Shown here one piece after another: positions 1 to 64,000 of a stretch of 64,000 nucleotides of DNA. The position numbers and the translations under genes are program-made. The notes below the pieces were generated by a model. It ran no database searches. It was not told the origin of the DNA and saw nothing but the letters and a program-made list of their open reading frames with translations. Source of the DNA: Candidatus Aphodovivens excrementavium (GTDB taxonomy: Bacteria > Actinomycetota > Coriobacteriia > Coriobacteriales > Eggerthellaceae); assembly GCA_018715935.1 (NCBI GenBank), contig DVKR01000029.1, positions 62,001 to 126,000 of the forward strand, given 5' to 3'. Positions within the stretch are counted from its first letter, which is position 1. Each line of letters opens with the position of its first letter.

Positions 1-2
1 TT

Positions 3-821
3 TTACTGGTGAATCGCGAAGACGCTCCGCGCGGGGCTGCTTCGCTCGATGTAATTTCGTTTGCGCTCTCAACGCTGGGCCTGGGCGGTCTGCTGCTCGG
101 GTTCTCCAACGCGTCGAGTGTGGGCTTTGCCGAGCCTACGGTTTGGACCGCGTTGCTGATTGGTGTGGCGTGTCTGATTTTGTTTGTGAGCAGACAGAAG
201 CGCATCGAGCATCCGCTTATCAACATGGACGTGTTCTCATCGCGGCGCTACCGTGCGAGCTTTATCATCCAGAACTGCCTGTTTGGCTCGTTTATGGGCA
301 TTACCCTTATCGTGCCGTTATATGTGCAGGGACTGTGCGGCGGTACGGCGCTTGAGGCGGGGCTTGTGTTCATTCCTGCAACTATCTTGGCGATTGTGTT
401 CAACCCGCTGGCGGGTATTCTTGCCGACAAGATCGGCCCGCGTCCGGTGACCATCGCGGCGGGCGCCTTTTTGTTTGTCGGCGCGGTCTCGATGGCGTTT
501 ATCGACGAGACGACGCCGCTGTGGCTGGTCACGTTGATGCAGACCATTCGCGGCATCGGCGTAAGTTCGCTCATCGGGCCGCTCAATTCGTGGGGCCTTT
601 CCGAGCTTCCTCATCAGATCATAATGGACGGCAGTGCGTTTTTCGCCTGCATTCGCCAGGCCTGCGCCTCGTTCGGCACCGCGCTGATGGTGTTTGCGAT
701 TGCGGCGTTTGGGGCTGCGGCGTCGGGCGAGGCAGTCGCGCTTGGGTATCAGGTGGCGTTTGGCCTGTCTGCGGTGCTGTCGCTGTGCGTGCTGGCGGGC
801 GCTGTGTGGAAAGTGCGCTAG
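3..821 (+). CDS. MFS drug-efflux transporter, C-terminal part (5' end outside window)
   Basis: The reading frame is open to the left edge, so the gene is truncated by the window and the GTG at 9 is probably not its start. The visible part is about 270 residues with six to seven hydrophobic segments. The spacing resembles the C-terminal half of 14-helix drug:H+ antiporters (EmrB/QacA type), including a GILADKIGPRP-like loop between helices, typical of the MFS loop motif. It would sit in the cytoplasmic membrane and export small hydrophobic compounds. The substrate cannot be told. It converges on the ABC-F gene downstream. Confidence 0.75.
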   Translation, partial: LLVNREDAPRGAASLDVISFALSTLGLGGLLLGFSNASSVGFAEPTVWTALLIGVACLILFVSRQKRIEHPLINMDVFSSRRYRASFIIQNCLFGSFMGITLIVPLYVQGLCGGTALEAGLVFIPATILAIVFNPLAGILADKIGPRPVTIAAGAFLFVGAVSMAFIDETTPLWLVTLMQTIRGIGVSSLIGPLNSWGLSELPHQIIMDGSAFFACIRQACASFGTALMVFAIAAFGAAASGEAVALGYQVAFGLSAVLSLCVLAGAVWKVR

Positions 822-926
822 CCCAGGCATTGCGGCGGGCAGGCGCCCTGTCTGTATCCAGCGGGCCTGGAACGCCGTCTTTGGCACGTCTGGCGCGCCC
901 TGTCTTGGCGCGCGCCGCGCCCTTCC

Positions 927-2726
927 TTATTCCCCGAGTTTTTCGGCGGCTTCCAGCCACTCCTCTTCCAAGGCTTCTATTTGAGACTGCAGATCTTCTA
1001 GTTGCTTTTGAAGGGTACCCAGAGCTACGAAATCGGAAGGATCGGCTGCGTCCATCTCGTTGCGTACCTGGTCAACTTTGCCCTTCAGCGTTTTGATTTT
1101 GTTCTCGTTCGACGCCATGGTCTTGCGAAGTGTGCGTATCTCGCCACCTGTGAGGTGCTTCTCTTCGGAAGCGCTGCCTTTGGCGGGCTCTTTCTCCGGC
1201 GGGGCGAAGGGAAGCGGCTTCTCGCTTTGTGCGACCAGCTCCAAATATTCGTCTACTCCGCGCGGAAGATGGCGGATCTTTCCATCAATGAGCGCAAACT
1301 GATGGTCGGTCACGCGCTCCATCAGATAGCGGTCGTGCGTGACCAAAAGCAGTGTGCCCGGCCAACCGTCGAGCAATCCCTCCACGGCGGCAAGCATATC
1401 GGTATCCAGGTCGTTTCCTGGTTCGTCGAGGATCAGCACGTTGGGTTCGTCCAGCAAAATGAGCATGAGGGCAAGGCGACGCTTCTGTCCGCCCGAGAGG
1501 TCTTCCACCGGCTCGTTCAGGTCGTCGCGCGTGAACTCCAAGCGTTCCAATAGCTGTGCAGGGGTCATGCTCTTGCCATCAAGCATGGTGCGGCGCCCGT
1601 AGCGACCGACGACCTCGCGAACGCGATCGCCTTTGAATTTCATCAGCTCTTCCAAATGCTGAGACAGCACGGCGAACCGAACGGTTTTGCCTATTTTTAC
1701 CGTTCCGGAAGTCGGCTGCTGTATGCCCTGGATTGTCCGCAGCAACGTGGTCTTGCCCACGCCATTTCCTCCGACGATGCCATAGCGATCACCCGGCCCA
1801 ATAATCCAGTCGATACGGTCGAGAACCGTGTGACCGTCGAACGCGACGGTTATCTGCTTCATCTCGACTACCTGCTTGCCTAGCCGCGCCATGGCCATGC
1901 GTTTGAGTTCGAGGGGGTTGCGCAATTCGGGAACATCCGCGATGAGCGCCCGTGCGGCATCTACGCGGAATTTCGGTTTGGTCGAGCGCGCCTTTGCGCC
2001 GCGCGCAAGCCAGGCGAGCTCGCGGCGCAGGGCGTTTTGGCGCTTCTCTTCGGCAAGCGCTGCCACGCGCTGCCTCTCGACGCGCTGTTGGATGTAGGCG
2101 GAATAGCCTCCTTCAAAGGGCTCCACCAATCGGTCGTGCACTTCCCACATGTCAAGACACACTTCGTCGAGGAACCAGCGGTCGTGCGTAACCACAAGCA
2201 GCGCCCCTGCGTCTGAGCGCCAGCGCGTCTTGAGGTGCCTCGCAAGCCACCATATGGCTCGAATATCCAGATGGTTTGTCGGTTCGTCCAGGCCAAGCAC
2301 ATCCCAATCGCTCATGAGCAGGCGGGCAAGGTCCACTCGTCGGCGCTGACCGCCCGAGAGCGTGCCGATGGTGGCTTCCCAGGGGATGTCGGACACCAAG
2401 CCCGAGAGGATGTCGCGGATGCGCGCATTGCCAGCCCATTCGTATTCGGGGGTGTCGCCGACTAAGACGTGCTTTACGGTGTCTGCGTCGTCGAGCCGGT
2501 CGCGCTGTCCGAGCAGTCCCACGCGCACCGTTCCGTTACGCACTACACGCCCCTCGTCGGGCGCAAGCGTTCCGGAAAGTATGTTTAGCAGGGTCGATTT
2601 GCCATCGCCGTTGCGGCCGACGATGCCGATGCGATCTCCCTCGTTGACGCCGAGAGAGATGCCGTCGAACACCGTTTTGGTGGGAAACTCAACCCGAACT
2701 TTTTCGCAGCCAAGCAAAAACGCCAT
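927..2726 (-). CDS. ABC-F family ATPase (Uup-like, two nucleotide-binding domains)
   Basis: A 599-residue soluble protein with two ABC domains and no membrane segment. Walker A motifs are GRNGDGKST (about residues 37-45) and GGNGVGKTT. Both signature motifs (LSGGQ) and the Walker B LDEPTNHLD / LDEPGNDLD are present. Between the domains lies a charged linker, and the last ~90 residues form a Lys/Glu-rich coiled coil as in Uup. ABC-F proteins act on ribosomes or nucleic acid rather than transporting. Start ATG is preceded by an AAAGG. Whether it is a housekeeping or an antibiotic-resistance ABC-F cannot be decided from sequence alone. Confidence 0.9.
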   Translation of the reverse strand: MAFLLGCEKVRVEFPTKTVFDGISLGVNEGDRIGIVGRNGDGKSTLLNILSGTLAPDEGRVVRNGTVRVGLLGQRDRLDDADTVKHVLVGDTPEYEWAGNARIRDILSGLVSDIPWEATIGTLSGGQRRRVDLARLLMSDWDVLGLDEPTNHLDIRAIWWLARHLKTRWRSDAGALLVVTHDRWFLDEVCLDMWEVHDRLVEPFEGGYSAYIQQRVERQRVAALAEEKRQNALRRELAWLARGAKARSTKPKFRVDAARALIADVPELRNPLELKRMAMARLGKQVVEMKQITVAFDGHTVLDRIDWIIGPGDRYGIVGGNGVGKTTLLRTIQGIQQPTSGTVKIGKTVRFAVLSQHLEELMKFKGDRVREVVGRYGRRTMLDGKSMTPAQLLERLEFTRDDLNEPVEDLSGGQKRRLALMLILLDEPNVLILDEPGNDLDTDMLAAVEGLLDGWPGTLLLVTHDRYLMERVTDHQFALIDGKIRHLPRGVDEYLELVAQSEKPLPFAPPEKEPAKGSASEEKHLTGGEIRTLRKTMASNENKIKTLKGKVDQVRNEMDAADPSDFVALGTLQKQLEDLQSQIEALEEEWLEAAEKLGE

Positions 2727-2992
2727 GTAATCAAGCCTTTCTCGTTTGCAGAAGCGTAACGCATGAGGACGGCGGAACGTTTCGCAACCGTGTCATTATA
2801 CCGACTATCCCGACCGAGCTTTTCAACAAGACGAGCTCACCCCAACATCTAATTCACGCAAAATTCGTGTGGCGAGATCGTGAGGATGGCGCAGCGTGCC
2901 TGCCCGCACCGTACAATGGCGCCGAACTTCGTTCGAGGTCGTTTCGAACGAAGCTCACCGACCCCTCTTGAACTAGGCAGGAAAGGGACATA

Positions 2993-3796
2993 ATGGATCT
3001 TCAACGCGTCAAGCTCGTTGCAAGCGATATGGACGGCACCATGCTCGACCCGCAAGGCGAGCTTCCCCCAGAAACATTTGAGCTGATCGACCGCCTCCAC
3101 GATGCGGGCATAGCGTTCGTTGCCGCATCTGGGCGACGCTTCGACACGCTTCGCGATCAATTCGCCCCCGTTGCGGATCGCATCGACTTTGTTGCCGCTA
3201 ACGGGGCGCAAGTGGTGGTTGGCGGCCACCTTGTCGACCGCGAGGTGTTCTCACACGCTGCAGTTCGCAGGCTGAACCACGCAGTGAGCATGTTCGACAC
3301 CCTGCACCTTGCCCTATTCGATGACACGCGCAGCTATCTTCTTGACGAGGAAAGTGCTTTTGAGCGCGAAGTGGACAAAAATCTTCCCTGCCCGATCTGC
3401 ATGGACGACGTTCCGGCACCGGAAGTCAACATCATCAAAGCGTCGGTATACTGCGACGAAGGGGTCATGGACATGGCCTATGCCCTCACGCGCGAACTTG
3501 GCGACGACTTCGTGTTCGCGCCCTCGGGCAACAAGTGGATCGATGTCATGCAGCGCGGCGTCAACAAGGCCACGGGCATCGAGCAGGTTATGGCGGTGCA
3601 TGGCATCTCCGCCGATGAAGTGATGGCGTTTGGCGACTCCATGAACGATTACGAGATCTTGCGCATGGTGGGCTTGAGCCTCGCGATGGAAAACGGCCGC
3701 TCTGCTATCAAGCAAATTGCTAGCCGCGTTATCGGAACGAATGCCGAGCACAGCGTGCAAGCCGAGCTTCGCGCGCTGCTGAAGGTGCGAAGCTAG
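2993..3796 (+). CDS. HAD-superfamily (Cof-type) hydrolase
   Basis: 267 residues. Motif I is DMDGTMLD near the N-terminus (nucleophile and acid/base aspartates), and motif IV is GDSMND near residue 218, preceded by a conserved lysine (NKWIDV/NKATG). The central cap domain fits the IIB (Cof) subclass, which dephosphorylates sugar phosphates, FMN or similar metabolites. RBS AGGAAAGGG lies 5 bases before the ATG. It is divergent from the ABC-F gene across a 266-bp intergenic region. The substrate cannot be predicted. Confidence 0.9.
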   Translation: MDLQRVKLVASDMDGTMLDPQGELPPETFELIDRLHDAGIAFVAASGRRFDTLRDQFAPVADRIDFVAANGAQVVVGGHLVDREVFSHAAVRRLNHAVSMFDTLHLALFDDTRSYLLDEESAFEREVDKNLPCPICMDDVPAPEVNIIKASVYCDEGVMDMAYALTRELGDDFVFAPSGNKWIDVMQRGVNKATGIEQVMAVHGISADEVMAFGDSMNDYEILRMVGLSLAMENGRSAIKQIASRVIGTNAEHSVQAELRALLKVRS

Positions 3797-3846
3797 GCGC
3801 GAAAATCCCTCGCCGTGTCCCGCATCAGAACGACGCGCATCGGCTA

Positions 3847-4596
3847 TTAGCGAGCATCGTCTGCAATGACGCTACCGTCGGTTGCAATGGTAACGATGCG
3901 CATCGGCAGGGAGCGTCCACTGGCATCGGCGCTGCGTTGTGCTGCGTGCTCGATACCTCCGCAACAGGGAACTTCCATGCGTGCAACTGTGATCGACCGA
4001 ATGCTGTTTTCCGAGCAGATTGCGGAGAGCTTTTCGGAGTAGTCGACTCCGTCGAGCTTGGGGCAGCCTATCAGGCAGACGCGCCCTTTGATGAAATCCT
4101 CGTGGAAGCTGCCGTAGGCGAAAGCGCAGCAGTCGGCGGCAATTAGCAGATCGGCCTCTTGGAAGTAGGGCGCGTTGGTCGGGGCAAGCTTGATCTGCAC
4201 CGGCCATTGGGAAAGCCGTGAGGGCTGGGGCGAAATGCCGCCCTCTTCTACGGCGGCGGAACCTGTCGCCTCAGCTTTATCGGGGCGAGAAATGGCTTTT
4301 GCAACCGAGCCGGGACAGCCTTGTGTCGGCATGCTCGTATGCGCTTTCAACTTTGCCTGCGCCATCTGATTGGCTATAACCGCCGCCTCGTCGTAGGCAA
4401 CCGCTTCTCGGGAAACGATGCGAATGGCGTCGGCGGGACATGCCGGCAGGCAGTCTCCCAGGCCGTCGCAGTAGTCGTCGCGCAAAAGACGCGCCTTGCC
4501 GCCAACCATGCCGATGGCGCCCTCGTGGCATGCGTCGGCGCACAAGCCGCATCCGGTGCATTTTTCTTCATCGATCTCAACGATATTGCGGATCAT
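3847..4596 (-). CDS. Ferredoxin-like 4Fe-4S binding protein
   Basis: 249 residues. The N-terminus carries two 4Fe-4S clusters: CTGCGLCADAC followed by a second set in YCDGLGDCLPACP. The C-terminal part holds more cysteines (AADCCAF, IGCPKLDG, VPCCGG) that may ligate another metal. A longer frame exists up to 4692, but the ATG at 4596 has AAAGGAG seven bases upstream and the extra N-terminal residues are basic and unconserved-looking, so the shorter start is used. Such proteins are usually found in strict anaerobes as electron carriers or redox sensors. The exact role is unknown. Confidence 0.85.
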   Translation of the reverse strand: MIRNIVEIDEEKCTGCGLCADACHEGAIGMVGGKARLLRDDYCDGLGDCLPACPADAIRIVSREAVAYDEAAVIANQMAQAKLKAHTSMPTQGCPGSVAKAISRPDKAEATGSAAVEEGGISPQPSRLSQWPVQIKLAPTNAPYFQEADLLIAADCCAFAYGSFHEDFIKGRVCLIGCPKLDGVDYSEKLSAICSENSIRSITVARMEVPCCGGIEHAAQRSADASGRSLPMRIVTIATDGSVIADDAR

Positions 4597-4746
4597 GTGG
4601 CGTCTCCTTTGCTGGGTTGCGGCGTGGCGGTCGAAAGGCTCCAGCCAGCCGCGATGTTGCGGTTTGCGCTTTCCGAGTGCGGATTTTAGCAATAAAATGG
4701 GCCGCCTGCGGCTTGCGGGCGGCTCGATTCGGTGTTGCGTGGTGTG

Positions 4747-5955
4747 CTAGCGCTTGTTGAATGGCACGATGGTTGCAGGAACTGCGCCGTCCATAACGAG
4801 TTTGGGCTCGCCTGCCATCAGTGGCGTGAAGTAGTCGATGGCTTCCTGGGTGATGCCCTGGTAGTTGGGAAGAATCCACTCGACGGGGAAATGCTTTACG
4901 AAGTTGGCGAACTCGCATGCCGGCTTTGCGAAGTAGCGTGCGCAATAGCCGCCCTGCTCGTCGGTTGCGCGTTCGATTCCCACTACCTGCGCAGTGAACG
5001 CGGGATCGGCGCTGCGCATGTGTGCGCTCATGCCCAACTCGTATGCTTCGGTCACGTCAGTGAGGCTTTGTGCGAAGTTGCTGGAGCGCGCTGCGCGAGA
5101 AAGATCCTGAACGACGCCGCGAGGGACGATGCCCGAATCGATGATCATCTGCTTGAGCTGGAGGCCGGCGCCGCCTAGCACCGCGTGGGCGAATCCGTCG
5201 TTGGCAGTGTCGCCGGCAGACAGGTAGGTGCCGTCGGCATAGTGGGCTCCTTCAGAAACGACGATGTAGCACTCGCCCTTTTCGTCGAATTTCTTTTTCA
5301 CCTCTGCAAGGAAGGCGTCTTTGTCGAAGTCGACCTCAGGCAAGACAACCAGGTCGACGTCGCCGGTTACGCAGCAGCTTGCGGCAAGCCAGCCGGCATC
5401 GCGGCCCATAGTTTCGACAATGAACACCTCGGGGCGCGTGTAGGCCGCGTAATCGAGGTAGGTGGCATGTACGATTTGGTTGGCGATTTTGGCTGCGCTG
5501 GGGAAACCGGGGCAGTGATCCACCGGCACGAGGTCGTTGTCGACGGTTTTGGGAATGCCCACAAAACGCTGCGGCATGTTGTGCTCTTGCGCCCATTCGG
5601 ACAGCGCGTCGACGGTGTCCATTGAATCGTTGCCGCCGATGTAGAACATCACCTCGATGTCGTGCTTGTCCATGATGTCCACCAAGCGCTTGAAGTCGGT
5701 GTCGTTGCCGCGCTTGAGCTTGTAGCGGCACGTACCCAGCGCGCTTGAGGGCGTTTGCTTGAGGATCTCGATTTCATGACCAGACAGGTTGGTAAGGTCG
5801 TAGAGCTTGTCGTCGAGGACGCCCTCGATGCCATGGAGCCCGCCGTATACATGCTCGTAGACGGGGTTGAGTTGATTCGCGCGGATGACGCCAGCAAGGC
5901 TGGCATTGATGACTGCGGTAGGGCCGCCGGATTGGGCGACAAGGCAATTGGCCAT
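4747..5955 (-). CDS. Pyrophosphate-dependent 6-phosphofructokinase
   Basis: 402 residues. It phosphorylates fructose 6-phosphate in glycolysis, with the phosphoryl donor suggested by key residues. At 107-110 the sequence is GGND (Asp110 where ATP enzymes have Gly in GGDGS). At 135-141 it is PKTVDND (Lys136 where ATP enzymes have Gly). Both are the known PPi-type substitutions, so a reversible, PPi-linked reaction is inferred. RBS AAGGAG precedes the ATG at 5955; the longer frame up to 6156 is Pro/Arg-rich and looks untranslated. Monocistronic, with a long upstream gap. Confidence 0.9.
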   Translation of the reverse strand: MANCLVAQSGGPTAVINASLAGVIRANQLNPVYEHVYGGLHGIEGVLDDKLYDLTNLSGHEIEILKQTPSSALGTCRYKLKRGNDTDFKRLVDIMDKHDIEVMFYIGGNDSMDTVDALSEWAQEHNMPQRFVGIPKTVDNDLVPVDHCPGFPSAAKIANQIVHATYLDYAAYTRPEVFIVETMGRDAGWLAASCCVTGDVDLVVLPEVDFDKDAFLAEVKKKFDEKGECYIVVSEGAHYADGTYLSAGDTANDGFAHAVLGGAGLQLKQMIIDSGIVPRGVVQDLSRAARSSNFAQSLTDVTEAYELGMSAHMRSADPAFTAQVVGIERATDEQGGYCARYFAKPACEFANFVKHFPVEWILPNYQGITQEAIDYFTPLMAGEPKLVMDGAVPATIVPFNKR

Positions 5956-6268
5956 GATGATGCTCCTTGATCTCGCAGGTGCGGTTGAGTCGCGGGGCCT
6001 TGTACAAGCGGAGAGTTCAGACCGACTTGCTGCAGGCGTTTCATCGCGAACTTCTCCACTATACCATGCGCAGCGAAGAACTCGGCGGATCGGGTCGGGG
6101 GGGGGGCGACTACTTCTCCGAGGAGATTGCGGGAAGGGGAGAGGGCTCTGGCGCACCCGCTAAGTTAGGCGGCATGCCGAGCCGCTCTTTCCAAAAAATG
6201 CTCGGCGCCTCTGTGCGACTTGGCGTTCTCTGGCTGTTTTGGCGCCACGCTTTAGCGTTGTCTCGAGC
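5956..6268. other. Intergenic region upstream of the phosphofructokinase gene
   Basis: 313 bp without a convincing gene. It should hold the minus-strand promoter of the phosphofructokinase gene and the 3' end signal of the GH3 gene. A run of ten G residues occurs at 6097-6106. No clear terminator or riboswitch fold was recognised. Confidence 0.5.
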
Positions 6269-7585
6269 CTAGACGCCGCTTTCCCAGGCGAGCTTTGTGA
6301 GCACGATGCGTTCGACGGAGCTGTCGATGCGGTCTTCGCTCAAACGGCCTGACGCAACCGCGTCGAGCACTCCCTGATAAGCGGCGGGAAAGTCAACAGG
6401 CAAGAGCACCATGTCAACGCCTGCTTCCAGTACGGCAACGGCAATCTCTTCTTGCGTGTAGCGCTCGGTAACTGCCCCCATTTCCAGGGAGTCGGTGATG
6501 ATAATGCCCTGGTAGCCCAATCGGTCGCGCAAAAGGCCGGTGACGATTTCACGTGAAACAGTTGCGGGCAGGTCGGATCCGGTGATGCTGGGAGTGGAAA
6601 GGTGCCCAATCATGATGAAGGGCACTTGTGCTTCCATGGCAGCTTGGAAAGGCAGGAGCTCTTCTTCTGCCATCTGGTCGGCGGTTTTTTCCGAGTAGAT
6701 GCTCTCGTTGTGGCTGTCGCCCTCTGCGCCTCCGATGCCGGGAAAGTGTTTCGCCGCACAAAGGATGCCTGCCGACAGGAAACCTTCCACTTGGGCTTTC
6801 ACCATCGGAGACACCTCATCAGCGGTTGTGCCGAAAACGCGTTGCGCCATCGTGGTGCTACCAGGGTTGTTGGCGATATCGGCATCGGGGGCAAAGTCTA
6901 CGTTGAAGCCGTAGTCGCGCAGATAGCTGCCGATGTTTGCTGCGACGCTTCGCGCGTAGTCGGTGTCGCCTGTTGCGCCTACCTCGCGCATATCGCCCAC
7001 GTTCTCCACCGCGAAATCGGGGTTGCCTGCGATGCGAGCTACGGTACCTCCCTCTTCGTCTACGCACAAAAAGGCGGGAAGTCCGGTGATCTCGCGGTAA
7101 TAGGTCTGGGTATTTGAAAGAAGCAGCTTCGTCTGAGGTCCGTCGATCAGGTTGTTTGAGAAGTAGGCCAACCCGCCCACGGGGTATTTCTCTAAGGCCG
7201 CGCGGGTTGCCTCGCCTGCTTGCGTGACCGTTCCCATTCCCGTGATAGATTCGGGGCGAACCACAAAGAGCTGAGCGACCTTCTGCTCTAAAGACATGGA
7301 CGCAACTAGCGTTTCTGCTTGCTGGGCAAGTGAGCCGGAGGGTTTCCCAGCTCCCGCTTCGGCGTCTTTGGTGTCAGATTCGCCATGAGAGGAAGCAGAG
7401 ACTGATTCGTCGGAAACGGAGCCTGCATAATTCGGTTCATCTGAATTTGTACTGGAGGCTGAATGAGGCGAGCACCCGCAAAGCGAGACGAACATACCAA
7501 GGAAAACCAGCACAAGGAAAAGAAAAACAAGCGAGCGAATGCGCACAGACGGCGAAAAGCGAGGTCTACGAGAAGGGGTGTTCAC
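6269..7585 (-). CDS. GH3-family beta-N-acetylhexosaminidase (NagZ-like) lipoprotein
   Basis: 438 residues from the GTG at 7585, chosen because GAAGGAGAG lies just upstream and the product then begins with basic residues, a hydrophobic stretch and a cysteine (SLCGC), i.e. a lipoprotein-type signal. The catalytic domain contains KHFPGIGG...GDSHNE (the NagZ His/Asp acid-base loop) and ITDSLEMGA with the nucleophile aspartate. It would trim N-acetylglucosaminyl residues from peptidoglycan or glycans on the cell surface. A Ser/Glu-rich linker joins anchor and enzyme. A pair of NrdR-box-like palindromes lies 146-193 bp upstream, which is unexpected for this family. Confidence 0.88.
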   Translation of the reverse strand: MNTPSRRPRFSPSVRIRSLVFLFLVLVFLGMFVSLCGCSPHSASSTNSDEPNYAGSVSDESVSASSHGESDTKDAEAGAGKPSGSLAQQAETLVASMSLEQKVAQLFVVRPESITGMGTVTQAGEATRAALEKYPVGGLAYFSNNLIDGPQTKLLLSNTQTYYREITGLPAFLCVDEEGGTVARIAGNPDFAVENVGDMREVGATGDTDYARSVAANIGSYLRDYGFNVDFAPDADIANNPGSTTMAQRVFGTTADEVSPMVKAQVEGFLSAGILCAAKHFPGIGGAEGDSHNESIYSEKTADQMAEEELLPFQAAMEAQVPFIMIGHLSTPSITGSDLPATVSREIVTGLLRDRLGYQGIIITDSLEMGAVTERYTQEEIAVAVLEAGVDMVLLPVDFPAAYQGVLDAVASGRLSEDRIDSSVERIVLTKLAWESGV

Positions 7586-7662
7586 AGCTCTCTCCTTCAC
7601 GCGGCGTAGAACGTTTATGGCGCATTTGCGCGGGGTGTGTGGTGTGATTGCCGCAGTTGCCA

Positions 7663-7668
7663 AGTATA
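7663..7668 (-). promoter_or_regulatory. Possible -10 box of the GH3 gene
   Basis: On the minus strand TATACT occurs at 7668-7663, with a weak -35 TGCACA 16 bases further upstream. An alternative is TTGCGT within the NrdR-like site followed by TTTAAA. Neither is proven. Confidence 0.35.
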
Positions 7669-7730
7669 CGGAAAAGGCGACGGATGTGCACGGGTTCTTT
7701 GCATCTTTAAAGAAAGGTTGATAAGAAAAA

Positions 7731-7778
7731 ACGCAATATATGGTGTTTTTCTTCACAAAACGGGAACATATATTGGGC
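7731..7778. promoter_or_regulatory. Pair of NrdR-box-like palindromes upstream of the GH3 gene
   Basis: The 16-mer at 7731-7746 (ACGCAATATATGGTGT) matches the NrdR consensus ACACWATATATWGTGT at 14 of 16 positions. A second copy at 7763-7778 (GGAACATATATTGGGC) matches at 10 and starts 32 bp further on, the roughly three-helical-turn spacing typical of NrdR box pairs. They lie downstream of the activase gene and upstream of the GH3 lipoprotein gene, both on the minus strand. No ribonucleotide reductase gene follows them. Confidence 0.7.
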
Positions 7779-7796
7779 ATAGGGGCATGCTGTTTC

Positions 7797-8555
7797 TCAG
7801 GCAACCCCGCGCAGCCTAGCGCTTGGCATCGCTTCTTGCAGGAGGGGAAGCACCGTGCGCAAATCGTCTTCTTGCCAGGGATGCAGGCTCCCTTTGCCCG
7901 TCAAGACGGTATCGGAGTCTTTGAAGTTTTGGATGTACCAAGGTACGGGTTTGTGATGGGCGCCGCGTGGGGCGGACGCCATCTGCCTGGCAAGCCACTG
8001 CGAAAGAGCGCAGAGGTCTTGCTGGGTATGCAATTCGCGCACGACGGTCGTGCGAAGCTCGAAAGCCGGGGCGCGCTCTGCGAGCAGGGCAATGCTGGAC
8101 CGAATCTCTTCCAAGTGCGCGTCAGGAAGCCCGGTGGTTTCGGCGTAGCGTGCCGGCGCGTTTTTCACGTCCATCGCCACATAGTCAACGAGGCTGGCAT
8201 CGAGCAATTCCCGCAGGTGCTGAGGCTGGGATCCGTTGGTGTCGATTTTGACTGCATAGCCTAGAACGCGAAGCTCTTCGCAGAACCGAGCAAGATCCGG
8301 CTGAAGCAAGGGTTCTCCGCCGGAGATGCACACGCCGTCTAGTAGTCCCTGGCGCTTGCGCAGAAAGGCAAGCACGTCTTCGGTCGAGAGTGCGAGGCCG
8401 GGTTCGGAGGCCAGGGCAAGCGGCTCAGAGAGCGCCACCAGCTCCCCGTTGTGGCAAAACGGGCAGCGGTAATTGCACCCTGGAGTAAAGAGCGTAGCTG
8501 CCGTGCGCCCAGGGTAGTCAAGCAATGTCAATTTTTGCATTCCGACAATGCGCAT
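7797..8555 (-). CDS. nrdG: Anaerobic ribonucleoside-triphosphate reductase activating protein (radical SAM)
   Basis: 252 residues from the ATG at 8555. Near the N-terminus the sequence MQKLTLLDYPG..A..LFTPGCNYRCPFCHN carries the CxxxCxxC cluster motif of radical-SAM glycyl-radical activases. It would reduce S-adenosylmethionine and install the glycyl radical on NrdD, which is divergently encoded next door. The upstream frame to 8615 has no ribosome site, whereas AAAGAG lies five bases before 8555. The divergent region carries NrdR-box-like sites, so the two genes are probably co-regulated. The longer single-chain form resembles the NrdG2-type activase. Confidence 0.88.
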   Translation of the reverse strand: MRIVGMQKLTLLDYPGRTAATLFTPGCNYRCPFCHNGELVALSEPLALASEPGLALSTEDVLAFLRKRQGLLDGVCISGGEPLLQPDLARFCEELRVLGYAVKIDTNGSQPQHLRELLDASLVDYVAMDVKNAPARYAETTGLPDAHLEEIRSSIALLAERAPAFELRTTVVRELHTQQDLCALSQWLARQMASAPRGAHHKPVPWYIQNFKDSDTVLTGKGSLHPWQEDDLRTVLPLLQEAMPSARLRGVA

Positions 8556-8765
8556 AGGGGCTCTTTCGTCATGGCCGAACAAAGCCTGGGCTCTGCTCGT
8601 TGTTGGGCGCGGCATCGCGTCTGGCGGGTGTCGCCGATAGGCCGCGCGTCACGCTTGTTCCATTGCCTAGTATAGCGTCTGGCATGACCCGCTTGACAAG
8701 GTTGCTGCAGGTGGGCATTCATGGCACCCCAACGATTCATTATGCTTCACTAAAAATAAATAAAA

Positions 8766-8812
8766 CCACCATATATTGTGGCTCTGTTAAAAAGTGTTTC
8801 AAGATATTGGTA
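8766..8812. promoter_or_regulatory. NrdR box pair in the nrdG/nrdD divergent region
   Basis: CCACCATATATTGTGG at 8766-8781 matches the NrdR consensus at 13 of 16 positions. A weaker partner (TTTCAAGATATTGGTA, 8797-8812, 9 of 16) begins exactly 31 bp later. NrdR is a zinc-finger/ATP-cone repressor of ribonucleotide reductase genes that binds such pairs. The position between divergent nrdG and nrdD allows control of both. Confidence 0.75.
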
Positions 8813-8818
8813 TTTGCA

Positions 8819-8847
8819 TTGACTCAGCATTCTTGCGCCGTTAGGAT
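8819..8847 (+). promoter_or_regulatory. Putative nrdD promoter
   Basis: TTGACT (8819-8824), 17-bp spacer, TAGGAT (8842-8847), about 30 bp before the nrdD start codon. It lies directly downstream of the NrdR box pair. Confidence 0.55.
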
Positions 8848-8878
8848 TGACTTCACTGTCCTATCGAAAGGAACGTCT

Positions 8879-11296
8879 ATGTACCAGGTTCAAAAGCGCG
8901 ACGGAAAAATCGCAGAATTCAACGTTGCAAAAATCACCGCAGCCATTTCCAAAGCGTTTGATGCGCTGGAAAAGCAGTACCACCCGTCTACCATTGATCT
9001 TTTGGGGCTGAATGTAACTGCGCATTTTGAGCCTAAGGTGCACGATGGCATCATCACGGTTGAAGACATTCAAGACAGCGTAGAGGAAGTGCTCTCTACG
9101 GCGGGGTACGCCGACGTTGCCAAAGCCTACATCCTCTATCGCAAGCAGCGCGAAAACGTGCGCAACGCCAAAGCGACGCTTTTGGACTACAAGTCGTTGG
9201 TCGATAGCTACTTGAAGGTAGAAGACTGGCGCGTGAAAGAAAACTCTACGGTCACCTACTCCGTTGGCGGCTTGATCCTTTCGAATTCAGGCGCCATCAC
9301 GGCGAACTACTGGCTCTCGGAAATTTACGACAAAGAAGTGGCGGACGCCCATCGCAACGCCGATATCCATCTGCACGACTTGTCGATGCTTACCGGCTAT
9401 TGCGCCGGTTGGTCGCTCAAGCAGCTTATTCAAGAGGGTCTGGGCGGCGTTCCGGGCAAGATTACGTCCAAGCCCGCCAAGCATTTGGCAAGCCTGTGCA
9501 ACCAGATGGTCAATTTTTTGGGCATCATGCAAAACGAGTGGGCGGGAGCGCAGGCATTTTCGAGCTTCGACACCTATTTAGCGCCGTTTGTAAGAGCCGA
9601 CGACCTTTCCTACGAAGAAACCAAGCATTGCATCGAGAGCTTTGTCTACGGCGTCAACACTCCCTCGCGCTGGGGCACGCAGGCACCGTTCAGCAACATC
9701 ACGCTCGACTGGACGTGTCCGGCCGACCTGCGCGACCAGCCCGCCATCGTGGGTGGTCGCGAGATGGACTTCACGTACGGCGAGTGCCAGCGTGAAATGG
9801 ATTTGGTGAACAAGGCGTTTATTGAGGTCATGATCGAGGGCGACGCCGAGGGTCGCGGATTCCAATACCCTATCCCCACGTATTCCATCACAAGCGATTT
9901 CGATTGGTCGGAAACCGAGAACAACAAGCTTTTGTTTGAGATGACCAGCAAATACGGTACGCCGTATTTCAGCAACTACATAAATTCCGACATGGAGCCT
10001 TCCGATGTTCGCAGCATGTGCTGTCGCTTGCGGCTGGATCTGCGCGAGCTGCGCAAGAAGTCGGGCGGGTTCTTTGGCAGCGGCGAGTCTACCGGATCGG
10101 TGGGCGTGGTGACTATCAACATGCCGCGCATCGCCTATCAGGCAACCGACGAGGCTGAATTTTACGCGCGGCTCGACCACCTCATGGATTTAGCGGCGCG
10201 TTCGCTCAAAACCAAGCGCACGGTTATCACGAAGCTGCTTGATGCAGGGCTTTATCCTTACACCAAGCGTTACCTGGGCACGTTCGACAATCATTTCAGC
10301 ACCATCGGCTTGGTGGGCATGAACGAGGCGTGCCTCAATGCGGGCTGGCTGCAGTGCGACCTGACCGCCGTCCCCGCACAGGAGTTCACCAAAGCGGTGC
10401 TCAACCACATGCGCGAGCGCCTGAGCGACTACCAGGAGAAGTACGGCGATCTGTACAACCTGGAGGCCACGCCTGCCGAAAGCACCACGTACCGGTTCGC
10501 CAAGCACGACAAGGAGCAGTTCCCCGACATCATCACCGCTAACGAGAACGGAACGCCCTACTACACCAACAGCTCTCATCTCCCGGTGGGCTACACTGAA
10601 GATATCTTCAGCGCGCTCGATATCCAAGACGGGCTGCAAACGCTCTATACGTCTGGCACGGTGTTTCATGCGTTCCTCGGCGAGAAGCTGCCCGACTGGA
10701 AGGCGGCGGCAACGCTGGTGCGCAAGGTCGCCGAGAACTACGAGCTTCCGTACTACACGCTGTCGCCGACGTATTCGGTGTGCAGGGAGCACGGCTACAT
10801 CGCGGGCGAAGTCTACGAGTGCCCGAAATGCCACCAGGAGACAGAAGTGTACTCGCGCATTACCGGCTACTATCGTCCGGTAAAAAACTGGAACGACGGC
10901 AAGAGCCAGGAGTTCAAGGATCGCAAGCTCTACGATTTGGGCGCGTCTAAGCTTACCCATCACGGGCCGCTGGCGGGGCAGGCGACGGTAGTCGACGTCT
11001 CAAAAGGAGCCGCGGTTGCCCAGGACGTCGGCGTCGCTTTGCCTGCCGGGCGCTATCTGATTGCGACGCGCACGTGCCCCAACTGCAAGTTTGCAGCGGC
11101 TCAGATGGACGAGGCGGACATTCCCTACGAAGAGCTGATGGCCGAGGAAAACGTTGAGCTTTGCCAGCGTTTTGGCATCATGCAGGCGCCGACGATGTTG
11201 GAGGTGTCCGCAGAGGGCGACGCGCAGGTTATCGCGGGCGCGGCGAGCGTGCTGCAGCATATAAACGAGCTGCGGGTCGCTGCGGTGGCGAGGTAG
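8879..11296 (+). CDS. nrdD: Class III anaerobic ribonucleoside-triphosphate reductase with extra C-terminal CxxC domain
   Basis: 805 residues from ATG 8879 (GAAAGGAACG upstream). The first ~95 residues are an ATP-cone (VQKRDGKIAEFN...KI..AI.KAF) for allosteric control. The middle is the catalytic barrel. The zinc site is VCREHGY...ECPKC, followed by the glycyl-radical motif RITGYYRPV with Gly663. Instead of ending soon after, the protein continues for ~140 residues with RTCPNCKFA (Cys733, Cys736) and a stretch ending APTMLEVS, resembling a glutaredoxin/thioredoxin fold with its cis-Pro. This may reduce the enzyme internally in place of formate (inference). It makes dNTPs without oxygen. Confidence 0.93.
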   Translation: MYQVQKRDGKIAEFNVAKITAAISKAFDALEKQYHPSTIDLLGLNVTAHFEPKVHDGIITVEDIQDSVEEVLSTAGYADVAKAYILYRKQRENVRNAKATLLDYKSLVDSYLKVEDWRVKENSTVTYSVGGLILSNSGAITANYWLSEIYDKEVADAHRNADIHLHDLSMLTGYCAGWSLKQLIQEGLGGVPGKITSKPAKHLASLCNQMVNFLGIMQNEWAGAQAFSSFDTYLAPFVRADDLSYEETKHCIESFVYGVNTPSRWGTQAPFSNITLDWTCPADLRDQPAIVGGREMDFTYGECQREMDLVNKAFIEVMIEGDAEGRGFQYPIPTYSITSDFDWSETENNKLLFEMTSKYGTPYFSNYINSDMEPSDVRSMCCRLRLDLRELRKKSGGFFGSGESTGSVGVVTINMPRIAYQATDEAEFYARLDHLMDLAARSLKTKRTVITKLLDAGLYPYTKRYLGTFDNHFSTIGLVGMNEACLNAGWLQCDLTAVPAQEFTKAVLNHMRERLSDYQEKYGDLYNLEATPAESTTYRFAKHDKEQFPDIITANENGTPYYTNSSHLPVGYTEDIFSALDIQDGLQTLYTSGTVFHAFLGEKLPDWKAAATLVRKVAENYELPYYTLSPTYSVCREHGYIAGEVYECPKCHQETEVYSRITGYYRPVKNWNDGKSQEFKDRKLYDLGASKLTHHGPLAGQATVVDVSKGAAVAQDVGVALPAGRYLIATRTCPNCKFAAAQMDEADIPYEELMAEENVELCQRFGIMQAPTMLEVSAEGDAQVIAGAASVLQHINELRVAAVAR

Positions 11297-11388
11297 CGCA
11301 GCGCCTGGCGCTCGTTCGACGTGCTGTGCACGCCGTGTTACGGAGTAGAATGTAATGAACGTAGGGAGTCGAGGGAAGCGAGGCCGTT

Positions 11389-11862
11389 ATGGAGTATAAG
11401 CTTGTCGAGTTTCCGGAAACGCGCGTGGTTGGTTTGCGCGACCGCATTGAATCTACCACTGGCGAGTGCAGCCTGAAGATCCCAAACCTGTGGCGAGGGA
11501 TGCTGGGCGCCCCGATGGGGCAGCCTGCGACGCCCGAGGGGCGCATCAACGAGATCGAGGGGCGCGCCACCGAGCCGTTCGACCTTTACGCTATCTATTG
11601 CAACTACGATTACAGCGTGTGGGAGTACGACGCCGTCATCGGCTGTGCAGCTGACGGCGCGGTGCCCGAAGACATGGTCGAGTTCACCATCCCGGCCGGA
11701 ACCTACGCGCGCTTCGACGTGACGCCCGACACCATGAACGCGGCCTGGGACATCATCTACGGGCCGGATTTCCCGCGCGGTGACGTGGCCGACTTCGAGG
11801 CGTACTCCACAGACGCCGACGGCAACCGCGTCTGCACCATCTACAGCTCGGTGCGTAAATAG
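11389..11862 (+). CDS. GyrI-like / AraC effector-binding-domain protein
   Basis: 157 residues forming a single small domain. The pattern (N-terminal FPETRVVGLR, central LYAIYCNYD..., then VEFTIPAGTYARFDV, and a C-terminal FEAYSTDADG) resembles stand-alone GyrI-like proteins, relatives of the effector-binding domain of AraC/MerR regulators. These bind small drug-like ligands or sequester toxins. No DNA-binding domain is attached. It is a single gene, followed by a strong terminator. Confidence 0.75.
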   Translation: MEYKLVEFPETRVVGLRDRIESTTGECSLKIPNLWRGMLGAPMGQPATPEGRINEIEGRATEPFDLYAIYCNYDYSVWEYDAVIGCAADGAVPEDMVEFTIPAGTYARFDVTPDTMNAAWDIIYGPDFPRGDVADFEAYSTDADGNRVCTIYSSVRK

Positions 11863-11887
11863 CGCTTCGACTCATCTGATCTGGCTC

Positions 11888-11938
11888 GCAAGCTGCCCAG
11901 CGCTCCTAACGGCGGTTGGGCAGCTTGCGCTTCTTGTT
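11888..11938 (+). terminator. Rho-independent terminator after the GyrI-like gene
   Basis: A perfect 12-bp stem, GCAAGCTGCCCA (11888-11899) with TGGGCAGCTTGC (11917-11928), followed by a T-rich tail. Confidence 0.85.
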
Positions 11939-12163
11939 TCTGAGGCCACGAAGCCCCGTCGCTTTTTTGCAAAGATTTGACCTCCGTCTGACGTCCCTTT
12001 AATTCCAACCTCATAGAGTGCTCTATCGGCGAAAGCGCCGACTGGATCGTCGTGTGCCCTGTGCCGCGCCGGGCGTGAGATCCCTCTCGCCAGACTCGCG
12101 ATGCAGCGCCGCGCTGAAATCCGCCTGCGCTCAAGCCAGGAAACGAAGCGAAAGGACGTATGA

Positions 12164-12988
12164 ATGGTAGAAGCCAGCCTCCAGGGCATCGTGGACAAGG
12201 TGGCGTACGAAGGTGCTCATGACGCCGCCTCGGCTTCCATCAAGATGACCGTGAAGGATCTCGACCTGTACTATGGCGATTTCCACGCACTGCACGGCAT
12301 CAACATGGACATCCCCGAGAACCAGATCACGGCATTTATTGGCCCGTCGGGTTGCGGCAAGTCGACGCTTCTGCGCACACTCAACCGCATGAACGACATG
12401 GTCACCGGATGCCGTATCGAAGGATCTGTCACGCTTGACGGCGAGGAGATCTACGGCAAAGAAATGGACGTCAACCTGCTGCGCAAGCGCATCGGCATGG
12501 TGTTCCAGAAGGCCAACCCCTTCCCGATGAGCGTGTACGACAACGTGGCGTTTGGTCCGCGTACTCACGGCACCAAGAGCAAGGACAAGCTCGACGAAAT
12601 CGTTGAGACTGCACTTCGCAAAGCTGCAATCTTTGACGAGGTGAAAGACCGTCTCAAGGACAGCGCCCTGGCGCTTTCCGGAGGCCAGCAGCAGCGCCTC
12701 TGCATTGCCCGTGCGCTTGCGGTGGAGCCCGACGTGTTGCTGATGGACGAGGCAACCAGCGCGCTTGACCCGCTGTCTACCAGCCGCATTGAAGAGCTGG
12801 CGGTGGAGCTGAAGAAAGACTACACGGTGGTCATGGTGACCCACAACATGCAGCAAGCTGCCCGCGTTTCCGATAAGTGCGCCTACTTCTTGCTGGGCGA
12901 TTTGGTAGAGTTCGACGATACCGAAAAGCTGTTCAGCAACCCCTCCGACAAGCGAACCGAAGACTACATCACAGGAAGGTTTGGGTGA
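12164..12988 (+). CDS. pstB: Phosphate ABC transporter ATP-binding protein PstB
   Basis: 274 residues. It energises high-affinity phosphate import through PstC/PstA. Walker [10 protein letters not shown], signature LSGGQQQRL, Walker [14 protein letters not shown] and the PstB-typical NRMND after Walker A are all visible. RBS AAAGGACG precedes the ATG. A ~25-residue leader precedes the ABC fold. Here pstB is the first gene of the locus, followed four bases later by phoU, instead of the usual position at the end of pstSCAB-phoU. Confidence 0.95.
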
Positions 12989-12992
12989 TTGC

Positions 12993-13655
12993 ATGCCTCG
13001 CGCCAGATTCGATGCGCAGCTTGAGCAGCTTAACGACGATCTAAAGGAGATGGCAACGCTAACCGAGACGGCGCTTATGAGTGCCGTTGAGGTTCTCTCC
13101 ACGCGCGATGAGGCAAAAGCCCGTGAAATCATCGCTGGCGATGACGAGATCGATCACCAGGAGCGCGAAGTGGAGGGCATGTGCCTGAGGCTCTTGCTGA
13201 TGCAGCAACCCGTTGTTGCAGGAGACCTTCGTCACGTTGGCGCCGCCCTGAAGATGGTGGGCGATCTCGAGCGCATTGGCGACCAGGCTGCCGACATCGC
13301 CGACGTGGTGCTTACCTTGAAAGGCGACTTCGATAGCGAGCTGAACGCTCATCTGTCTGCGATGGCCGGGCGTGCAAGCGCGATGGTTCACGAAGCGGTT
13401 GGCGCCTATGTTCATCGGGACGAGGAGCGCGCCCATGCCGTTATTGGCGAAGACGATGGCGTGAACGAACTGTTCGAGCGGGTGAAGCTCGACGTTATTA
13501 ACGCCATCAAAAACGACGAGGAGCCTGCCGCCAACTTGGTTGAGGCGTTGATGGTTGCCAAGTACCTCGAGCGCATTGGCGATCACGCCCAAAACATCGC
13601 AGAGTGGGTTGAGTATTCCGTCACCGGCTTGTACAAGGGCGAGCCGTTGAACTAG
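12993..13655 (+). CDS. phoU: Phosphate transport system regulator PhoU
   Basis: 220 residues, all helical, with two PhoU repeats. The conserved signature appears in DLERIGDQAADIAD and YLERIGDHAQNIAEW, whose acidic residues bind metal clusters. PhoU restrains Pst transport and signals phosphate sufficiency. ATG 12993 begins four bases after the pstB stop; a TTG twelve bases earlier is also in frame but sits on the ribosome site. Translational coupling to pstB is likely. Confidence 0.93.
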   Translation: MPRARFDAQLEQLNDDLKEMATLTETALMSAVEVLSTRDEAKAREIIAGDDEIDHQEREVEGMCLRLLLMQQPVVAGDLRHVGAALKMVGDLERIGDQAADIADVVLTLKGDFDSELNAHLSAMAGRASAMVHEAVGAYVHRDEERAHAVIGEDDGVNELFERVKLDVINAIKNDEEPAANLVEALMVAKYLERIGDHAQNIAEWVEYSVTGLYKGEPLN

Positions 13656-13705
13656 TGGGCTGCGAGGCGGCGTCGCACAGCGGCGCAGCGGCGCCAGCAA
13701 GCATA

Positions 13706-13805
13706 GGTGCTGGCCAACGAGGTGCAAGTGTCCAGCACCGCGCAAAACAGGTTCTAGGAAGCCGACTTAACAGAGATTTTGCACGTACCTTATCAGTTTC
13801 TGATA
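13706..13805. promoter_or_regulatory. phoU-pstS intergenic region with hairpin and TATCAG palindrome
   Basis: An 8-bp hairpin (GGTGCTGG at 13706-13713 with CCAGCACC at 13732-13739) follows phoU. Further on, TATCAG-TTT-CTGATA at 13791-13805 is a perfect short palindrome about 90 bp before pstS that could be an operator. No PHO box was recognised. Confidence 0.4.
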
Positions 13806-13895
13806 GCCGGTTTCTACCATAGGCAAGCGCAGGCGAGGAGTAATCCTCTCTTGAAAGCGAGTGAACGAAAGTTCTGAGGAAAGGAAACATTGATC

Positions 13896-14843
13896 ATGCA
13901 GATCGCTAAGAATTCCATGAGCCGTCGTCGTTTTCTGACGGTTGCCGGCGGCACTGCTGCCCTGGCTGGCCTGACCATGGCAGGTTGCTCTAGCAACGGC
14001 GGCACCACCACCACCGAGGGCGGCGCAGAAGAGGGCGGCGACCAGGCTGCCGATCTGTCCGGCTCTATTACGGCAGTTGGCTCCACTGCTTTGCAGCCCC
14101 TCGTAGAGGCTGCTGCCGAGCAGTTCATGGAGGAAAACTCTGGCGTTCAGATCACCATCCAGGGCGGCGGTTCTGGCCAGGGCATCACCCAGATCGTTCA
14201 GGGCGCTGTGCAGATTGGCAACTCCGACGTGTTCGCCGAGGAGAAGGTTGACGATCCTGCCGACGCCGAGAAGATCAAGGACAACCGCGTCTGTGTTGTA
14301 GGCATGGGACCTATCGTTAACCCCGACGTCACTGTTGACGACATCACGCTTGAGGATCTCGCCCGCATCTTCACCGGCGAGGTGACCAACTGGAGCGAGG
14401 TTGGCGGCGCCGACGAGGAGATCGTTGTCATCAACCGTCAGGCTGGTTCTGGTACGCGCGCCGTGTTCGAGGCTGCAGTTCTGGGCGACCAGGAATCCGC
14501 AACCTTCCAGGAGCAGGATTCTTCGGGCACCGTTGCCAAGATGGTTTCCGAGACCCCGGGCGCCATCTCTTACCTGGCATTCTCCTACTTCGACGATCAG
14601 ACCAAGGCTCTGTCGGTAGACGGCGTTGCTCCCGAGACCGCAAACGTCGAGGACAACTCTTGGACCATCTGGGCATATGAGCACATGTACACCGCTCTGG
14701 AGCCCGACGAGGCAACCCAGGCGTTCATCGACTACATGATGAGCGACGAGGTTCAGGGCTCTCTCGTAGAGGAGAACGGCTACATCCCCGTATCCGGAAT
14801 GAAGGTCGAAAAAGACGCTGAGGGCAACGTAACCGAGCTCTAA
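13896..14843 (+). CDS. pstS: Phosphate-binding protein PstS (Tat-type lipoprotein signal)
   Basis: 315 residues. The signal region has a twin-arginine patch (SRRRFLT) and a lipobox ending in AGC, so it is predicted to be exported folded and lipid-anchored. The mature part carries PstS phosphate-site motifs: GSTALQPL, GGGSGQGI, IGNSD and NRQAGSGTR. A TTG at 13890 is in frame, but the ATG at 13896 fits the AAAGGA ribosome site better. Two hairpins follow before pstC, suggesting the binding protein is made in excess over the permease. Confidence 0.94.
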   Translation: MQIAKNSMSRRRFLTVAGGTAALAGLTMAGCSSNGGTTTTEGGAEEGGDQAADLSGSITAVGSTALQPLVEAAAEQFMEENSGVQITIQGGGSGQGITQIVQGAVQIGNSDVFAEEKVDDPADAEKIKDNRVCVVGMGPIVNPDVTVDDITLEDLARIFTGEVTNWSEVGGADEEIVVINRQAGSGTRAVFEAAVLGDQESATFQEQDSSGTVAKMVSETPGAISYLAFSYFDDQTKALSVDGVAPETANVEDNSWTIWAYEHMYTALEPDEATQAFIDYMMSDEVQGSLVEENGYIPVSGMKVEKDAEGNVTEL

Positions 14844-14856
14844 GGTTTCCTTCCCT

Positions 14857-14890
14857 AGGAAAGCCCCCCAATGAGTTCGGGGGGCTTCCT
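14857..14890 (+). terminator. Hairpin after pstS (attenuator 1)
   Basis: AGGAAAGCCCCCC pairs with GGGGGGCTTCCT across a short loop, with one bulged A; the tail is only weakly T-rich. It lies 14 bp after the pstS stop and before pstC, so it probably allows partial read-through. Confidence 0.7.
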
Positions 14891-14914
14891 TGTGTATGGA
14901 CGTACTGTCAACCA

Positions 14915-14944
14915 AAGCTCTGCGGGGCAAGCGCCGCAGAGCTT
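14915..14944 (+). terminator. Second hairpin between pstS and pstC
   Basis: A perfect 11-bp stem, AAGCTCTGCGG (14915-14925) with CCGCAGAGCTT (14934-14944), about 40 bp before the pstC GTG. There is no T-run, so it may be an mRNA-stability or translational element rather than a terminator. Confidence 0.55.
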
Positions 14945-14984
14945 AACCCTCCGTTTAAGCGGTTTTGAAGAGGAAGGTTTTTCC

Positions 14985-15929
14985 GTGTCAACTGCACAGG
15001 ACACCCCTGCTAAGGGTGGACGGCGCAAACTGAGCAAGAAAGGGCGCGTCGACCTTGCCGGCAAAACGGTGTCGGCTGCCTGCATTGCCGTTGTGGTGCT
15101 GCTGGTAATCACCCTTATTTTCATGGTCGCCCAACATGGCTTGGCAACGTTTTTCGTAGACGGGATCAGCCCCATCGCCTTCCTGACGGGAACTGAATGG
15201 AACCCGCATGTAGACGATGCCAACGGTATGCCTACCGTTGGTGCGCTTCCCATGATCGTAGGTTCGTTTTCGGTAACCCTGCTGTCTACCGTGATCGCGA
15301 TTCCATTTGCCATCGGCTCGGCCATTTTCGTTGTGGAGATTGCTCCGAAATTCGGCCGCACGGTGTTTCAACCGGTGGTTGAGCTTCTGGTGGGCATTCC
15401 GTCGGTTGTGTATGGCCTGCTTGGTCTGACTATCGTGGTGGGCTGGATGCGCGACATGACCGGCACTACCGGTTATGGCATCATGTCCTCGTCCATTGTG
15501 CTGGCGCTTATGATCCTTCCTACCATTACCTCGCTTTCTATTGATGCTCTGACATCGGTTCCGCGTGCGTACCGCGAAGGTTCCTACGGTGTTGGTGCTT
15601 CTCGTTGGCAAACCATTTGGCACGTGGTGCTGCGTGCGGCAATGCCGTCTTTGTGCACGGCTGTTGTGTTGGGAATGACGCGTGCGTTTGGCGAGGCGCT
15701 GGCTGTGCAGATGGTTGTTGGCAACGCGGCGCAAATGCCCGATGGCCTGTTTACGCCTGCAGCAACGCTCACGTCGGTTCTGACGATGGGAATTGGCAAC
15801 GAAATGACGGGCACGGTTTACAGCAACGTGCTGTGGTCGCTGGCGCTGCTTCTGCTCATCATGTCGCTGGTGTTCATTGCCATCATTCACTTTATCGAGC
15901 ACAAGGGAGGGTTGAAGAAGAATGGCTAA
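14985..15929 (+). CDS. pstC: Phosphate ABC transporter permease PstC
   Basis: 314 residues, six predicted membrane helices, with the permease loop EALTSVP...EGSYGVGASRWQTIW near residue 200 that contacts PstB. The longer ATG start at 14871 lies inside the pstS terminator hairpin. The GTG at 14985, preceded by AGGAAGG at seven bases, is therefore preferred. It overlaps pstA by eight bases, indicating translational coupling. Confidence 0.92.
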   Translation: MSTAQDTPAKGGRRKLSKKGRVDLAGKTVSAACIAVVVLLVITLIFMVAQHGLATFFVDGISPIAFLTGTEWNPHVDDANGMPTVGALPMIVGSFSVTLLSTVIAIPFAIGSAIFVVEIAPKFGRTVFQPVVELLVGIPSVVYGLLGLTIVVGWMRDMTGTTGYGIMSSSIVLALMILPTITSLSIDALTSVPRAYREGSYGVGASRWQTIWHVVLRAAMPSLCTAVVLGMTRAFGEALAVQMVVGNAAQMPDGLFTPAATLTSVLTMGIGNEMTGTVYSNVLWSLALLLLIMSLVFIAIIHFIEHKGGLKKNG

Positions 15930-16836
15930 AGACGAGAAGGCATACGCTCATCGCATCGCCTCGCAAAACAACATTGCGACCGGCGTTTTAACCCTCATTG
16001 TTGCGTTCATTTGCGTGGTGCTTGTTGCGATCATCGCCTACATCCTCATCAACGGGTTTGGCAAGCTGGTGGACATCAACTTCCTTACCGGCGATCCCGA
16101 GCAGTTTAAGGCAGGCGGCGGCATTGGGCCGGAGTTGTTCAACTCCTTCTACCTGCTTGTTCTGACGCTGGTGATTTCGGTTCCCATTTCGCTGGGAGCA
16201 GCAATCTATCTGTCGGAATACGCTCCGGTGAACAAGATCACCAACGCCGTAAAAACCGTTATCGAGGCGTTGTCGTCGCTGCCGTCGATTGTAGTGGGCT
16301 TGTTTGGCTTCCTGTTTTTCGTGTTGCAGATGGGGTGGGGCTTCTCTATCATCTCCGGTGCTCTTGCGCTCACGATGTTCAACCTGCCCATTCTGGTGCG
16401 CGTTATCCAGCAGGCGCTTGAAGCAATTCCCGACGATCAGCGCGAAGGCGGCCTGGCTCTTGGCGCAAGCCGTTGGGAAACCACCATCCACGTGCTGATG
16501 CCTGCGGCGCTTCCGGCCATCATCACGGGCATCATCTTGTCGGCAGGGCGCGTGTTCGGCGAAGCCGCGGCGCTCATCTATACGGCAGGTCAGTCGGCTC
16601 CGTCGCTCGACTTCACGAACTTCGACCTCTCCAGCCCGTCCTGTCCGTGGAACATCTTCCGTCCCGCCGAGACGTTGGCGGTGCACATCTGGAAGATCAA
16701 CTCCGAAGGCGTTGTGCCCGATCTCGAGATGGTGTCGAACGGCACGGCGGCAGTGCTGATGGTATGCATTCTGCTGTTCAACCTGCTGGCGCGTTTCTTC
16801 GGACGCATGGCTTCCAAGAAGATCTCGCCCGAATAG
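15922..16836 (+). CDS. pstA: Phosphate ABC transporter permease PstA
   Basis: 304 residues with six membrane helices. The coupling loop reads EAIPDDQREGGLALGASRWETT. It forms the phosphate channel together with PstC. The ATG lies inside the pstC stop region (8-bp overlap). It is the last gene of the pst locus and is followed by a strong terminator. Confidence 0.93.
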   Translation: MAKDEKAYAHRIASQNNIATGVLTLIVAFICVVLVAIIAYILINGFGKLVDINFLTGDPEQFKAGGGIGPELFNSFYLLVLTLVISVPISLGAAIYLSEYAPVNKITNAVKTVIEALSSLPSIVVGLFGFLFFVLQMGWGFSIISGALALTMFNLPILVRVIQQALEAIPDDQREGGLALGASRWETTIHVLMPAALPAIITGIILSAGRVFGEAAALIYTAGQSAPSLDFTNFDLSSPSCPWNIFRPAETLAVHIWKINSEGVVPDLEMVSNGTAAVLMVCILLFNLLARFFGRMASKKISPE

Positions 16837-16865
16837 GCCAACGACACCCCCTCTGTCCTTCATCG

Positions 16866-16897
16866 ATCCGGCGGTTTTTAGACCGCCGGATTTTTTT
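16866..16897 (+). terminator. Rho-independent terminator of the pst locus
   Basis: ATCCGGCGGT (16866-16875) pairs perfectly with ACCGCCGGAT (16882-16891), followed by seven T residues. Confidence 0.93.
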
Positions 16898-17027
16898 ATG
16901 CGCCACGTGACGGATTGCCACGTGGCAATCTAAGACGCTGGCAAAGGTTCGGACGTCGGGGACAAGGCTTGCGGATAGCGACGGCGGCTCGGGGAGCAGC
17001 CAAGGCGCGGAGAGTGCCTAAAAAAGA

Positions 17028-17603
17028 CTATCGATACAGCGCGCGCCGCAGAATTGCCAGCAGAACGCGGCATTCCGTATCGCCGTCGGAGAGCGCTTGG
17101 CGCATGTTCGACCAAATGAAATGCGCAAGCTCTTCCCTTCCAATTGCGTCTACGGCTTTGGAGTCGATGGAGGGGTCGTTTGCAATCGCCACGCAAAAGC
17201 CCCGTTCAATATGAGCAAAGCATTCTTTTTCGGCAATGCGTCCCCGCTGGAGGGTGCGAGCGTCTAGCGACGCGAGCTCCGAGAGCCAGTCTGAGCGAAA
17301 CTCCGCAAGCGCCGTGCCCATTCCCGTTGCAACTTGTCTGCAGAATCCAATGAGATTTTGCCCCGGGCGATAGCTGAAGCAGCTGCTGTTTTCGTCGCGG
17401 CGTGCCGCATGCTCCCAAAACAGGCGAATCACCTCGGTAACGAGCGAGGCTTTGTCGGGGAAGTAGTTGTAGATGCTGCCCACAGCCACCCCGCAATCGG
17501 CGGCGATAGCGCGGATGCTCAAAGACGCCAGGCCGCCGTCTTGCGCGCGCTGGTAGGCGGCGGTGAGGATATCGGTTTTGCTGATGGATGCCTTGCTTGC
17601 CAT
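17028..17603 (-). CDS. TetR-family transcriptional regulator
   Basis: 191 residues. The N-terminal helix-turn-helix is clear (DILTAAYQRAQDGG, then SIRAIAADCGVAVGSIYNYFPDK, residues ~10-50). The C-terminal ligand domain is unassigned. It is divergent from a small membrane-protein gene. The intergenic region carries two tandem 13-bp palindromes TGAAC-N3-GTTCA plus two related half-palindromes nearer the regulator, which are the obvious operator candidates for autoregulation and control of the membrane protein. The inducer is unknown. Confidence 0.9.
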   Translation of the reverse strand: MASKASISKTDILTAAYQRAQDGGLASLSIRAIAADCGVAVGSIYNYFPDKASLVTEVIRLFWEHAARRDENSSCFSYRPGQNLIGFCRQVATGMGTALAEFRSDWLSELASLDARTLQRGRIAEKECFAHIERGFCVAIANDPSIDSKAVDAIGREELAHFIWSNMRQALSDGDTECRVLLAILRRALYR

Positions 17604-17679
17604 ACGCCTTCGCTTCTCCCGACTAACCGCCGTTCAAGCTTCCCCAGCAGCCGGCATGCTAGTGCGGGGGAAGGCGGCG

Positions 17680-17804
17680 TGTTCGCTGAACATTACTGTG
17701 AATCGTTCATGAAAAACGGTGAAAAACGCAGGTCGGGTCTCGAAAAGCTTGCGCCCTTCTCCTCCTCGCCTTAGCATGAACGCCGTTCAGATGAACGATG
17801 TTCA
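17680..17804. promoter_or_regulatory. Candidate TetR operators (tandem TGAAC-N3-GTTCA)
   Basis: TGAACGCCGTTCA at 17777-17789 and TGAACGATGTTCA at 17792-17804 are two perfect TGAAC-N3-GTTCA palindromes, 15 bp apart. GTTCGCTGAAC near 17681 and TGAATCGTTCA near 17699 are related. They lie just upstream of the GTG start of the membrane protein and in the divergent tetR promoter region. Confidence 0.65.
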
Positions 17805-17826
17805 CATTATGACGGCGGAGGCAACG

Positions 17827-18270
17827 GTGTTCAAGGTTAAAAATCTTACGCTCCTGATCATTGCTGCAGCGGTGTGGCTCGCGGCAGGAGTTAATATTGC
17901 GCGAATCGGCATCGAGGAATACGCGCTTGGGTATGTGAACGTTATCAACCTGGTCCTGTCGGTTGTTGTGGGCGTCGTGTTTTGGTTCATGGCCTTCTAC
18001 AAACTCACGGTAAAGCACACAAAGCGCATTGCCGGCTATGGCGACGAGCGCCAGCTTTTCGTCAAGTTTTTCGACGTGCGGTCTTTTGTGATCATGGCGG
18101 TCATGATGAGCGGAGGCATAGCCATCAGGGCGCTGCATCTGCTGCCCGATGTCTTTATTGCGGTGTTCTACACCGGGCTTGGCAGCGCGCTTGCTCTCGC
18201 GGGGCTTGTGTTCGCCGTCAACTTCTTCCGCGTGCGAAAGGGAGCCTTCGCAGCCTGCGTTTCTGAATGA
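17827..18270 (+). CDS. Small integral membrane protein, TetR-linked
   Basis: 147 residues with four hydrophobic segments and short charged loops (KHTKRIAGYGDERQ between helices 2 and 3); no family recognised. The frame opens much earlier, but GGAGG sits five bases before the GTG at 17827. Earlier ATGs fall inside the operator palindromes. Being divergent from the TetR gene and preceded by its candidate operators, it is probably the regulator's main target. Transport or stress protection is a guess only. Confidence 0.65.
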   Translation: MFKVKNLTLLIIAAAVWLAAGVNIARIGIEEYALGYVNVINLVLSVVVGVVFWFMAFYKLTVKHTKRIAGYGDERQLFVKFFDVRSFVIMAVMMSGGIAIRALHLLPDVFIAVFYTGLGSALALAGLVFAVNFFRVRKGAFAACVSE

Positions 18271-18321
18271 GCCACGCCTCCGATGTCTGCTCTCCTTTCT
18301 TTGGGCAGTAGATCTGCTTTT

Positions 18322-18758
18322 CTACCAAGTGGCTATGAGCACGGAAAGGTCTGCCACGTCATTGCGGTTGACGAGCAAGCGCTGCACGCCGTTGAATGAA
18401 ACGAGATCAATGCCAACTCGGGCGCGACGATGGCAACGGCGTCGGCGTCGTCGGGAACGTCTCCCTCTGAGAGCAAGTTGAGCTCTTCAAGTTGGATGTT
18501 GGCGTCCTCGACGGCGGCGCTGACGGTGCTCGAAAGCGTGGTGGAGCTGTGCCCGGAAAGCTGGTAAACCGTCGGCAAGCTGTCGGAGATCAGGGCGATT
18601 GTTCCCTCCTCGGAAATGTCGAGCTTTGTCTATGTGGTCGGCAGCGTTTCCATCGCAAGCACTGCCACAACGGCGATGGCAAGCACAACCACGCAGGCGA
18701 GCGCGGTGTATCCTCCTACTTTGAAGGTTCGCCGCGTAAAAAGCTCCTTTAATTCATA
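18322..18758 (-). pseudogene. Remnant of a GldG-like ABC-transporter auxiliary protein
   Basis: On the minus strand the conceptual product runs ELFTRRTFKVGGYTALA..., one membrane helix, ...ETLPTT, then an in-frame TAG (18632-18630), then TKLDISEEGTIALISDSLPTVYQLSG..., matching the N-terminal part of GldG-type ABC-2 auxiliary proteins as I know them. A frameshift near 18410 is needed to continue into SFNGVQRLLVNRNDVADL, and the frame stops at 18322. Only ~140 of an expected ~450 residues remain, and no ABC-2 partner genes adjoin it. The start codon is not evident. Confidence 0.6.
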
Positions 18759-18770
18759 AATATTCTGTAA

Positions 18771-19068
18771 AACACACGGTGATTTCATCCTAAACTGAAT
18801 ATTTCTTTACATAAATACATCAGCGGTTGTATTGACAAGCGCCGGCGGTTTTAGTGGCAAAAGCGGCGCTTGGGCGGGCGACCTCGCATGAAAGCTCCTG
18901 GAGGGGGGGCGGAAGGCGCTGCCACTTTTTGCTTGCTGCCGGAGCAAGGCGGCTGGTGTCAAATCCGAATGATCGCAGCGGACGCGCATGCCTGCAGTCG
19001 ATGAGATTCCATTTCGGGCTCTCCTGTAAATCTAAGTGTGAAGCGCTCATATTTTCTTCAGTGCGGGG
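18771..19068. other. Intergenic region upstream of the htpG promoter
   Basis: About 300 bp between the GldG remnant and the htpG promoter. The short frames on both strands look like shadows. No terminator, RNA gene or repeat was recognised. Confidence 0.4.
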
Positions 19069-19096
19069 TTGCGCCTTTGCCGAGGGGTGCTATAGT
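19069..19096 (+). promoter_or_regulatory. htpG promoter
   Basis: TTGCGC (19069-19074), 16-bp spacer, TATAGT (19091-19096). The CIRCE element begins 13 bp after the -10 box, so it overlaps the start of the transcript. Confidence 0.6.
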
Positions 19097-19108
19097 TACT
19101 GGTTGTAA

Positions 19109-19135
19109 TTAGCACTCGCGCGATTCGACTGCTAA
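19109..19135 (+). promoter_or_regulatory. CIRCE element (HrcA operator)
   Basis: TTAGCACTC at 19109-19117, nine-base spacer, GACTGCTAA at 19127-19135. This matches the CIRCE consensus TTAGCACTC-N9-GAGTGCTAA with one mismatch. It sits ~140 bp before the htpG start codon and just downstream of a good promoter, implying HrcA repression of htpG. Confidence 0.88.
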
Positions 19136-19275
19136 AGATGCGGCGTTCGGGATGATCCTGCGCCGCTCCCTTTTCACTTGCATCGCGTTTGTAACGTCGG
19201 CGGAGGCACCTGCAGCGGCAGCCCGTTTTGCCGGCTGGCAGGCTGGCGGAACCAAAAAGAAAGGAAGCGTTTCTC

Positions 19276-21204
19276 ATGCGCAAGTTTAAGACCGAGAGCA
19301 AAAAACTGCTCGATCTGATGATCAACTCTATCTACACCAATCGCGAGATCTTTCTGCGAGAGCTTATTTCCAATGCATCCGACGCCGTAGACAAGCTCTA
19401 CTTCAAGAGCCTGACCGACAGCAGCATTCAGCTCTCCAAAGACGAGCTGGGAATTACGGTTTCTTACGACAAGGATGCCCGCACGGTAACCGTTTCCGAC
19501 AGCGGCATCGGCATGGACAAAGACGATCTCGACCGCAACCTTGGCACCATCGCCCATTCCGACAGCATGGCGTTCAAGGAAGAAAACGCCGACCAGCAGG
19601 GCGACGACGTCGACATCATCGGCCAGTTCGGCGTCGGCTTCTATTCCGCGTTCATGGTGGCCAAGAAGGTTCGCGTGGTGTCTAAGGCCTACGGTTCCAG
19701 CCAAGCTTGGGCGTGGGAGAGCGACGGCGTTGAAGGCTACACCATCGAAGAGGCTGAGCGAGAAAGCCACGGTACCGACGTCATCCTGACGCTTAAAGAC
19801 AACACTGACGAAGAAGACTACGACACCTACCTGTCCGAGTACGGGCTGAAGGATCTGATCAAGCGCTACAGCAACTACGTGCGCTACCCCATCAAGATGG
19901 AGGTGACCAAGTCGCGCCAAAAGCCCAAGCCCGAGGACGCCGGCGACGACTACACGCCCGAGTACGAGGACTATACCGAGATCGACACCATCAACTCGAT
20001 GATTCCCGTTTGGAAGCGTCGCAAGGCGGATGTCTCCCAAGAGGAGTACAACGAGTTCTACAAGTCCGATTTCCACGACTTCGCCGATCCGGCACGTACC
20101 ATCAGCATTCATGCCGAGGGCGCGCTGTCCTACGACGCGCTGCTGTTCGTTCCGAGCCGCCAGCCCTACGACTTGTATGCGCGCGATTACAAGAAGGGCT
20201 TGGCGCTTTATAGCTCCAACGTACTGATTATGGAAAAGTGCGAAGAGCTGCTGCCCGACTACTACAACTTCGTTCGCGGCGTCGTCGACAGCCAGGACCT
20301 CACTCTCAACATCTCGCGCGAGACGCTGCAGCACAACAGCCAGCTGCGCGCCATTGCAAAGCGCGTCGAGAAGAAGATCACGTCCGACCTTGAAAGCATG
20401 CGCGACACCGATCGCGAGGCATACGAGCAGTTCTTCGAGAACTTTGGTCGCGGCATCAAATACGGCATCTACTCAAGCTACGGCATGAACAAAGACCAGC
20501 TCGCTCCGCTGCTTCTGTTCTATTCCGCCAAGGAGCAGAAGATGATAACGCTCGACGAGTACATGAAGGCGATGCCCGACGAGCAAGAGGCAATCTATTA
20601 CGCGGCAGGCGACTCGCTGGACCGTCTGGCGAAAATGCCTATCGTCAAGACTGTCTTGGAGAAGGGCTACGACGTGCTTTTGTGCACGCAAGACGTGGAC
20701 GAGTTCTGCTTCATGGCGATGCACGAATACGGCGCCAACGAGAACGGCGAGGGAGGCAAGGAGCTGAAGAACGTCGCCGGTGGAGATATCGATCTTGCCT
20801 CCGAGGACGAAAAGAAGGAGGCCGAAGAGGTCACCAAAGAGAACGAAGAACTCTTCGGCGCCATGAAGGACGCGTTGGGCGGCTCGGTTACGAAGGTAAT
20901 TGTGAGCTCGCGCCTTACCGACGCGCCTGCCTGCATCACCGCCGAAGGCCCGGTTTCTCTTGAGATGGAAAAGATCATGTCGCGCAACCCCGAGGGCGGC
21001 GACGAGGTGAAGTCTCAGCGCGTGTTGGAGATCAACGCAAAAAGCCCGGTGTTCGACGTGTTGAAGAAGGCGCAGGAAGACGGCGATTCCGACAAGGTTC
21101 GCCTCTACACCAACCTTCTCTACGATCAGGCTCTGCTGATTGAGGGCATTCAGCTTGACGACCCGGTTGCGTTTGCGCAAAACATCGTGAAGCTGATGGC
21201 CTAG
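19276..21204 (+). CDS. htpG: Molecular chaperone HtpG (Hsp90)
   Basis: 642 residues. The N-terminal GHKL ATPase carries ELISNASDAVDKL (Mg-binding Asn), DSGIGM and GQFGVGFYSAFMV, followed by the middle domain with RGVVDSQDLTLNISRETLQ and a C-terminal dimerisation domain. ATG 19276 has AAGGAAGCG upstream; the longer frame is not needed. The long leader carries a CIRCE element, so expression should rise on heat shock. It is monocistronic ahead of apt. Confidence 0.96.
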   Translation: MRKFKTESKKLLDLMINSIYTNREIFLRELISNASDAVDKLYFKSLTDSSIQLSKDELGITVSYDKDARTVTVSDSGIGMDKDDLDRNLGTIAHSDSMAFKEENADQQGDDVDIIGQFGVGFYSAFMVAKKVRVVSKAYGSSQAWAWESDGVEGYTIEEAERESHGTDVILTLKDNTDEEDYDTYLSEYGLKDLIKRYSNYVRYPIKMEVTKSRQKPKPEDAGDDYTPEYEDYTEIDTINSMIPVWKRRKADVSQEEYNEFYKSDFHDFADPARTISIHAEGALSYDALLFVPSRQPYDLYARDYKKGLALYSSNVLIMEKCEELLPDYYNFVRGVVDSQDLTLNISRETLQHNSQLRAIAKRVEKKITSDLESMRDTDREAYEQFFENFGRGIKYGIYSSYGMNKDQLAPLLLFYSAKEQKMITLDEYMKAMPDEQEAIYYAAGDSLDRLAKMPIVKTVLEKGYDVLLCTQDVDEFCFMAMHEYGANENGEGGKELKNVAGGDIDLASEDEKKEAEEVTKENEELFGAMKDALGGSVTKVIVSSRLTDAPACITAEGPVSLEMEKIMSRNPEGGDEVKSQRVLEINAKSPVFDVLKKAQEDGDSDKVRLYTNLLYDQALLIEGIQLDDPVAFAQNIVKLMA

Positions 21205-21272
21205 AGGCTTCAACGCTCCGGCGTTCGCTTTGGTAGACTTTCCTATCATGCGGTTTGTGAGAGAGGAAACTC

Positions 21273-21806
21273 ATGACGTCGTTCGATTTTGAAAGCCTCA
21301 TTCTCGACATCCCCGATTATCCTGAGCCGGGCGTGGTTTTTAAAGATATCACGCCCCTGCTGAAAGACCCCGACGGGTTTGCGGCGGTTGTCGATGCCTT
21401 GGCAGATCATTTTGCCGACTGCGGCGTAACGAAAGTGGTGGGCGCAGAGGCGCGCGGCTTCATGATTGGGGCGCCGGTGGCCTATCGCATGCAAGTGGGG
21501 TTTGTCCCTGCGCGAAAGCCGGGCAAGCTTCCTCGCGAGACGTTCTCGCAGTCCTACGAGCTTGAGTACGGCTCAGACGCTTTGGAAGTCCACACCGATG
21601 CGCTGTCGTCGAGTGACGTGGTGCTCATGATTGACGACCTTGCCGCAACGGGAGGAACGGCGGCGGCGACGGCGCAGCTTATAGAGCAAACCGGCGCTAA
21701 GGTCGTTGGCTTCGGGTTTGTGCTTGAGCTTGAGTTCCTGCATCCGCGCGACGAGCTTGCCAAGGCATGCGACGCAGAGGTGTTCTCGCTGGTGAGCGTG
21801 GCGTAG
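21273..21806 (+). CDS. apt: Adenine phosphoribosyltransferase
   Basis: 177 residues. It salvages adenine to AMP using PRPP. Typical motifs are IPDYPEPGVVFKDITPLL at the N-terminus, EARGFMIG, PRKPGKLPRET-like KPGKLPRE, and the PRPP loop VLMIDDLAATGGTA. The normal length for the family. The GAGAGAGGAAACTC ribosome site is clear. The YigZ gene follows nine bases after the stop. Confidence 0.95.
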   Translation: MTSFDFESLILDIPDYPEPGVVFKDITPLLKDPDGFAAVVDALADHFADCGVTKVVGAEARGFMIGAPVAYRMQVGFVPARKPGKLPRETFSQSYELEYGSDALEVHTDALSSSDVVLMIDDLAATGGTAAATAQLIEQTGAKVVGFGFVLELEFLHPRDELAKACDAEVFSLVSVA

Positions 21807-21814
21807 GGATTGCA

Positions 21815-22456
21815 ATGGAATCCTATGCGACAGTCAAAGGCCGTGCCGTTGCCGAAATAGAAGAGAAAAAGAGCCGCTTCATTGCCAGCGTTGCCCACGT
21901 GGAAACCGAAGAAGAGGCTTTGGCGTTTCTGGAAGAAATCCGGGCCGCAAATCGCATGGCGCGCCATAACGTCTACGCCTACGTGCTGCGCTCCGCAGAC
22001 GGGCAGGGAACCGGCGGCGAGCGCGTGCGTTATTCCGACGATGGCGAACCGCAAAAAACTGCGGGGCTCCCAACGCTGGAAGTGATTCGCCATGCGGGCT
22101 TAACCGACATCGCCGTGGTGGTGACGCGCTATTTCGGGGGCGTGCTGTTGGGCACAGGCGGGTTGGTGAGAGCCTATACGCAGGCGACGCAGGCGGGCAT
22201 TGCGGCGGCGGAGCACGTGAGCGTTTCGTGCTGCGTTGACGTGGAGCTTGTGCTTCCCTACTCGTCATATGAGCAGGTAAAGCGGTTGGCGCTCGAGCAC
22301 GGCGCGAAGCTGGTTGACGAGCGGTTCACCGACGAGGTTTCGCTGGTAGCTCGGTTGCTTGATGGAAGCCAAGACGCGTTTTTGAAAAGCCTTTCCGAGC
22401 TTATGCACGGCAAGGAGCGCGCTGCGGTGAAAGGCCCTTATCACGCCGTGTTCTAG
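21815..22456 (+). CDS. YigZ/IMPACT family protein
   Basis: 213 residues. The N-terminal IMPACT domain includes KSRFIASVAHV, the RHNVYAYVLR stretch, SDDGEPQKTAG and VVTRYFGGVLLGTGGLVRAY, which define the YigZ family (implicated in translation control; exact biochemistry unsettled). A C-terminal ~60-residue domain resembles the EF-G-V-like tail. ATG 21815, right after apt, is preferred over an upstream start inside apt. Probably cotranscribed with apt. Confidence 0.9.
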   Translation: MESYATVKGRAVAEIEEKKSRFIASVAHVETEEEALAFLEEIRAANRMARHNVYAYVLRSADGQGTGGERVRYSDDGEPQKTAGLPTLEVIRHAGLTDIAVVVTRYFGGVLLGTGGLVRAYTQATQAGIAAAEHVSVSCCVDVELVLPYSSYEQVKRLALEHGAKLVDERFTDEVSLVARLLDGSQDAFLKSLSELMHGKERAAVKGPYHAVF

Positions 22457-22619
22457 GCGGCGTGCAGGTTGGATAGACTCCTATTCTGTTGCGCTGTCTG
22501 GCACAATTATCCTCCGGAGAACGCGGAAACCTTTATACTGAAAGTAGCATGCAGCAGCATGAGAACCGGAAGCGACGCCACGTCGAACGCGGGCGCAGCT
22601 CAGAACAAGGGAGGTCATT

Positions 22620-23048
22620 ATGGCTATCAAGAAGATTCTGGTGGCAGTTGACGGCTCCGACGGCGCCGATCGTGCGTTGAGCATGGCTCAGGCAATTGCT
22701 GCGCCAAGCGCCGAGACGCACGTTGACCTGGTGTATGTCGTGCCTATTCCGTTGCTGGACGACAATCAGGCGGCAAACTTTAAGAGCATTCTCGACATGA
22801 TGGTTGCCGATGGCCGCGACTTGTTGGCGGAAGCGCGCGAAAAGGTTCCCGAGATTGCCGACCGCACCGATACGCTTATCATCACCGGCACGAATCCGGC
22901 TACGGAGATCATCAAGCTCATCGAAAAGGGCGAATACGACTTGATGGTAATTGGCAGCCGCGGTCTAAGCGGTATCAAGGCCTATCTTGGCAGCGTAAGC
23001 CACAAGGTTTTGAACGGCTCTAACGCCTCAGTGCTTATCGCCAAGTAG
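22620..23048 (+). CDS. Universal stress protein (UspA family)
   Basis: 142 residues, a single Usp domain. The start KKILVAVDGSDGADRAL and the C-terminal ATP-binding motif GSRGLSGIKAYLGSVSHKVL (G-2x-G-9x-GS) suggest an ATP-binding Usp. RBS GGGAGGTC. Stand-alone gene with a hairpin downstream. A second Usp of a different type occurs at 59.7 kb. Confidence 0.93.
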   Translation: MAIKKILVAVDGSDGADRALSMAQAIAAPSAETHVDLVYVVPIPLLDDNQAANFKSILDMMVADGRDLLAEAREKVPEIADRTDTLIITGTNPATEIIKLIEKGEYDLMVIGSRGLSGIKAYLGSVSHKVLNGSNASVLIAK

Positions 23049-23090
23049 CGGTTCTGTCGGTAGCCGACCGGCGAACTGATTGACGCTGCG

Positions 23091-23127
23091 AAGCCCCCTC
23101 GCGCTAAGATCCGGTGCGAGGGGGCTT
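23091..23127 (+). terminator. Hairpin after the Usp gene
   Basis: AAGCCCCCTCGC (23091-23102) pairs with GCGAGGGGGCTT (23116-23127), a 12-bp stem. The following tail is only modestly T-rich. Confidence 0.7.
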
Positions 23128-23225
23128 CTCGCTGACTTGCGCGCAGTCTGCGGTTCGGCACGATCCGCCCAATTGCGCGAGAGATTCCCGCTATCGTTTC
23201 GAATGAAGCCAGGAGAAAGCCTGCT

Positions 23226-24089
23226 ATGAGAATCCGCAAAAACGTAGTGCTGCTGTTCAGCAAAGTGCCTGAGCCCGGCTTGGTCAAGACGCGCCTGACG
23301 GTGCTTAAAGACGGAGTGTTCCAGCCCGATGTTGCATCGGGTCTGTATCACTGCATGTTTTTCGATGTGGTGGAAATCTGCTGTGCGGCAATGGCCAATC
23401 TCGAGCAGCGTGCCTGCTCGGTTGATCCTGCGACGGGCGAAGAGATTCGCGATACGTATGAGATGCGCATCTCCACGGCTCCTGTGGACAACCTCCCCAA
23501 AATGAAGAAGCTTTTTGCCGATTCCGGTACGTGGCCGCGTGAGATTGTATTTGCGACCGACGAAGGAAAAAGCTTCGACGAGCATTACAACGATGCGTTC
23601 CAGAAGGCATGGGACGATGGTGCTGATACCATTCTTTCAATGGGGGCCGACATGCCGGCTCTCACCGTGGACGATGTCGTTCGGGGGTTTGAGGCGTTGC
23701 AAAAGCTCGACATGAGCGAGAAGGGCGGCATCGTGCTTGCGCCCGACCAGGAAATGGGCGTATCAATTGTCGGCTGGCCGCGCAAAACGGCGTTCGATCA
23801 TTCAGGCGTGTTCTATAACCAGCAGGGCCTTACAGTTCTGCCGGCATACATTGCCAAGGCGCGCGAGGCGGGGCTTCCTGCCATCTACCTGCCTCCCGTA
23901 CCCGATGTGGATACGATGGCGGATCTGATGCACAACATCACGCTGGTAGAGGCGCTCAACTATTGCGCGTCGTACGACGGCAACACGCCGCCCTGGCGCA
24001 CCGCCGACGCGCTTGAGCAGATGGGCTGGAACGAAGTGCGCGTTATGCCCAACGAGCTGCGAGACCCACGCGATCAAATCGACAAGTAG
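23226..24089 (+). CDS. DUF2064 / TIGR04282-type glycosyltransferase
   Basis: 287 residues. SKVPEPGLVKTRLT near the N-terminus is the nucleotide-sugar loop of this GT-A-like family, and GADMPALT (~residue 140) supplies the metal-binding acidic region. Members have been linked to arsenosugar or other small-molecule glycosylation, but the true substrate is unknown. RBS AGGAGA is well placed. It converges on the ABC-2 transporter genes. Confidence 0.8.
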   Translation: MRIRKNVVLLFSKVPEPGLVKTRLTVLKDGVFQPDVASGLYHCMFFDVVEICCAAMANLEQRACSVDPATGEEIRDTYEMRISTAPVDNLPKMKKLFADSGTWPREIVFATDEGKSFDEHYNDAFQKAWDDGADTILSMGADMPALTVDDVVRGFEALQKLDMSEKGGIVLAPDQEMGVSIVGWPRKTAFDHSGVFYNQQGLTVLPAYIAKAREAGLPAIYLPPVPDVDTMADLMHNITLVEALNYCASYDGNTPPWRTADALEQMGWNEVRVMPNELRDPRDQIDK

Positions 24090-24111
24090 CGCGAAGGGCG
24101 CCTTTCGCGCT
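24088..24111. terminator. Possible bidirectional hairpin between convergent genes
   Basis: AGCGCGAAGG and CCTTTCGCGCT form a near-perfect stem with a three-base loop, overlapping the end of the glycosyltransferase gene. There is no T-run on either side. Confidence 0.4.
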
Positions 24112-24150
24112 CGCTCACGCATCTCGTGTTTTGGCGATTTCCGCTCGGCA

Positions 24151-25050
24151 CTACGCGGCGTCAACCTTTCGCGCCAACACGTATCGCGTGAGCAGAAACG
24201 CCGCCACTATCTCGACGACCGCCATCACGAACGACGCGTTCAGTGCTGCTCGAAACATCGTCACGAAGAAAAGCGTGTCGCTTCCCTGACCCAGTGCGAT
24301 TCCCACAAAAGAGCTGACGACGGAAGACACGAGGGAGGCGCCCCAGGAGATCCCCAGATACCACAAAATCCCAGCGAGAACTTTCCGTCTCTGAGCGCGT
24401 CCGCCCAAGGTAAATGCCAAATAGGCAATCATCACGCTGCTCCAAAAGCCAAGCAGGATAAGCAAAAGCCCCTTAAGCTGATACGGAAGGTAAAATACCC
24501 CCTGATCTGTAATAGTTTCAAACGCCCCGCCGAGTATCCCGTACACCGAGCCCACAACATTCATCACGGCCTCGAATTCTTCGAGACCCGCTACGCCCAA
24601 AAGGGTAAGGATGCCACATGCGGTGATCACGGCGATGTCGATGACGATCCACAACAAGGCGGCAAGCGCTTTGGCGGTCACGATCTGCGACGCGCTTACC
24701 GGAAGCGTAAGGGTGAGGTGCCCTTCATCGGTAAGGAGGTTCGAGTAGAACCGATGGATTGGCACGATAAACGTGGCGATGGTTGTGCAAAGTATCGCGA
24801 TCCAACACAGTACGGTCACGGCGTTGCAGACGGTTTGAATGAGCTGATAATCGGGGTTGAGTTTGGGCTCTGCGAACCAGCCGCCTTCCGAAGAGGCCAG
24901 GGGGAGATACATAGAGTGCGTATCTGCGTACGCGTTCCACCAAAAGGCGACGAGCATCCCTACAACTCCCAAAGCCAGTGCCGCGCAGTGCACAGGCAAC
25001 AGGATGCGCGAGAGCGCTTTCATATCGTAGGAGAACAGCTTTCCTAGCAT
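24151..25050 (-). CDS. ABC-2 type transporter permease
   Basis: 299 residues with six or more hydrophobic segments and a large loop after the first helix (residues ~40-75). The frame starts inside the stop region of the upstream ATPase gene (ATGCTAG overlap), so the two are translationally coupled. Together they would form a simple exporter; the substrate is unknown. No family-specific motif beyond the ABC-2 topology was recognised. Confidence 0.8.
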   Translation of the reverse strand: MLGKLFSYDMKALSRILLPVHCAALALGVVGMLVAFWWNAYADTHSMYLPLASSEGGWFAEPKLNPDYQLIQTVCNAVTVLCWIAILCTTIATFIVPIHRFYSNLLTDEGHLTLTLPVSASQIVTAKALAALLWIVIDIAVITACGILTLLGVAGLEEFEAVMNVVGSVYGILGGAFETITDQGVFYLPYQLKGLLLILLGFWSSVMIAYLAFTLGGRAQRRKVLAGILWYLGISWGASLVSSVVSSFVGIALGQGSDTLFFVTMFRAALNASFVMAVVEIVAAFLLTRYVLARKVDAA

Positions 25051-25916
25051 GCGAACACCCCCCGGAAATATTCGTCGAGGCTCATGCCGTATAGCTCGCG
25101 CACCGAGGAGACGGGCGCGTATGCCACTAACTTTCCGTAGCTCACAAGGATGAAGTCGTCCAGGATTGACTCAACGTCGGCGACCAGGTGAGTTGAAACG
25201 ATAACCGTTGCTTCCCGGCGATAGCGCGCGACGATGGTGTCGAGGATAAACGAACGCGAGGCGGGATCCACTCCGCCCAAAGGCTCGTCAAGCAGGTACA
25301 AGGCGGCATGGCGCGCCATCACCAGCACCAGCTGCACTTTCTCGCGCGTTCCTTTCGACATCTGCGAGAACGATGTGTCGGGCGCTATCTCGAAGCGCCG
25401 CAGCATGTCTATAGCCGCTGACTGATCGAAGTCCCGATAGAAATCCGAGAACAGCTGCAGGGCTTCCGATACTTTTGTGTGGGAGGAAAAGTAGGGGCGT
25501 TCGGGCAGGTACGACACGATCGCCTTCGTCTCGGCGGAAGGAGGTCTTCCGTCGACGAGCACCGTTCCTGTTGTGGGGTGAACCAGGCCTGCCGCCATCT
25601 TGATGAGCGTCGATTTACCCGAGCCGTTAGGGCCAATCAAGCCAACAATGCGCCCGCGCGGCACAGAAAGCGTCACGTTGTCGAGGGCGCGCGTGCGGCC
25701 GTAAGCCTTCGCGGCATCGACAAGCTGGAGGATGGGGGGAGATCCGGGCTGCGGCAGGGGAGCCTGCGGGGAGGAAGGCCGTGGCTTCGGAGGGGGAGGC
25801 GGCAAAATCGCGGGAGCCTGCGGCTCGCACGCGGGCTCGCGCACGGAGGGATCTTGCGAACCGGGCGCAGGGTTGATTGCGGTGGGCATGGGGTTGATTT
25901 CGGAAGGGGTCGACAT
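25044..25916 (-). CDS. ABC transporter ATP-binding protein with proline-rich N-terminus
   Basis: 290 residues. Walker A GPNGSGKST, signature MSKGTREKV (degenerate LSGGQ, common in this subgroup), Walker B LYLLDEPLGGVDP, and the switch His in STHL. Before the ABC fold lies a ~65-residue leader very rich in proline and serine, unusual for the family. ATG 25916 has AAGGAGG nine bases upstream; the GTG at 25925 is too close to it. Partner of the permease that follows. The degenerate signature resembles bacteriocin/ABC-2 exporters of the YtrB type. Confidence 0.85.
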   Translation of the reverse strand: MSTPSEINPMPTAINPAPGSQDPSVREPACEPQAPAILPPPPPKPRPSSPQAPLPQPGSPPILQLVDAAKAYGRTRALDNVTLSVPRGRIVGLIGPNGSGKSTLIKMAAGLVHPTTGTVLVDGRPPSAETKAIVSYLPERPYFSSHTKVSEALQLFSDFYRDFDQSAAIDMLRRFEIAPDTSFSQMSKGTREKVQLVLVMARHAALYLLDEPLGGVDPASRSFILDTIVARYRREATVIVSTHLVADVESILDDFILVSYGKLVAYAPVSSVRELYGMSLDEYFRGVFAC

Positions 25917-26010
25917 GAACAGCACCCTCCTTCCTGCTGCTGTAGGTGCGCTGTCCTTTTATTCTATCTCAATACTATTCATAGGTGAAATAAGCGACGC
26001 TTCGATGCCG

Positions 26011-26937
26011 TTACGATCGCCGTCGCAATTCCCAAAACGCCACGGCGCTTGCTGCTGCCACGTTGAGCGAGTCTACGCCGTGCTCCATGGGGATGCGCAC
26101 GGTGTAGTCGCAGTGCGCGATCGTTTCGGGCGCGAGTCCGTCGCCCTCGGTTCCCAGCACCACGGCGAGCTTGTCTTCGCGTGCGAGTTTCGGATCGTCG
26201 AGTGGGATGGAGTTATCCGACAGCGCCAGCGCTGCAGTTTTGAATCCGAGTCGACGCAGCAGGGGAATTCCCTCGTTCGCCCAGGCGGCGCTTGGATGCC
26301 CGGGCGTGCCCGAGGCCCCGTCTTCCGTTCCGATGCGCGTCCAGGGGACTTGGAATACCGTTCCCATGCTTACGCGCACGGCACGACGATAGAGCGGATC
26401 GTAGCAGGCGGGCGTTACCAGCACGGCGTCAACGCCGAGAGCTGCTGCCGAGCGGAAGATGGCTCCGACATTGGTGTGGTTGGTGATGTTTTCCAGAACG
26501 GCAACAAGGCGCGCGTCGCGCACGAGGTCTTCCACGCAGTGGAGCCGGGGTCTGCGAAACGCCGCCAGCGCGCCGCGCGTGAGCTCGAACCCGGTAAGCG
26601 ACTTCAGCACGTTGTCGGGCGCAACGAACAGGGGAATGTCCTCGAACGCGTTGCCGGGGCGCTTCGGGGTGCACGCGCGACCGCCTTCCGGAGCGCCCAC
26701 CTCCTTCTTGCGCGCTGCCGCAGACAAAAGCGCCTGCACCTGCGGCACCCAGCGCTCTTCCATCAGAAACGAGAGCGGCTCCATGCCCGCAGCCAGCGCG
26801 CGCTCTATGACCTTTTCCGATTCCGCGATAAAGATGCCCTTTTCCGGTTCGAGCTTGTTGCGCAGCTGGACTTCGGTGAGGCGGGCATAGGCGTCGAGGC
26901 GAGGGTCGTCAAGGGTTTCGATGTGAAGTACGGGCAT
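26011..26937 (-). CDS. TrmH-family (SPOUT) RNA methyltransferase
   Basis: 308 residues. The N-terminal substrate-binding domain contains FIAESEKVIERAL, and the C-terminal SPOUT fold carries NHTNVGAIFRSAAALGVDAVL (motif 1), VVLGTEGDGL (motif 2) and VRIPMEHGVDSLNVAAASAV (motif 3). It would 2'-O-methylate rRNA or tRNA. ATG 26937 has AAGGAA upstream; the longer frame is not needed. The precise target nucleotide cannot be assigned. Confidence 0.92.
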   Translation of the reverse strand: MPVLHIETLDDPRLDAYARLTEVQLRNKLEPEKGIFIAESEKVIERALAAGMEPLSFLMEERWVPQVQALLSAAARKKEVGAPEGGRACTPKRPGNAFEDIPLFVAPDNVLKSLTGFELTRGALAAFRRPRLHCVEDLVRDARLVAVLENITNHTNVGAIFRSAAALGVDAVLVTPACYDPLYRRAVRVSMGTVFQVPWTRIGTEDGASGTPGHPSAAWANEGIPLLRRLGFKTAALALSDNSIPLDDPKLAREDKLAVVLGTEGDGLAPETIAHCDYTVRIPMEHGVDSLNVAAASAVAFWELRRRS

Positions 26938-26971
26938 GGCTTTTCCTTGGTCTGATGGCTTTTGCCGGTTT

Positions 26972-27631
26972 CTAGCGAGTTGCCTCGCTGGCATAATACG
27001 CGCCAACGGCTTTTGCGACGTCGCCTGCCACGTCCGGCATGTCCGAGAGCCCTCGCTCGCAAAACTCGGCGCAATCAAGCACGTATGCGCCGATAAAAGC
27101 CATGTCTTCAATGTTTGCACGCTGCACTTCGGGCGTGCGAGACGACGTGCAGTCTTCAATTATCGCAACGTTGTAGTTGAGAGAAAGCGCATCGTAGCAG
27201 GTGGATCGGATGCAGTTGGGCGTGGTGGTGCCGGTTAGCACGACGGTGTCGATGTTTTCGCGACGCAGGATCTCGTCAAGCGGCGTGTCGAAAAACGCCG
27301 AGAAGCGCGGCTTCATAACCACTCGATCGCCCTCGGCGGGCGTAAGCGGTTCGGGCGCCGTAAGGGAAGCGGGGTCGTCGCTTTCGACACACAGGGGGCG
27401 TCCCCCTTCAAGCCATGTGTGGTAACGCACCGGTTCCACGTCTGAGCCGTCGGGGGCGTAGGCGCGGCGCACATGGAATACCGTCATGCCCAGTTCACGG
27501 GCGCGCGCCAGAGCCTGGGCGCACGTCGGCACTGTTGCTGCCGCTCCTGCGACGCACAGCGACGATGTCGGGTCGATGAACCCGTTTTGCATGTCTATCA
27601 TAATAAGCGCAGCGCGCCCGGGGTCGATCAT
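26972..27631 (-). CDS. Isochorismatase-family cysteine hydrolase
   Basis: 219 residues. The catalytic triad is visible: Asp in LIMIDMQNGF, Lys in VMKPRFSAF, and the nucleophile Cys in TTTPNCIRSTCYDA. Members hydrolyse amides or esters such as nicotinamide, N-carbamoyl compounds or isochorismate; the substrate is unclear. AAAGGAC lies five bases before the ATG. It lies just upstream of the methyltransferase gene on the same strand, with a 34-bp gap, so cotranscription is possible. Confidence 0.88.
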   Translation of the reverse strand: MIDPGRAALIMIDMQNGFIDPTSSLCVAGAAATVPTCAQALARARELGMTVFHVRRAYAPDGSDVEPVRYHTWLEGGRPLCVESDDPASLTAPEPLTPAEGDRVVMKPRFSAFFDTPLDEILRRENIDTVVLTGTTTPNCIRSTCYDALSLNYNVAIIEDCTSSRTPEVQRANIEDMAFIGAYVLDCAEFCERGLSDMPDVAGDVAKAVGAYYASEATR

Positions 27632-27686
27632 TGGATGTCCTTTCTGCGGGTCGAGCTTTGTAGGTATGCTTCCGGCAAGGCAGAGC

Positions 27687-28692
27687 TTATGATAGCCGTT
27701 TGACGGTGCGGCGGCAGTGTGCCGATATCTCGGATTGCATAGGCGCGGCGATTTTATCGATACCGCGCAAGTCTTTGTGGGCATCGACAATCTCGTTGAG
27801 AGCCGAGGGAACGATGTCTGCCATAGCGCGGAACCGCTCGATCAGCATGTTCGAGCCAAGCCCCAGGTCGGTCAGCCCTGCGTCCCGAACCATTTTCTCA
27901 ACATTGGCGCTTCCTACCGAACCGAATCTGTTTTCGTCTCCGATTGAGAGCGCAGCTCGCAACGGCTTTCTTTTCTGAGGCGTTAAGCTGCGATACGGAG
28001 CGATGGAAGCTACGTCATAGAGGGGCGCGATACGGACATCGTTGTCTGCCAACAGGAGCAGCGAGTGGTTTTTGGCATGGGCGTCAGTGGCTCCAATTAG
28101 GTAGTTGAAGAACAGGTAGAGGATGAAGCGATAGATGTTTTCCCGAGCGTTTGCGCCAGTGGAACGCAGAAGCTCAATGATGCGCGGCGTGGTGGGGCCT
28201 CCCTGCTCAGTGTATTTGACAGACGGGTCGATGCTGAGCGCCTGGCAAAGATCCTCTTGGTGGATTCTTTCCACCCTTCCGTCTTCCAGGCGCTTTCTGT
28301 CGTATCGTTTGATGACGATCGCAGGCTCTTCTCCGAATTGACGGTATTCGGTTTCGGCAACGGGAAGCCCGATTTTATAGGCGGTTTTCATGGAGAGGTA
28401 CTCCACGAGTGCCTGATATTCCATCCCCGTAACGCCGGGCTTTAAGATGTGCGTCGTTGCCGAGGCTCCCGTGCATTCAAACCAGTGCCCCTGTTCAAGG
28501 CGAAGCGCGATTTTAGCCTGCTGGCCGCCTAGTGACCACTGCGTCGTTATATCGTGCAAGTCCCTTGGGCATCGAAAGAGACAAAGCTGGGCCATCGTAT
28601 CCTAAAAGGTATTCGAAGCTAAGCGATCCGTGTTTGTCTTCATAGAGGGTTCCGCATCTCTGGCCATTGATGTAGACGGCAAGCGACGTCAT
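27687..28692 (-). pseudogene. hipA-like kinase gene with internal deletion and frameshift
   Basis: The 5' piece (from ATG 28692) encodes SLAVYINGQRCGTLYEDKHG...LSLSMPKGLARYNDAVV, the HipA N-terminal subdomain. The 3' piece, in another frame, continues WSLGGQQAKIAL (the Ser-containing P-loop), VIKRYDR, then TDAHAKNHSLLLL with the catalytic Asp. The two are joined near 28540 where about 90 residues are missing, and the frame shifts at the junction. No hipB-type HTH gene is adjacent. The long 3' frame (27687-28595) could still be translated, but a complete kinase cannot be made. Confidence 0.8.
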
Positions 28693-28873
28693 GGCTCTCA
28701 CCTGCCGGATGCGTCATCGAGGCGCCAAAGATCACCGAGGTCGTCCCAGGGTGGACGCTCGGCGCACGGAATATAGTAATAGAGGGATGAAACAAGATGC
28801 TCGCGTATGGATTTGCCTGCAGCGCCGGTTGCCTAAGCTGTTCGCAATGCCAGATTCAAAGCCTGCAGTGGAG

Positions 28874-29575
28874 TTATCCGGCCGAAGGCCGCGGATGGGC
28901 TTTCAGCAGCCAAGCGAACGCCGCTGCCATCACGATCAGCCCGGCTGCATCGAACGCGATGAAGCGCAGGATGCTGGCTGCAAGGACGTCGTGTCCGGCG
29001 GGAAGCCCCAGCAAGATGGCGCTTTCGCCAACGAGTCCGATTGCCTGCTGCACCAGGACAACAACGTAGAGCGCCCGAAAGCGTCGCGGGCTTGCGATGA
29101 CGGCGGGATAGGTGGCGTTCCACATCAGAAACGCCACGCCTAGTCCGCGCACTGCAGCTTCGCCGGCAGTTCCCGACAGCTCGTAGGCACCGGCGAACGA
29201 TGCGGGCCAGAACACGAATTGCAACGCGCACTGCACATTGAGCACGAACACAATCGCAACGGCGACGCGTGCGACGATGGCGGGGAGGTCGGCTCTTTCG
29301 AAAAGGGGGAAGGGGCCTCGCAAGGCCCCTTCCTGTCTCAGCTGGCGCTTCCATGCGCGTTGCTCTCGCGTGCGGTTGTACTTGGCGTCGCCGTGTGCGC
29401 CGTGTCCGCAAGCAAATCCGTTGTAGCACGGCTTGGCGTCGAGGGTCGCCTCTTCGGAGGAGCGGTGCCAAACGGCGCCGTCTTTCTCGCGCGCGAGCGC
29501 GCGCACGTTACGCTGCGCTTCCCGCGCGGCGCGTTGAGCCTTCGACTTGCCAGAGCGCTTCGCTTTCTTAGACAT
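28874..29575 (-). CDS. Membrane protein with basic N-terminal region, unknown function
   Basis: 233 residues. Residues 1-95 are hydrophilic and very basic (SKKAKRSGKSKAQRAAREAQRN...) with two cysteines in KPCYNGFACGHG. The remainder holds four predicted membrane helices. No family is recognised with confidence; the helical half superficially resembles DoxX-like or other four-helix proteins. ATG 29575 follows a GGGGGTGAGG region. The gene stands alone. The sequence AHGDAKYNRTREQRAWKRQ before the first helix may be a cytoplasmic nucleic-acid or ribosome contact (guess). Confidence 0.6.
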   Translation of the reverse strand: MSKKAKRSGKSKAQRAAREAQRNVRALAREKDGAVWHRSSEEATLDAKPCYNGFACGHGAHGDAKYNRTREQRAWKRQLRQEGALRGPFPLFERADLPAIVARVAVAIVFVLNVQCALQFVFWPASFAGAYELSGTAGEAAVRGLGVAFLMWNATYPAVIASPRRFRALYVVVLVQQAIGLVGESAILLGLPAGHDVLAASILRFIAFDAAGLIVMAAAFAWLLKAHPRPSAG

Positions 29576-29670
29576 GGGCCTCACCCCCTTCCGTATATTG
29601 CCTGGATGCTATTGTAGCGTGCGGAGGGCGAGGGCAGAAGCGTCAGCCGGGCGGAGCTTTGTCGCCACGC

Positions 29671-29769
29671 TCGAAAGAGCAGCATCGTGTAAATGCATCC
29701 ATTATTTCACGGCGGCATCGTGTATATTGAACCGTCATTTCACGGCGGCATCGTGAAAACCCGAGGTGA
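29671..29769. repeat. 33-bp tandem array with TTTCACGGCGGCATCGTG core
   Basis: Three units start at 29671, 29704 and 29737. Units 2 and 3 share a 19-bp identical core (29704-29722 and 29737-29755); unit 1 keeps only GCATCGTGTA. In unit 3 the core is a palindrome TTTCACG-GCGGCAT-CGTGAAA. The rest of each unit differs. The region lies between divergently oriented genes. It is not CRISPR-like, because it has only two and a half units with a ~14-bp variable part. Confidence 0.7.
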
Positions 29770-29831
29770 GCATGCTCAAACGAAAAGGGCAACGCTGAGA
29801 AGACGACGGAGGTCAGCCTTCTCATAAATGA

Positions 29832-29977
29832 TGCAGCTTTCCAAAACCAAAATAGGAGAAACTCGCAGCTTTCCAAAGATAAATTATGGATGGACTGCAG
29901 CTTTTCAGGATCTTTTCGTGAGCAAAGTGCAGCTTCTCACCGGATTCGGGGCGCGTCTGTCTGTGTCGGCTTTCCAA
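29832..29977. repeat. 32-bp periodic array of GCAGCTTTYCA motif
   Basis: TGCAGCTTTCCA (29832), CGCAGCTTTCCA (29864), TGCAGCTTTTCA (29896) and TGCAGCTTCTCA (29928) recur at exactly 32-bp intervals; a degraded fifth copy (GGCTTTCCA) lies near 29968. The 20 bases between are unrelated. Since 32 is not a multiple of three, the pattern is not a protein repeat. Three helical turns between copies would put a binding protein on one DNA face. Confidence 0.7.
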
Positions 29978-30081
29978 CGAAAGGTGCGCCATGTCACACA
30001 TAGGCCCGCCTGAGCGGTATCATGGGCTCCATAAAACGAGCGCTGGGCTTGAACGTCCGGCAGGCACAACAGGAGACGCTC

Positions 30082-30270
30082 ATGTCGCAGAAAAAGGAAC
30101 GCAAGGTAACCGAACGTGCGCGAGCGCGCGAGGAGCAGCTGCGGACGGAGATGATGACGAACGCGAAGCGCAAGCCGCCCTTGAGTGCGGTAGTGGGCGT
30201 CGTCGCAACCGTGGTCGTCTGCGTGGCGATCGTGGTTGTTGTCACGTTGCTAGTTGGCGCACAACACTAG
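30082..30270 (+). CDS. Small single-pass membrane protein
   Basis: 62 residues: a highly charged N-terminal half (QKKERKVTERARAREEQLRTE) followed by one hydrophobic helix (about residues 35-58) and a short tail. AGGAGACGC precedes the ATG. It ends 14 bases before the mazG start, so the two are likely cotranscribed. No homologous family is recognised. Confidence 0.6.
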   Translation: MSQKKERKVTERARAREEQLRTEMMTNAKRKPPLSAVVGVVATVVVCVAIVVVVTLLVGAQH

Positions 30271-30284
30271 AGGAGGAGCCTCGC

Positions 30285-31316
30285 ATGGCAGAAATCCGCG
30301 ATTCCCAAAACCCCGCTTCCGCAAGTCCCAAAGCCCCCGTAACCGCAGCCGAGCGCATGGCGAACCCCCGACCGCACCCCCATTTCAAGGCGTTTTGCGC
30401 CACGATTTCTGCCCTTCGCGCGCCCGATGGGTGCCCGTGGGACCGCGAGCAAACGCACGAGAGCATCGCGCACAACATGATTGAAGAAGCCTACGAGGCG
30501 GTTGATGCCATCGAGTCGGGCAACGTCGCGCATTTGCGCGAGGAGCTAGGCGATGTGTTGCTGCAGGTGGTGCTGCAAAGCCAGATTGCCGAGGATGCAG
30601 GTGATTTCACCATCGACGACGTGTGCGCCGACGTCAATGCCAAGATGATACGCCGTCATCCGCATGTGTTCGGCGACGCGTCTGCCGAAGACGCTTCGGC
30701 CGTACTTGGATTGTGGGATCGGGTCAAGCTTGCCGAGAAGGAGGCCGCCGACGCGCAGGCGCAAGACCAAGGGCAAAAGCGCGAAGGGTTGCTCGATGGC
30801 GTGCCCACGAGCTTTCCCGCACTTATGCAGGCGCAAAAGATTTCGCGCAAGGCCGTTGCCGCCGGCTTCGAGTGGGACTCCCTCGACGATGTATGGAGGC
30901 AGGTTTTTGAGGAAATTACCGAGCTCAAAGAGGCATACGCCGCTGCGCCGAAGGGCTCGAAGGGAAAAATCAGCGTGACGGGCGCACTGCCCGCAGGCGA
31001 TGGTGGCGAAAGCTCAGCGAGAGTCGAGGGCGACAAAGAGCTCGGAGGGGACGCAAGCTCCGATAGCGTCAAGACTCCCGAAGAGCTGGTGACGGCTGCC
31101 GAGCTTGAATTCGGCGACGTTCTGTTCGCTTTGGTGAACGTGGCGCGGAAGATGGGGATTGATTCTGAAGACGCTTTGCGAGCGACGTGCAACAAGTTCC
31201 GTAAGCGGTGGTCGTATATGGAGCAGTGCGCGTGGGATGCGGGGCGCAGCATCGAGGACTTGTCTACCGCCGAGCAAGAACAGCTGTGGCAGGAGGCTAA
31301 ACGGCAGCTTCGCTAG
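30285..31316 (+). CDS. mazG: Nucleoside triphosphate pyrophosphohydrolase MazG
   Basis: 343 residues. It hydrolyses NTPs to NMP and PPi and clears aberrant nucleotides. The first MazG helical bundle has CPWDREQTHESI, EEAYEAVDAI and EELGDVLLQVV; the second has ELEFGDVLFALVNVARKMGID and ALRATCNKFRKRW. Between the second-domain helices is a ~50-residue Gly/Ser/Glu-rich insertion (GSKGKISVTG...SSDSVKTPEE) not usual for the family. Start ATG 30285 follows GAGGAGGAG; the frame extends upstream but without support. Confidence 0.92.
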   Translation: MAEIRDSQNPASASPKAPVTAAERMANPRPHPHFKAFCATISALRAPDGCPWDREQTHESIAHNMIEEAYEAVDAIESGNVAHLREELGDVLLQVVLQSQIAEDAGDFTIDDVCADVNAKMIRRHPHVFGDASAEDASAVLGLWDRVKLAEKEAADAQAQDQGQKREGLLDGVPTSFPALMQAQKISRKAVAAGFEWDSLDDVWRQVFEEITELKEAYAAAPKGSKGKISVTGALPAGDGGESSARVEGDKELGGDASSDSVKTPEELVTAAELEFGDVLFALVNVARKMGIDSEDALRATCNKFRKRWSYMEQCAWDAGRSIEDLSTAEQEQLWQEAKRQLR

Positions 31317-31401
31317 GGAGAAATCGAAGGGGTTCGGTGTGGCGGTGTCGGGGCAATTGTTCTATCATGATTGCGCAGTGTCCACGCAAGGAGACCCACT
31401 C

Positions 31402-32316
31402 ATGACGAAATCGGATGTAACCCGCCCGAGTGATGATTACCGCACGCTAGGCGGAACGCGCATTGTTCTTTCCGCCGCTCCTGCTTGGCCGGCGACGCGC
31501 CCGACGGGGTGGCGCGCGGCTCCAGAAGCCGACTGGTCAACCACAAAAGGGAAAAAGGTTCATGTGGCGCCGCCGCGCGCAATCAACCCGAACGCACAGC
31601 AGGGCGAACGCGACGAAGTGGACCCTATCGAGCAAGAGCCCCTCATCGCGCTGGACGCTCTTGACGAGCAGTCTCTTCCGGCTGCCGACTTGGCGCGCGT
31701 GCGCAGCGCCGAGCGAAAGACGCGCGAGATTCTCCAAAAGTACCGCGCGGCTATGCGTGAGATGATGGTGCGCTGCGAAATCATCGACCAAGACCTCAGT
31801 CTCAAAAAGCATCGCAACCCCATCCATCATGTGGAGTCGCGCATCAAAAGCCCCGAAAGCATTTTCGAGAAGCTGGGCCGCTACGGCAAAGAGCCCACGC
31901 TTGAAAACATGGAGCGCTACATCATGGACATCGCGGGCATCCGCATCATCTGCTCCTACATCCAAGATGTCTACAACATGCTCGACCTGCTCAAACGCCA
32001 AGACGACCTAGTTATCGTCAACGTGAAGGACTACATCAAAAACCCCAAGCCCAACGGGTATCGCAGCCTGCACGTCATCATCCGCATCCCGGTGTATTTC
32101 CTCGATAAAAAAGAGCTCATTCCGGTGGAAATCCAGCTGCGCACCATCGCCATGGACTTTTGGGCCAGCCTGGAGCACGACCTGAAGTACAAGGCCGTGC
32201 GAGAAATTCAGGGCGTCAACGCCTATCACGAGCTGAAGGACTGCAGCCGCATCATTGAAGAGGTGGAAAGCCGCATGCAGGTGCTGGCGCGCGCCCTCGA
32301 CGCGGAAGACGACTAG
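31402..32316 (+). CDS. Small alarmone (ppGpp) synthetase, RelA/SpoT domain
   Basis: 304 residues. Residues ~110-300 form the RelA/SpoT nucleotidyltransferase domain: RIKSPESIFEKLGRYG, DIAGIRIICSYIQDVYNML, NPKPNGYRSLHVI, and PVEIQLRTIAMDFWASLEHDLKYK. No HD hydrolase or TGS/ACT domains are present, so it is a small alarmone synthetase of the RelQ/YjbM kind. It has an unusual ~105-residue N-terminal extension, Pro/Ala-rich and probably disordered. AAGGAGACCC precedes ATG 31402. It makes (p)ppGpp from GTP/GDP and ATP. Confidence 0.9.
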   Translation: MTKSDVTRPSDDYRTLGGTRIVLSAAPAWPATRPTGWRAAPEADWSTTKGKKVHVAPPRAINPNAQQGERDEVDPIEQEPLIALDALDEQSLPAADLARVRSAERKTREILQKYRAAMREMMVRCEIIDQDLSLKKHRNPIHHVESRIKSPESIFEKLGRYGKEPTLENMERYIMDIAGIRIICSYIQDVYNMLDLLKRQDDLVIVNVKDYIKNPKPNGYRSLHVIIRIPVYFLDKKELIPVEIQLRTIAMDFWASLEHDLKYKAVREIQGVNAYHELKDCSRIIEEVESRMQVLARALDAEDD

Positions 32317-32362
32317 CCGGTCTCGTGGAAGGCTGCCGCTGTGAGGGTCGCAGCACGCCTTG

Positions 32363-33385
32363 CTAGGAGAAAAACCTCTGCGTGAGGGTGGCCAGGAACT
32401 CTCGGTCAAGGTAGAGCCCCAAGCGCGCCTCTGTGCCGGCGTTTTTCAAAGCGCGGTGGGGGCTGCGGTATTCCACGGTTGCCGCTGCGCTCCACGTGAT
32501 TCCGCGCAGGCAGTTCGTTTGCACGTATGCGCCGAATCGCTCGTCGAAGCCCCTACGCGAGAAGCGTCCGTCCACCGCATCCCAATAGCGTTGGACGAAC
32601 TGTGCGCGCTCGTTATCGCTAAAGACGAAATCGACTTTCCAAATGGTTGTGGTGGGCGAGAGGAAATACGCTATGTCCTGCGTCGCCTCGCCCACGATGG
32701 GCTTTTCCCAGTCCACCATGCGCGCTTTATCGGGGTCGTTGGGAATGAGGAAATGGTCGGAAACCGCCTCGGTGTTGAGAATGTGGTTGCGGTCTATCGC
32801 GGGGGGCACTGTGTTGAGCGTGTCCTGCGCACGTTGAAGCATACTCTCGACGGTGTCTACGACGCAAGGATCTGCGTGCGCCCATGCGCGATAGGCGGAA
32901 AAAAGGCGAATGCATTCGCGAAGCTGTTCGTCGAGGGGGTCGCGAGGTCGTAACAGCCGGCAGGACTCTAGGGGGTTTGTGCTATGGATGTCGGCAAGCA
33001 GGGCAGCTGCCGTATCGGTGTCGCCGGGTGTGTCGTAGGAAAGGTGTCGCCCCTCGCAGAATTCCATTACCAGCACGCCTTGGGGAATGATCCGTTTTGA
33101 GTCGTCCAGAAACAACGCGTGGGGCACGCGCCCGCTTGGCGCAAGAGCCTTAAGAGCCTCGTATTCGTAGCTTGCCTGATTGCGCAACCCTATCTGGCTA
33201 GAGTAATTCAAACGGAGAACCGCTTTGGCGGGCAGCTCGTCGCACGAAAGGACGAAGTTCGAGTTGTGCTCGCCCTGCGCGAGCGGTTCGACCGTCAGCG
33301 TGGCGCCATTTCCCACGCCAAGGGCCTCTTTCAATTCGTCCGATTGTGCGGCAAACCTACGCGCTTCATCCCAGCCTTGCTGCAT
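32363..33385 (-). CDS. APH-like phosphotransferase of the NTE subgroup
   Basis: 340 residues with the aminoglycoside/choline kinase fold: N-lobe lysine in AVLRLN, hinge VLVMEFCEG, and metal-binding MVDWEKPIVGEATQDIAYFLSPTTT. The usual catalytic HxDxxxxN is replaced by LNTEAVSDHFLI. I recall this NTE pattern, together with the DWEKP-FLSPTTT stretch, from a distinct subfamily in archaea and anaerobes. Whether it is an active kinase is therefore uncertain. GGAGGAACA precedes the ATG. It is divergent from the nucleoside hydrolase gene. Confidence 0.75.
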   Translation of the reverse strand: MQQGWDEARRFAAQSDELKEALGVGNGATLTVEPLAQGEHNSNFVLSCDELPAKAVLRLNYSSQIGLRNQASYEYEALKALAPSGRVPHALFLDDSKRIIPQGVLVMEFCEGRHLSYDTPGDTDTAAALLADIHSTNPLESCRLLRPRDPLDEQLRECIRLFSAYRAWAHADPCVVDTVESMLQRAQDTLNTVPPAIDRNHILNTEAVSDHFLIPNDPDKARMVDWEKPIVGEATQDIAYFLSPTTTIWKVDFVFSDNERAQFVQRYWDAVDGRFSRRGFDERFGAYVQTNCLRGITWSAAATVEYRSPHRALKNAGTEARLGLYLDREFLATLTQRFFS

Positions 33386-33477
33386 TGTTCCTCCGATGCT
33401 CTATACTGCTTGCAGCTAGTATTAGATCACATCCATCTGCTGCCGTGCAACGGGATGCACGGAGGAGGGAGGAGCGG

Positions 33478-34359
33478 GTGACTCAGAAGAGGGTTATCGT
33501 GGATTTCGACAACACGATGGGCGTAAAGGGCTGCGATATCGACGATGGACTGGCGCTGCTGTTTTTGCTCGGAAGCCCCAACCCGGTGCGCATAGAGGCG
33601 GTTTGCACCACGTACGGAAACAGCGACATTCGTACGGTTGGCGCGGCAACCGCACGGCTGCTCGAAGCGCTTGCCGCGGCGGGGGAGGAAATTCCCGTGT
33701 ACGAGGGCGCCCCGAGCGCCGATAGCGCCGACAGCGACGCGGCGCGGTTTCTCGCGCGCACTGCGGCCGAGAACCCTGGGGAGATTCACGTGCTTGCTTT
33801 AGGGTCGCTTACGAACGTGCGCGGCGCCGCAGAAGAGGATCCGTCGTTTTTCGCCAACCTTGCCGGGATCACCCTCATGGGCGGCATTACCGAAAGTCTT
33901 GCCATCAACGGGATCATAATGGACGAGCTCAACTTGTCGTGCGATCCCGCCGCAACGCGCGCTGTTCTTCAGGCGTCTTGTCCGGTCTCCATTGCCACTT
34001 CGCACAACTGCCTTCCGGCTCAGTTCTCGCTCGACGACTTTCGCCAGGCGTTCGGTGAGGATTCGTGGGTTCACCGCACCTGCGGCTACTGGTTCGACGA
34101 CATGATGGAGCGCTACGAATCGCAGGCTTTCGTCTGTTGGGACGTGGTTGCGGCGGCTGCGCTCGCACGCCCCGACCTGTTCGAGCGCAAGCCCCTCAAC
34201 GTCGCGCTGAATGACAGATTATTGAGCGTGGGCTATCTGGAGGCAGCACGCACGGGTGTACCTCAAGCACAGGTTTGTGCTCCGGAGATCGTTGATGCCG
34301 AGCGTTTCCGGGCTGAAGTGCTCACCGCTTGGAAGTTCATGTCCGATCGTTTGGGGTAG
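33478..34359 (+). CDS. Inosine/uridine-preferring nucleoside hydrolase
   Basis: 293 residues from the GTG at 33478 (GGAGGAGGGAGGAG upstream). The calcium-binding N-terminal motif reads DFDNTMGVKGCDIDDGLALLFLL, a variant of DTDxGxDD with an insertion. ALGSLTNV and GGITE/LMGG segments follow, as in IunH-like enzymes. It splits ribonucleosides into base and ribose. A hairpin (CCGTGCA/TGCACGG, ~33443-33462) lies in its leader. A sugar/nucleoside-type ABC importer follows after 90 bp with its own promoter. Confidence 0.85.
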   Translation: MTQKRVIVDFDNTMGVKGCDIDDGLALLFLLGSPNPVRIEAVCTTYGNSDIRTVGAATARLLEALAAAGEEIPVYEGAPSADSADSDAARFLARTAAENPGEIHVLALGSLTNVRGAAEEDPSFFANLAGITLMGGITESLAINGIIMDELNLSCDPAATRAVLQASCPVSIATSHNCLPAQFSLDDFRQAFGEDSWVHRTCGYWFDDMMERYESQAFVCWDVVAAAALARPDLFERKPLNVALNDRLLSVGYLEAARTGVPQAQVCAPEIVDAERFRAEVLTAWKFMSDRLG

Positions 34360-34368
34360 TAGGGTGTG

Positions 34369-34397
34369 TTGACTAATATTCGACACAGTCTTATACT
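34369..34397 (+). promoter_or_regulatory. Strong promoter upstream of the YnjB-like operon
   Basis: TTGACT (34369-34374), 17-bp spacer, TATACT (34392-34397). About 50 bp precede the substrate-binding-protein start. Confidence 0.75.
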
Positions 34398-34450
34398 GTA
34401 CTGCATTCAACATGGGTTGAAGTCAGATAACAATGAGCAAAGGGGGCGTT

Positions 34451-35731
34451 ATGGATCAGGCTATCTCTCGTCGCCGGTTCTTCAAGATGGCAGGTGCCGC
34501 AGGTGTCGCGATGGCGTTTGGCGGCGTGCTTGCAGGCTGCTCGGGCGGCTCGAATGGCAATGCAGCGGTTGAGAGCGCAGCGGAGATCGATTATTCCAAC
34601 TGGGATGCGGTGCTGGAAGCAGCCAAGGGTCAAACCGTCAGCTGGTACGGATACGGCGGGGACACCGCTCGCAACGAGTGGATAGAGAGCGTCTTGGTTC
34701 CCAGCCTCAAGGAGAACTACGACATCACGCTGGAGCTTGTGGGCATGGACATCAACGACATTCTCACTCAGCTGTCCGGCGAGATGCAGGCCGACCCGAA
34801 CGCTGCCGGTTCCATCGACTTCATTTGGATTAACGGCGAGAACTTCTATTCCACCAAGGAAAACGGCTATCTGTGGGGTCCTTTCACCGACTACCTGCCC
34901 AACATGCAGGACTACGTCGATGGAGAAGCCGCCGATATCGCCTACGACTTCGGAAGCCCGGTTGAGGGCTACGAGGCGCCTTATGCCAAGGCGCAAATGC
35001 AGATGTGGGTAGACGGTGCCACTATTACCGAAACGCCCAAGAACCCTGAAGAGTTCCTTGCGTTCTGCCAGGCACATTCCGGTCAGGTAACCTATCCTCA
35101 GCCGGGCGACTTTACCGGAACGGCGTTCATTTCTTGCCTCATCGCCGGGGTTATCGGCAAAGAGGAGTTCGAGAAGCTCTCCACCATGACCAATCCTACC
35201 GAGGAAGAGGTCAAGGCAATTATCGATCCCGGTTTGGAGTATCTGCGCTCGCTGAACCCGTATCTGTGGAACCAGGGAACCACGTTCCCTGCCGACTCCA
35301 CCACAGTGGGCACCATGTACGCCGATGGCGAGCTGGTTTTGAACATGGGCTACGGGGCGCCTCAAGCCGACGTCGATAACGGGGCGCTTCCCGACACTAC
35401 CCGCTCGTTTGTGTTCGATACGGGCACGGTGGGCAACACCAACTACATGGCAATTGCCGCGAACGCACCCCACAAGGCGGCCGCGCTTGTGGCCATCAAT
35501 GAGGTTATGAGCCCCGAGATGCAGCTGGACCAGTACGAGACGCTGGGCAATATCACCGTGCTCGATATGGACAAGCTGTCTGAGGAAGACCGCTCCGCGT
35601 TCGATTCGGTGGAGCTGGGAAGCACGCAACTGCCTTTGGCTGAGTTGCTGGACGTGCGCGTTGCCGAGGCGGCTGGCCCGGTTATTCCGGTGATCGAGCA
35701 GCTGTGGCTTGACGAAGTGGTGGGCAAGTAG
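34451..35731 (+). CDS. ABC transporter substrate-binding protein, YnjB type, Tat lipoprotein signal
   Basis: 426 residues. The signal carries SRRRFFKMAG (twin arginine) and ends in LAGC, predicting a Tat-exported lipoprotein. The mature part has the YnjB/COG4134 hallmark GSIDFIWINGENF and a C-terminal ELLDVRVAEAAGPVIP. It would capture an unknown small solute for the two permeases and ATPase downstream. ATG 34451 follows AAAGGGGG; an earlier ATG at 34433 is possible. It is the first gene of a four-gene operon with its own strong promoter. Confidence 0.85.
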   Translation: MDQAISRRRFFKMAGAAGVAMAFGGVLAGCSGGSNGNAAVESAAEIDYSNWDAVLEAAKGQTVSWYGYGGDTARNEWIESVLVPSLKENYDITLELVGMDINDILTQLSGEMQADPNAAGSIDFIWINGENFYSTKENGYLWGPFTDYLPNMQDYVDGEAADIAYDFGSPVEGYEAPYAKAQMQMWVDGATITETPKNPEEFLAFCQAHSGQVTYPQPGDFTGTAFISCLIAGVIGKEEFEKLSTMTNPTEEEVKAIIDPGLEYLRSLNPYLWNQGTTFPADSTTVGTMYADGELVLNMGYGAPQADVDNGALPDTTRSFVFDTGTVGNTNYMAIAANAPHKAAALVAINEVMSPEMQLDQYETLGNITVLDMDKLSEEDRSAFDSVELGSTQLPLAELLDVRVAEAAGPVIPVIEQLWLDEVVGK

Positions 35732-35774
35732 CGGCAGCGCCTCTGCGCATCGTCGAGCGATTTACGCTTGTAAC

Positions 35775-35846
35775 CGCCTCCTCCTTGCGGGCAGAGCGTC
35801 CAAGAGGGGGAGGCGGTGCTATGCTGTGCGGTGCTATGCTGTGCGG
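35775..35846 (+). promoter_or_regulatory. Hairpin and 15-bp tandem repeat between binding protein and permease
   Basis: A GC-rich inverted repeat (ACCGCCTCCTCC with GGGGGAGGCGGT, ~35775-35817) is followed by two exact copies of TGCTATGCTGTGCGG (35817-35831, 35832-35846). The hairpin could lower read-through into the permease genes; the repeat may reflect slippage. Confidence 0.5.
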
Positions 35847-35893
35847 TGCGCTTTTTCACATTGCGCGGGGATCTAAGAGAGGAAGGGGTGCGC

Positions 35894-36778
35894 GTGCGAG
35901 CGCTCTCGCGAAAAACAAAGCGGGCGATCGTTCCGTACCTGCTGGCACTGCCTGCGGCAGCGCTGATCCTCGTGTTTTTGTACGGCGTGGTGAACGGCGT
36001 GTTGCAAGGGTTCGGCATTATGCCGTTTCTTGGGCGGACGGAGTTCACGCTCGAGTATTACCTCGAGGCGTTAACGCGCAGCGATCTCACGAGCTCTATT
36101 CTCTATAGTCTCTATCTCGCCGGTGTCTCGTCGATTATCGCCGTTATTGGCGGCGTGGCCATTGCCGCGTGTATGACCCGCGCGCGAACCGGCAGGTTTT
36201 TGCGGCTGGTAAACGTTCAGATCCCCATAATGACCATGCACTCGCTCGTGGCGCTTGCAGTGATGTTTCTGTTCACCGGATCGGGGCTGGTTCCCCGCGT
36301 GCTTGCGGCATTCGGCCTGGTTTCGGATCCCAGCTCGTTCACGTCTGTGGTTGGTTCGGTTTCGGGATGGGGCATCATTTTGGTCTATGCATGGAAGGAG
36401 ATTCCCTTCATCGCGTTTAGCACGGTGGCCATCATGGCCAGCATCTCCGACTCGCTGGGGGAAGCGGCGGCGATGCTGGGGGCAAGCCCCCTGCGTGCGT
36501 TTTTCGGCGTGACCTTGCCGCTTTGCAAGGGCGCCATCGCAAAGGCGTTCATGGTGGTGTTTGCCTTCGCGTTCGGCTCCTACGAGGTGCCGTTCCTCTT
36601 AGGTCCGACGCTGCCGCAGGCCATGCCGGTGCTTGCGTACGTCGAGTTCCAGGATCCCGACATCGTTAACCGTTGCTACGCCATGGCGCTCAACGGCATC
36701 ATGACGCTGCTGTGCTCTCTTATCGCGTTGGCGTACTTCGCCGTGCTGAACCGCGAGCGGAAAGGCGGCACCCGATGA
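35894..36778 (+). CDS. ABC transporter permease 1 (YnjBCD-like system)
   Basis: 294 residues with six predicted membrane helices. The coupling loop is ISDSLGEAAAMLGASPLRAFFGVTLP. The frame opens in the 15-bp repeats, but the GTG at 35894 follows AGGAAGG at seven bases and gives a normal N-terminus (RALSRKTKRAIVPYLLALP). It overlaps the second permease by four bases. Confidence 0.87.
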   Translation: MRALSRKTKRAIVPYLLALPAAALILVFLYGVVNGVLQGFGIMPFLGRTEFTLEYYLEALTRSDLTSSILYSLYLAGVSSIIAVIGGVAIAACMTRARTGRFLRLVNVQIPIMTMHSLVALAVMFLFTGSGLVPRVLAAFGLVSDPSSFTSVVGSVSGWGIILVYAWKEIPFIAFSTVAIMASISDSLGEAAAMLGASPLRAFFGVTLPLCKGAIAKAFMVVFAFAFGSYEVPFLLGPTLPQAMPVLAYVEFQDPDIVNRCYAMALNGIMTLLCSLIALAYFAVLNRERKGGTR

Positions 36779-37599
36779 GTAGGCGCAGGCGAGGCGCGGC
36801 GCCGGTCGCACGTTTCTTCATCGTGTTGAACCTCGTGTGCGTGATTGTTCCGATCGCGCTCATCGCGGTATGGGCGTTCGCCGATCGCTGGGCGTGGCCT
36901 GATTTGTTGCCGCAGGAGTTCTCGCTCCGCGGATTCTCGGAAGTGTTTTCAGGACGGCTTGGCACCGGCTGGCCGATGATTCTGCTGAGCATTGGGATCG
37001 CGCTTGCCACGGCGGTGCTGTCTACGGTGGTGGCGGCTTTGGCTGCGCGCGCGATGACGCTGTATCGCTGGCGCGGCAGATCGCTGTTCAGCTTTAGCGT
37101 CATCCTGCCGTTCATTATTCCCTCTACGGTGTTTGCCATGGGGGTGCAGGTGCTGTTCATCCATGCGGGCATCGCACGCACGGTGCCCGGCGTCGTGCTT
37201 TCGCATGCCATTGTGGCGCTGCCGTATGCCATCATTATCATGAGCGAGGTAACACGGGCGGCGGGCACACGCCTCGAGGATGCGGCGCGGTCGTTGGGCG
37301 CTGGAACGCTGGCAACGACAGTTCATGTGACCATCCCCGCACTGCTGCCGGGCATTCTCTCGTCGCTTTCGATGTGCTATATCATGTCGTTCTCGCAATA
37401 TTTCCTTACCCTGCTTATTGGGGGAGGGTCGGTGCGCACGTTTGCGGTGGTGCTGTTTCCCTATCTGTCGAGCGGGGATCGCACCATTGCTGCCGCCTAT
37501 GGCCTTACGTTCATCGTCATCACGTTTGCGGTGTTTTTGATATTCGAGCTGCTGCTTAAGCGCTTCGGCATGAAAGAGGAGCGCACCCTCTACGGGTAG
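36775..37599 (+). CDS. ABC transporter permease 2 (YnjBCD-like system)
   Basis: 274 residues, six helices, with the EAA-type loop RLEDAARSLGAGTLATTVHVTIPALLP. The start ATG overlaps the stop of permease 1 (ATGA), so it is translationally coupled. In Escherichia coli the YnjC permease is one long fused protein, whereas here two separate subunits serve. Confidence 0.87.
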   Translation: MSRRRRGAAPVARFFIVLNLVCVIVPIALIAVWAFADRWAWPDLLPQEFSLRGFSEVFSGRLGTGWPMILLSIGIALATAVLSTVVAALAARAMTLYRWRGRSLFSFSVILPFIIPSTVFAMGVQVLFIHAGIARTVPGVVLSHAIVALPYAIIIMSEVTRAAGTRLEDAARSLGAGTLATTVHVTIPALLPGILSSLSMCYIMSFSQYFLTLLIGGGSVRTFAVVLFPYLSSGDRTIAAAYGLTFIVITFAVFLIFELLLKRFGMKEERTLYG

Positions 37600-37630
37600 G
37601 CGCGCAACGCAAGGAGGATTAACGCATCCC

Positions 37631-38479
37631 ATGCATTTGGAGTTAGACCATATCGCGTTGACGCTGGGAGGGAAGCGCATACTCGACGACGTGTCGTTTG
37701 AGGTGCACGACCGCGAGTTCGTTTCGGTTCTGGGCGAATCGGGTGCGGGCAAGTCAACCACCCTCAAGGTTGTTGCCGGCCTAGTGTTTCAGGACGAAGG
37801 CCAAGTGCGCTTTGACGGGACGTGCGTGGACGATCTGCCCACGCATAAGCGCGGTTGCGCGATCGTGTTCCAAGACATCCGTTTGTTTCCCAATATGAAT
37901 GCGCGCGACAACGTTGCCTTTCCTCTCAAGATGCAGCACGTGCGCAAGGCAGAGCGTCATCGGGAGGCGGACGAGCTTTTGGCCGCAGTGCAGCTTGAGG
38001 GTATGGGGGGCCGTCGCGTCGGCGAGCTTTCCGGCGGCCAACAGCAGCGTGTTGCCCTGGCGCGCGCGTTGGCGGGAAAGCCGCGCGCGATGCTGCTTGA
38101 CGAGCCGTTCAGCGGTTTGGACGAACAGCTGCGTGACGACATGCGCACGCTGGTTCTCGATCTTCATCGGCGCTTCGGTATGACTACACTTATGGTCACG
38201 CATGACCCCGATGAGGCGCTTGTGATGAGCGACCGAATCGTCTATCTTGGGGAAGGAAGGATGCTTCAGGAGGGGGCGCCGGCGGATCTGCTTTTGAACC
38301 CGCAGCACGAGGCGGTGTCGGCGTGTTTCGGCGATACCTCGGCCATTCGCGGGACGGTGGCGGGCGGAGAGTTCTCTGCCGGCAAGCTGCGCGTTCCGGC
38401 ACCGAATAGAGCCGATGGCGATGCGGTGCTGGTGCGTGTGAAGGACGGCGGCGTGTTCGTGCACTCGCTTTCCGCATAA
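37631..38479 (+). CDS. ABC transporter ATP-binding protein (YnjBCD-like system)
   Basis: 282 residues. Walker A GESGAGKST, Q-loop VFQDIRLFPNM, signature LSGGQQQRV, Walker B AMLLDEPFSGLD and switch His in MVTHDPDEA. A C-terminal ~60-residue beta-rich tail resembles a shortened MOI/TOBE regulatory domain. AAGGAGG precedes the ATG at a normal distance. It ends the operon. Confidence 0.9.
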   Translation: MHLELDHIALTLGGKRILDDVSFEVHDREFVSVLGESGAGKSTTLKVVAGLVFQDEGQVRFDGTCVDDLPTHKRGCAIVFQDIRLFPNMNARDNVAFPLKMQHVRKAERHREADELLAAVQLEGMGGRRVGELSGGQQQRVALARALAGKPRAMLLDEPFSGLDEQLRDDMRTLVLDLHRRFGMTTLMVTHDPDEALVMSDRIVYLGEGRMLQEGAPADLLLNPQHEAVSACFGDTSAIRGTVAGGEFSAGKLRVPAPNRADGDAVLVRVKDGGVFVHSLSA

Positions 38480-38554
38480 GGGCTTGTCCGACGTATGTGC
38501 TTCGTGCCTGTCTCATCCGCAAGCAATGAGCCTCGCAGGTTAGGAGCCTACCGC

Positions 38555-39682
38555 ATGAAAGAAGAGTTTGCGCGCATCCCCTCGTTCGGTTTTGGGTGCA
38601 TGCGTCTGCCTCTCACGGATCCGAAAGATCAAAAGAGCATCGACATGCCGCAGTTCAAGCAGATGGTGGATGCGTTTTTGGAAGCAGGCGGAACGTATTT
38701 CGATACCGCGTATGTCTATCACGACGGCGCGTCTGAAACCGCCCTGCGCGAGGCGCTGGTTGAGCGGTACCCGCGCGACTCGTATCAAATTGCGACGAAA
38801 AATCCGGCGAGCATGTTCGATTCTGCCAACAAAGCGCGTGCCTGTTTTGACGAGTCGCTCGAGCGACTCGGCGTCGATTACGTCGACTTCTATCTGCTGC
38901 ATAATCTTGGCAGCGGGCGAGAGGAGGAGTTCGACGATTTTGGCATGTGGGAGTTCATTGCGCAGAAGAAGGCGGAGGGCGCTATTCGCAACATCGGCTT
39001 CTCGTTGCATGATGGCCCTGAGGTGCTGGAAGACTTGCTGGCAAAACATCCGGAGGTCGATTTCGTTCAGCTTCAGGTGAACTACTTAGATTGGGACAAC
39101 CCGGTCATTCAATCGCGCGCGCTGATGGAAGTTGCCGAACGGCATGGCAAGCCGGTGGTCATCATGGAGCCAGTGCGCGGCGGCCGCTTGGCCGAGCTTC
39201 CCCCGCGCGCTGCGGAGCCGCTGCGAGCTGTTGACCCCGAAGCGGGCTTGGCTTCGTGGGCGTATCGGTTCTGCTGGAACCTGCCTAATGTGATAACCGT
39301 GCTGTCGGGAGCGTCTACCATCACCCAGATGCGTGAGAACGCCGCGGCGTTTCTGGCGAACCGTCCCTTTAGCGAACGCGAGCGCGCCGCTCTTGACGAG
39401 GCGCTTAAGGCGCTGAGCGCCGTCCCGACAATTCCTTGCACCAACTGCGGCTACTGCCTGAAAGGATGTCCGCAGCAAGTGGCTATCCCCATCATCATGA
39501 TGCTGCTGAATCTTGAGACGATGACGGGGAATGCTGCGTTTTCCAAACACAATTACTCATGGCAGGCAGAGCCCGGCAAGGCGTCCGACTGCATTGCCTG
39601 CGGCGCCTGCGAGGCGGTATGCCCCCAAAGCATATCAATCATCGAGCATCTGCGTGAGGCCGAAGAGCACTACGAGGGCTAA
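38555..39682 (+). CDS. Aldo/keto reductase with C-terminal 4Fe-4S domain
   Basis: 375 residues. The N-terminal AKR barrel has FDTAYVYHDGASE, KNPAS (catalytic Tyr/Lys region), LLHNL and the VVIMEPVRGGRLA segment. The C-terminal ~80 residues add ferredoxin-type cysteines: CTNCGYCLKGCP and CIACGACEAVCP. This is the COG1453-type oxidoreductase common in anaerobes. The substrate is unknown. ATG 38555 follows TTAGGAG; the longer frame lacks a ribosome site. Confidence 0.9.
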   Translation: MKEEFARIPSFGFGCMRLPLTDPKDQKSIDMPQFKQMVDAFLEAGGTYFDTAYVYHDGASETALREALVERYPRDSYQIATKNPASMFDSANKARACFDESLERLGVDYVDFYLLHNLGSGREEEFDDFGMWEFIAQKKAEGAIRNIGFSLHDGPEVLEDLLAKHPEVDFVQLQVNYLDWDNPVIQSRALMEVAERHGKPVVIMEPVRGGRLAELPPRAAEPLRAVDPEAGLASWAYRFCWNLPNVITVLSGASTITQMRENAAAFLANRPFSERERAALDEALKALSAVPTIPCTNCGYCLKGCPQQVAIPIIMMLLNLETMTGNAAFSKHNYSWQAEPGKASDCIACGACEAVCPQSISIIEHLREAEEHYEG

Positions 39683-39779
39683 CTCCAGAAGCATCCCCGC
39701 GTGCCGTTTGAGGCGCTCCTTTGGCGCGCGGGGGGTGCGGGTGTGCTCCCCTTTGGCACGTGGGTGCGCGTTGCTCAGA

Positions 39780-39807
39780 AAAACAAAAACCTCGGCGTAT
39801 GCCGAGG
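39780..39807 (-). terminator. Terminator of tRNA-Leu
   Basis: CCTCGGC (39790-39796) and GCCGAGG (39801-39807) form a stem. On the minus strand a T-rich tail (GTTTTTGTTTTT) follows. Confidence 0.8.
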
Positions 39808-39820
39808 CTCCGAGTTTCGA

Positions 39821-39907
39821 TGGTGCGGGCGAGAGGACTTGAACCTCCACGGACCGAAGTCCACTAGCACCTGAAGCTAGCGCGTCTGCCAATTCCGCCA
39901 CGCCCGC
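39821..39907 (-). tRNA. tRNA-Leu (anticodon CAG)
   Basis: An 87-nt class II tRNA with encoded CCA. The acceptor GCGGGCG pairs with CGCCCGC. The anticodon loop TTCAGGT sits between CTAGC and GCTAG, followed by a long variable arm and the GGTTCAAGTCC T-arm. Confidence 0.95.
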
Positions 39908-40390
39908 AGACCAGCTTCTTAAAGAAGCGATTTAAGATAATACCCCAGCGCTTAACCGCTTGCAAGGGGTGAATTTCGCTATTTTTCTTGGATCTCCTTG
40001 CGGTGCGCGTCGCGTTTGGGAGCGGCCGGAGCCAATGCCTTCTCGAGACGACTTCTGGAATGCGCGGCGGTAGCTCATGCCCAAACGGACTCGGCGCGTT
40101 TGGGGCAGGGGGCGGCCTTCCCTTCCGCGCCGGTGCCAACGCATGTTAAATCTTCGCCACTCAAGCCGCCACCGACCTCTTGCCTTTGCCGATAGCGCTA
40201 TCATTTACTCATAGGAACGTCGAGTGTAGCCGAGCTTGCGTGCGACGGAAGCTCATGTGAGTGCGACTGATCCCGTGCGACCGACTCCTGCGTGAGACAT
40301 CGAGCCTGCGCGCAGTTGCACCGCTTTTGCTTCTCGTTTGTTGGGAAGCCCGCGTAGCAGGGCGGAACGCGCCTTCAAGGAAGAGATGCC
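39908..40390. other. Long intergenic region between tRNA-Leu and citrate synthase
   Basis: 483 bp holding the promoter of tRNA-Leu (minus) and presumably of the citrate synthase gene (plus). The short frames look like shadows, and no repeat, RNA fold or riboswitch was recognised. Confidence 0.4.
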
Positions 40391-41737
40391 ATGAGTGACG
40401 AAAAAAAACTTGCTCTCTACGAGCGATTCCGCAGCATCAACGCCATAGATCCGGAGTTGTTCGAGAAATACGAAGTCAAGCGCGGGTTGCGAAACCCCGA
40501 TGGCACGGGTGTGGTGGCTGGCATCACGGGGGTCTCCAACGTACACGGCTATGTCATCTCGGATAATGAAAAGGTTGCCGACAAGGGCTCGCTTCGCTAC
40601 CGCGGTTATGAGATAGCCGACCTGCTTGACTCCACCGACACCGAACGCCGGTTCAACTACGAAGAAATCGTCTATCTGCTTCTTATGGGAGATCTCCCCA
40701 CGCAAGATCAGCTAAGCGCCTTTATTGGCGTGCTCGATTCTCATAGAGAGCTTCCTGACGGTTTCACCGCGTCATCTATCATGCGTGCGACGCCGCATGA
40801 CATCATGAACGCTCTAGCTCGCTCGGTGCTGCTTCTCTACTCCTACGACGAGCATGCCGAAGACCGCGAGGCGATGCACGAGATCGACACCGCAATTTCG
40901 CTGGCGTCGCGCCTGCCGCGCATTATGGTTCTTTCCTACTACGCCATGCGCGCCCAATTTCACAACGAATCGATGATTATGCATCGCTTCATTCCCGGGC
41001 AGTCTACCTCGGAAACCATTTTGTCGATGCTTCGTCCCGACAGGCAGTTTACTCAGCAAGAAGCGCGTATGCTTGACATCATGCTGTGCCTGCATGCCGA
41101 GCATGGCGGCGGCAACAACTCTACCTTCACCACGCGCGTGCTTACTTCTGCCGACACCGACCCGTATTCTGCCTACGCCGCCGCTATCGGCTCGCTGAAA
41201 GGCCGCAAGCACGGCGGTGCCAACCATCAGGTGCGCGCCATGCAGCGCGAGATCAAAGAGAACGTTTCTAACTGGGAAAACGACGATGAGGTGGCGGCCT
41301 ATTTGGCCAAAATCGTCCGCAAGGAGGCCTACGACCACTCCGGCCTGGTATACGGCATGGGTCACGCGGTATACACTGAGTCGGACCCGCGCGCCGTCAT
41401 CTTGAAAAAGTTTGCCTCCAAACTAGCCGCAGGAACCGAGTTCGAGGCGGAGTTTAAGCTGCTGGAATCCATCGAGCGCCTATCTCCCGAGGTGATTCTC
41501 AGAGAAAAGGGAACCAAGAAAGACATGTGCGCAAACGTAGACATGTACTCGGGGTTTGTGTATTCCATGCTTCGAATTCCGGAAGAACTGTTCACGCCCC
41601 TGTTCGCATGCGGGAGAATTGCCGGATGGGCTGCGCATCGGTTCGAAGAGCTGGTCACCGGCAAGCGCATCATTCGCCCCGCGTACAAAACGTATCGGAA
41701 AGGGAGCAGACCCTATGTGCCAATTGAGCAGCGCTAA
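40391..41737 (+). CDS. Citrate synthase
   Basis: 448 residues. It condenses oxaloacetate and acetyl-CoA. The active-site elements LCLHAEHGGGNNSTFTTRV (His), GMGHAVYTESDPRA (His of GxGHxVY) and MYSGFVYSML (Asp replaced in context by NVDMYSG) are present, along with LKGRKHGGANHQV. AAGGAAGAG precedes the ATG. A perfect terminator follows. In a fermentative organism it probably feeds 2-oxoglutarate/glutamate synthesis rather than a full cycle (inference). Confidence 0.95.
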   Translation: MSDEKKLALYERFRSINAIDPELFEKYEVKRGLRNPDGTGVVAGITGVSNVHGYVISDNEKVADKGSLRYRGYEIADLLDSTDTERRFNYEEIVYLLLMGDLPTQDQLSAFIGVLDSHRELPDGFTASSIMRATPHDIMNALARSVLLLYSYDEHAEDREAMHEIDTAISLASRLPRIMVLSYYAMRAQFHNESMIMHRFIPGQSTSETILSMLRPDRQFTQQEARMLDIMLCLHAEHGGGNNSTFTTRVLTSADTDPYSAYAAAIGSLKGRKHGGANHQVRAMQREIKENVSNWENDDEVAAYLAKIVRKEAYDHSGLVYGMGHAVYTESDPRAVILKKFASKLAAGTEFEAEFKLLESIERLSPEVILREKGTKKDMCANVDMYSGFVYSMLRIPEELFTPLFACGRIAGWAAHRFEELVTGKRIIRPAYKTYRKGSRPYVPIEQR

Positions 41738-41763
41738 CAGGTAGCGTTAGAGAAAGCGAGCGT

Positions 41764-41792
41764 GGCCGATGCTAAGATGCATCGGCCTTTTT
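41764..41792 (+). terminator. Rho-independent terminator after citrate synthase
   Basis: GGCCGATGC (41764-41772) pairs with GCATCGGCC (41779-41787), followed by five T residues. Confidence 0.92.
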
Positions 41793-41851
41793 GATTCAAC
41801 GTGGGGTACAATGACGGCAACGAGAGGCGAGGGGAATACAAGGAGACCACT

Positions 41852-42097
41852 ATGGTTGATATAAGCCATCTGCCGAAAGGCCGAACTGCCATCAGAGAGC
41901 TCACCGAAGAGGACTTCGACGGGTTTGATCTTAAGGACATCAAGTGCCATTCTTGCAGCGGATACGGCAATTGCGGGTTCAAGTCATACGGATTGTATCA
42001 GGGCAAGGCGGTTTCTATCTGCAACCAGCGTAAATACCAGCTTCAATGCGAACGGGACGGAAAGCCTTTCGATCCAAGTGACTTGTTCAAGCACTAG
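41852..42097 (+). CDS. Small cysteine-rich protein, unknown function
   Basis: 81 residues, hydrophilic. Five cysteines at about 32, 35, 41, 57 and 66 (KCHSCSGYGNCG ... ICNQRKYQLQC), a spacing suggestive of a zinc or iron-sulfur site. AAGGAGACC precedes ATG 41852. It stands alone between the citrate synthase terminator and tRNA-Ser. No family recognised. Confidence 0.7.
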   Translation: MVDISHLPKGRTAIRELTEEDFDGFDLKDIKCHSCSGYGNCGFKSYGLYQGKAVSICNQRKYQLQCERDGKPFDPSDLFKH

Positions 42098-42120
42098 GGC
42101 GAAAGCGGGTTGTGCATAAC

Positions 42121-42151
42121 GCAAAACGGGCTCGGCGCATTGCCAAGCCCG
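42121..42151 (-). terminator. Terminator of tRNA-Ser (TGA)
   Basis: CGGGCTCGGC (42127-42136) with GCCAAGCCCG (42142-42151). On the minus strand TTTTGC follows the stem. The stem is nearly the same as the one after tRNA-Ser(GCT). Confidence 0.8.
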
Positions 42152-42163
42152 TGTGACTGTTTC

Positions 42164-42251
42164 TGGCGGAGGAAGTAGGATTCGAACCCACGGAACCTTG
42201 CGGCTCAACAGTTTTCAAGACTGCCGCCTTCGACCACTCGGCCATTCCTCC
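42164..42251 (-). tRNA. tRNA-Ser (anticodon TGA)
   Basis: An 88-nt class II tRNA with encoded CCA. The acceptor is GGAGGAA, the anticodon loop CTTGAAA lies between GCAGT and ACTGT, followed by a long variable arm and a GGTTCGAATCC T-arm. Confidence 0.95.
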
Positions 42252-42480
42252 GTATCGATGCGCTCATCCGATAAAGATGCGCGTATGCATTGTACGCTAA
42301 ATACGTCACAATGCAATTGCGCGTTCTTCGGCGCCGAATCAGAATACCACACGTTTTGGTTTAAGATGATCCCGTGAGTTTTTTGCGATTCGGCAGCTCG
42401 GTTGTGCATGGGCTTCAGGTGAAACGTGCATGCGCTTGCCGGTGCAAGCAATAGCCCGTCTGCCGCCAGGGGGAGGAACT

Positions 42481-43962
42481 ATGGGCGAATACGATCGTCG
42501 TCCCGACACGAATGACCCTCGACGTCGTCCGCGACGACGCAGCGAGGGAGAAGACGGCACCGCGCGACGCCATGCCGAGCCTGCTCGTCGCACTGCATCG
42601 GCGCGCCCTTCGTCAGCGAGCTCTTCCCGCGCGCGCATTTCTCCCGATCATGCCGCATCGAGGCGCCCTGCTGCTGCCCGCCCATCGTCTGCGCGCTCAG
42701 CGTCAGGCCGTCCTGCGCCGTCGCGCCGTCCTGCATCGGGCGGCGCTTCCCCTAACCGCACCGCGCAGCCCCGCGCTGCATCGACGCGCCGCGCGAACGC
42801 GCCGTCGCGTCAACGCGACGTCTACGTGGGCGCGGCGCCTAAGCGCAAAGGATCTCGACCCCTCGCGTTCGTCATAGCGGGCATTGCGGTTGTCGCACTC
42901 GTGGCGCTAGGAGTGTTCGCCGTGCCGCGCCTGATGTCCGCTCTGGCTCCTGCGCCGGGCGGCTCGCAAAACGGAGATGCGCAGCAAGATTCTGCAGCTG
43001 TCAACATGGCTGTTTCCGATCAGCCCGCCGAACCCGTGTCGTTCACGGTCACGTTCGCGGGCGACTGCACGCTTGGAACCGACGAGTCGTTTTCTGCGGC
43101 AACCAGCTTCAATGCGCGCTACGATGCCGAAGGCGACCCGTCCTATTTCTTCCGCAACGTATACGACCTGTTCAGCTCGGACGATTTAACCGTGGTGAAC
43201 ATGGAAGGCACGCTGACGGAATCGACCACCAGGCAAGACAAGACGTTTGCCTTCAAAGGCTCCGCCGATTACGCCCAGGTGCTGGCTGCAGGCGACGTCG
43301 AGGCGGCATCTCTTGCCAACAACCACTCGCGCGACTACGGCGAGCAAAGCTATACCGACACCAAGGATGCGCTCGATGCGGCAGGCATCGTTTCGTTTGG
43401 GTATGACGACATTGCCTATATGGATGTCAAGGGAGTCAAAGTGGCGCTGGTGGGTACCTACGAGCTTGCCGAAGGCGTAGGGATCAAAGATTCGATGGTG
43501 GCCAACATCCAGCGCGCGCGCGACGAAGGCGCGCAAGTGGTGATGGTCTACATTCACTGGGGAATCGAGCGCGAAACCGTTCCCAACCAAACTCAGATGA
43601 CGCTTGGCCACGCCGCCATCGACGCCGGTGCCGACTTGGTGATAGGCTCGCATCCCCATGTTATTCAGGGGTACGAGAAATACCAGGGTCGCTACATCGT
43701 ATACAGCTTGGGCAACTTCTGCTTTGGGGGCAACTCGAATCCGTCGGATAAAGACTGCATGATTTTCCAGCAGACGTTTACGGTGACAAACGGCGAAGTC
43801 GAGCAAAACGACGAGATCAATGTGATCCCGTGTTCAATCTCTTCGACCAGCTCAAGCAATAATTACCAGCCCACGCCTGCCGAGGGCTCGGAGGCCGAGC
43901 GCATTAACGCGAAGATTCAGGAAAGCACCGACGCAATTGCGGCAATGGCAGAAAACTTCTAG
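42481..43962 (+). CDS. CapA-family (PGA_cap) metallophosphatase-like membrane protein
   Basis: 493 residues. Residues 1-120 are a disordered Arg/Ala/Ser/Pro-rich cytoplasmic region. One membrane helix (~125-150) follows, then an extracellular CapA domain: FAGDCTLG, NMEGTLT, SLANNHSRDYG, VYIHWGIE, IGSHPHVIQG and YSLGNFCFG. The metal-site residues are intact. CapA-like proteins take part in poly-gamma-glutamate or cell-surface polymer synthesis; the role here is unproven. ATG 42481 follows GGGGGAGGAAC. The N-terminal tail would suit phosphorylation by the PknB kinases of this region (guess). Confidence 0.85.
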   Translation: MGEYDRRPDTNDPRRRPRRRSEGEDGTARRHAEPARRTASARPSSASSSRARISPDHAASRRPAAARPSSARSASGRPAPSRRPASGGASPNRTAQPRAASTRRANAPSRQRDVYVGAAPKRKGSRPLAFVIAGIAVVALVALGVFAVPRLMSALAPAPGGSQNGDAQQDSAAVNMAVSDQPAEPVSFTVTFAGDCTLGTDESFSAATSFNARYDAEGDPSYFFRNVYDLFSSDDLTVVNMEGTLTESTTRQDKTFAFKGSADYAQVLAAGDVEAASLANNHSRDYGEQSYTDTKDALDAAGIVSFGYDDIAYMDVKGVKVALVGTYELAEGVGIKDSMVANIQRARDEGAQVVMVYIHWGIERETVPNQTQMTLGHAAIDAGADLVIGSHPHVIQGYEKYQGRYIVYSLGNFCFGGNSNPSDKDCMIFQQTFTVTNGEVEQNDEINVIPCSISSTSSSNNYQPTPAEGSEAERINAKIQESTDAIAAMAENF

Positions 43963-44016
43963 GTAACGCCTCAGTGGCGATTCCTCGGGTTACAGAAGCG
44001 CCTTTTGTCGATGCCA

Positions 44017-44022
44017 TATAAT
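44017..44022 (+). promoter_or_regulatory. -10 box giving a leaderless tadA transcript
   Basis: TATAAT at 44017-44022 lies seven bases before the tadA ATG at 44030, so transcription should start at or next to the start codon. No -35 box is convincing. Confidence 0.45.
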
Positions 44023-44029
44023 ATTCTGC

Positions 44030-44530
44030 ATGACTGACAACATGACCGACGAAGATTACATGCGCCTTGCGCTTGAAGAGGCAAAACGAGCGGCAGAACT
44101 GGACGAAGTTCCCATTGGCGCGGTGGTGGTGTACCATCCGATGGATCCAGCCACGCGCAAGCCTCTTGCGTCGCCGCGCATTATTGCGCGAGCCTGCAAT
44201 TTGCGTGAGAGCACGCAGGATCCAGCCGGTCACGCCGAGTTTTTGGCACTGAAACAGGCGGCGCAGCTTTTGGGTGCGTGGCGGCTTACGGGATGTACGG
44301 TCTACGTGACGCTTGAGCCGTGCATCATGTGCGCCGGACTTATGCACCAGTCGCGCGTCGATCGGTGCGTGTATGGCGCCTTCGATAAAAAAGCGGGCGC
44401 ACTCGGCACGCTCTATGCGGTGAACGCCGACGAGCGTTTGAACCATACGTTTGAAGTGACGCCGGGGGTTTTGGAAGAGGAATGCGCCGCGTTGCTCCGT
44501 GATTTTTTTAGAAGCAAGAGGAAACGATGA
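44030..44530 (+). CDS. tadA: tRNA-specific adenosine deaminase (A34 to I)
   Basis: 166 residues. The zinc and catalytic motifs of the deaminase are HAEFLAL and TLEPCIMCAGLM (two Cys). The VPIGAVVV start of the fold is typical. It makes inosine at the wobble position of tRNA-Arg(ACG). A second ATG 12 bases downstream is possible. It overlaps ispE by four bases (ATGA). A promoter -10 box almost touches its start codon. Confidence 0.93.
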   Translation: MTDNMTDEDYMRLALEEAKRAAELDEVPIGAVVVYHPMDPATRKPLASPRIIARACNLRESTQDPAGHAEFLALKQAAQLLGAWRLTGCTVYVTLEPCIMCAGLMHQSRVDRCVYGAFDKKAGALGTLYAVNADERLNHTFEVTPGVLEEECAALLRDFFRSKRKR

Positions 44531-45537
44531 GCTTAGAAGCGAAAACGCACGAAAAAATAAAAGCGCGGGCAGTAAACATGGTGGAACAGGCACGGCTCAC
44601 GCAAACGGCAGATAGCCGTCTTGAGCCGGGGGAGATTCGCCTTATTGCGCCTGCGAAGGTGAACTTGTTTTTGGACATCGGGGAAAAGCGCCCCGATGGG
44701 TATCACGACGCGGTAACGGTCATGCATGCCTTGATGCTGCACGACGTGCTGCGCATGAAGCTCGAGCCGACGTCGGAAAACGGGCTGGCGCTGGATGTCC
44801 GCTGCATTCCGTGCGAGGGGATAGAGCCGCTCGAACTACAACCGGAAGACAACATTGCCGCCAAGGCGGTTCGTTTGCTGGCACGGCTTGCGGGCCGTCG
44901 GGAAAACGAACGGATGCGCATCATCATCGAGAAGCATATCCCCGCTCAGGCGGGCTTGGGCGGAGGCTCCTCCGACGCCGCCGCCGCGTTGGTGGGCGCG
45001 GCTCACTTGTGGGGGTTGTCGGAGGATAGCTCCTATGTGGAGGATGCGGCGCGGCAGCTCGGTGCGGACGTTGCCTTTTTCCTTCACGGGGGCTGCACTT
45101 GTCTGAAGGGCGTGGGCGATTCGTTCCATCACTCGCTTACGCCTCGTTCGGATGCGGTTGCGCTTATCAAGCCCCAGGGAGGCGTATCGACAAAGGAGGC
45201 ATACGACGCGTTCGACAGATGCCCCCAGCTCATTGAGCCAGCTGAGCACGAGCGGGCTCTCATGGCAGATCACGCCAAAGACGTGCCGTTGCGCAACAAT
45301 CTGGTGTGCGCTTCAGAGCTGCTTCTTCCCGTGCTGAAAGAGGTCCGTCATTGGGTCGCGAGCCAAAATGACGATATAGTTGACGCGCTCATGTCGGGCA
45401 GTGGGTCGGCTGTTTTCGTGATCTGCAAAGACTTTGCTTCCGCCTGTCGCGTAGCGACAGCCGCTCGATCGCGCGGATGGTGGGCGCGTACCACGACGTT
45501 TGGCCCGGCGCGTGCTGCCGTGGTTCCTTCGAGATAG
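44527..45537 (+). CDS. ispE: 4-diphosphocytidyl-2-C-methyl-D-erythritol kinase
   Basis: 336 residues. A GHMP kinase of the non-mevalonate isoprenoid pathway: PAKVNLFLDIGEKRPDGYH, PAQAGLGGGSSDAAAAL (phosphate-binding loop), and MSGSGSAVF near the C-terminus. The family is usually ~285-300 residues, so the first ~40 residues are an extension. An internal ATG at 44578 gives a more usual length. Coupled to tadA by a 4-bp overlap. Confidence 0.93.
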   Translation: MSLEAKTHEKIKARAVNMVEQARLTQTADSRLEPGEIRLIAPAKVNLFLDIGEKRPDGYHDAVTVMHALMLHDVLRMKLEPTSENGLALDVRCIPCEGIEPLELQPEDNIAAKAVRLLARLAGRRENERMRIIIEKHIPAQAGLGGGSSDAAAALVGAAHLWGLSEDSSYVEDAARQLGADVAFFLHGGCTCLKGVGDSFHHSLTPRSDAVALIKPQGGVSTKEAYDAFDRCPQLIEPAEHERALMADHAKDVPLRNNLVCASELLLPVLKEVRHWVASQNDDIVDALMSGSGSAVFVICKDFASACRVATAARSRGWWARTTTFGPARAAVVPSR

Positions 45538-45692
45538 GGGTTCGAATACGGAACCGAGCGCAGGCAGAGCGGGGATACGGGCGTAGGCAGAACGGAGAGC
45601 CGGGCGTAACGTACCGCACGTTTCGAGGGCGTCGCGTAGAATAGAAAGGCAAGACCTGCGGGGATGCTGCGCAAGCAAGAAAGGCGGGCAAC

Positions 45693-46256
45693 ATGGACAT
45701 GGGAACTGTCGTCATCATCGTGGTAGCGATACTTGTCGTTATCGTGGTTGTTGCGGTGATTGGGCTGTACAACAACTTGGTGAAATTGCGCAATATGGTT
45801 GAAAACGCTTGGTCGCAAGTCGATGTGCAGCTTCAGCGGCGCTTGGATCTTATTCCCAATTTGGTGGAAACGGTTAAGGGATACGCTTCGCATGAGCGTG
45901 GGACGCTCGACGAGGTTATTCAGGCGCGCTCGGCAGTGGTGGGCGCGGCAACGCCGGAAGCCAAAATGCAGGCTGACAGCATGCTCACGGGTGCTTTGAA
46001 AAGCCTTTTTGCAGTAGCAGAGGCGTACCCCGATTTGAAGGCAAACGTCAATTTCCAGCAGCTGCAAACCGAATTGTCGAACACCGAAGACAAGATTAGC
46101 TACATGCGCCAAAGCTATAACGACACGGTCATGAAGTACAACACTGCCATCCAGACGTTTCCCGCCGTGCTGATTGCGGGGGCAATGGGATTCAAGGAGC
46201 GCGCTGGGTTCGATGCTGCCGCGGAGGCAGAGCAAGCCCCCAAGGTGAGCTTTTAG
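45693..46256 (+). CDS. LemA family protein
   Basis: 187 residues. One N-terminal helix (VVIIVVAILVVIVVVAVIGLYN) then the LemA signature NAWSQVDVQLQRRLDLIPNLVETVKGYASHE and AYPDLKANVNFQQLQ. LemA proteins are membrane-anchored with an extracytoplasmic helical bundle; function unsettled. GAAAGGCGGGC precedes the ATG. A small membrane protein and a DUF2207 protein follow, a common partnership. Confidence 0.93.
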   Translation: MDMGTVVIIVVAILVVIVVVAVIGLYNNLVKLRNMVENAWSQVDVQLQRRLDLIPNLVETVKGYASHERGTLDEVIQARSAVVGAATPEAKMQADSMLTGALKSLFAVAEAYPDLKANVNFQQLQTELSNTEDKISYMRQSYNDTVMKYNTAIQTFPAVLIAGAMGFKERAGFDAAAEAEQAPKVSF

Positions 46257-46311
46257 GTTTTGCGGCTCGATGGAATTGTAGAAGAGGCGGCAAAAGAGAA
46301 AGGAGGCTGTC

Positions 46312-46659
46312 ATGATTGCACGGTTTACGCGGATTATTCCTTTGATCATCGTCTTGGCGGTTGTGGCAGCTATCGTGTACTTGGTCGCGACATGGCGCTA
46401 TTCGCCTAACAAGGCGAAAGAGATCCTTATCCGCGTTTTTACCTGGTTCACCGGGATTCTCAGCATCGTCTTGGCGATAGTGTGCCTGTACGTGCTCTTA
46501 GATGGAAACATGGCGGTCTTTGAGCTCTCTGCAAGCTTCCTGGTGACGGCTCTGCTCGCGTTGGGGATCACGCGCATTTGCCGGGCGGTGTTTGTGAAGC
46601 ACCATCCCAACTACAAGAAGCGGGCGCAAAAAGCCGAACGTCTCAACGGGCGAAAGTAA
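46312..46659 (+). CDS. Small membrane protein between lemA and DUF2207
   Basis: 115 residues with three hydrophobic segments and a basic C-terminus (KHHPNYKKRAQKAERLNGRK). RBS AAAGGAGG. It follows lemA by 55 bp and is separated from the DUF2207 gene by a short repeat and tRNA-Ser. No family recognised. Confidence 0.65.
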   Translation: MIARFTRIIPLIIVLAVVAAIVYLVATWRYSPNKAKEILIRVFTWFTGILSIVLAIVCLYVLLDGNMAVFELSASFLVTALLALGITRICRAVFVKHHPNYKKRAQKAERLNGRK

Positions 46660-46660
46660 A

Positions 46661-46711
46661 GAGCGAATTGTTTTGCCGAGCGGATTGTTTTGCCGTGCGG
46701 TTTGTTCGACA
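46661..46711. repeat. Three 17-bp imperfect tandem repeats
   Basis: GAGCGAATTGTTTTGCC, GAGCGGATTGTTTTGCC and GTGCGGTTTGTTCGACA follow each other directly after the small membrane-protein gene. The first two differ at one base. Function unknown; they lie on the 3' side of tRNA-Ser(GCT). Confidence 0.7.
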
Positions 46712-46762
46712 GAGCGGATCCCTCGGAGTGCTGATTCGAGCTTCTTCGATCCATAAAGCAGG

Positions 46763-46789
46763 ACAGGCTTGGCGCAATGCCAAGCCTGT
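46763..46789 (-). terminator. Terminator of tRNA-Ser (GCT)
   Basis: ACAGGCTTGGC (46763-46773) with GCCAAGCCTGT (46779-46789), a perfect 11-bp stem; the tail on the minus strand is short (GCTTTATGG). Confidence 0.7.
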
Positions 46790-46799
46790 TTGGTTTCGG

Positions 46800-46890
46800 T
46801 GGCGGAGAAGCGGGGATTCGAACCCCGGATACCCTTGTGGGGTATACTCACTTAGCAGGCGAGCACCTTCGGCCTCTCGGTCACTTCTCC
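46800..46890 (-). tRNA. tRNA-Ser (anticodon GCT)
   Basis: A 91-nt class II tRNA with encoded CCA. The acceptor is GGAGAAG, the anticodon loop CTGCTAA lies between CTCGC and GTGAG, with a long variable arm and GGTTCGAATCC T-arm. Confidence 0.95.
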
Positions 46891-46950
46891 GTACTATAAT
46901 GGTGCGGTTGACTATGATACCGTGACCATTCGGAACTTGCAAGGAGCATC

Positions 46951-49038
46951 ATGGCCCAAACCGTCCAGGCTTCTCAGAATCACCACTGGTTGCGCTCACT
47001 AGACCTGCAGGGCGCAAAGTGTGCGCGCCCGCAAGCTCAACAGGGCGCCGCGCACACGTGCGCACGGGCGCCGCATCGTGCCCCTTGTCTGCTGGCGGCC
47101 GCAGCACTGCTGGCTGCCGCAGTGCTGCTAGCCTGCGCGTTTCTGTGTCTGCGCCCTTCGCACGCATACGCCTCTTCCTACGAAATGCCTAAGGTTGCCA
47201 TCTCTGCGCAAGCCGAAACCGACGGATCGCTGCATGTTATAGAGCAGCGCACGTTTGCCTTTGATGGCGATTTTTCGGCGGTATGGTGGACTTTTAGCGG
47301 CCTTCCTTCCAACGCAGAGGTCGTCATCAATTCAGTGCGCATGGTTTCGGTGGGCGACGATGGGGAGGCGCTCGGGTATCCCCAGGTTCTCAATAGCGTG
47401 CCGTTCGTGCTTTCGTGGCGCGATGAAGGAGGCCCCGGCCACGACGCCTATTCATTCGATCAAGCGCGCGACACGGTATACGTGTTCTTTGACGCGTCAG
47501 ATGAGCAACGCCTCATCGAGCTTGACTACACGGTAGTGAACGGCGTTACCGCCTATTCCGACGTGGGGGAAGTGTACTGGCAGTTTGTCGGCAGCCAATG
47601 GGAGGTCGACTCAAACGACGTCACCATGACGCTGTCGCTGCCTGTTCCTTCGGGCGTCGCGGTAGAGCCGGGCAACAACGTGCGCGCTTGGGGGCACGGT
47701 CCGCTGGACGGTTCGGTTGAAATCAACGAGGACGGCAGCGTCGTATATACCGTTCCTCGGGTAAAGGCCGGATCGTACGTCGAAGCTCGTGTGGTTTTCC
47801 CTTCAGATTGGCTTACAAACCTTCCCAGCGGCACGGTTCAGCCACATCGCAGCGAGGCCCATCTTTCCACTGTGCTTTCCGAAGAGGAGGCCTGGGCCGA
47901 CCAAGCAAACAGAGCGCGTGTGCTGTCGTTAGCCTTCATTATCGCGTGCGCATTGCTGTGTGTAGCCGCGTTATGCGTGGGCTTGTGGGCCTATCTGCGC
48001 CATGGTAAAGAGTACGACCCCACCTTCAAGGACGAATATTGGCGTGATACCCCCGACAAACAAACGCATCCTGCGCTCATCGGGCGTCTGTGGCGTTGGG
48101 ATCGCCCAAGTTCAGACGACTTCACCGCAACGCTTATGCACCTGGCAAGCGTGGGCGCCTTACGCATCGAAAAGGGCACCCACGAGGGCAACAGGCCGAA
48201 CAAGCTGGTAGACGATTACCTGCTTACGCGTCTGCCCAGGGCAGATCAAAAGACCAGCGATCCGCTTGACGCCAAGGCAATGAGCATTCTGTTCGATGAA
48301 ATTGCGGGCGGTGCGGATACCGTGTGGTTCGACGACATCGCGAACTACGGAGGAAGTAACCCGCAGGCATACCTCGATGCTCTTGAGTCGTGGCAAGGCC
48401 TTCTTTCTGCAGAAATGAACAAGAGGTCGTTCTTCGAATACGAAGGCAAGAAGTGGCAGGTGCTCATCATTGTGCTTGCGGTGATTATCGCCTTTGCGGC
48501 GGTTGCCACTTGGATGTCCACGAGCAACTTCATCCCTCTGGTTTTTGCAGTGCCAACCGTAATTGGTTTGGTGCTTTTAGGGAATCACACCACGCGCCGC
48601 AGCCATGAAGGAAACGATTTGTGTGCGCGATGCAAGGCATTGCGCAACTGGCTACGCGATTTCTCTGCCTTAGATGAACGTCCGCCCACCGATGTGGCGG
48701 TGTGGGGCGAGTTCATGGTGTACGCCTATTTATTTGGCGTTGCCGAAGAGGTAATAAAGCAGTTGCGCGTGGCTGCTCCTGACCTTATGACAGATGCGTC
48801 TGTCGGCACGGCTTCATATCCGTGGTGGTTGTGGTACACCGCGAGCCATGGCTCTGCGGGAGACGCCTTGTTGCCTGCGGGCAGCTTGTTCCAGCAATCG
48901 CTCGACCACACGGAAAGCACCGCAAGGGCCGCCCTGTCCGCCGCATCGGGGAAGGGCTTCTCGAGTGCGGGCGGTTCAGGCGGCGGATTCTCGTTTGGTG
49001 GAGGGGGCGGCTTTTCTTCGGGCGGCGGCGCTCGCTAA
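46951..49038 (+). CDS. DUF2207 domain-containing membrane protein
   Basis: 695 residues. A signal/anchor helix (~47-70) is followed by the extracellular DUF2207 domain (SLHVIEQRTFAFDGDFSAVWWTFSGLP). Then come a membrane helix (~330-350), a cytoplasmic domain (WDRPSSDDFTATLMHLASVGALRIEKGT), two further helices (~510-550), and a Gly/Ser-rich tail GGGFSFGGGGGFSSGGGAR. This pairing with lemA is recurrent in bacteria, but its role is unknown. AAGGAG precedes the ATG. Confidence 0.9.
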   Translation: MAQTVQASQNHHWLRSLDLQGAKCARPQAQQGAAHTCARAPHRAPCLLAAAALLAAAVLLACAFLCLRPSHAYASSYEMPKVAISAQAETDGSLHVIEQRTFAFDGDFSAVWWTFSGLPSNAEVVINSVRMVSVGDDGEALGYPQVLNSVPFVLSWRDEGGPGHDAYSFDQARDTVYVFFDASDEQRLIELDYTVVNGVTAYSDVGEVYWQFVGSQWEVDSNDVTMTLSLPVPSGVAVEPGNNVRAWGHGPLDGSVEINEDGSVVYTVPRVKAGSYVEARVVFPSDWLTNLPSGTVQPHRSEAHLSTVLSEEEAWADQANRARVLSLAFIIACALLCVAALCVGLWAYLRHGKEYDPTFKDEYWRDTPDKQTHPALIGRLWRWDRPSSDDFTATLMHLASVGALRIEKGTHEGNRPNKLVDDYLLTRLPRADQKTSDPLDAKAMSILFDEIAGGADTVWFDDIANYGGSNPQAYLDALESWQGLLSAEMNKRSFFEYEGKKWQVLIIVLAVIIAFAAVATWMSTSNFIPLVFAVPTVIGLVLLGNHTTRRSHEGNDLCARCKALRNWLRDFSALDERPPTDVAVWGEFMVYAYLFGVAEEVIKQLRVAAPDLMTDASVGTASYPWWLWYTASHGSAGDALLPAGSLFQQSLDHTESTARAALSAASGKGFSSAGGSGGGFSFGGGGGFSSGGGAR

Positions 49039-49091
49039 GAGGCCTTTGGAGTATAGTGTCCCCGGGCGCAAAACAGAGGAAAGGATGCACC

Positions 49092-49604
49092 GTGGCCAAC
49101 GCAGACAACATTATTCTCATAGGCATGCCGGGCGCCGGCAAATCGACGCTGGGTATCGTTTTGGCCAAGATCATGAACTACCGTTTTGTCGATGCCGACC
49201 TGGTAATTCAGCAGCAGTGTGATAAGACCCTGCAGAAGCTTATCGACGCTTGCGGGCCGGATGGCTTTATTGAAGTTGAAAACGAAATCCTGCGCGACAT
49301 GGAGGCCGACCATACGGTTATTGCCACGGGAGGCAGCGCGGTGTATTCGGACGAAGCGATGAAGCATCTCGCCTCAATTGGGCGCGTGGTGTATCTCAAA
49401 ATATCCTACGATCAGCTCATTCATCGCCTGAGCGATCTCCAAGAGCGCGGCGTGGTGCTCAAAGGGGGCATTGGCATGAGTCTGCGCGAGCTTTACGACG
49501 AGCGCAAGCCCTTATACGAGCAGTACGCCGAGGTCACCGTCGATGTGGACGATCTGTCTATCACTGCGGCAGCGCGCAAGGTGGCAGACGCGCTGGAGGC
49601 GTAG
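49092..49604 (+). CDS. Shikimate kinase-like protein
   Basis: 170 residues from GTG 49092 (AGAGGAAAGG upstream). Walker A GMPGAGKST, DAD in FVDADLVIQ (shikimate/Mg contact) and TGGSAVYS, where classical AroK has GGG. It phosphorylates shikimate in aromatic amino-acid synthesis if active on that substrate. The GGS variant and the absence of other aro genes nearby leave room for another small kinase role. Confidence 0.8.
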   Translation: MANADNIILIGMPGAGKSTLGIVLAKIMNYRFVDADLVIQQQCDKTLQKLIDACGPDGFIEVENEILRDMEADHTVIATGGSAVYSDEAMKHLASIGRVVYLKISYDQLIHRLSDLQERGVVLKGGIGMSLRELYDERKPLYEQYAEVTVDVDDLSITAAARKVADALEA

Positions 49605-49660
49605 CAACAAGGCATCCTCGACGGCATCGAACGCCGAATCGGAAGCGGAAAGCCGCGCGT

Positions 49661-50578
49661 TTAGGGACGCAGACCGCCTGCGGCGCGCAAGGCGATTTCG
49701 CGGCGCACTTCCATATAGCGTCGTTCGGGAATAGGAATTTCTGTGCCGTTGGTTAGTTCAAGTGTGTACTTGCGAATACCGCTGATGTGTGCCGTGTTCA
49801 CCAAATAGCTTCGATGCACGCGCAAAAACACGCCCGGCACTTGCGATTCAACGTCGCTGATAAGCGCGTTCACCGGAAACGACGTGTCCGTGCAGTGAAC
49901 GATGCTGTGCTTGCCCTCGGCTTCCACATAGAGGATCTGGTCGGGGCTAAGATAGCGCGAGCCGTCGTTGCTTTCCAAAAAGATGCGTGATGGAAGAATG
50001 CCCGCCTTCGCGCCGGTGCGCAAGATCTCGCGCACGTAGTCGTAGGTTTCCTGGCTTATGGCCACAGGGAAAACTGATTCGTCCACCGTTTCCGACTTTT
50101 TGCTAGACGTATGGATGTGGAACGCCTTCCACCCGTGCTCGGTGAGCGTGAAGCATGCCGTCATGAGCTGTGTCGATGCATAAAGCGAGCGCTCGCGCGG
50201 GCTGGTGTATAACCGATAGGAGCCTATCACGGTTGCGTTGGCGCCAATCGTGTCGGCGCTCACGTGCTGCGCGAGTTGAAAGTCGGTTTCGCGCACCATC
50301 ATCGAGGGGCTTGCTTTTCGCTTCGATAAAGCTTTGCGAATCGCTTCTCTGGAAGAGCAGATAGTGCCCACTTCGGTGATAAACACGCAGTCGTCGGTCA
50401 CCATGCTCAAGAGAAGGGATACGTCGTTTGAGTAAAAGGAAGCAACCAGGTCTCGTGCGTGGTCCGGCAGGCAATCTGCGCTTTCGAGGTGCTGCGCCGC
50501 CGGGTTGTGTCTGATGGCGGAGACTTCGAACAGCTCGCCGTCTGGATTGGAATCCATTTGGGCGGCGTATTGCGGCAT
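49661..50578 (-). CDS. LytTR-family DNA-binding regulator with N-terminal SnoaL/NTF2-like domain
   Basis: 305 residues. Residues ~40-160 resemble a cone-shaped SnoaL/NTF2-like ligand or sensor fold (DLVASFYSNDVSLLLSMVTDDCVFI...GWKAFHIHTS). Residues ~195-300 are the LytTR DNA-binding domain (DGSRYLSPDQILYVEAEGKHSIVH, FLRVHRSYLVNTAHISGI...IPIPERRYMEVR). No response-regulator receiver is present, so control is probably by ligand or protein binding. AAAGGAGG lies five bases before ATG 50578. Divergent from the RsbW-like gene. Confidence 0.82.
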   Translation of the reverse strand: MPQYAAQMDSNPDGELFEVSAIRHNPAAQHLESADCLPDHARDLVASFYSNDVSLLLSMVTDDCVFITEVGTICSSREAIRKALSKRKASPSMMVRETDFQLAQHVSADTIGANATVIGSYRLYTSPRERSLYASTQLMTACFTLTEHGWKAFHIHTSSKKSETVDESVFPVAISQETYDYVREILRTGAKAGILPSRIFLESNDGSRYLSPDQILYVEAEGKHSIVHCTDTSFPVNALISDVESQVPGVFLRVHRSYLVNTAHISGIRKYTLELTNGTEIPIPERRYMEVRREIALRAAGGLRP

Positions 50579-50779
50579 GCGCACCTCCTTTGCAACGCGT
50601 TTTCAACCGACAATCACGATTGTACCGCCATTGAGCCGCTTTCGTGCCACAAGGATGGGCATCCGTGCTGGCGAGCGACGCCGGATGTTGGTAAATGGAT
50701 ATACTGGCTCGGAGTGCGAAGGCGCGCATTGTAGTGTTGAATGCTGATCTAATCAGGTCAAACGCGAAACGGGGGGAGC

Positions 50780-51382
50780 ATGAGTGAACGCATTGTGACA
50801 ACGCGGCGCTTCAATGCCCTTGTTTCCGATGAGCGAAATGCCCAGAAGTTCTTGACGGATCAGCTTCACCAGTCCTCGATGCCGGACACGCAGTGCAATG
50901 GCGTGCGTCTTGCCGTTGAGGAACTGTTCAGCAACATTATTTCCTATGCATACGGATCGGCAGGCGGCGTGGTGGATCTTACTGTTTCGGTGGATGATGC
51001 CGCCCGGCTTGCTTCGGTGCTGATTTCTGACGAGGGAAAGGAATTCGACCCTTTCTCCGGCGGGCGAAGTGATGCTTTCGATTCTCGCTCGGGCGGCGGC
51101 ACGGCGGGTCTGGGCATTTTGCTCGTGCGCCGCTTGATGGACGAGTGCTCGTACCGACGCGTTAACGGTCGAAACGAAGTTACCATCGTTAAGCGATGGG
51201 GTCTTGCGAGCCGTGGTGTTGAGGCCGTTGGAAGAGCGGCGCAGTCGGTTGGCGAGGCGGGGAGTGGTCAATTCAACGCCCCCGAACGGAGTCAGAAACC
51301 CCTAACCGACGACGATTTGGCATTGGTAGTTGGAGGGCTTACGATGCCCGACCTCCCCTTCCTGCAGCCGCTAGGGAAATAA
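50780..51382 (+). CDS. RsbW-type anti-sigma / HATPase_c_2 ATP-binding protein
   Basis: 200 residues. Residues ~15-140 form a GHKL ATPase of the anti-sigma (RsbW/SpoIIAB) type: LAVEELFSNIISYAYG (N box), LISDEGKEFDPF (G1) and GLGILLVRRLMDECSYRR (G2). The last ~60 residues are an unrelated Ala/Gly/Pro-rich tail. It may phosphorylate an STAS anti-anti-sigma factor or bind a sigma factor, neither of which is in this window. It is divergent from the LytTR regulator. Confidence 0.8.
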   Translation: MSERIVTTRRFNALVSDERNAQKFLTDQLHQSSMPDTQCNGVRLAVEELFSNIISYAYGSAGGVVDLTVSVDDAARLASVLISDEGKEFDPFSGGRSDAFDSRSGGGTAGLGILLVRRLMDECSYRRVNGRNEVTIVKRWGLASRGVEAVGRAAQSVGEAGSGQFNAPERSQKPLTDDDLALVVGGLTMPDLPFLQPLGK

Positions 51383-51404
51383 AACCGGAGGGCAAACGCA
51401 AAAC

Positions 51405-51440
51405 AGGCCAGCAACCGCCCGGTTGCTGGCCTTCTTGTTT
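51405..51440. terminator. Bidirectional terminator (RsbW-like gene and tRNA-Arg)
   Basis: AGGCCAGCAACC (51405-51416) and GGTTGCTGGCCT (51421-51432) make a 12-bp stem; T-rich on the plus side and TTTTGC on the minus side. Confidence 0.88.
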
Positions 51441-51442
51441 CA

Positions 51443-51518
51443 TGGTGCCCCCGGCGCGATTCGAACGCGCGGCACCCGCTTTAGGAGAGCGGTGCTCTGT
51501 CCCCTGAGCTACGGAGGC
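51443..51518 (-). tRNA. tRNA-Arg (anticodon CCT)
   Basis: 76 nt with encoded CCA. The acceptor is GCCTCCG; the anticodon loop CTCCTAA lies between CCGCT and AGCGG; the T-arm is CGTTCGAATCG. Confidence 0.95.
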
Positions 51519-51535
51519 GCATTGGCGTATTGTAG

Positions 51536-51572
51536 CACTACCCTGCGCGTGTTCTCCACGTGTAGGGTAGTG
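51536..51572 (-). terminator. Hairpin after pknB
   Basis: CACTACCCT (51536-51544) pairs with AGGGTAGTG (51564-51572), with an inner CGTG/CACG stem. It has no T-run. Confidence 0.45.
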
Positions 51573-51576
51573 TGCG

Positions 51577-53589
51577 CTACGAGCCTGAGGTAGTGGTTTC
51601 GTCGGAGGAGTCTGTGTCTCCGCTGCCACCATTCGACGAAGTGTCGCTTTGGGCGTATATGGTAACCGTGGCACCTTCGTCGGCGCTGCCACTTGGCGTG
51701 GTGGAGGTGACAAACGCGCTATCGGGCATGTTGTTTGCCACATACACCTGGAAGCCCAAGCTTTCCAGCTGATACTTGGCGTCTGACACGCGCCAACCCA
51801 CCAAATTAGGAATGTTCACCTGCTCGGGTTCCTGAGTGGCGGGATCGGGGCCTGCGCTCACTACCAAATGGACCGTGTCGCCTTCTTTTGCCTTTGTTCC
51901 GGCGTTCGGGGTTTGGCTGATAACCAGACCCGAGGCCACGGTGTCGCTGTAGGCGGTCTCCGAAGTGACCTTGAACCCTGCGTTAGACAGCGTCGTGGTT
52001 GCCGACCCTTCCGAAGAGCCTACAACGTTGGGCACGTCGGTTCCTTCCGGGCCAAGCGACAGGTAGTAGGTGACCACGCTGTTTTTGGGAACCTGCTGGC
52101 CAGCAGCAGGGTCGGTGCGTGTGACATGGTCGCGTTCAATGGAATCGCTGTACTCGGCCTCTCCGGCGCGAACTTGGAAGCCGGCGTTTTCGAGCGCCTT
52201 GCGCGCTTCGCTTGCCGTCATGTTGGACACGTCTGGCACCGAGCCTTGCGACGACCCTGTAGACACTACAAGGTTGATGCGTGTTCCTTCCTCGTGGCGC
52301 GTTCCGGCACCAGGGTCTTGGCTGGCAACATTGCCTTCGGCAACCGAGTTGTCAGATTTCTCCGACACATCTCCCACCGTAAAGCCCGCAGCTTCAATTT
52401 CCTGCGTTGCCTGGTCGAGCGACTTGCCCACAACGTTGGGAACCTCGTTGCCCGTTCCGGAATTGCCGCCTAGCGCAAATGCCGCGATAGCCGCAATGGC
52501 AACAACGGCAACAAGGGCAATAACAATGCCGATAACCTTTTTGTTAGGGCCTTTCTTGCCCGTGTTGGAGGAACGGTACGAGGTTGACCCCCCGGTGCCT
52601 CCGCCAGACATTCCGCCGGCGCCTCCGCCTGCTATGGGCATAACTGCCGTGCCGTCTACGGCGCCCATGCCGTTCATGTCGCCGATAACCTGCGTTTGCG
52701 CCCCGGCAATGGGGTTGATGAAAGCCGTTTGGGCGCTTGTGAATCCGCCAACGTTGACAGGACGGCCTGCCAGGTAGTCGTTGAGGGCGTAGCGCATCTC
52801 CTGCGCCGTGGCGAAGCGCTCTGTGGGGTTTTTCGACATCGCCTTGAGGATGATGGCTTCAAGGTTGGGGTCGATATCGGGTTTGATCTGGTTGGGCGGT
52901 ACAGGCGTTTCCTGCACCTGCTTCATGGCGACGCTCACTGCATCTGGGCCGTCGAAGGGAAGCTTGCCCGTGGCGGCTTCATACATGACAACACCGAGCG
53001 AATAGATGTCGCTTGCGGGGGTGAGGTCTTTGCCCTGCGCTTGTTCAGGCGAGATATAGTGAGCCGTTCCCAGCACCGAGGCGGTTTTGTCCATGGTCGA
53101 GTTCTTGGCGCGCGCGATGCCGAAGTCCATTACCTTCACGTTGCCGTCAGGCTGCACCATGATGTTTTGCGGCTTGATGTCACGGTGGATGATGTCTTGT
53201 TTGTGCGCTACCGAAAGCGCCTGGCACACCTGAGAGCCTATTTCGGCAACTTTACGCTGGTTGATGGCGCCGCGTTCGTTGATGGCGGTTTTCAAATCGC
53301 TTCCGCGCACGTATTCCATCACGATGTAGTACGTTCCGTCGTCTTGGCCCCAGTCGTAGACGTTAACTATATAGGGGCTCGACAGATTTGCCGCAGAGGC
53401 AGCCTCTTGCTTGAAACGGCGCGCAAAGTTCTCGTCGGCGGCGTATTGCGGCAGCATCACCTTAACGGCTACGATGCGTCCCAATACGTTGTCGGTGGCA
53501 CGATACACTTCGGCCATACCGCCCACGCCGATGCATTCGGTAATTTGATACCGATTGCTGAACACTCTGCCTATCATGCTTCCGGTCAC
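51577..53589 (-). CDS. pknB: Ser/Thr protein kinase PknB with four PASTA domains
   Basis: 670 residues from GTG 53589 (AAGGAG upstream). Kinase domain 1-~275: Gly loop GVGGMAEV, Lys43 in VAVK, HRDIKPQN (135-142), DFG (155-157), and the activation loop ending GTAHYISPEQ. A Gly-rich linker and one membrane helix (~350-375) follow, then four extracellular PASTA repeats (each VPNVVG/VPDVSN...AGF...) that sense muropeptides or lipid II, and a Ser/Thr-rich tail. It regulates cell growth and wall synthesis. Last gene of the fha-pstP-SEDS/PBP cluster. Confidence 0.96.
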   Translation of the reverse strand: MTGSMIGRVFSNRYQITECIGVGGMAEVYRATDNVLGRIVAVKVMLPQYAADENFARRFKQEAASAANLSSPYIVNVYDWGQDDGTYYIVMEYVRGSDLKTAINERGAINQRKVAEIGSQVCQALSVAHKQDIIHRDIKPQNIMVQPDGNVKVMDFGIARAKNSTMDKTASVLGTAHYISPEQAQGKDLTPASDIYSLGVVMYEAATGKLPFDGPDAVSVAMKQVQETPVPPNQIKPDIDPNLEAIILKAMSKNPTERFATAQEMRYALNDYLAGRPVNVGGFTSAQTAFINPIAGAQTQVIGDMNGMGAVDGTAVMPIAGGGAGGMSGGGTGGSTSYRSSNTGKKGPNKKVIGIVIALVAVVAIAAIAAFALGGNSGTGNEVPNVVGKSLDQATQEIEAAGFTVGDVSEKSDNSVAEGNVASQDPGAGTRHEEGTRINLVVSTGSSQGSVPDVSNMTASEARKALENAGFQVRAGEAEYSDSIERDHVTRTDPAAGQQVPKNSVVTYYLSLGPEGTDVPNVVGSSEGSATTTLSNAGFKVTSETAYSDTVASGLVISQTPNAGTKAKEGDTVHLVVSAGPDPATQEPEQVNIPNLVGWRVSDAKYQLESLGFQVYVANNMPDSAFVTSTTPSGSADEGATVTIYAQSDTSSNGGSGDTDSSDETTTSGS

Positions 53590-53722
53590 GATTATGCTCC
53601 TTTTGGTTACATGCGTGCAGTCGATCTATTTTTGAAAAGATTCGACTTATCAGGATACCTTATTCCAGCGCACACTGCAGTGGTGACGCCGGTTTTCTCA
53701 TAGACATTCCGGGTTCTTTTCA

Positions 53723-56485
53723 TTACATCGCCCCCCGAATGCTCAAGGCAGCTTCTAAAACATCTCCCGCTTTGGCGGAAGCAACCGTTGAAGTGGTGTT
53801 TTCCAGAACGATGGCAACCACTGCGGTGGGCGTATCGGAATTGGCGTCAACCATGCCTACGAACCAGCCGTCGTCGCCGTCGGGCGTTTCTGCAGTGCCG
53901 GTTTTTCCGGCAACCTGAACACCGGAAATAGCGGCAGCCGTGCCGGTTCCCGAGTTCACGACGCCCTTAAGCACTTCTTTCACGCGGTTCGCCGTTTCCG
54001 AGGTCACCGCCTGCAGATAGGTGGACGATTGCGCTTGGAAGCTGCGTTCGCCGTTGGCGTTGTAAACGCTGTCCACCAGGTAGGGCTGCATGATCGTTCC
54101 GTTGTTTGCGATAGCGCAGCCCACCATTGCCATTTCGAGGACGTTGGTTTGCGGTCCGGCGGGGCTTTCGTGCTCGCCGACAGGCTCGCCGGCTGCCGCC
54201 CAGGCGGTTTCCCATTCAGTCATCTCGTCGGGGTCGGGCATGAGCGCAACCGAAGTGGGAAGCTCGAAGTCGAGCTCTTTGTTGAAGCCGAACGCTTCGG
54301 CGCCTTCCACCAGCAAGCGCGAGCCAATCTGCACGCCCAGCTGGCCAAAAGCGGTGTTAGACGACACTTCGGTCGCGCGCGCCAGGGTGATGTTCCCGTA
54401 GCTTTCGCCGCCGAAGTTGGTGACGCTTGCATTGCCTATTTCCATTTCGCCGGGTGAGGAGAACACAGTGTCTTCGCTGGCAATGTTGTTCTCAAGTGCC
54501 GTTGCCAGCGAAATGATCTTGAAGGTGGAGCCCGGTGCGTACAGGCTTTGCGTCGCGCGGTTGAACAGCTGGCTGGAATCGCCTCCGTTTGCCGCCGCCT
54601 GCCCAAGCAGGCTTTCGATGTCGTTGGCGTCATAGGTGGGAGAGGATGCCATAGCCAGCACCGCGCCCGTTGAGGGATCCATCACAACGCAGGCGCCCGT
54701 TTGCCCGGCAAGCGCGTCCTGCGCTGCCTGCTGGATAGTGGAGTTGAGCGTGAGGCGCACGTCGTTGCCGGGGGTGCTAATGCCGGCGGCGGCGTTTATT
54801 ACGTCGGTCCAGCTGGCGTAGTTCTGCTGGCCTTTGAGCGTGGAGTTCTCGCTTGCCTCTATGCCGCTGGTTCCGTATTGCGTGGAGTAGTAGCCCACCA
54901 CATGGCTTGCCAAATCGCCTTCGGGATACACGCGCTCGTAGGTTCCGTCGTCTTGCAGCTGGCTTTCAGCCAGCACAACGCCGTCGTAGGTGGAGATGGA
55001 GCCTCGTTCGGTGTTGGCCTCTTTTGCCATGGTGTGGTTGTTGCCCGGCATGTTTTGATAGGTTTCTGCCTGAACCACCATGATGAGTGTGAGGTTTGCC
55101 ACCAGAAGCGCAAACAGGATAGAGAAGCCAACCATGGCGGTGGTGAGGCGTTTGCCCAATGCCACGCGGCCAAGTACGCTGCCCGGTGCGAGCATGCTGG
55201 TGCCGGAGCTCATTTCCTTGCCGACGCCAGTGCCCTCGTCGCCTGCGCGCATCAGCAGGGCAACGGAAATGAAGCTGGCCAGCAGCGACGAGCCGCCTTG
55301 GCTGACAAAGGGCAAGGTCAGGCCGGTAAGAGGGATGAGGCGCGTGACGCCTCCCACGATGATGAAGGCCTGCAAAATGATGATGGAGGTCAAGCCTACC
55401 GCAGTAAACGAGCTGACGTCGCTTTTCGCGCGTGCTGCAGTAACCATGCCGCGAATAGCGAGGCAGAGATACAAAAGCAGCAGTCCTGCGGCGCCCAAAA
55501 GACCCGTTTCCTCGCCGATGGCGGCAAAGATGAAGTCGCTTTCCACGACGGGAATCTGCTCGGCTAGCCCGCGTCCGATGCCCACGCCGAACATACCGCC
55601 ATCGGCCAGCGAGTAGATGGTTTGAACCAGCTGGTAGCCGGTGTTCTGCGCATCCGAGAAGGGGTCGAGCCAGGTTGTCACGCGCACCTGGACGTGGTCG
55701 AACACGAAGTAAAGCCCCACCGCTCCTGCGGCCATCAGCAAAACGCCGACGATCACATAGGATTTCTTCCCAGTGGCAACGTAGAGCATCACCAGGAACA
55801 CGAAGAAAAACACCAACGCGCTGCCGAGGTCTTTTTCAAATGCAACAATGCCGATAGAAATGAGCCACATGGCCAGAAGCGGCAAAAGGGTGCGAATATC
55901 GGGCAGGTTAAAAGGCCCAACGCGCCAGGTGAACACGGAAAGCATCTCGCGATTCGCAGCGAGGTATCCCGCCAGAAACAGCACGACTGCGATCTTTGCC
56001 ACTTCGCCCGGTTGGAACGAGAAAGGACCAATGTTCAGCCAGATGCGACTGCCGTTGATCTCTTGGCCGATGAGGGGAACAAGTGGCGAGACGAGCAGGA
56101 TGAAGCCCACGAGCATAAGGGTGTACTTGTAGCGTGCGAGCTTGTCGAGGTTGCGCACGAATGCAAGGACCAGCACCATGCATGCCACGCCGACAAACAG
56201 CCACAGCAGCTGACCCACCGCCAAATCGGGTTTAAGGCGCGTGACAAAGGCGATGCCAATGCCTGAAAGGGTGAAGGTGAGCGGCAAAATGGCAGGATCC
56301 GCCCCTGGCGCCAACTTGCGTACGGCAAGATGGGCAACGACGAAGGCCGCGAAGATGCCGATGGGCACCCCCAAGGTATTGAAATTCAACGATTGTCCCT
56401 GGTTCACCACCAGCATCGCGAACATGAGTATGACAAGCGGCGCCGCGATGCACAGCAGGACAAGCTCTAGATTTCGTCTCGTCAT
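53723..56485 (-). CDS. SEDS glycosyltransferase (FtsW/RodA) fused to class B penicillin-binding protein
   Basis: 920 residues in one frame. Residues ~1-445 are a FtsW/RodA-type SEDS protein with about ten helices: NGSRIWLNIGPFSFQPGEVAKIA, FEKDLGSALVFF, GVGIGRG, AAIGEETGLLG and PFVSQGGSSLLASF. A further helix (~460-485) leads into a PbpA-like transpeptidase with active-site SxxK (Ser653, GSTFK), SxN (708-710) and KTG (Lys861-Gly863). Elsewhere these are two genes, rodA and pbpA, in this very cluster. The fusion would couple glycan polymerisation and crosslinking in one chain. The start overlaps the pstP stop (4 bp). Confidence 0.93.
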   Translation of the reverse strand: MTRRNLELVLLCIAAPLVILMFAMLVVNQGQSLNFNTLGVPIGIFAAFVVAHLAVRKLAPGADPAILPLTFTLSGIGIAFVTRLKPDLAVGQLLWLFVGVACMVLVLAFVRNLDKLARYKYTLMLVGFILLVSPLVPLIGQEINGSRIWLNIGPFSFQPGEVAKIAVVLFLAGYLAANREMLSVFTWRVGPFNLPDIRTLLPLLAMWLISIGIVAFEKDLGSALVFFFVFLVMLYVATGKKSYVIVGVLLMAAGAVGLYFVFDHVQVRVTTWLDPFSDAQNTGYQLVQTIYSLADGGMFGVGIGRGLAEQIPVVESDFIFAAIGEETGLLGAAGLLLLYLCLAIRGMVTAARAKSDVSSFTAVGLTSIIILQAFIIVGGVTRLIPLTGLTLPFVSQGGSSLLASFISVALLMRAGDEGTGVGKEMSSGTSMLAPGSVLGRVALGKRLTTAMVGFSILFALLVANLTLIMVVQAETYQNMPGNNHTMAKEANTERGSISTYDGVVLAESQLQDDGTYERVYPEGDLASHVVGYYSTQYGTSGIEASENSTLKGQQNYASWTDVINAAAGISTPGNDVRLTLNSTIQQAAQDALAGQTGACVVMDPSTGAVLAMASSPTYDANDIESLLGQAAANGGDSSQLFNRATQSLYAPGSTFKIISLATALENNIASEDTVFSSPGEMEIGNASVTNFGGESYGNITLARATEVSSNTAFGQLGVQIGSRLLVEGAEAFGFNKELDFELPTSVALMPDPDEMTEWETAWAAAGEPVGEHESPAGPQTNVLEMAMVGCAIANNGTIMQPYLVDSVYNANGERSFQAQSSTYLQAVTSETANRVKEVLKGVVNSGTGTAAAISGVQVAGKTGTAETPDGDDGWFVGMVDANSDTPTAVVAIVLENTTSTVASAKAGDVLEAALSIRGAM

Positions 56486-57798
56486 GCGCCCTCACCGCTT
56501 TTTCGAATATCGTCTGGAGAGACGGCGTTTGCGCCCGCGTTGGAAACGGAGCTTGACGAGGTGTTGCCCGCCGAGTCTTCGGACCCCGTCTCGCTGTTGG
56601 AAGGGTTGGTTGTCTGACCGCTGGACGTGGCGTTCTCTTTGGTTCCTTGCTGGGCGGAAGAGGATGTGTTGGCGGTGTCTCCTTCCGAGTTTTCGTTGCT
56701 ATCGGGGTCAAGCTGGGCGCGATACTCTTCAACGAGGTTTTGCGCTGCTTCCAAATTGTCTACTCGCAGGCCTTCCTTGATGCGGCTTGCAACGCCTGGC
56801 GACAGCTTGTCAACTTCAACTTCGGTAACTTCGACTAGCTCGGAGTACGAGAGCATCAAGAAGGGCTCGGGGGTGCCTTTGTAGATGGCGACCTTGCCGT
56901 CTTGCTCGGTCAGGTAAGCCGAGTTGTGTACGAAGGCGTTTGCTGCCCATGCGGAACCAGCGAACAGCGCGGCCAAAACCACGATCACGAACGCAATGGT
57001 GAGCTTGGTCTTAAGCGCCAGCTTCTTTCGCTGAGCCTCTCTGCGCCCGGCAACGTCGGCAACTACGACCGTGATATTGTCGTTGCCGCCCGCCGCAATA
57101 GCCTCGTTGACCAGCTGAGAGGCGCAGCGCTGAGGGTCTGCCGTGCGGTTCATGATGGCTTCGATATCGGCGTCTTCCACCATGCCCGACAGGCCGTCGG
57201 AGCACAAGAGAAGCCTGTCGCCGGTTTGCACGTCTAGTTCGTAGAGGTCGGGCTTGGTGGTCGGGTCGGTTCCCAGGGCGCGCGTGATAACCGAGCGTCG
57301 TGGGTGCACGCGCGCTTCGGCGGGAGTGAGCTGGCCTGCTTCAACCATCAGGGCGACCAGGCTATGGTCGTGGGTCAGCTGCTGGAGCTTGCCTTGGTGC
57401 AGCAGGTAGGCACGAGAGTCGCCTACCTGAGCAAGCACCAAACGCTCGCCTTCGAGGATGGCGGCGGTGCAGGTAGTTCCCATGCCCTCGCGCCCGCGTC
57501 CTTCGCGTGCTGCTTCGATGATGGCGAGGTTCGCTTCTTCGACGGCCTGCCCCAGTGCTTCGGCGTCGGCGGTTTTAGGAGCCTTTTCAGCCAAAACGGT
57601 AGCGCAGATTTCGGAGGCAACCTCGCCTGCCGCGTGACCGCCCATGCCGTCGGCAACGGCGAAGAGGGGAGGGGCAACCACGAGGCTGTCTTCATTGTGT
57701 TCGCGAACGCATCCCACATCGGTGCGGCTGCCGAATTCGGTTATGGCGCCGCGCCGGGTGTGGGAGGTGGACCGGTACGAGTGTCTTTCGCGAGCCAT
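56482..57798 (-). CDS. pstP: PP2C-type Ser/Thr phosphatase PstP
   Basis: 438 residues. Residues ~15-255 are the PP2C domain: RTDVGCVREHNEDSLV, FAVADGMGGHAAGEVAS, VLAQVGDSRAYLL, LLLCSDGLSGMV and GGNDNITVVVADV with all metal aspartates. A membrane helix (~275-295) and an extracellular Ser/Asn/Glu-rich domain follow. It dephosphorylates PknB and its substrates. It overlaps its downstream neighbour by four bases and abuts fhaB. Confidence 0.95.
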   Translation of the reverse strand: MARERHSYRSTSHTRRGAITEFGSRTDVGCVREHNEDSLVVAPPLFAVADGMGGHAAGEVASEICATVLAEKAPKTADAEALGQAVEEANLAIIEAAREGRGREGMGTTCTAAILEGERLVLAQVGDSRAYLLHQGKLQQLTHDHSLVALMVEAGQLTPAEARVHPRRSVITRALGTDPTTKPDLYELDVQTGDRLLLCSDGLSGMVEDADIEAIMNRTADPQRCASQLVNEAIAAGGNDNITVVVADVAGRREAQRKKLALKTKLTIAFVIVVLAALFAGSAWAANAFVHNSAYLTEQDGKVAIYKGTPEPFLMLSYSELVEVTEVEVDKLSPGVASRIKEGLRVDNLEAAQNLVEEYRAQLDPDSNENSEGDTANTSSSAQQGTKENATSSGQTTNPSNSETGSEDSAGNTSSSSVSNAGANAVSPDDIRKSGEGA

Positions 57799-58211
57799 TA
57801 GGCGTGCCTGACTTTTATGGACACGTCGCCGATGGTGACCGTGTCGTTGTTGCTGAGCGCGGTGGGGGCGCTAATGTATTGGTTGTTCACCATCGTGCCG
57901 TTGGTCGACTGGAGGTCTTCAACGAATAGGTTTTGACCCATGAGGGAAAAACGCGCGTGGCGCGCTGAAACGTATCCGGCCCCAATGACGATGTCGGCGC
58001 CGGGGCTTCGCCCTACGATTACCGGGCCGCGCACGACGATGGACACGCCGCGCAGCTCCTTAGGGCCGCGCTCTACCGAGATGCTCCATGTGCGCTCGCT
58101 TTTGCGCTGGCCGCGCACTAGACCAATTCCCGTGCGCATGATGGCGAACAGAAACAGATACAGCAGCGCCACAAACAGCAGACGGCCTATGAGCAATGCG
58201 ATATCGATCAT
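57798..58211 (-). CDS. fhaB: FHA-domain protein FhaB (FipA/FhaB-like)
   Basis: 137 residues. An N-terminal membrane helix (LIGRLLFVALLYLFLFAIM) is followed by a C-terminal FHA domain: VIVGRSPGADIVIGAGYVSARHARFSLM and LQSTNGTMVNNQ, the phosphothreonine-binding GR..SxxH..NG residues. FHA modules read PknB phosphorylations. Its stop shares a base with the pstP start (58-nt-scale tight packing), and fhaA lies 12 bp upstream. Confidence 0.9.
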   Translation of the reverse strand: MIDIALLIGRLLFVALLYLFLFAIMRTGIGLVRGQRKSERTWSISVERGPKELRGVSIVVRGPVIVGRSPGADIVIGAGYVSARHARFSLMGQNLFVEDLQSTNGTMVNNQYISAPTALSNNDTVTIGDVSIKVRHA

Positions 58212-58223
58212 TCGGTAGACACC

Positions 58224-59348
58224 TTATCCCTGATAGGTGAATATGAAGTTCGTAGTGCCGATGGTGATGTGGTCTCCCTCTTCAAGTGGTTGCGAGGCAA
58301 CGCCGTAGCCGTTTACCAGAGTTCCGTTCGTGGAGCCGAGATCGGTGATGAACCAGGTGCCCTGAGCGTCGCATGCAAGCTCTGCATGCGAGCGGCTGGC
58401 GTTGATGTCGGAAACCACGATGTCGTTTTTCGACTCACGTCCCACCATCAGGCGCGTGCCTGCCAAGGTGTAGGCGCGGTTGTTGGTGGCGTCAATCAGG
58501 CGTGCCGGCTGGAAGGCGGCGGGAGTTGACGCTTGCTGGTCTCCTGCGGCAAATACAACCGTATTGGCAGCACGCTGGGGCTGGGCGCCAGCGGCGGCGG
58601 CATCAGCGACAGCACCCGCAGCAGCACCCGCGCCTGCGGCGGCAACTCCTGCGGCGCCAGCAGCTCCGGCAGCTCCGGCGGCGTAGGATGCGCCATCGCC
58701 GTCGTGGGGAGCAGGGTCGTAGCCGCCCTGGTCGACGCTTTCGTCGTAATAATCGTCGTAGCCGTCATATGAGTTGGCAGGGGCGTCGTAGGCGTTATAG
58801 GAGTCGTAGTCGAAATCGTCGTAGTTGTTCTGAGGGGCGGGCGCAAAGCCTCCTGCGGCCGGCACGCCGCCGCGCGGAGCATAGCCGGGTTGCTGGCCTG
58901 CGCGGGCGCCTCTGGCGACAGGTTGGGGAGCCAGCCCGTAGCGTTGCATCTCTTCTGCGCGAAGCTGCTCGACTATCGGCGCGGCAACCGCTTCCGCGAT
59001 AATGTCAAACTTGCCGTGCTTCAGGTCGTCGTCAACGATGAAGCGAACCAGCGGTTGGCCGTCCATGACCAAGCCCTGTTCGACGGCTTTGGCGGCGAGG
59101 TAGGTTTCCGTTTCTCCTGCCAACGTAGGGTAGTATCCGAACAGGCGCTCGTCGTCGTCGGGGTTCACCAAAACGGTATAGAGCGTGGGGGCATACTGCT
59201 TGCCGGCGCCCACCATCTTCTCGCGCCGCATTTGCTTCTCGGCCTTTTTTGCTATTTGCACCGGGGAAATGGGCGCGCGCATCATTTTGTCGGCAGCGCC
59301 TTCCACCGTATCTTCCATCTTGCCTTCGAACTTAGAGAGGAAGCCCAT
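58224..59348 (-). CDS. fhaA: FHA-domain protein FhaA with DUF3662 N-terminus
   Basis: 374 residues from ATG 59348 (AGGAG upstream). Residues 1-~130 are the DUF3662/FhaA_N domain (MGFLSKFEGKMEDTVEGAADKM...APTLYTVLVNPDD...RFIVDDDLKHGKFDI). A ~145-residue linker is rich in Tyr/Asp then Ala/Gly (AAGAAGAAGAAGV). The C-terminal FHA domain has LMVGRESKNDIVVSDINASRSHAEL and LGSTNGTLVNG. In actinobacteria FhaA scaffolds peptidoglycan synthesis with PknB. First gene of the cluster. Confidence 0.93.
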   Translation of the reverse strand: MGFLSKFEGKMEDTVEGAADKMMRAPISPVQIAKKAEKQMRREKMVGAGKQYAPTLYTVLVNPDDDERLFGYYPTLAGETETYLAAKAVEQGLVMDGQPLVRFIVDDDLKHGKFDIIAEAVAAPIVEQLRAEEMQRYGLAPQPVARGARAGQQPGYAPRGGVPAAGGFAPAPQNNYDDFDYDSYNAYDAPANSYDGYDDYYDESVDQGGYDPAPHDGDGASYAAGAAGAAGAAGVAAAGAGAAAGAVADAAAAGAQPQRAANTVVFAAGDQQASTPAAFQPARLIDATNNRAYTLAGTRLMVGRESKNDIVVSDINASRSHAELACDAQGTWFITDLGSTNGTLVNGYGVASQPLEEGDHITIGTTNFIFTYQG

Positions 59349-59737
59349 TGCGTCTCCTATCGGTCTGTTGCGGGCTTGGAGCACGTGTCTACAACGTTCC
59401 ATCTTGCCACAAACGAGAAAATGCGTTGGCATTTTCACCTAAGTTCCGCTGTATCAGCAAGGAATTGTTGCGAAACCGTGCACAAACTGCGCGGCTGGGG
59501 CAGGAATGTCTGCCTGCGGCCGTGGGGTGGGACTATCGGTCTAGACGGCTGCGGGGGAAACGCGGTTCACCGGTTTGGCCTCAGGCCAAACCAATACCGC
59601 AGCAGAGGGCTTGCGGCTATAATGCACATGAGGTTCAAAGTGCGGGCAATGCGCGACGTGCGGTGTCGTGCGGGCGCATTGCGACAGGGCGCGTAGGATG
59701 TGTGTCCGCGCGCGGTGCTTGAGAGAAGGGGTGTTGC
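59349..59737. other. Intergenic region between fhaA and the second Usp gene
   Basis: 389 bp carrying the divergent promoters of the fhaA cluster and the Usp gene. A perfect 10-bp palindrome with one-base loop, GGTTTGGCCT-C-AGGCCAAACC, spans 59572-59592. TATAAT at 59618-59623 is a likely -10 for the Usp gene; the -35 is weak. The longer upstream extension of fhaA is not translated. Confidence 0.5.
59572..59592. promoter_or_regulatory. Perfect palindrome upstream of the Usp promoter
   Basis: GGTTTGGCCT and AGGCCAAACC flank a single C. It lies just upstream of the -35 region of the predicted Usp promoter, a classic operator position. Confidence 0.5.
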
Positions 59738-60214
59738 ATGCTCTACGACAACATTATGGTGCCCTATGATGGTTCTTCGTCGTCGCGCGCTGCGCTGCAA
59801 GAGGCGGCGCGGTTCGCTCAGCAAGACCCCGGATTGACGCTGCGCATCGTGCATATAATGGACGTGGAGACGCGCGTGGCGGCTTTGCTCGACAAACGTC
59901 CCAGCGCTCGGGCGGAAGTGACGTCAAGCGACCTTCGCCGGCTTCACGAGCAGGTCATACAGCAAACCGACGAGGCGCTGCATCGGCAGGTTGACAGCAT
60001 TTTGCAGCCGCTTCTGAACCGTGTGATAATCGAGTTTTTAGAGGAGACGTCGCCGGGAGCGCAGATTGTCGCCTACGCCACCGACAACGATTGCGACCTT
60101 ATCATTATGGGATCGCGCGGCCTGGGGGCGTTGCGCGGGATGCTGGGAAGCGTGAGCAATTACGTGCTGCGCGAGTCGGATGTGCCCGTTATGGTGGTGA
60201 AGCATTCCGAGTAG
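59738..60214 (+). CDS. Universal stress protein
   Basis: 158 residues, one Usp domain: DNIMVPYDGSSSSRAAL at the start and GSRGLGALRGMLGSVSNYVL near the end, matching the ATP-binding Usp pattern. Its central part is longer than the Usp at 22.6 kb. GAGAGAAGG precedes the ATG. Lies between the fha cluster and tRNA-Thr, and is followed by a terminator. Confidence 0.93.
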   Translation: MLYDNIMVPYDGSSSSRAALQEAARFAQQDPGLTLRIVHIMDVETRVAALLDKRPSARAEVTSSDLRRLHEQVIQQTDEALHRQVDSILQPLLNRVIIEFLEETSPGAQIVAYATDNDCDLIIMGSRGLGALRGMLGSVSNYVLRESDVPVMVVKHSE

Positions 60215-60221
60215 GAAAAGA

Positions 60222-60250
60222 AAAAGGCCACCGAGCATCGGCGGCCTTTT
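60222..60250. terminator. Bidirectional terminator (Usp and tRNA-Thr)
   Basis: AAAAGGCC-A-CCG with CGGCGGCCTTTT forms the stem; T-runs on both strands allow use in both directions. Confidence 0.85.
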
Positions 60251-60257
60251 GATTTCG

Positions 60258-60334
60258 TGGAGCCAACGACCGGACTCGAACCGGTGACCTGCTCATTACG
60301 AGTGAGCTGCTCTACCAACTGAGCCACGTTGGCA
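60258..60334 (-). tRNA. tRNA-Thr (anticodon CGT)
   Basis: 77 nt with encoded CCA. The acceptor is GCCAACG, the anticodon loop CTCGTAA lies between GCTCA and TGAGC, and the T-arm is GGTTCGAGTCC. Confidence 0.95.
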
Positions 60335-60411
60335 CACGGCTTCTTGCGAAGCGCAAGCATGCAGTATACCGAATCCGTCGTCGAGCTGCAAGAGGAAACA
60401 GTACTGTTCTT

Positions 60412-62475
60412 ATGCCGCACAACAGACTCATACTCAATCGATACACGCCTCTTGGCGAGGCGGGCTCCGGTGGATTTGCGACGGTGCAGATTGCGTGGGA
60501 TACGCGCATTCAGAGAAAAGTTGCCATTAAGTGCATAGAGCTTGAAGAGCTTGCCACCACCTTCAATCGTGTGCAGTCGAGAAGGGGTGACGCGCGTGAA
60601 GCGCGTCCAGGAGCGTTTGGCCAAGCGCATGGAGGCGCGTTCGCACGCCAAGGCTCGTCAGGCGTGTCCTTCGACGAGCAGAAAACGATTTCGATTGGCG
60701 GGCTTGAGGGAGCAAGCGGCTTGTTGGGGGATGCGGGAGCCACCGCCCCTCTCGATCCGTGGGACGCCCAAGGCTCAATGATTGCCGACGAACGCAGCGC
60801 GCAGGACGACTTTTCCGCAGCGGTGCGTGCCTACCTGCGCGTTCCCGGCCTCGACGAGGCGCGTACGGCGGCTTTGCTCACTGATGCCAACATTGTGGCG
60901 GTGTACGACTTCGAAGTTCAGGGAACTACCGCCTATTTGATCATGGAGTATGTGGAGGGGCTTACCCTCACGCAACTGCTTGAGCAGTATGGCAGCGAGA
61001 TGACGCTTGACGCGGTGGCGGCGGTGTTCTCGAGCGTGGCGCACGCGCTGGACGTGGCTCACGAGAACCAGGTGCTTCATCTCGACATCAAGCCCGATAA
61101 CATTCTTATCGATCACAAGGGACGCGTTAAGGTGACCGACTTCGGTCTTGCCAAATTGGCAGGCGCAAGCGGCTTTGGCGCTGCGGGCGGCGGCACCATA
61201 GGCTACATGCCGCTCGAGCAGATGCGCGGGGAGCTTTTAGACGTGCGCTGCGACGAATGGGCGCTTGCCTCGGTGACCTATGAGATGCTCACGGGGGAGA
61301 ACCCGTTTTTGGCGCACACCTTGCCCCAGGCGGAGACTGCCATTGTCGACGCCGAGCTCGTTTTGCCTTCGCTTTGTTGGGAGGGTCTGGACGACCAGGC
61401 CGACGACGTGCTGTTTTATGCCCTCGATCCCAACAGGGAGGAGCGATACGACACGGTTGCCGACTTCGCCGAGGAAATGGAGAAGTTTCTCGGCGATGCA
61501 AAGCGAGGCCAGCGGGAGCTGGCGTCGCTGGTTTCCTGCGCCGATTCTGACGATGCGGCGCTCGATGAGGACGAGCCTGTCTCGGACAAGAGGGAAAAAC
61601 GGCATCGCGAGCCTTTGTCCCAGCGCGTAGGGCGCATGCCCAAAGCTGTTGCGGGCAGGGCGGCCGCGGCTGCGGGGTCGGCCTTCGTTGCTTGGGTCGG
61701 CCTTGGGAACCTTCCGGGCGTGGCGGGCTTTGACAACCCCTTGTTTTGGGCATTGCTGGCGCTTGCGGGCGTGTTGGGCGCCGCAGTGCCTTCCGTGGGC
61801 GTTCTTGCTGCCTACCTTATATTGTCTGCGGCTTTGATCGCCCAAGGGGCGCTGGCTGTTGGGTGCGCGCTGGTTGTGGCAACGGGCTTGTGGTGGTGGT
61901 TTGTCGGTAGGCAAGGTACGGCAAGCGCCAACGTTGCCCTGGCGGCGCCCGTTGCCGGAGCCGTGGGGGCGGCCGCCTTGGCTCCTTTTGCGGCGGGGGC
62001 GGTGCTCAGGCCGGCTAGGGCGGTGGGGGCAACGCTTTTTTCGACCGTGGTTTCGGTGATATTCGCCTCATTTGGCTCTGCTTCCCTGTTCGGGTGGGAG
62101 GCGATGCGGCACGCTCATTTCGCCGGCATGCTTTTGCAGCGCGAGCTGCTTAGCCTTCTTACGCAGCCGGCAACGTGGGTCGTGATAGCGGGGTGGCTGA
62201 TTGCCGCCTTGGTGCTGGCTCTTTTCCGAATGCGCCCAACGCGCACGACAACGTGGATGGGCGTAGTTGCGTGCGCCGTTGTCCTTGTTGCGGCCGATTG
62301 CCTGCGTTCGGGGTTCCTGTCGGGCTATTCCGACTGGACCCCCTCGCCTGAAGTATTCGTTTCCATTGCGATCTGCGCAGCGCTGGTGGGTGTCGTTGCC
62401 TGCGCATTCCCTCAACAAAAAGAGCTCTCCGAAGACGAAGAGCTCCTCTCGGATTTCGATTCTCGCGAAGGCTAA
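60412..62475 (+). CDS. Membrane Ser/Thr protein kinase with a large N-lobe insertion
   Basis: 687 residues. N-lobe: GEAGSGGFATVQIAWD and Lys40 in VAIKC. Between the Lys strand and helix C lies an insertion of ~95 residues (47-~140), Arg/Gly-rich then acidic. The catalytic loop is HLDIKPDN (223-230), so the HRD Arg is replaced by Leu. DFG is at 243-245, and GTIGYMPLEQ closes the activation loop. The C-terminal ~270 residues hold about seven hydrophobic helices. No PASTA domain, no adjacent phosphatase. The start has only a weak GAGGAAAC site. Confidence 0.87.
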   Translation: MPHNRLILNRYTPLGEAGSGGFATVQIAWDTRIQRKVAIKCIELEELATTFNRVQSRRGDAREARPGAFGQAHGGAFARQGSSGVSFDEQKTISIGGLEGASGLLGDAGATAPLDPWDAQGSMIADERSAQDDFSAAVRAYLRVPGLDEARTAALLTDANIVAVYDFEVQGTTAYLIMEYVEGLTLTQLLEQYGSEMTLDAVAAVFSSVAHALDVAHENQVLHLDIKPDNILIDHKGRVKVTDFGLAKLAGASGFGAAGGGTIGYMPLEQMRGELLDVRCDEWALASVTYEMLTGENPFLAHTLPQAETAIVDAELVLPSLCWEGLDDQADDVLFYALDPNREERYDTVADFAEEMEKFLGDAKRGQRELASLVSCADSDDAALDEDEPVSDKREKRHREPLSQRVGRMPKAVAGRAAAAAGSAFVAWVGLGNLPGVAGFDNPLFWALLALAGVLGAAVPSVGVLAAYLILSAALIAQGALAVGCALVVATGLWWWFVGRQGTASANVALAAPVAGAVGAAALAPFAAGAVLRPARAVGATLFSTVVSVIFASFGSASLFGWEAMRHAHFAGMLLQRELLSLLTQPATWVVIAGWLIAALVLALFRMRPTRTTTWMGVVACAVVLVAADCLRSGFLSGYSDWTPSPEVFVSIAICAALVGVVACAFPQQKELSEDEELLSDFDSREG

Positions 62476-62494
62476 GGCGCGCGGCTTCAGGCCA

Positions 62495-63403
62495 CTAGGC
62501 GAGCTGTTCCAAAAGGCCGCACACCTTCCCCAGCAAAAGCTCAAAGCTCACGCCGCGTTCCTGAAAATGCGGCTGCTTGGCGCTTACGATCATGGCGTCA
62601 TGCACCAGATCTCCCGCAAAAGCGGCGGCATCGGCCAAAGTGTGCTCGCACATGATTGCCGCCATAAGGGCAGAGCAGTACAAATCTCCCGTTCCGTGGA
62701 GCATGTAGGGCAGGTACTCGTTGTGCACTTCGGTTAGGTTGCACTCCACTCCGCCAACGTAGTTGCGTATGACGGATTCGCCTTCTCGCTGAATGCCCTT
62801 CAACACGACATTCTTGGCTCCCGTGGCAAGGAGCGCGTCAACGAGACGCCCCGCTTCCGCCTCGCTGATGTCTGGGCCAGGCCACTTGTCGCCGATCGGT
62901 TCGCCCAGGATAATGGCGGCTTCGGTGAGGTTGGGGGTGAGGATGTCGGCCTTTGCGGCAAGCGCCGACATCGCTTCGCACAGCTCGGGAGTGTAGGTGG
63001 GATACACCTTGCCATGGTCTGCCATGACGGGGTCTACCACGCGCAGTGCCTTCGGGTAGGTCTCATAGATATGCTGGATGATGTCAACCTGCTCCGGCGC
63101 CCCCAAAAAACCCGAGTATACGGCGTCTATGTCAACGTCTATTCCCTTCCAGGCGTTCAGGTAGTCGGGCAGGATGCTGGTGGTGTCGTGCATGTACCAC
63201 CCGGGAAACGCCGTGTGGCTGGAGAACAGCCCAGTGGGAACGGGGCAGACGTCGCATCCTGCCGCCGAAAGCACAGGAATGGCAACGCCAAGCGAGCATT
63301 TTCCGTAGCCGCACAGGTCATGCACGGCGGCTATGCGGGGAATGTAGTCGCCTTGGCGAACATAGAGAGAGCGTGCAGATTGAGCAGACATATCGTCGGC
63401 CAT
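62495..63403 (-). CDS. Pyridoxal/pyridoxine kinase (PdxK/PdxY-like)
   Basis: 302 residues of the ribokinase-like fold. AAVHDLCGYGKCSLGVAIPVL (substrate-binding), SGFLGAPEQV, DPVMADHGKVYPTYT, TPNLTEA and HGTGDLYCSALMAAI, where GTGD carries the catalytic Asp. It makes pyridoxal 5'-phosphate by salvage. An internal ATG at 63391 is also possible. AAAGGGG precedes the ATG at 63403. Convergent with the kinase gene. Confidence 0.88.
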   Translation of the reverse strand: MADDMSAQSARSLYVRQGDYIPRIAAVHDLCGYGKCSLGVAIPVLSAAGCDVCPVPTGLFSSHTAFPGWYMHDTTSILPDYLNAWKGIDVDIDAVYSGFLGAPEQVDIIQHIYETYPKALRVVDPVMADHGKVYPTYTPELCEAMSALAAKADILTPNLTEAAIILGEPIGDKWPGPDISEAEAGRLVDALLATGAKNVVLKGIQREGESVIRNYVGGVECNLTEVHNEYLPYMLHGTGDLYCSALMAAIMCEHTLADAAAFAGDLVHDAMIVSAKQPHFQERGVSFELLLGKVCGLLEQLA

Positions 63404-63504
63404 GGAAAAGCCCCTTTCCCTTGCAAGCTAAATGCGCCGCAACAAAGGCGGCGCGCAACAACGAGATCTTACTGCGTTGTTCAGGGAGGAATGTTTCCTC
63501 TTCG

Positions 63505-63711
63505 TTATTTTGAAGAATCTTCACTTTCTTCGTCATCGTCGTCGAACAGCGACCAATCGTCTTTGGTTTTAGGTCGGTCGACGAACAGCTTTCGCGTGCG
63601 GCGTTCCATAATGACGCACGCGATGAGGCAAATGACGATGCCGGCGCCCACCATGCAGCCAATGCCCGCATAGGTTTGGAATAAGAAGTGATATATCTGA
63701 TCGAAGTCCAT
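63505..63711 (-). CDS. Small membrane protein with acidic C-terminus
   Basis: 68 residues. One helix (~11-35, YAGIGCMVGAGIVICLIACVIM) followed by RRTRKLFVDRPKTKDDW and a run of acidic residues (DDDDEESEDSS). AGAGGG precedes ATG 63711. Unknown function; the upstream in-frame extension is unsupported. Confidence 0.6.
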   Translation of the reverse strand: MDFDQIYHFLFQTYAGIGCMVGAGIVICLIACVIMERRTRKLFVDRPKTKDDWSLFDDDDEESEDSSK

Positions 63712-63797
63712 AGACCCTCTTCGCTTGTGACGATGTTCAGTGCAGTGCGCGTGGGGCACCAAGGGAAGTATACTGCACTGCCGCGAAAAGCCGAGGA

Positions 63798-63992
63798 TTA
63801 CAACGAATTTCCGTTTGCGGGGGAGGCGTCAATGGCGCTTCTGGCTTGCTCTGCGCAAATCCCTATTTCCGTATGAAGCGCACGCTCTGCCTCGGTTAGC
63901 TCTTCTGCAGACTTGAACTGGGTAAAGTACCGTATCGCCGCCTGGCGGCATGCTTCGACTGCTTCCAGTTGCTCTGCGGTGAAGTTAAGCAT
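63798..63992 (-). CDS. Small hypothetical protein at the window edge
   Basis: 64 residues, helical and hydrophilic, with one cysteine. Its ATG is eight bases from the end of the window, so the ribosome site is hardly visible (GAGAGAAA). No family recognised; it may belong to an operon continuing outside. Confidence 0.5.
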   Translation of the reverse strand: MLNFTAEQLEAVEACRQAAIRYFTQFKSAEELTEAERALHTEIGICAEQARSAIDASPANGNSL

Positions 63993-64000
63993 TTTCTCTC

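Follow-up and report, generated by a model that had tools for sequence, protein, structure and literature searches.

What are the two sets of short repeats that recur, at steps of 33 and 32 bp, in one noncoding stretch of an actinobacterial genome, and do they have a function? The window, i.e., the whole 64,000-nucleotide stretch that was analysed, lies within a 218,850-base contig (G000:C21) of the 2.08-Mb draft genome of an uncultured gut actinobacterium, and the species is represented by one genome. The original prediction had seen in the repeats either an array of binding sites for a DNA-bending or partition-type protein or a dispersed genomic repeat family. The repeats are positioned as follows:

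29671..29759: array 1, period 33 bp; the 19-bp core is present twice in exact form and once, upstream, in part
29705..29725, plus strand: array 1 core, left half TTTCACG, imperfect right half CGTGTAT
29738..29758, plus strand: array 1 core within the perfect 7-7-7 palindrome TTTCACG-N7-CGTGAAA
29833..29939, plus strand: array 2, four GCAGCTTTYCA-like cores with unrelated 21-bp linkers
29796..29976: wider CTTYYCA cluster of seven words, one at 29796 (minus) and six at 29818, 29837, 29869, 29901, 29933 and 29970 (plus)

The 19-bp core of array 1, ATTTCACGGCGGCATCGTG, had been predicted to recur at 33-bp steps. We found it exact at 29704-29722 and 29737-29755, one such step apart, with a third, partial copy (GCAGCATCGTG) one step further upstream at 29679-29689. 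The cores of array 2 read GCAGCTTTCCA, GCAGCTTTCCA, GCAGCTTTTCA and GCAGCTTCTCA at 29833, 29865, 29897 and 29929; the 32-bp steps are exact, as had been claimed, but the fourth copy is one base off the consensus GCAGCTTTYCA. Identity in array 1 was 29/30 in the cores compared to 8/14 in the linkers (Fisher p = 0.0024), and between neighbouring units of array 2 it was 31/33 in the cores compared to 18/63 in the linkers, with a composition background of 0.25 (Fisher p = 2.5e-10); both p-values are somewhat overstated since the core limits were set by eye on the same data.

The word CTTYYCA reaches beyond array 2. The seven words of the cluster fall within 181 bp at spacings of 22, 19, 32, 32, 32 and 37, and three of them, flanking array 2, stand outside the motif definition (0.12 expected, P about 3e-4, tested post hoc). 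A direct scan covered 1.117 Mb of the genome (54%), taken as stretches; here the cluster was the sole case of at least four words per 200 bp, and array 2 was the only noncoding, non-CRISPR array of four copies with chance-level linkers in 1.12 Mb. Arrays this strong did not appear in order-2 Markov sequence modelled on one third of the scanned stretches. The repeats in both arrays are real, and chance is excluded.

The gene setting is the following:

27687-28595, minus strand: HipA_C-domain ORF (302 aa) in which Pfam matches just the C-terminal kinase domain
28874..29575, minus strand: divergent ORF, an N-terminal module joined to a predicted membrane protein
30082..30270, plus strand: gene that opens the mazG operon, coding for a predicted single-span membrane protein of 62 aa
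30285..31316, plus strand: mazG, nucleotide pyrophosphohydrolase (Pfam PF03819)
31159-32316, start uncertain, plus strand: RelA/SpoT-domain ORF after mazG (Pfam PF04607)

Both arrays lie in the 0.5-kb spacer that separates the divergent membrane-protein ORF from the operon of the small membrane protein and mazG. The spacer is bounded by the ORF starts at 29575 (minus) and 30082 (plus), which bears out the prediction that the repeats are noncoding and places them between divergent genes, one of the positions that had been proposed for checking. Local G+C in the spacer is as low as 0.42. Genes flanking the locus, from 26.0 to 34.4 kb of the window, code for housekeeping, HipA_C-domain or unknown proteins. 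The nearest relatives in the mazG search were Candidatus Aphodovivens avistercoris and an uncultured Eggerthellaceae genome, and the chromosomal gene order around mazG was otherwise preserved among relatives. At the position of the 62-aa ORF, both sister species encode proteins that resemble it in the N-terminal and membrane segment.

With regard to transcription, two candidate elements are of interest:

30018..30023, plus strand: candidate -10 TATCAT within GCGGTATCATG, mazG operon
29611..29616, minus strand: TACAAT, candidate -10 for the divergent gene, with no good -35, from a reading of the sequence

Several relatives carry GCGGTATACT directly upstream of mazG, and its counterpart here is GCGGTATCATG. 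From this correspondence the start of mazG transcription is predicted near 30030; relative to it, array 2 would span about -197 to -91, and one more CTTYYCA word would fall at about -60. Similarly, if the TACAAT at 29616-29611 (minus) is the -10 of the divergent gene, array 1 would extend from about -67 to -155 of that gene. Strict scans for promoters returned none. Both arrays would lie upstream of predicted start sites; the candidate -10 of mazG is shared with relatives, and the case of the divergent gene is weaker.

The divergent ORF is itself a composite. The C-terminal part corresponds to the membrane protein adjoining mazG in many relatives. The N-terminal 98 residues fall into a small, conserved family of the Eggerthellaceae that has no Pfam match and is elsewhere encoded by a separate gene; residues W36, L45, P49, N52, G57, G59, H61, G62, K65, R68 and W75 are invariant in this family. 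Structure prediction for the N-terminal part, run to see if it might be an autoregulator that binds DNA, gave only a low-confidence model of three helices (mean pLDDT 66, pTM 0.31). Across the 30 loci with the best matches to the C-terminal part, the two parts are joined only in this genome. A GC-rich inverted repeat was also observed near the junction. Upstream regions of the separate N-part genes in relatives have the ribosome-binding region alone in common. A rearrangement that imported the N-part gene together with its upstream region may have given rise to the long spacer that now holds the arrays.

How widely are the arrays distributed? A pattern search of the whole 2.08-Mb genome returned no second copy of either array. 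Single core words (at most one mismatch) do occur elsewhere, but outside the locus the noncoding sequence within the 1.117 Mb shows no enrichment of them; a regulon of similar operator sites was not seen in the genome. A 516-base query had no match in the relatives searched, and a pattern search of 137-138 family genomes found no arrays comparable to either one. Both sister species within the genus lack the arrays and have different sequence at the same locus, and conservation at orthologous promoters was found for neither array. A dispersed repeat family is rejected on these grounds, as only this locus carries the arrays in its own genome and in the 137-138 family genomes. Thus, no other copies exist in the genomes searched and the spacing is not conserved, an outcome that the original prediction had named as counting against it; the repeat-family and widely conserved readings fall, while a local operator survives.

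Several look-alikes were considered and set aside: a perfect 33-bp tandem with the first eight bases the same in an order-level genome (G038), a 31-bp tandem beside a LytTR-like ORF in a family genome of another genus, at an unrelated place (G027), and a 15-bp tandem in a further family genome (G103). Viral, phage and plasmid collections yielded no array and no phage match. A viral contig with a single exact 18-mer was at about the chance expectation estimated for the collection size, and a plasmid match of 40 bp at 87.5% was short and came from an unrelated organism. A mobile element with terminal inverted repeats was also rejected, since only short imperfect pairs were present. A literature search in general terms found nothing about these motifs.

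The words are kept while the linkers are free, the phasing is close to an integral number of helical turns, extra words occur in both orientations, and the arrays appear to be positioned upstream of two likely promoters. For these reasons we interpret the arrays, with moderate confidence, as two species-specific operator clusters for putative regulators; repeated words more conserved than their linkers are what operators should show, and both arrays show them. The spacer would then be a regulatory region common to two divergent transcription units. Array 1 would offer two to three sites to a single DNA-binding protein, which probably reads TTTCACG-N7-CGTGAAA as a dimer, and array 2 with the flanking CTTYYCA words would be a site cluster for a second protein that binds asymmetrically. 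By their position, the arrays could be upstream activating sites or sites of loop-mediated repression. While the repeats, the core-limited conservation, the uniqueness and the placement of the arrays are observed, we infer protein binding, cooperativity and the direction of control.

This interpretation is weakened by the absence of the arrays from the sister species and the family, by the lack of a visible regulon (the genome has no further operator with this core) and by the frequency of short intergenic repeats in the genome. Conservation or a regulon is usual for operators, but neither strictly defines a species-specific one. Of the original prediction, an array of binding sites fits the data (conserved cores, free linkers, steps of about three turns, divergent genes), while its bending or partition-type protein is unsupported. 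A more elaborate version appears unlikely to us: a newly arisen species-specific module in which the nucleotide-pyrophosphohydrolase operon and the joined membrane-protein gene divergent from it are under the joint control of two different regulators, each with its own array phased at three turns. The feature is most likely an ordinary, if neat, promoter feature: local binding sites for gene control in one species only.

The alternative that survives best is that both arrays are decayed short tandem duplications, left by replication slippage in a low-constraint spacer and having no present function. With noncoding sequence defined roughly from ORFs, we counted about 60 further short repeats between genes per 1.1 Mb, and this abundance keeps the explanation alive. 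The 31-bp tandem at an unrelated place in another genus, the 8/14 positions retained by the array 1 linkers, the 18/22 positions shared by units 1 and 2 of array 2, and the lack of conservation among relatives also speak for it. On the other hand, slippage duplicates a whole unit and should leave the differences evenly spread, but here they are concentrated outside the cores, as the Fisher tests given above indicate. The additional CTTYYCA words also count against simple slippage, which yields neither unequal spacing nor reverse orientation. We regard such decay as possible, though rather doubtful; a decayed duplication with selection acting on the core is possible as well. The roughly 60 repeats include intergenic short tandem arrays with periods 23 and 26, at L166:8435-8520 and L168:18857-18960 (G000:C3).

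That the arrays serve replication, partition or recombination (as iterons, a centromere or accessory sites of an integrase) and stem from an integrated element is very improbable. Iterated direct repeats at helical spacing do resemble iterons or parC repeats, and the HipA_C-domain ORF lacking a matched N-terminal part, together with the joined ORF nearby, hints at rearrangement. However, adjacent rep or par genes would be expected, and none of the flanking genes examined (26.0 to 34.4 kb) is a gene for replication, partition or a recombinase. The database searches, with no phage match, one short unrelated plasmid match and viral contigs free of the array, and the preserved chromosomal gene order around mazG also oppose it. 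The partition or bending role proposed originally is without support: the arrays are at one locus only, no partition gene was among those flanking genes, and parS-like sites are on another contig. The latter are two sites TGTTTCACGTGAAACA, 71 bp apart, at L195:2642-2728 (G000:C32).

Even slightly less credible is that the stretch acts as RNA, either a leader or a small RNA in which hairpins or protein-binding loops recur. TTTCACG and CGTGAAA could pair as a hairpin, and array 2 could fall in a long 5' leader if transcription of mazG began far upstream; yet the predicted fold was no better than that of shuffles (z = -0.46), there was no Rfam match in the arrays, and the candidate -10 of mazG is downstream of array 2. 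A CRISPR array was rejected: its repeats would be about 24-40 bp long and its spacers much the same length, whereas the cores here have only 11-19 bp and the linkers 14-21 bp. A CRISPR-like array with a 36-bp repeat, GTTTGATTACCAGTCAGTTTGTCACTGCTCCAAAAC, and a period of 65-66 was observed on another contig, at L199:1-1500 (G000:C20).

Operator clusters confined to one species thus remain our preferred explanation. The arrays give no pointer to a new kind of system; rather, they would provide a small testable example of a promoter region gaining operator clusters within one bacterial species, beside the conserved mazG.

Among known systems, plasmid iterons and parC-type centromeres share with the arrays the iterated direct repeats and near-integral helical spacing, but the repeats described here are chromosomal and few in copies, have two different cores and adjoin no rep or par gene. 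Short intergenic tandem repeats derived from slippage are similar in period (20-70 bp), in the small number of copies, in intergenic location and in lineage specificity; unlike them, the arrays have kept the cores and lost the linkers, with extra words out of phase and inverted. For CytR, distances between half-sites of two to three helical turns are reported to have been shown possible, although unseen in nature (PMC3454398). Compared to CytR operators, the arrays have no sequence relation and no regulon, and their binder is putative; still, they are like such multi-site operators with helically phased repeats (PMC3454398) in that a short word recurs several times ahead of a promoter, here a predicted one, phased to one face of the helix.
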